The notes under the pieces are model-generated. The model saw only the letters and a list, made by a program, of their open reading frames with translations, did not search any database and was not told the DNA's origin. From an uncultured Bacteroidales bacterium (GTDB lineage Bacteria > Bacteroidota > Bacteroidia > Bacteroidales > WCHB1-69): a DNA stretch of 13,978 nt. Positions 1 to 13,978 of this stretch are shown here, piece after piece; position 1 is the first letter of the stretch, and every line of letters begins with the position of its first letter. A program made the translations under genes and the position numbers. Where the stretch lies: assembly GCA_946407715.1 (NCBI GenBank), contig CAMJPH010000064.1, positions 1 to 13,978 of the forward strand, written 5' to 3'.

Positions 1-80
1 CCTACACGCACGGCTACTATCTTGTCTCCCAGCGCGTTGGTGAAGCCTTCAAGGACGGGATGAAGCTGAAATCATTTTAA
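1..80 (+). CDS. C-terminal end of an unidentified protein (partial)
   Basis: Reading in frame from base 3, the sequence codes for about 25 residues ending in KDGMKLKSF and a TAA at 78-80. The gene starts upstream of the window. The open frame, the GC-rich codon use matching pepD, and the 10-base gap to the next start suggest the end of a real gene, possibly co-transcribed with the dipeptidase. The tail (GYYLVSQRVGEAF...) is too short for me to assign a family. Confidence 0.6.
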   Translation, partial: YTHGYYLVSQRVGEAFKDGMKLKSF

Positions 81-90
81 TCCCCAAAAT

Positions 91-1530
91 ATGACAACCC
101 ACAACATCAATCCCGACCGCGTTTTCAGCATCTTCCGTGAGCTGAACCGGATTCCGCGCCCCTCGCACCACGAGGAGCGCATCGCCGACTACCTTTGCCA
201 GTTCGCCGAGCGGCTGCATTTGGAGTACGAGCGTGACAAGGAGAACTGCGTGGTGATCCGCAAGCCCGCAAGCCCCGGACACGAGGCGGCCGAGCCCATC
301 GTGCTACTCAACCATATGGATATGGTCTGCGTGGGCATGAGCGACCCGCTCAACGACCCCATCGAGGCCTACGAGGAGAACGGCTGGATGAAGGCCCGCG
401 GCACTTCGCTCGGCGCCGACAACGGCATCGGGTTGTCGATGGCCCTCGCCGTGCTCGAAGACGACCGCATCGTACACCCCGCCCTGGAGGTCATCACCAC
501 GACCAACGAGGAGGACGGCATGTCGGGCGCCTCGCAGCTCAGCAAGGACTTCCTCAAAGGCCGCAAGGTCATCAACCTCGACTCCGAGGACTACGACACC
601 ATCACCACCGGGGCCGCTGGCGCCTGCCTGCAGTTCCACCGCATCCCCGTGGAACGCCTGCCAGCACCCAAGGCTGGCCAGTGGCACCGCATCCGCATCG
701 CCGGCGGACTGGGCGGCCACTCCGGCGTCGATATCAACAAGGGACGCTGCAGCGCGGTGGAGCAGACTAAAATCATCCTGAAAGTAATCAGCAAGGAAGA
801 AGACATTGAAGTTGCTGACATTCAGATCGGTGAAGCCAACGCCTCGATTGCATCGTCGGGCGAGATGGTGATTTGGACCGAAAACAAAGGGGCTTCCGAG
901 TTCGTGAAGGAGCTGTTGGACAACATCAACCAGACGTTCCACAGACAATATGCCGGCACCGACCCGCACATCACCTGCAGTGTGGAGGCGTGCGAGAAGC
1001 GGGAGACGGTCATCCCCAAAGAGACTGTCGCGGCGTTGGTCCGCAGTTTGGAGAAGGTGCCGCAGGGCGTGGTGCAGATGAGCGCGGCGATGCCCGGCAC
1101 GGTGGAGACCTCCAACAATGTGGGGCGCATCGTGGCGGAAGAAGACCACCTTTTCGTCTCCACCCACACCCGCAGCTTTGTTGACGACGACATGGCCGCG
1201 TTGAGCAAGACGATTGCCGCGACCTTTGCCGAAGCAGGTGCCGTTTCCGAGGTCGTGATGTCGGCCCCGGCGTGGCAGGAGGACCAGCAGTCGCCGTTCC
1301 TGCAGCGGGTCAGCGACACGTTCCAGGACGTGCTGGGCTGGCGTCCCCGTATGGTGGCGATGCACTTCGTGCTGGAGGCGGGCTTCTTCGTGCAGCACTA
1401 TCCCGGCATCCAGATCGCCAGCATCGGTCCGCGCATCGTGGAGCCGCACTCCACCAGCGAGCGCGTGGAGCTCTCGACCATCCACGACATCTGGAGGGTG
1501 CTGATCGAGTTGCTGGAGCGGTTGGCGTGA
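91..1530 (+). CDS. pepD: Aminoacyl-histidine dipeptidase (M20C, PepD-like)
   Basis: A 479-residue cytosolic metallopeptidase expected to cleave dipeptides such as Xaa-His with a two-metal centre. Length fits the M20C family (about 480-490 residues). Visible metal-site motifs, in family order: LLNHMDMVC with H75 and D77; GADNGIG with bridging D110; NEEDGMSGA with catalytic E140 and metal ligand E141; NLDSED with D164; and EPHSTSERV with H453 near the C-terminus. The segment GGLGGHSGVDINKGR (about 204-218) matches the lid/dimerisation region. It starts at the first ATG after the preceding gene's stop, 10 bases away, suggesting an operon. All expected metal residues are present, so it is likely active. 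It is housekeeping in character and marks the left edge of the defence-rich region. Confidence 0.93.
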   Translation: MTTHNINPDRVFSIFRELNRIPRPSHHEERIADYLCQFAERLHLEYERDKENCVVIRKPASPGHEAAEPIVLLNHMDMVCVGMSDPLNDPIEAYEENGWMKARGTSLGADNGIGLSMALAVLEDDRIVHPALEVITTTNEEDGMSGASQLSKDFLKGRKVINLDSEDYDTITTGAAGACLQFHRIPVERLPAPKAGQWHRIRIAGGLGGHSGVDINKGRCSAVEQTKIILKVISKEEDIEVADIQIGEANASIASSGEMVIWTENKGASEFVKELLDNINQTFHRQYAGTDPHITCSVEACEKRETVIPKETVAALVRSLEKVPQGVVQMSAAMPGTVETSNNVGRIVAEEDHLFVSTHTRSFVDDDMAALSKTIAATFAEAGAVSEVVMSAPAWQEDQQSPFLQRVSDTFQDVLGWRPRMVAMHFVLEAGFFVQHYPGIQIASIGPRIVEPHSTSERVELSTIHDIWRVLIELLERLA

Positions 1531-1547
1531 GGAGGGTGCGCCTGTGT

Positions 1548-1575
1548 CACCACACTGCGCTGCGCTTGTGTGGTG
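1548..1575. repeat. Inverted repeat, REP-like or terminator hairpin
   Basis: A perfect 8-bp stem, CACCACAC (1548-1555) with GTGTGGTG (1568-1575), closes a GC-rich 12-nt loop. It lies 18 nt after the pepD stop and could end pepD transcription, though only TTAATT follows it, not a true T-run. Confidence 0.5.
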
Positions 1576-1595
1576 TTAATTGCACTGCGTGCGTT

Positions 1596-1612
1596 CAGCC
1601 TCTCCGAGGCTG
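1596..1612. repeat. Inverted repeat, REP-like hairpin
   Basis: CAGCCTC (1596-1602) and GAGGCTG (1606-1612) form a perfect 7-bp stem with a 3-nt loop, followed by GGAGAAAA. Together with the hairpin 20 nt upstream it forms a compact, GC-rich, non-coding double palindrome between two genes, the usual look of a dispersed bacterial REP unit. A copy-number search was not possible. Confidence 0.45.
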
Positions 1613-1640
1613 GGAGAAAAGTATGACAAAATGATAGTAT

Positions 1641-2123
1641 ATGAGCAATAGTTTCAACATCCGTCCGGCGAAGCCCGAAGAGGCGGGTCTCGTCTTAGAA
1701 TTCATCAAGAAGTTGGCCGTCTATGAGAAATGCGCCGATGAGGTGGTGGCTGACGAAGCCACTGTCTATCATTCCCTGTTTGTAGAGCGTTCCGCCGAAG
1801 TGGTCTTCGCGGAGGAAGACGGCGCGGTGGTCGGCTTCGCCCTCTTTTTCCACAACTTCTCCACCTTCGTGGGGCGCAAGGGGCTCTATCTCGAAGACCT
1901 GTTCATCCTTCCCGAGAAGCGGGGTAGGGGATACGGCAAAGCCCTGCTGAAGCATCTGGCCAAGATCGCCGTGGAACGCCACTGCGGCCGCATGGAGTGG
2001 ATCTGCCTCGACTGGAACGAGCCCGCCCTGAAAGTCTATCGCAGCATCGGGGCCGTCCCGATGGACGAATGGACGGTGCAGCGGTTGGACGAGGGGGCGT
2101 TGAAGCGGTTCGCGGGAGCGTAA
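1641..2123 (+). CDS. GNAT N-acetyltransferase, SSAT-like
   Basis: A 160-residue single-domain GNAT protein expected to transfer acetyl from acetyl-CoA to a primary amine. The acetyl-CoA pyrophosphate-binding motif A is seen at 91-102 (P-E-K-RGRGYGKALL). The preceding strand GLYLEDLFIL (81-90), the motif DWNEPALKVYRSIGA (124-138, with Y133 as likely general acid) and the whole central part resemble eukaryotic diamine acetyltransferase (SSAT) and thialysine acetyltransferase. Polyamine, thialysine or another amine is therefore the likely substrate, but substrate cannot be read from sequence. The ATG at 1641 puts the RPAKPEEA strand at the N-terminus as usual. It converges on the helicase gene, with 24 bases between their stops. 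Confidence 0.88.
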   Translation: MSNSFNIRPAKPEEAGLVLEFIKKLAVYEKCADEVVADEATVYHSLFVERSAEVVFAEEDGAVVGFALFFHNFSTFVGRKGLYLEDLFILPEKRGRGYGKALLKHLAKIAVERHCGRMEWICLDWNEPALKVYRSIGAVPMDEWTVQRLDEGALKRFAGA

Positions 2124-2135
2124 TCTGCTCTGACG

Positions 2136-2159
2136 GAGGTGGCGCGTTCAATCCACCTC
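2136..2159. terminator. Hairpin between convergent genes (possible bidirectional terminator)
   Basis: GAGGTGG (2136-2142) pairs perfectly with CCACCTC (2153-2159) across a 10-nt loop. It starts 12 bases after the GNAT stop and overlaps the helicase stop codon. There is no T-run on either side, so intrinsic termination is uncertain; the position between two converging genes is the main support. Confidence 0.35.
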
Positions 2160-4679
2160 ACGACTCACCAACGCCTCTATCGGCACGGTGCTGTCCATCA
2201 GCCCGATGCGGGTGTCGGAGGCGTGGCGGTTGACGCCGGTGTAGGCTAAGGAAGCGTCTTCGTAGCGGCGGAACTTCAGAATGGCGTCGTTCATCTGGGC
2301 GCGGTTGAAGACGCCGACGCGCAACAACAGGTCGAAGTCGTCGATGGTTAAGCCTGTGACGCGCTCAAACAGACTCGGTTCCAGCTTGCGTATGACATCC
2401 TCAAGACTCTCTTCCCGATAGTCGGTGAGATACATGAAGATAGGAATTCGCGTGGCGAACTTCATCAGCTTTTCTTGCACCTCGCGCCGTTTGGAACGGT
2501 ATTCCTTCTCCTCCTGCGTCAGTTCCTTTTTCTTCTTGCTGTCGCCGCCTTCACCGGCTTCGCGTTTCAGTTTCTTTATCTTATCTGCACGATTGACGAT
2601 GTTTTCGATGATGTCGCTGCCCAAAGCACGGAAGCCTTCAATCTTCATAATGGCAGCCATAGCTTCGGGATTATTCAGTACCCGTTGCAGTGTGGTATTA
2701 TCGACATTCACCAACTGGGCACTATTCCACCGGCGGGCCAGTAGTGTGCCGCTGGTGCCATTGTCCACAAAGTCAAGGATTTCGGTGGCATCCACCCGCT
2801 TCATAGAACTGCCATCGAATTGCAGAATGGGCAGGAAGTTGATGAACTCATCCACCTTGTCGGTGATGCGGCGGTTGCTATCCACATCCAATTGGTTGGC
2901 GTAGGTCACCACCTCGCGCAGGGCACGGTTGGGCGCGAAATCGAAGACATAGCAGGTGGGCTTGAGAATGGTCCGTTTCGTGGGGTCTTCCTCGTCGGTG
3001 GCCGTCCACGGACTCTGCACCCGGAAAGCCGTCTGGAAGTAGGTCTCGGGACTGGAGCAGTTGCGCAGCATCAGCAGTCCGCCTAACGGTCGCAGGGTGA
3101 CACCCGTGGTCAGCTTGCCGCAGGTTAGCGTGATGGTGCGGGTCTTCAGCGGATTGTCGCCCATGGCCTCGCGCACCGGACCGAGAGCATCCATGCCGAT
3201 ACCGGCCTTGGTTCCGCTGCAGTTGATGATGGTGTAGTTCTGGTAGAAACCGTTGGCAGGACGGTGCAGCAGTGCTTCCATCGCATCGCACGAGGCCACA
3301 TTGGGCAGGAACCACATCGTGTGGGCGCAAAGGTCAAGCAAACGGGTGTCTTCGAAAGGCAGTGCTGGGCGCACGTTGAGGGGCGAGCTGCCATCGCCGA
3401 AGATGGGGGCTTTGCCACGGATAATGTCGAGCCACTTCTGCACGGCTTTCTCATGGACGAAGGTCTTTCCCTCTGCCCGGAAGAACTCGTTGAGGTCGAA
3501 GCCGTCCATGTCCCATTGCTCGATCATCGCGCCGAGGTCTTGCGGCATCTGGTAGGTCATCATCACCATGGTGGGCATCTCCAAGTAGGGACCACCGACG
3601 GATTCTTTCCGTGCCTGCTCGTCTTGATAGGTCCAGTTGAAGATCTGGCTTTCCATAAACTCGCCCGTGGCGAGGGCACGGAAAGGGGTGCCGCTGAGGT
3701 AGAGGTAGTGCTTGCCCGTGATGGGCACATCGCTGTCGTCCCAGGCGCGCCCGCTCTCCACATCAATGCCGCTCTCGCTCATCACCGCGTCCTCTTCCGC
3801 CTGCCGTTTCTTGGCATCGGCATCCCCAAGGTCGAGCAGACTCTTGGCGTTGTCGTTCCAAGCCCCGAAATGGTACTCGTCCAGCACAATCAAATCCCAG
3901 TGTATGCTGTGTACCCACTCGTTTTTCGTTTTGATATTGCCGTATTTATCCCTGCCGAGGTAGTCCTGGAACGAGCCGAACACCACCAAAGGAAATTGAG
4001 AATTGATAATGGATAATGGATAATTGTCGTCGGCGTTTTTGCTGCTATAATATCGCCAGCCTTCAAAGTCGCGGTGCCGCAGCAAATCCTCCTTCCACGA
4101 GTCCTCCACGGCGGGTTTGAAGGTGAGCACCAGCACCCGTTTGGCGCCCATGCGTTTGGCGAGCTGGTAGGTGGCGAAGGTCTTGCCGAAGCGCATCTTG
4201 GCGTTCCACAGGTAATGGCTTGGGCGGTCAGGCTCCTCTTCGTCCATCCTGGCGAAGTAGTCGGCGGTCTGTCTCACCGCCTGCGCCTGCTCATCGCGCA
4301 TCTCGTAGTCGAGGTCGCGCACCGTCTTGATGTCCGTATCGCGATGGCGCACAGCCACGTATGCCGCCTGTGCCTCGCGCAAGGAGCAGCGGCACCATTC
4401 GCCAATGAGTTCCTTGCCCATACGGCGCAGGTAGTCGTGGAGGTCGTGGTCGCCGAAGCTCTCGCCGCTGCCATCGGCGTAGAAGGCGTTGTCGTGCCAC
4501 AGCAGGTGGTATGTCTTGTACGGTTCGGTGATGGGATGCTGCTCGTCGATGCGCTCGTTCACATCGATGCGGCCCGTCTGCCCGATCTTGATCCAGCCCG
4601 GGAAGGCGATGTCGTCGTACATGTAGATTTGCGGGACCGTGCGTTTTCCGCTGGGCAAAATCTGTTCAATTGTCGCCAT
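2148..4679 (-). CDS. GIY-YIG-like / DExH helicase, restriction subunit of an R-M-like system
   Basis: An 843-residue protein with two parts. The N-terminus (about 16-100) looks like a GIY-YIG/T5orf172-type nuclease domain: IYMY (18-21), PGWIKIGQT (27-35), NERIDEQHP (41-49), and EW at 94-95 as candidate acidic site. The rest is a superfamily 2 helicase: RDEQAQAV (128-135), Walker A NAKMRFGKT (159-167), DEYH box (267-270), SGTPF (329-333), TTGVTLRP (motif V) and QTAFRVQSPW (motif VI). A lysine-rich coiled segment (KIKKLKREAGEGG...) precedes the C-terminus. Such proteins act as ATP-driven DNA translocases/nucleases. It is the last gene after two methyltransferase genes on the same strand, so I read it as the restriction component. 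A heptanucleotide repeat encodes residues about 218-229. The start ATG is 43 bases after the toxin stop; no clear own promoter was seen in that gap. Confidence 0.8.
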   Translation of the reverse strand: MATIEQILPSGKRTVPQIYMYDDIAFPGWIKIGQTGRIDVNERIDEQHPITEPYKTYHLLWHDNAFYADGSGESFGDHDLHDYLRRMGKELIGEWCRCSLREAQAAYVAVRHRDTDIKTVRDLDYEMRDEQAQAVRQTADYFARMDEEEPDRPSHYLWNAKMRFGKTFATYQLAKRMGAKRVLVLTFKPAVEDSWKEDLLRHRDFEGWRYYSSKNADDNYPLSIINSQFPLVVFGSFQDYLGRDKYGNIKTKNEWVHSIHWDLIVLDEYHFGAWNDNAKSLLDLGDADAKKRQAEEDAVMSESGIDVESGRAWDDSDVPITGKHYLYLSGTPFRALATGEFMESQIFNWTYQDEQARKESVGGPYLEMPTMVMMTYQMPQDLGAMIEQWDMDGFDLNEFFRAEGKTFVHEKAVQKWLDIIRGKAPIFGDGSSPLNVRPALPFEDTRLLDLCAHTMWFLPNVASCDAMEALLHRPANGFYQNYTIINCSGTKAGIGMDALGPVREAMGDNPLKTRTITLTCGKLTTGVTLRPLGGLLMLRNCSSPETYFQTAFRVQSPWTATDEEDPTKRTILKPTCYVFDFAPNRALREVVTYANQLDVDSNRRITDKVDEFINFLPILQFDGSSMKRVDATEILDFVDNGTSGTLLARRWNSAQLVNVDNTTLQRVLNNPEAMAAIMKIEGFRALGSDIIENIVNRADKIKKLKREAGEGGDSKKKKELTQEEKEYRSKRREVQEKLMKFATRIPIFMYLTDYREESLEDVIRKLEPSLFERVTGLTIDDFDLLLRVGVFNRAQMNDAILKFRRYEDASLAYTGVNRHASDTRIGLMDSTVPIEALVSREVD
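3990..4024. repeat. Heptanucleotide tandem repeat inside the helicase gene
   Basis: On the + strand the sequence reads as 7-base units: degenerate AGGAAAT, TGAGAAT, TGATAAT, GGATAAT, GGATAAT. On the coding strand this is (ATTATCC)2 ATTATCA ATTCTCA. It is translated as DNYPLSIINSQF, between Walker A and the DEYH box. Since 7 is not a multiple of 3, gain or loss of one unit would shift the frame. Confidence 0.7.
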
Positions 4680-4722
4680 AATCTCAAAAGTTTATGGCGC
4701 TCTTTGAAATAATTTTAAGGAT

Positions 4723-5034
4723 TTAATGATACAACAAACTGTGTACTGCGTCACGAACGAAAATGACTTCTTGGCCGTTCTTATCGAGAACCACCTCGTA
4801 TGCAAAATGGAAATCCTCGCAAATAAAATCCTGCCAGTTGTTTTTTATCCAATCGTCTTTCCATCTGGCCTTGGGGTAGATGAAATAGTAATCCTTCAAA
4901 GACCCAAGAGCAGCTATTAGCCGTTTCTTTTTAGCCATAACAGTCTCTTCAGACAACGAAATGTGCCTGTTCATAGCAGCGATATAGAATTCGTCAATCG
5001 CTCTCACAACAGCATCATCAACAATTACTTTCAT
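4723..5034 (-). CDS. RelE/ParE-like toxin (putative)
   Basis: A 103-residue protein with a short helical N-terminal half, an aromatic/basic middle (YYFIYPKARWKDDW, about 49-62) and a C-terminal strand region (EDFHFAYEVV ... VIFVRDAVHSLLYH) like the small RelE/ParE-type toxins of Bacteroidales. RelE relatives cleave mRNA on the ribosome and ParE relatives poison gyrase; I cannot tell which, if either, applies. Its ATG overlaps the TAA of the upstream gene by one base (TAATG), implying translational coupling to the antitoxin. It sits between the methyltransferase and helicase genes and is more AT-rich than both. Confidence 0.62.
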   Translation of the reverse strand: MKVIVDDAVVRAIDEFYIAAMNRHISLSEETVMAKKKRLIAALGSLKDYYFIYPKARWKDDWIKNNWQDFICEDFHFAYEVVLDKNGQEVIFVRDAVHSLLYH

Positions 5035-5222
5035 TATTTGTTGTGATAATGTTGATGGATGAGTTCTGTCAGATGGGCATCAAGTTCTTCAAGTGTCATG
5101 CTCCGCTTGATTTCCTCGTCCGTTAATGTCCGAAGAGTCTTTTGGACAGGAGCTACATATTGCACTTGAGGCTCATTAACTTCTTGATTTTCGGTGTCTT
5201 CTATGGGATAATCTTTTGCCAT
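5034..5222 (-). CDS. Antitoxin-like small acidic protein (putative)
   Basis: A 62-residue protein with an acidic, Pro/Gln-rich and probably disordered N-terminus and a helical C-terminal segment (TDEEIKRSMTLEELDAHL...). It has no recognisable DNA-binding fold. It is the first gene of a two-gene unit with the RelE/ParE-like protein, overlapping it at TAATG, the usual antitoxin-first order. A likely -7 box and a perfect palindrome lie 25-52 bases upstream of its ATG. The antitoxin role rests on this arrangement and the partner, not on a strong motif. Confidence 0.58.
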   Translation of the reverse strand: MAKDYPIEDTENQEVNEPQVQYVAPVQKTLRTLTDEEIKRSMTLEELDAHLTELIHQHYHNK

Positions 5223-5246
5223 TTCGTATTTTATTTTCTACTGCCG

Positions 5247-5254
5247 CAAAAATA
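5247..5254 (-). promoter_or_regulatory. Likely -7 promoter box of the toxin-antitoxin pair
   Basis: On the minus strand TATTTTTG matches the Bacteroidota -7 consensus TAnnTTTG, 24 bases before the antitoxin ATG. A TTTG at 5270-5273 could be the -33 element, although its spacing (15 bases) is shorter than usual. Confidence 0.45.
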
Positions 5255-5259
5255 CACTT

Positions 5260-5274
5260 TTTTGTTGAACAAAA
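5260..5274. promoter_or_regulatory. Perfect palindrome, candidate operator of the toxin-antitoxin pair
   Basis: TTTTGTT-G-AACAAAA is a perfect 7+1+7 inverted repeat immediately upstream of the candidate -7 box and covering the candidate -33 TTTG. This is where an autoregulating toxin-antitoxin complex would bind. CAC and GTG further out extend the symmetry imperfectly. Confidence 0.45.
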
Positions 5275-5330
5275 GTGCCTCCCTATATTTTATTTCAAAG
5301 AACGCAAATTATTTGTTGTTTAATATTTAA

Positions 5331-6824
5331 CTATTCCATCGGCCGTATCATGCTCTCAATGAAGGCGATCTCGTCCTTGTCCAAACCGTATTTTTCGTAC
5401 AGCATCTCGTCCGTCCAGGGGTGGGAGAAGTCTTGGAGGGGAATCAGTTCGTACACCTTTTGTGTTGTATGTTGGGTTATCTTTTTTAGTCCCAACATGA
5501 AGTGAAAGAACTTTGTTCTAATATAAGTGATAGCATTCTTTGCTTCTTCTTCTGATTTAAAAGGACCATTCATAATGTAAGTTTCGGTATTTATTGTATT
5601 AGGTTCACATAAAATGGGTTTTACAACATCTTTTCCCATTTCACCTGAACCAATCGCCTCAGGTACAATAACTTTCCAGTCATTTATGTATTCCTTACCA
5701 TTCGTGATTTCAGTTGTCCTAATGTAACCTGTTGTTCTTTGGGCATACACTTTCGTGTATCCTTTTGCTGGGGAATCTCGTTCAAAATCTTTCACATAAC
5801 TTCTTAGCCCAAAAGTCATTGCAGGATGAATAATGGTACTGTATGGTTTTTCTCTGTGGCTTTGAACTTTATGAAGAATGCTTATTGCTTCATTCTGTCG
5901 AATGAATGTGTCACATCCTTTTTCGAGTAATTTTCTCGTCATAGATGACACTTTTTCGTTCTCTCTGAATGTATTTACAGTTACATCACCTCTTTCATCT
6001 TTATTCCATAGAAAAATGCATACACCGCCTTTAATTTCTACTCCAGGAAAACAATCAGAAGCATTTGGCATGTCGTGAATTATTCGAATTCTATTGTCTT
6101 TTAGCATCTCGTCCCTGAAACTATTCAATTCTTTCCCTCCAGCATACCATCTTGCAGGTATAATCATACAGATGAATCTTGGATTGACTGTTTTAGCTTG
6201 TTGGACAAAAAGTGGATATATGGGTCTTGCACTGGCACCATATCCTCCATCGTCAAGTTGGTACGGCGGGTTTCCAATAATTACGTCGAATTGCATATCT
6301 TTCTTGAAAATTTCTTTGATTGATTTGTGAATAAACGGATAGGCGTAGGTCTCGCGGGTGTCGGCACGGAGGTATTCGCCCTGACTGGCACCGCAGTGTT
6401 CGCATCGGCCTTGCTGGTTCCAAGTGTGACGGCAGCGTTCGTAGCGCAGGTTGCCCTGCACATCATGGAAAGCCGTACTGACGCTGTATTTGCCGTTGGC
6501 CAGTTTGGTACAGTAAAGCGTGCGGCGGCTCATCTCGGCGGTGAGGTCGGTGCAGGCGATGCCGAAAACCTGCTTGGTCATGATGTGGTCGATACGCTGC
6601 TGCAGATCGGGAATCTGTTCTTCGAGACCCGCCAACAGCCGTTTCGCAATCTCGCGCAGGAAGACCCCGCTCTTGCTGCAGGGATCAAGAAATCGCATTT
6701 TGGAACTGCGGAACAGCTCCTGCGGCAGCAGGTCGAGCATTCGGTTGGCCAACTCGGGCGAGGTGAAGACCTCGTCGCTGCTCAGATTGGCCAAGCAATT
6801 GAGGATGTCGGGACTATAATTCAT
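5331..6824 (-). CDS. N6-adenine DNA methyltransferase large subunit (M2, Eco57I-like, NPPY)
   Basis: A 497-residue gamma-type amino-methyltransferase subunit. Seen: motif X-like EVFTSPELANRMLDLLP (18-34); altered motif I FLDPCSKSGVFLREI (45-59), where a Lys-Ser replaces the usual Gly-rich turn; a Cys cluster C131, C141, C144 that may bind zinc; catalytic motif IV FDVIIGNPPYQL (179-190); then PARWYAGGKELNSF and a long C-terminal region, the likely target-recognition part. NPPY enzymes methylate adenine N6. The gene follows M1 on the same strand after 41 bases of heptad repeat; its ATG lies inside that repeat. The core (about 5465-6325) is AT-rich while both ends are GC-rich. With M1 and the helicase it forms an R-M-like set. 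Confidence 0.85.
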   Translation of the reverse strand: MNYSPDILNCLANLSSDEVFTSPELANRMLDLLPQELFRSSKMRFLDPCSKSGVFLREIAKRLLAGLEEQIPDLQQRIDHIMTKQVFGIACTDLTAEMSRRTLYCTKLANGKYSVSTAFHDVQGNLRYERCRHTWNQQGRCEHCGASQGEYLRADTRETYAYPFIHKSIKEIFKKDMQFDVIIGNPPYQLDDGGYGASARPIYPLFVQQAKTVNPRFICMIIPARWYAGGKELNSFRDEMLKDNRIRIIHDMPNASDCFPGVEIKGGVCIFLWNKDERGDVTVNTFRENEKVSSMTRKLLEKGCDTFIRQNEAISILHKVQSHREKPYSTIIHPAMTFGLRSYVKDFERDSPAKGYTKVYAQRTTGYIRTTEITNGKEYINDWKVIVPEAIGSGEMGKDVVKPILCEPNTINTETYIMNGPFKSEEEAKNAITYIRTKFFHFMLGLKKITQHTTQKVYELIPLQDFSHPWTDEMLYEKYGLDKDEIAFIESMIRPME

Positions 6825-6850
6825 AATTCACAATTCATAATTCATAATTT
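6816..6850. repeat. Heptanucleotide tandem repeat at the M2 start
   Basis: Five 7-base units on the + strand: ATAATTC, ATAATTC, ACAATTC, ATAATTC, ATAATTT. They fill most of the gap between M1 and M2 and include the M2 start codon (6822-6824). Unit changes would alter the spacing between the M1 stop and the M2 start. Confidence 0.7.
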
Positions 6851-6865
6851 GATTGGCTGATATGG

Positions 6866-7519
6866 TTATTTTTGGGTGTGAAGTTGAGTATAATGCACAG
6901 GTGGATAAGACCTTACAGGTTCATCGAAACTTTGCGCTTCGCCTTGCTCGTCGAAGAGGCTGTATTGGTGGCTTTGGGTGACGAGGAAGTCGAACTGGAA
7001 GTCGCGACGGGAGAACTGCATACTGCCAGCGATGGGTGTCCATTCGCAGAAGGTGATGGGCTTATTCTCGGCGGTGCGGTAGGTGAGGGCGTCACCGCAG
7101 ACGATGTTTTTTCGGAGCATGTAGCGGAGGGAGAGGAGGTAGTGACTGTCCACGGATAGCCTCTCCAGGGTGGGGTGTTGAGAGAGAACATAGTGTTCCA
7201 GTCTTGTGCGGCAGGCCTCGGCGTTGTCGGAAAGGATGTCGATGCCGTAGCAGGAGCCGACGGCGATGAGGCTCTGGAACTCCCAGTCGGTCGGGGATTT
7301 GATGTCTTGCAGAAGGGAGAGTTTGCGGCGGAGGATTTCGATGAGGAAGTTGCCGTCGCCGCAGGCGGGCTCGAGGAAGCGGCTGTCGAGCCGGAATGAC
7401 TCGTCTCGCACGAGGTCGAGCATAGCGTTCACCTCTCGCGGATTGGTGAACACCTCGCCATGGTCAGCCACTCGCTGGCGGCTTTTGATTTGTTTGGGGT
7501 TTTCGTTTGTTGTAGGCAT
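6866..7519 (-). CDS. DNA methyltransferase small subunit (M1, motif I protein without NPPY)
   Basis: 217 residues from the chosen ATG at 7519. Seen: motif X-like GEVFTNP (21-27); canonical AdoMet-binding motif I FLEPACGDGNFL (48-59); YGIDI (91-95, motif II position) and CGDAL (141-145, motif III position). At the motif IV position the sequence is DFLVTQSHQYSL (177-188) where M2 has DVIIGNPPYQL, so catalytic Asn-Pro-Pro-Tyr is missing. The protein ends soon afterwards, with no target-recognition domain. The frame stays open to a GTG at 7573, but those 18 codons overlap a structured leader and precede the conserved KSRQRVADHGEVF start of this family, so I prefer ATG 7519. Likely works as a complex with M2. 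Confidence 0.78.
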   Translation of the reverse strand: MPTTNENPKQIKSRQRVADHGEVFTNPREVNAMLDLVRDESFRLDSRFLEPACGDGNFLIEILRRKLSLLQDIKSPTDWEFQSLIAVGSCYGIDILSDNAEACRTRLEHYVLSQHPTLERLSVDSHYLLSLRYMLRKNIVCGDALTYRTAENKPITFCEWTPIAGSMQFSRRDFQFDFLVTQSHQYSLFDEQGEAQSFDEPVRSYPPVHYTQLHTQK

Positions 7520-7523
7520 AAAA

Positions 7524-7655
7524 AATCCGTGAACTTCTGTCGTGTACGGAGGTTCTCGACTACCTACTATCACAAACGAGAAAGCCCACGGATATAACCG
7601 TGAGCGTCCTGCTTTCTTGAGTGATAGTATAGAAATTGTCGAGATTTCCGTACAC
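7524..7655 (-). ncRNA. Structured leader RNA of the R-M-like operon (possible attenuator)
   Basis: On the minus strand this region folds as nested imperfect stems: 7647-7655/7542-7550 (TCCGTACAC with GTGTACGGA), 7638-7644/7554-7560 (GTCGAGA with TCTCGAC), 7621-7628/7566-7573 (GTGATAGT with ACTATCAC), 7611-7619/7577-7585 (nine pairs, one G-U), and an apical CCGTG/CACGG hairpin (7598-7602/7587-7591) with a large one-sided bulge. TCACGG recurs just before a run of six T (minus strand) that abuts the M1 ATG, so the apical CCGTG could pair with either copy. This resembles a terminator/antiterminator choice, or a structural RNA. I do not recognise a known riboswitch class. Confidence 0.5.
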
Positions 7656-7767
7656 CTTGAAAAGCAAAAAACGCTTTTATACTATATGTTTAACTTTTTA
7701 TTCTATTTCTATCCTTCTACTGTTTTTATATCGATATTTGGTTTAAGTATCTGTTTTATTTTGGGTG

Positions 7768-7775
7768 CAAAGATA
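7768..7775 (-). promoter_or_regulatory. Likely -7 promoter box of the R-M-like operon
   Basis: The minus strand reads TATCTTTG, a full match to TAnnTTTG. It lies in the gap after the ABC ATPase gene and about 250 bases before the M1 ATG, which would place the whole structured region in a 5' leader. No convincing -33 TTTG was found. Confidence 0.45.
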
Positions 7776-7815
7776 ATTTTTAAGGAGTTGGTAAAAACAT
7801 GAAAAATAATCTCAC

Positions 7816-9531
7816 TTATTTATTTTCTATTCTAAAGAGTTTATCTCCTTGTGATAACTTGACCACATAGTATTCATTACGCTTTAATTCTATAGGGAGT
7901 TTATCTTCGAGTATTGAAGCGATGAATTGGATGTTCTCACTGTTGGCTATTTTGGCAAGTTTTACAAGTTGATTGTCATGCATAAGTTCTTTCTTGTCAT
8001 TCAAAATAAAATGAAGACAAGGTATTCCTTCTTGGTCTGCAAATAATGTATAAGCAATATCAAAACAAGAAATCTCACCCTGTTTTTTGCCAGAACTTAA
8101 GTTGGTCCCAATGATTGAAAACTTATATATGGGTTGACCTTTTCTATTAAACACAATATCTTCTTTAACAGAATAGCGTTCATCATAAAGCTCATCTGAA
8201 ATATTTGAGAATATATCGTTGAACTTTGACAGTTGTTCATCAACTTTATTCCTGAAATCAGTAGAAAACAATCCTTTATCTATGCTATTTAGTTCATCCA
8301 TGAATTTAGTCATCGTGATATCAGAAGTCTCAATCTGAGATAAAACAGCACTGTACTCCCCCTTGCGTGTATATTGTTCATTCAAATCATTGATTATCTT
8401 TTCCAGTTCTTCAAATGTGTTGGATGAAGTAATGCGTTCTGACAGCTCTTTTTCTTTATTCCTAAGTTTTGAAAAATCACGTTGTAGGGTGGCCAAGTGT
8501 GACTCAAGTGAAGGAATTTCCTCTTCAATGAAACGCACTCTGTTAGCAAGCATATTATTATGATATGCCACTAGTTCTTCGAATGTGTATTGCAAATTAG
8601 GAATCAATGCTGATGCTTGTTGATATATAAACTTCAGTTGTGTGAGATCTGCATCAAAACGTTGTTGATTGAAATCTTCTATAGACTCTGCGATGACATC
8701 TCGTCTTATACGTAAAGAAGTAATATTAGAAGCGACTTTGTTCAATTGTTCTTTCGTCTCAGCCAATTCTTTCAAATCCTTATCTATCTGTGGATTAAGG
8801 TTGAGTGAAGACTTTTGAGATTCCAGTTTCGCAATCTCTCTATCTATATCCTGGAGAGCTACTTTATAAGAATTCTTTGTACCATTTTTTTCCAATCTCT
8901 TTTTGAAGTTAGATTCGCTTTTGATATTTGCCAATAATTCCTCTCTTCGGCTCCCCTCGTCATAGTCACAACCAAAAAGGAAAAGATACAGCGTTTCATA
9001 TTCTTCAAGTTTTGTAAATGCGTTTAGAATCTCAAGAGTGTTGTTTAGACGGATTTCCTCGTAGCGTATATTGTGGGCTATAATTTGTCTAAATGTCGGT
9101 TTGGGAACTTGTATTGTCGGAAAAATAATTTTACCAAGATGTGCTTCTAAATCGGTTTTGTTTACATCCTCGCCATTCACTTTGCAGATAGTTTCACTAC
9201 GCTTCAAGAAATTTCTACTAATTTCTACCATGTGATTTGGATTGTCCAAGTTATCAACTAAAGTCAATGTGATAATTATCTTCTTTTCTATTAGATAATC
9301 TTTGACGAGTTGATAGACTTCCGTTTTGTTCTCTGGATCCTTATAAATAATACTTCCGTCTTTACCAAGACAGAAGTCGATCAAACGGAGAACTGTTGTC
9401 TTACCAACATTATTGCCTGTCAAAGTTTCCCCAATAGGGGTCTCATCAACGATTAGATTCAGCCCACGATGGAACCGAATGTCTCGTATTACCTTAGTGG
9501 GTGTGGATATAAGTAATGATTCTAAGAACAT
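7816..9531 (-). CDS. ABC-three-component (ABC-3C) system ATPase, DUF2326-type
   Basis: A 571-residue SMC/RecN-like ABC ATPase. Walker A TGNNVGKTT lies at 38-46. A long coiled-coil middle (about 195-420, e.g. DIDREIAKLESQK and DFSKLRNKEKELSERI) separates the ATPase halves. The signature-like NLSSGKKQGEISCFDIAY begins about residue 477, and Walker B CLHFILND at 505-512 ends in Asn-Asp rather than Asp-Glu, usual in this DUF2326 branch. The protein is soluble, with no membrane segments. Its ATG overlaps the end of the middle-component gene by 10 bases, so the two are translationally coupled. In ABC-3C systems the ATPase is thought to sense or process invader nucleic acid and license the effector; that role is family knowledge, not shown here. 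Confidence 0.85.
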   Translation of the reverse strand: MFLESLLISTPTKVIRDIRFHRGLNLIVDETPIGETLTGNNVGKTTVLRLIDFCLGKDGSIIYKDPENKTEVYQLVKDYLIEKKIIITLTLVDNLDNPNHMVEISRNFLKRSETICKVNGEDVNKTDLEAHLGKIIFPTIQVPKPTFRQIIAHNIRYEEIRLNNTLEILNAFTKLEEYETLYLFLFGCDYDEGSRREELLANIKSESNFKKRLEKNGTKNSYKVALQDIDREIAKLESQKSSLNLNPQIDKDLKELAETKEQLNKVASNITSLRIRRDVIAESIEDFNQQRFDADLTQLKFIYQQASALIPNLQYTFEELVAYHNNMLANRVRFIEEEIPSLESHLATLQRDFSKLRNKEKELSERITSSNTFEELEKIINDLNEQYTRKGEYSAVLSQIETSDITMTKFMDELNSIDKGLFSTDFRNKVDEQLSKFNDIFSNISDELYDERYSVKEDIVFNRKGQPIYKFSIIGTNLSSGKKQGEISCFDIAYTLFADQEGIPCLHFILNDKKELMHDNQLVKLAKIANSENIQFIASILEDKLPIELKRNEYYVVKLSQGDKLFRIENK

Positions 9532-9749
9532 AGATAAACTTCTCCTTTCTCATTAATTGAAGCTGCATGAATCAAATACAGCCAATCCAATGATAATAAC
9601 AAAAGCTTGAATGACATATCATGCTCTTGCTTCATCTGTACAAACAAATCAGCAATCGATATCATCCCCTTTTGCTGAATTACTTGCAGAACCATAGCAC
9701 CTGTATAATAAATACTATGTCTTGGATGTATTGAATCAGGCAATAACAT
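9522..9749 (-). CDS. ABC-3C middle component (MC6-like)
   Basis: 75 residues from the ATG at 9749. The sequence starts MLLPDSIHPRHSIYYTGA and contains an FKLLLLSLDWLYLIHAASI segment followed by GEVYL, the small winged-helix-like pattern of ABC-3C middle components, most like the group called MC6. A longer frame opens at 9797, but the internal ATG gives the typical N-terminus and lies within the last 14 bases of the effector gene. The protein would bridge effector and ATPase. It overlaps both neighbours, fitting fixed co-expression. Assignment depends strongly on its place between a SMEK-type effector and a DUF2326 ATPase. Confidence 0.75.
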   Translation of the reverse strand: MLLPDSIHPRHSIYYTGAMVLQVIQQKGMISIADLFVQMKQEHDMSFKLLLLSLDWLYLIHAASINEKGEVYLCS

Positions 9750-10704
9750 AATTGTAACCTTTAGGATTTTCAAATATCTTACAACGAATAAAAGCATCCA
9801 CTACTAAAACATCTGTGCAGATGTCTATAGACTCATAACTAAGTTCACCATTGGCAGCATGATTGATTATTTCTGTTTTTACATCATTGCGAACGGCATC
9901 AAAAAGTACGTCACCTTGTTTGCTCGTCTTCTCAGTAAGATAAAAAGAACGAATCTTCTGAAGAACAAAGAATGATTTATTCATTCCTTCTGCATCAAAA
10001 GTCTCATAGACGCGTCTAACAGCGGTTTGCCAAACATTATATTCTTTGATGATGCCAACAGAATTGGATAAAGTGTTATAATCAATTTTCTCATCGATTT
10101 GGAATTCATTATCAATCTTAATACCTTCGAATTCCGATGCATCAACCTTTGTCAATAGTAGGATAACCTTTGCTAAATCAGATTCAAGTGTGGCAGAGAA
10201 TACATCATTTCCTAACTCTGATTTTACGAAATCAGCTACAGTTTGTAGCCTTTCTGTAGTAAGCCCCAAAACTTCACGTAATATTGCATCTATATCATAA
10301 ATATCTTCTGAAGGATTAAATAATAGTCCATACTTATTGTTAAATGCTTTGCCTTTCAAAGCATCGGCAGATCGTGCTATTGAAATGAACTTGAAAGTCC
10401 AACCAGCATATTCTGCCATAATAGGCTTTGTTAAGGCATTTTCTATCTTTTGCTTAGTGTTGGTGGAAGAAACCTGTATGACAATTTTATTTATACGGTC
10501 AATCAAATCTATTGCTTCAACATTTTGATTTACTTCATTTAGATTTTCCAGATTCCATTCAAAGAGCAAATTAAAAAAATCACGATAAAAGTTTTCAGAA
10601 TGTAGATGCAAGTCAAGAATATTGAGTTTCCCTCGTCTTTCAACGCGGAAAGCTAATACGCTGAGTTTTTCTTCTACATAATCAAACAATTGTTCGCGTT
10701 TCAT
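9736..10704 (-). CDS. ABC-3C effector with SMEK-type N-terminal domain
   Basis: A 322-residue soluble protein. The N-terminal half (about 1-180) has the SMEK pattern: LNILDLHLHSENFYRDFFNLL (28-48), then NVEAIDLIDRINKIVIQVSS (61-80) with acidic D66/D69 and Q77-V78, and a Lys-rich TNTKQKI (81-87). The D...QV arrangement recalls a restriction-endonuclease-like core, so a nuclease is possible but not established. The C-terminal half ends with a predicted ABC-3C docking region including CKIFENP (308-314). First gene of the operon, overlapping the middle-component gene by 14 bases. Candidate -7 boxes lie 39-84 bases upstream of its ATG. Low GC relative to the window's left edge suggests horizontal acquisition. 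Confidence 0.78.
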   Translation of the reverse strand: MKREQLFDYVEEKLSVLAFRVERRGKLNILDLHLHSENFYRDFFNLLFEWNLENLNEVNQNVEAIDLIDRINKIVIQVSSTNTKQKIENALTKPIMAEYAGWTFKFISIARSADALKGKAFNNKYGLLFNPSEDIYDIDAILREVLGLTTERLQTVADFVKSELGNDVFSATLESDLAKVILLLTKVDASEFEGIKIDNEFQIDEKIDYNTLSNSVGIIKEYNVWQTAVRRVYETFDAEGMNKSFFVLQKIRSFYLTEKTSKQGDVLFDAVRNDVKTEIINHAANGELSYESIDICTDVLVVDAFIRCKIFENPKGYNYVIA

Positions 10705-10742
10705 ATTCGGTCATATATTCAAAAACAAATAAGTCTTCTTTA

Positions 10743-10750
10743 CAAATGTA
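10743..10750 (-). promoter_or_regulatory. Likely -7 promoter box of the ABC-3C operon
   Basis: The minus strand reads TACATTTG (TAnnTTTG), 38 bases before the effector ATG. A second match, TACTTTTG, lies at 10781-10788; either or both may be used. No clear -33 element was seen. Confidence 0.4.
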
Positions 10751-10812
10751 TTTACAATAATGATGGCATTAAAAATTTTGCAAAAGTAATAAATTAACTT
10801 GAATCAGGGGGC

Positions 10813-10829
10813 AAAAAAGTCGTTTTTTT
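10813..10829. terminator. A/T-only hairpin, weak terminator candidate
   Basis: AAAAAA (10813-10818), GTCG, then a run of seven T (10823-10829) form an A/T-only stem. It lies downstream of the DUF3990 cassette and upstream of the ABC-3C promoter, so it could separate the two units, but the stem is weak. Confidence 0.25.
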
Positions 10830-10834
10830 CATTT

Positions 10835-10867
10835 TCCCATCAAAATCCCATCAAACTCCCAACAAAT
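10835..10867. repeat. 11-bp imperfect tandem repeat, three units
   Basis: TCCCATCAAAA, TCCCATCAAAC and TCCCAACAAAT follow one another at the 3' end of the Fic remnant, covering its stop codon. Probably the result of slippage. Confidence 0.5.
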
Positions 10868-11028
10868 CTCACAAACCCCTCCACATCTCCCTCCACGCTC
10901 GCCTTCTCCAACGCCGCCATGTACGCTTCCCGCCGCTCTACGGGGATCACCACCCAAGGGTAGCCGGCGGTCACGAGCCGGCTGTTCATCACGAAACGGG
11001 CCGTGCGGTGCACACTCCTACATCCCAT
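10840..11028 (-). pseudogene. Fic family C-terminal remnant, copy 1
   Basis: The frame codes for HRTARFVMNSRLVTAGYPW, VIPVERREAYMAALEKAS, VEGDVEGFVRFVGSLM, the C-terminal helices typical of Fic-domain adenylyltransferases. The catalytic HPFxxGNGR motif and everything N-terminal to it are absent. The frame opens inside the 3' end of the preceding small gene (11-base overlap), so any product would be a 62-residue fragment. A second copy lies about 1.2 kb away on the same strand. I read it as debris, although a small retained domain cannot be excluded. Confidence 0.72.
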
Positions 11029-11209
11029 ACCCCTTCTCCCTCATAAACTCATCCGCCACATACAAATCCCCGTAAAGATAAAGCCCTGTCGATTTGTCGT
11101 GGAGGTCGGCGCAGGTCTGGCTCTCGTAGAATAGTTGCAACGCTTTCACGGGTTCAATATTGAGCCGCTTGGCCAACTCTACCGAGATGGCGCCAATGCG
11201 GTTGCTCAT
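11018..11209 (-). CDS. Small protein of the DUF3791/DUF3990 cassette
   Basis: 63 residues from the ATG at 11209, which has a rare good Shine-Dalgarno sequence (AGGAGA, 5 bases upstream). The frame also opens at an ATG at 11266, which overlaps the DUF3990 gene by 20 bases; either start is possible. Visible: a helical AISVELAKRLNIEPVKALQLFY, followed by SQTCADLHDKSTGLYLYGD and LYVADEFMRE. Short proteins of this shape commonly accompany DUF3990 genes. No enzymatic motif is seen; an antitoxin or partner role is inferred only from position. Its 3' end overlaps the Fic remnant frame. Confidence 0.6.
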   Translation of the reverse strand: MSNRIGAISVELAKRLNIEPVKALQLFYESQTCADLHDKSTGLYLYGDLYVADEFMREKGYGM

Positions 11210-11246
11210 AATAATCTCCTGTATGACAGGCGATTTGACGGGGTCA

Positions 11247-11738
11247 TCAGATTGTTTCTGTTCCATCGAATATCAAGTATTTGTCTGTTAATTCCTGTGA
11301 AAGCAAACACATTTGGTTGTTGGGCTGGTGCTGCGACAGGCGAAGCAGGGCGGTTTCCTCGTCCATCAGACCTGCCATATAGAGGTTAACGGTATCGACC
11401 ACGCGGTCGTTGGCCACACCGCCTTCAATGTAATCGTAGTCGTCGGCCACAGGCTCACCACGACGGCTGGCCACAATAAATTGCAACCAGTCCTTATCGT
11501 ATGCTTTGGAGACCTTGCAGCGAGCTTCAGCCAATATGGCATCGCGATTTAAACGATATCGGTTTATAATGGGAGGTTCCTTCCTGCGGTCGGCCACTTG
11601 TGTGGCCCAATCAACCGCTTGCTGACGCAAATCCGTAACATAAAAGCCCTGGCCGAAGTCCAAATTACGACGGCCGAATTTGCAGATAGGGAACTCTACC
11701 TTTTCTGTTCCTCCATGATATACAATCAGTTCACTCAT
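11247..11738 (-). CDS. DUF3990 protein, ADP-ribosyltransferase-like fold
   Basis: 163 residues from the ATG at 11738, chosen because it overlaps the stop of the preceding gene as ATGA (an ATG at 11765 is less likely). Seen: IVYHGG (5-10), FGRRNLDFGQGFYVTDLRQQA (21-41), GGVANDRVVDTVNLYMAGL (106-124) and PNNQMCLLSQELTDKYL (139-155), the DUF3990 pattern. The YHG and FYVT elements correspond to NAD-contacting positions in ADP-ribosyltransferase-like folds, so transfer of ADP-ribose to a protein, RNA or small molecule is plausible but untested. Placed between two small genes in an overlapping trio, an arrangement that suggests a toxin with one or two partner proteins. Confidence 0.8.
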   Translation of the reverse strand: MSELIVYHGGTEKVEFPICKFGRRNLDFGQGFYVTDLRQQAVDWATQVADRRKEPPIINRYRLNRDAILAEARCKVSKAYDKDWLQFIVASRRGEPVADDYDYIEGGVANDRVVDTVNLYMAGLMDEETALLRLSQHQPNNQMCLLSQELTDKYLIFDGTETI

Positions 11739-11974
11739 TTTCCGTTCTCCCAATTGTTCATACATTCTACTAATACTTCCGCAAGATTGTCCCTGCTCTC
11801 ACTATGAAGCGTTTCGTAGTGAGGGAGTATAAACCGCTCTATCAGATCCACACGCTTCATCCGTTGGTAAACTTCTTTGTAGGAAGTATTAAGAAATCTA
11901 GCGGTGGTCTCAACACAAGTGGCTATGAACGTCATGACCACTTGTGTCCTTGATATTTCTACAACATTCTTCAT
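11735..11974 (-). CDS. DUF3791 small protein
   Basis: 79 residues from the ATG at 11974 (an upstream frame to 12016 would cross the promoter). Visible: TFIATCVETTARFLNTSYKE (about 15-34), VYQRMKRVDLIERFILPHYE and LHSESRDNLAEVLVECM, the mostly helical DUF3791 pattern including the IxPxYExLH segment. It is the first gene of the trio and overlaps DUF3990 by 4 bases (ATGA). The likely -7 box TATTTTTG lies 20 bases upstream of the ATG. A perfect 10-bp inverted repeat covers codons about 10-21. Function unknown; a partner or antitoxin for DUF3990 is the simplest idea. Confidence 0.72.
   Translation of the reverse strand: MKNVVEISRTQVVMTFIATCVETTARFLNTSYKEVYQRMKRVDLIERFILPHYETLHSESRDNLAEVLVECMNNWENGK
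11913..11947. repeat. Perfect 10-bp inverted repeat in the DUF3791 gene
   Basis: ACACAAGTGG (11913-11922) pairs exactly with CCACTTGTGT (11938-11947) across a 15-nt loop. It lies about 27-61 bases inside the coding region on the minus strand, where it would form a stable mRNA hairpin or a dyad for a DNA-binding protein. Confidence 0.65.
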
Positions 11975-11993
11975 AACACAGCATTCAAGAGTG

Positions 11994-12001
11994 CAAAAAT
12001 A
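11994..12001 (-). promoter_or_regulatory. Likely -7 promoter box of the DUF3791/DUF3990 cassette
   Basis: The minus strand reads TATTTTTG (TAnnTTTG), 19 bases upstream of the DUF3791 ATG, the same octamer as at the toxin-antitoxin pair and the AAA ATPase gene. Confidence 0.42.
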
Positions 12002-12051
12002 CAAATCTTTTCCCATTCGTCAGATTTTGCGCAAGAAAAAAACACCTCTCC

Positions 12052-12216
12052 TCACATCAACCCCCCAATAAACCTCACGAACTCCTCCACATCCCCCTCC
12101 ACGCTCGCCTTCTCTAACGCCGACATGTATTCTTCCCGGCGCTCCACGGGGATCACCACCCAGGGGTAGCCCGCTGTCACTAATTGGCCGTTCATCACGG
12201 AGCTGGCGTTACAGTT
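12052..12216 (-). pseudogene. Fic family C-terminal remnant, copy 2
   Basis: An open frame without its own upstream domain codes for VMNGQLVTAGYPW, VIPVERREEYMSALEKAS and VEGDVEEFVRFIGGLM before a stop at 12052-12054. From VMN to the end it matches copy 1 at 41 of 48 residues. An in-frame stop (12217-12219) closes it upstream, so the Fic catalytic core is missing. The two copies are in the same orientation and flank the DUF3791/DUF3990 cassette. Confidence 0.72.
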
Positions 12217-12226
12217 TTATCCCTAT

Positions 12227-12343
12227 TTACTCCGCTCTGACCCCCAACACCTCAAACAGTTCTGCCATTTGTGAGTAAGTGTAATCCCTTTCTGTTTCTT
12301 CTTTCTCTTTCATGGATTGGGCGGCGTTGCGTAATGCAAGCAT
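12227..12343 (-). CDS. Small hypothetical ORF downstream of the AAA ATPase
   Basis: 38 codons starting ATG 12 bases after the ATPase stop and in the same frame, so a stop-codon mutation or readthrough would fuse them. The product (MLALRNAAQSMKEKEE..., ending AELFEVLGVRAE) is charged and helical and resembles the tail of a larger protein. It may be a small gene or the remnant of a lost partner gene. I do not recognise the family. Confidence 0.3.
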   Translation of the reverse strand: MLALRNAAQSMKEKEETERDYTYSQMAELFEVLGVRAE

Positions 12344-12355
12344 ATAATTGTATCC

Positions 12356-13558
12356 TTAATTTTCTTCATCGTCTTCAAAATATATAGGTGAACCTAATTG
12401 GGGAATTGCGCCTAACCGGCCGTTCCGATAGGACTTGTATAAAGACAAATTTTTGTGCAGCCCGTATTCATCCGCACGTGTGTATTCGGAATAAGCCCCT
12501 TCACGGTTCTTCTCCGCAAAGAACACAAAATCACGATGTGTGTTCAACAGGTCTTCGTTCAACAATGAAGTCTCTTGGCTGGTGAAAATCAACTGCGACT
12601 CATTAGAATTCATGACGAATGTGTTGAGAAAATAGAGCAATAAATCATCGTGCAGTTCTGAGTCTATCTCATCTATGAAATATATATTGTGGCTTGAAAT
12701 CGCATTGTAAAGCGTTGATAAATTGCTTAAAAACTTTTTAGTCCCTTGAGACTGCTCATCCAAACTGAGGGTAAAAGTTTTGCCACCAGCTTTGCAATCA
12801 AAGTAAACTTTTGTCGTAGAAATGTCCTCACGGAAGTCCACAATATTAAAATCGGCTTTTTCCAACATCTGGAGATAGAAGCGCTTGGCTGAAGCAACCC
12901 CCATCACCTGTCGAAGCGATTCTTCAAGAATGAAATTCGGATTGTCGAGCTGATATACATATTTAGATATCCAGTTATACAGATTGGCGATGGGTCTGGC
13001 ATCGGCTTCAAATGCTCTCTTGCCGAAACAAGAAAGAACGGTATGGTTGTTTAAGGTGTTTTGCAGAAAAATGTCCTTTGTCTTGGCCGACAGACCCAAA
13101 CTTTGACCGAATTTTATGGAAGCTTGCAAATCATCAGACTGGTATTTGCGTTCATAAAAAAGCGACTTAGAACCGTTCGGGAACCATTCCATCAGCTCTT
13201 CCATAATATGTTCCATCGTAAAAGAAACGGTGTAATCGTAACGGATATGGTTAGCGTAGAACGAAACATGCATCCGTGTGGGTTTATCCATACATAAGGC
13301 AAATGATCGCCTCGTCTTAACTAACTCTGTTTTATTTTCCCGCGTATGAAACAGCAGTTCGAAAACGTTCAAAAGGGCCAGCAACATATTTGATTTCCCG
13401 GATGCATTGGCACCATATATCACCGCCAGTTTGTTAACCCGCTTCTCGTTACCCATGTCCACAGAAGCCCATTCATCTTCCTTGGATTTTGTTTCGAAGT
13501 TTAACGTTTGACGTTCCTTTATCGAAAGAAAATTCTCAACCCAAAATTCTCTTATCAT
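12356..13558 (-). CDS. AAA family ATPase, AbiLii/RloA-like
   Basis: A 400-residue soluble ATPase of the AAA_15/AAA_21 (OLD/ABC-like) group. Seen: N-terminal FWVENFLSIKERQTLNF (5-21) typical of this group; Walker A YGANASGKSN (48-57); signature-like DEQSQGTKKF (267-276); Walker B IYFIDEID (292-299); and ELHDDLL (about 301-307, D-loop). In the switch position the sequence is LIFTSQETSLL (about 323-333), with Gln where relatives usually have His. Relatives such as AbiLii and RloA act in abortive infection or restriction loci, often with a RloB-like partner gene; no such partner is present downstream. A TATTTTTG -7 box lies 25 bases upstream of the ATG. Rightmost minus-strand gene of the defence block. 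Confidence 0.82.
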   Translation of the reverse strand: MIREFWVENFLSIKERQTLNFETKSKEDEWASVDMGNEKRVNKLAVIYGANASGKSNMLLALLNVFELLFHTRENKTELVKTRRSFALCMDKPTRMHVSFYANHIRYDYTVSFTMEHIMEELMEWFPNGSKSLFYERKYQSDDLQASIKFGQSLGLSAKTKDIFLQNTLNNHTVLSCFGKRAFEADARPIANLYNWISKYVYQLDNPNFILEESLRQVMGVASAKRFYLQMLEKADFNIVDFREDISTTKVYFDCKAGGKTFTLSLDEQSQGTKKFLSNLSTLYNAISSHNIYFIDEIDSELHDDLLLYFLNTFVMNSNESQLIFTSQETSLLNEDLLNTHRDFVFFAEKNREGAYSEYTRADEYGLHKNLSLYKSYRNGRLGAIPQLGSPIYFEDDEEN

Positions 13559-13582
13559 AATAACAGCTTTTTAATTATGCCG

Positions 13583-13590
13583 CAAAAATA
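13583..13590 (-). promoter_or_regulatory. Likely -7 promoter box of the AAA ATPase gene
   Basis: The minus strand reads TATTTTTG (TAnnTTTG), 24 bases before the start codon. A TTG at 13606-13608 could serve as -33 but is closer than usual. Confidence 0.42.
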
Positions 13591-13695
13591 ATAAAAATAT
13601 TGATACAACCGATAAATAAATCAGATTTTTGTAAAAAAGTTACGAAATAGAAGTAAATTTCTTTTGTATCTGTTTTTCCGGTAATTTTGTTCTCA

Positions 13696-13754
13696 TTAGT
13701 ATTTATCGTCTTAGCGTTATTAGTTTTTATTGTCCTATCATCATTAGTTTTTGA
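13696..13754. repeat. 24-bp imperfect tandem repeat, about 2.5 units
   Basis: Units begin at 13696, 13720 and 13744, each with TTAGT[A/T]TTT; the first two share the core TTAGTxTTTATxGTCxTA. Located midway between divergent promoters, so it may be a protein-binding array or simple slippage product. Confidence 0.5.
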
Positions 13755-13896
13755 CGCTGAAAAAATACAAAAACAATTCAATATCACGTTATTGACTTTG
13801 ACAATTGCGGAGCTTGATATCGAAAGTCGCCACTCGGAGCATCTTTCCACATCTCATCCCGTTTTGATAATCCTTAACCCCTAACCATTATTTGTG

Positions 13897-13904
13897 TACC
13901 TTTG
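13897..13904 (+). promoter_or_regulatory. Likely -7 promoter box of the right-edge gene
   Basis: TACCTTTG matches TAnnTTTG and is followed by GCGG, 27 bases before the ATG at 13932. No TTTG at the expected -33 distance was found. Confidence 0.5.
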
Positions 13905-13931
13905 CGGCGTTGTTTTTACCAATTATCGCAA

Positions 13932-13978
13932 ATGAAAAAGACACTGCTTTTCCTGACGGCCGTCTTCTGCTTCTCCAC
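13932..13978 (+). CDS. N-terminus of an exported protein (partial)
   Basis: The frame from ATG 13932 reads MKKTLLFLTAVFCFST up to the window end: two lysines, a hydrophobic core and a Cys at residue 13, as in a Sec or lipoprotein signal peptide. A good -7 box lies upstream. The rest of the gene is outside the window, so its function cannot be assigned. Confidence 0.6.
   Translation, partial: MKKTLLFLTAVFCFS

Follow-up and report, generated by a model that had tools for sequence, protein, structure and literature searches.

The closest described relatives of the genes studied here are the "split methylase" systems DrdVI and MaeIV. In each of them the two M genes were cloned as a pair, to which the published descriptions attribute a single m6A motif. 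M1-2.DrdVI, encoded on the plasmid pDrdVI, is a Type IIG enzyme with the specificity GCAGCC (6mA); its cloned genes were expressed in E. coli ER2796 (PMC6430315). For M1-M2.MaeIV of Methanococcus aeolicus, the accessible text gives m6A at GCACY for the cloned pair and describes a split methylase/RM system similar to DrdVI; MaeIV is archaeal, and its likeness to our genes rests on this description. Broken relatives of DrdVI are reported from Bibersteinia, where, in the available excerpts, one gene begins like M1.DrdVI and ends like M2.DrdVI, and a DrdVI-like GIY-YIG gene is termed a fused translocase and REase (PMC4996451). The sole fusion-like M1–M2 case we met, Btr188ORF1790, is frameshifted or made up of several ORFs according to the same excerpts (PMC4996451), and a motif-pattern search of 171 loci found no M1–M2 fusion in a single frame.

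The window locus and its kinship with DrdVI

The window, that is, the whole stretch of 13,978 nucleotides analyzed from an uncultured Bacteroidales bacterium, encodes homologs of all three DrdVI proteins on the minus strand. M1 (217 aa; 6866..7519) resembles the AdoMet-binding half of an N6-adenine methyltransferase, with motifs X, I, II, and III and neither NPPY nor a target-recognition domain (TRD), the latter as the original prediction had claimed. M2 (497 aa; 5331..6824) is an Eco57I-family methyltransferase with NPPY, a TRD, and degenerate AdoMet motifs, and R (843 aa; 2148..4679) has an N-terminal GIY-YIG-like region followed by an SF2 helicase/translocase. Pfam gave a strong Eco57I-family methylase match for M2 (E 2.4e-31), an MmeI_Mtase match below the curated cut-off for M1 and, for R, ResIII barely over and MUG113 under the cut-off; homologs of R carry the annotation GIY-YIG nuclease. 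The PADLOC Type IIG enzyme model PDLC03626 matches R with its positions 480-801 (the best stretch) and M2 with positions 863-1358; this first suggested that the genes belong to a single system.

Plasmids searched at the protein level with M2 yielded pDrdVI of Deinococcus wulumuqiensis NEB 479, to whose proteins M1, M2, and R show 42%, 47%, and 48% identity over 202, 524, and 856 alignment columns, respectively. The gene order M1-M2-R on a single strand is the same in the window (7519-2148, minus strand) and in pDrdVI, and so is the motif pattern: M1.DrdVI has EPACGSGNF and no NPPY, M2.DrdVI has DPCTKSGVFL and NPPY. Given these homologous genes in equal order, and the published descriptions of DrdVI and its relatives, the window genes are by sequence a further member of the already described DrdVI-type split Type IIG restriction-modification family.

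Unlike pDrdVI, the window has two small ORFs separating M2 from R on the same strand (5034-5222, 62 aa; 4723-5034, 103 aa), which share one base and match no Pfam family above cut-off; from their layout, one might guess at a toxin–antitoxin-like pair. A gap of several hundred bases or more between M2 and R also occurs in some other loci. The heptamer ATAATTC is repeated in 4.9 copies at 6816-6849, spanning the start codon of M2, and gain or loss of copies could change the M2 start. At higher coordinates, also on the minus strand, lie an ABC-three-component system (7816-10704; DUF2326 ATPase, MC6 and SMEK/CTD10 proteins), a DUF3990 protein (11247-11765; PADLOC candidate PDC-M13), and an AbiLi-like AAA ATPase (12356-13558); the surroundings formed by the DUF3990 protein and the AbiLi-like ATPase look like a defence island.

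Conserved complementary motif loss in M1 and M2

Motif conservation was assessed in 125 loci, consisting of the best 80 of 590 confirmed M2 relatives in named genome contigs (a choice leaning toward close M2 relatives), 42 viral contigs, and three viral M1 loci. We counted M1 ORFs with a length of 150 aa or more (n = 117; L003, L013, L038, and L039, with shorter M1 ORFs, are absent) and M2 ORFs of 400 aa or more (n = 121); L102 and L108, copies of the L001 and L002 contigs, are included in both counts and left out of the co-occurrence counts below. The M1 alignment has 61 rows (window M1 and 60 of the 61 rows to which the 117 ORFs were thinned, excluding L066, which encodes another M1 type), the M2 alignment 86 (P0002, P0126, P0133, and P0145 and 82 of the 86 rows to which the 121 ORFs were thinned, excluding L012, L014, L071, and L103).

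A canonical motif I without NPPY, noted for M1 from the window alone, holds among its relatives: 116/117 ORFs keep both motif I and the acid of motif II, L066 being the exception, and the pattern [NDS]PP[YFWH] occurs in none of the 117. NPPY in M1 homologs, named beforehand as an observation that would count against the split, is thus absent from this set. Within motif I (EPACGDG, residues 50-56; 7352..7372, minus strand), E50, P51, G54, and G56 are invariant in all 61 rows, as are D98 and N138; position 94 is D or E throughout, and position 143 is D in 48 rows and N in 13. The eight cofactor-motif columns have a mean entropy of 0.22 bits versus 1.74 for all columns, five of them being invariant or nearly so, with 94 a conserved D/E and 143 D/N.

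M2 shows the reverse pattern, again as originally proposed. Its catalytic motif IV NPPY (residues 185-188; 6261..6272, minus strand) is present in 120 of the 121 ORFs, with N185, P187, and Y188 in 86/86 rows and P186 in 85/86, and in its motif I (DPCSKSG, 47-53; 6666..6686, minus strand) Lys51 replaces the first glycine of GxG, a lysine found in all 86 rows and all 121 ORFs, always as K[ST]G. The one ORF without NPPY, from the Avibacterium locus L029, has NLPY, and the R frame of that locus is shortened. Position 90 of M2, the counterpart of M1 residue 94 in the profile comparison, is A, G, S, or P and an acid in none of the 86 rows. Where motif III is expected, M2 has the element His133...Cys141-x2-Cys144 (6393..6428, minus strand), probably zinc-binding from its sequence, with H133, C141, and C144 in 86/86 rows and C105 in 85/86. 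In CamA of Clostridioides difficile, according to the sections available, SAH is held at its amino group, ribose, and adenine by three aspartates, which belong to motifs I, II, and III (PMC8187626); M1 has acids at all three places (the third being Asn in 13 rows), M2 only at the first. CamA carries both sites on one chain, whereas in the window the M1 motifs and the M2 NPPY lie on separate chains. The complementary loss, of NPPY in M1 and of the AdoMet motifs in M2, is thus a conserved property across relatives from many phyla.

The residue correspondence proposed for this split did not survive. TQSHQY (residues 181-186; 6962..6979, minus strand), supposed to stand in the NPPY position of M1, is unconserved among M1 relatives and begins in a helix of the M1 model; the model, profile comparison, alignment, and column conservation all speak against a degenerate NPPY, and we reject it. 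The motif IV strand of M1 is instead probably ITFCEW, judging from the model, with FCEW at residues 157-160 (7040..7051, minus strand) and an invariant Trp160. What is conserved in homologous pairs is the lysine motif I of M2 and the absence of NPPY from M1, not TQSHQY itself. The idea of a single methyltransferase divided between two chains agrees with what is published on DrdVI and MaeIV; the pairing of TQSHQY with NPPY is unsupported.

The explanation we prefer, with a probability of roughly 0.6, is that of a DrdVI-type split Type IIG system in which M1 and M2 together would make one N6-adenine DNA methyltransferase. M1 would contribute an intact AdoMet pocket, and M2 would read the site with its TRD and hold the adenine in its NPPY pocket; AdoMet on M1 would be the methyl donor for that NPPY site, a step suggested by conservation only, and the GIY-YIG/helicase protein R would be the restriction-translocation subunit. 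By analogy with DrdVI and MaeIV, we infer m6A methylation by the window pair and restriction of unmodified DNA.

Paired M1 and M2 proteins with separate activities do exist (PacII, MhoVII, and Csp12AI), and the window proteins might likewise be two methyltransferases acting separately on two strands or sites. However, in the accessible accounts both parts are active in all three of these systems and both M subunits of PacII, an M1M2S Type I system, have NPPF or NPPY, whereas the window M1 family has NPPx in 0/117 ORFs and no TRD, and one motif only is attributed to the pair of DrdVI and one to that of MaeIV; we consider two independent enzymes very improbable.

Co-occurrence of M1 and M2 and the helicase–M2 fusions

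M2 relatives were found among matches from Bacteroidota, Cyanobacteria, Pseudomonadota, Spirochaetes, Bacillota, Deinococcota, Actinomycetota, and viral contigs. In 115/119 loci (the two duplicate contigs left out), M2 is preceded by an M1 ORF at a distance of at most 1.5 kb, three of the other four loci starting at a contig edge; the fourth, the viral fragment L123, encodes M2 and R and no M1 in a 30.7-kb record, and is the only locus without M1 despite ample sequence. All 107 three-gene loci have the order M1-M2-R. A search of phage records with M1 gave seven records, one of them covering at least 80%.

We also searched three phylum samples of genomes (M2 at E ≤ 1e-60, M1 at E ≤ 1e-20), centered on Alistipes (296 genomes), Avibacterium (299), and Pseudanabaena (146). 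Every genome with a full-length or near full-length M2 has M1 within 0.75 kb of it (18/18, 2/2, and 8/8, respectively; 28/28 together, or 25/25 as an independent count, since each sample contains its known-positive center). This also sets the family apart from Type IIG enzymes of the MmeI/OspHL35III type, described in the text available as a single MTase–TRD chain without a separate M1. In the Alistipes sample, two genomes have a partial M2 with M1 (G017 and G280), and two have M1 fragments and no M2 match (G185 and G192).

Such fragments, together with a further one in L170, the broken M1 copy of L038, and the truncation of M1 after strand 4, are what one would expect if M1 were a decaying remnant of a duplicated methyltransferase gene, with no present role. 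The presence of M1 beside M2 in 28/28 sampled genomes and the strong conservation of its cofactor-motif columns refute a pseudogene as far as conservation can, and this explanation we regard as the least probable of all. L038 (Flavobacterium) has broken frames in both M1 and R. In a viral contig (L003:1999-3254), a putative adenine methyltransferase extends over two ORFs sharing one base, of which the first has motif I and the other NPPY; the pair is distantly related to M1 and M2 (37% and 28%).

A separate branch carries helicase and M2 in one frame (L130 and L160-L164; 1,321-1,446 aa, and 971 aa in L164). Motif I, read in three of these proteins, is degenerate with Lys in each: DLYMKSG (L152, the same as L160), DIASKQG (L155 = L162), and EINSKSG (L157 = L164); the fused protein of an Enterococcus faecium plasmid (L130) has NPPY and a Lys in motif I. 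Four of the five fetched loci (L161-L164) have an upstream frame on the same strand, of 287-336 aa and without NPPY, whose motifs (LEISCGEAPYL, YGFEWQGDS, WQMDGL, or close variants) resemble X, I, II, and III; no such partner was found in L160 among same-strand ORFs of at least 170 aa within 10.7 kb. A partner of the LEISCGEAPYL type also occurs in L066, beside an unfused M2, and in L131, and the plasmids of Enterococcus faecium and Paenisporosarcina have an ordinary M1 beside the fused protein. We read the LEISCGEAPYL-type half, from its motifs, as a putative M1 counterpart. The fusions thus resemble the window in an M2 part with NPPY, in Lys in motif I where read, and in an NPPY-less partner (L130, L161-L164), and differ in the single frame and, for L161-L164, in a different-looking partner, that of L130 being an ordinary M1. 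Since the fused branch, L066, and the plasmids keep the split, an NPPY-less half and a catalytic half with the lysine motif survive large sequence change. In the Alistipes sample, G176, G031, G042, and G265 match M2 in its second half only, within ORFs longer than 1,300 aa; these, a second match in G120, and one in G358 are the ORFs that look like helicase–M2 fusions.

An orphan M1-like half of 198 aa is found in Avibacterium (L166:3312-3908, minus strand), with EPSCGTGNF, YGVDI, and LGNAL, without NPPY and without an adjoining M2; genes nearby look like integrase and BRO-type prophage genes. Three further matches occur in the same genome (G006 C2), the motifs having been read in the L166 copy. 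One may speculate that the orphan is a phage decoy or hijacker of a host M2.

A possible placement of methyl donor and acceptor on different chains

Searches of solved structures with the single M1 and M2 sequences gave weak matches only, and with profiles the best match was weak for M2 (E 0.018) and was 3ufb for M1 (E 0.0011). Foldseek found no match for M1 at E ≤ 0.001; VIA-align did better on Foldseek's M1 candidates than Foldseek itself. Modelled alone with AlphaFold2, M2 has a near-complete methyltransferase fold that includes a motif I strand, and a donor site on the other chain is geometrically awkward for this reason; M1, which has a strand where motif IV belongs, would not be a bare half awaiting strand 4 of M2. 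Asn at M1 position 143 in 13/61 rows, and L123, without an M1, also count against our preferred explanation.

There is an alternative that we think unlikely: M2 could be a complete enzyme binding AdoMet in a remodelled pocket, with Lys51 and a conserved TxLT segment replacing GxG and the motif II acid. M1 would then be a pseudo-enzyme, obligatory for sensing AdoMet or for shaping the complex, for example licensing restriction by AdoMet. The altered motif I of M2 is as invariant as the normal one of M1, which implies a function, perhaps another mode of AdoMet binding, and its Lys recurs in the fused L152, L155, L157, and L130; the modelled fold and L123, without a recognizable M1, also agree with a complete M2. 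Against it, M2 has no counterparts of two of the three cofactor-holding acids of CamA, and the low entropy of the M1 cofactor columns is hard to reconcile with a mere scaffold, though not with an AdoMet sensor.

In METTL3–METTL14, two chains of methyltransferase fold, one of them degenerate, together form one working enzyme, with AdoMet and the catalytic motif both on one chain. The window proteins differ in that the two conserved functions lie on different chains. M2 relatives are widespread, and for the DrdVI family the open-access literature we found reports specificity only; our searches of that literature found no report on either subunit alone or on the dissection of such M1/M2 pairs. 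The conserved complementary loss now poses a testable question, namely whether AdoMet on one protein serves the NPPY pocket of another. If AdoMet on M1 does not serve M2, this would point to AdoMet binding through the Lys-containing motif I; if it does, the pair would represent a layout new among DNA methyltransferases. More tentatively, a whole branch of restriction-modification systems may have its donor (AdoMet) and acceptor (adenine) sites on different chains, in an arrangement predating the DrdVI genes, as the fused branch keeps a degenerate K[SQ]G M2, mostly beside an NPPY-less partner that looks different. In that case the chain donating the methyl group would be an exchangeable subunit, and Avibacterium prophages with a lone M1-like half could exploit the M2 of their host.
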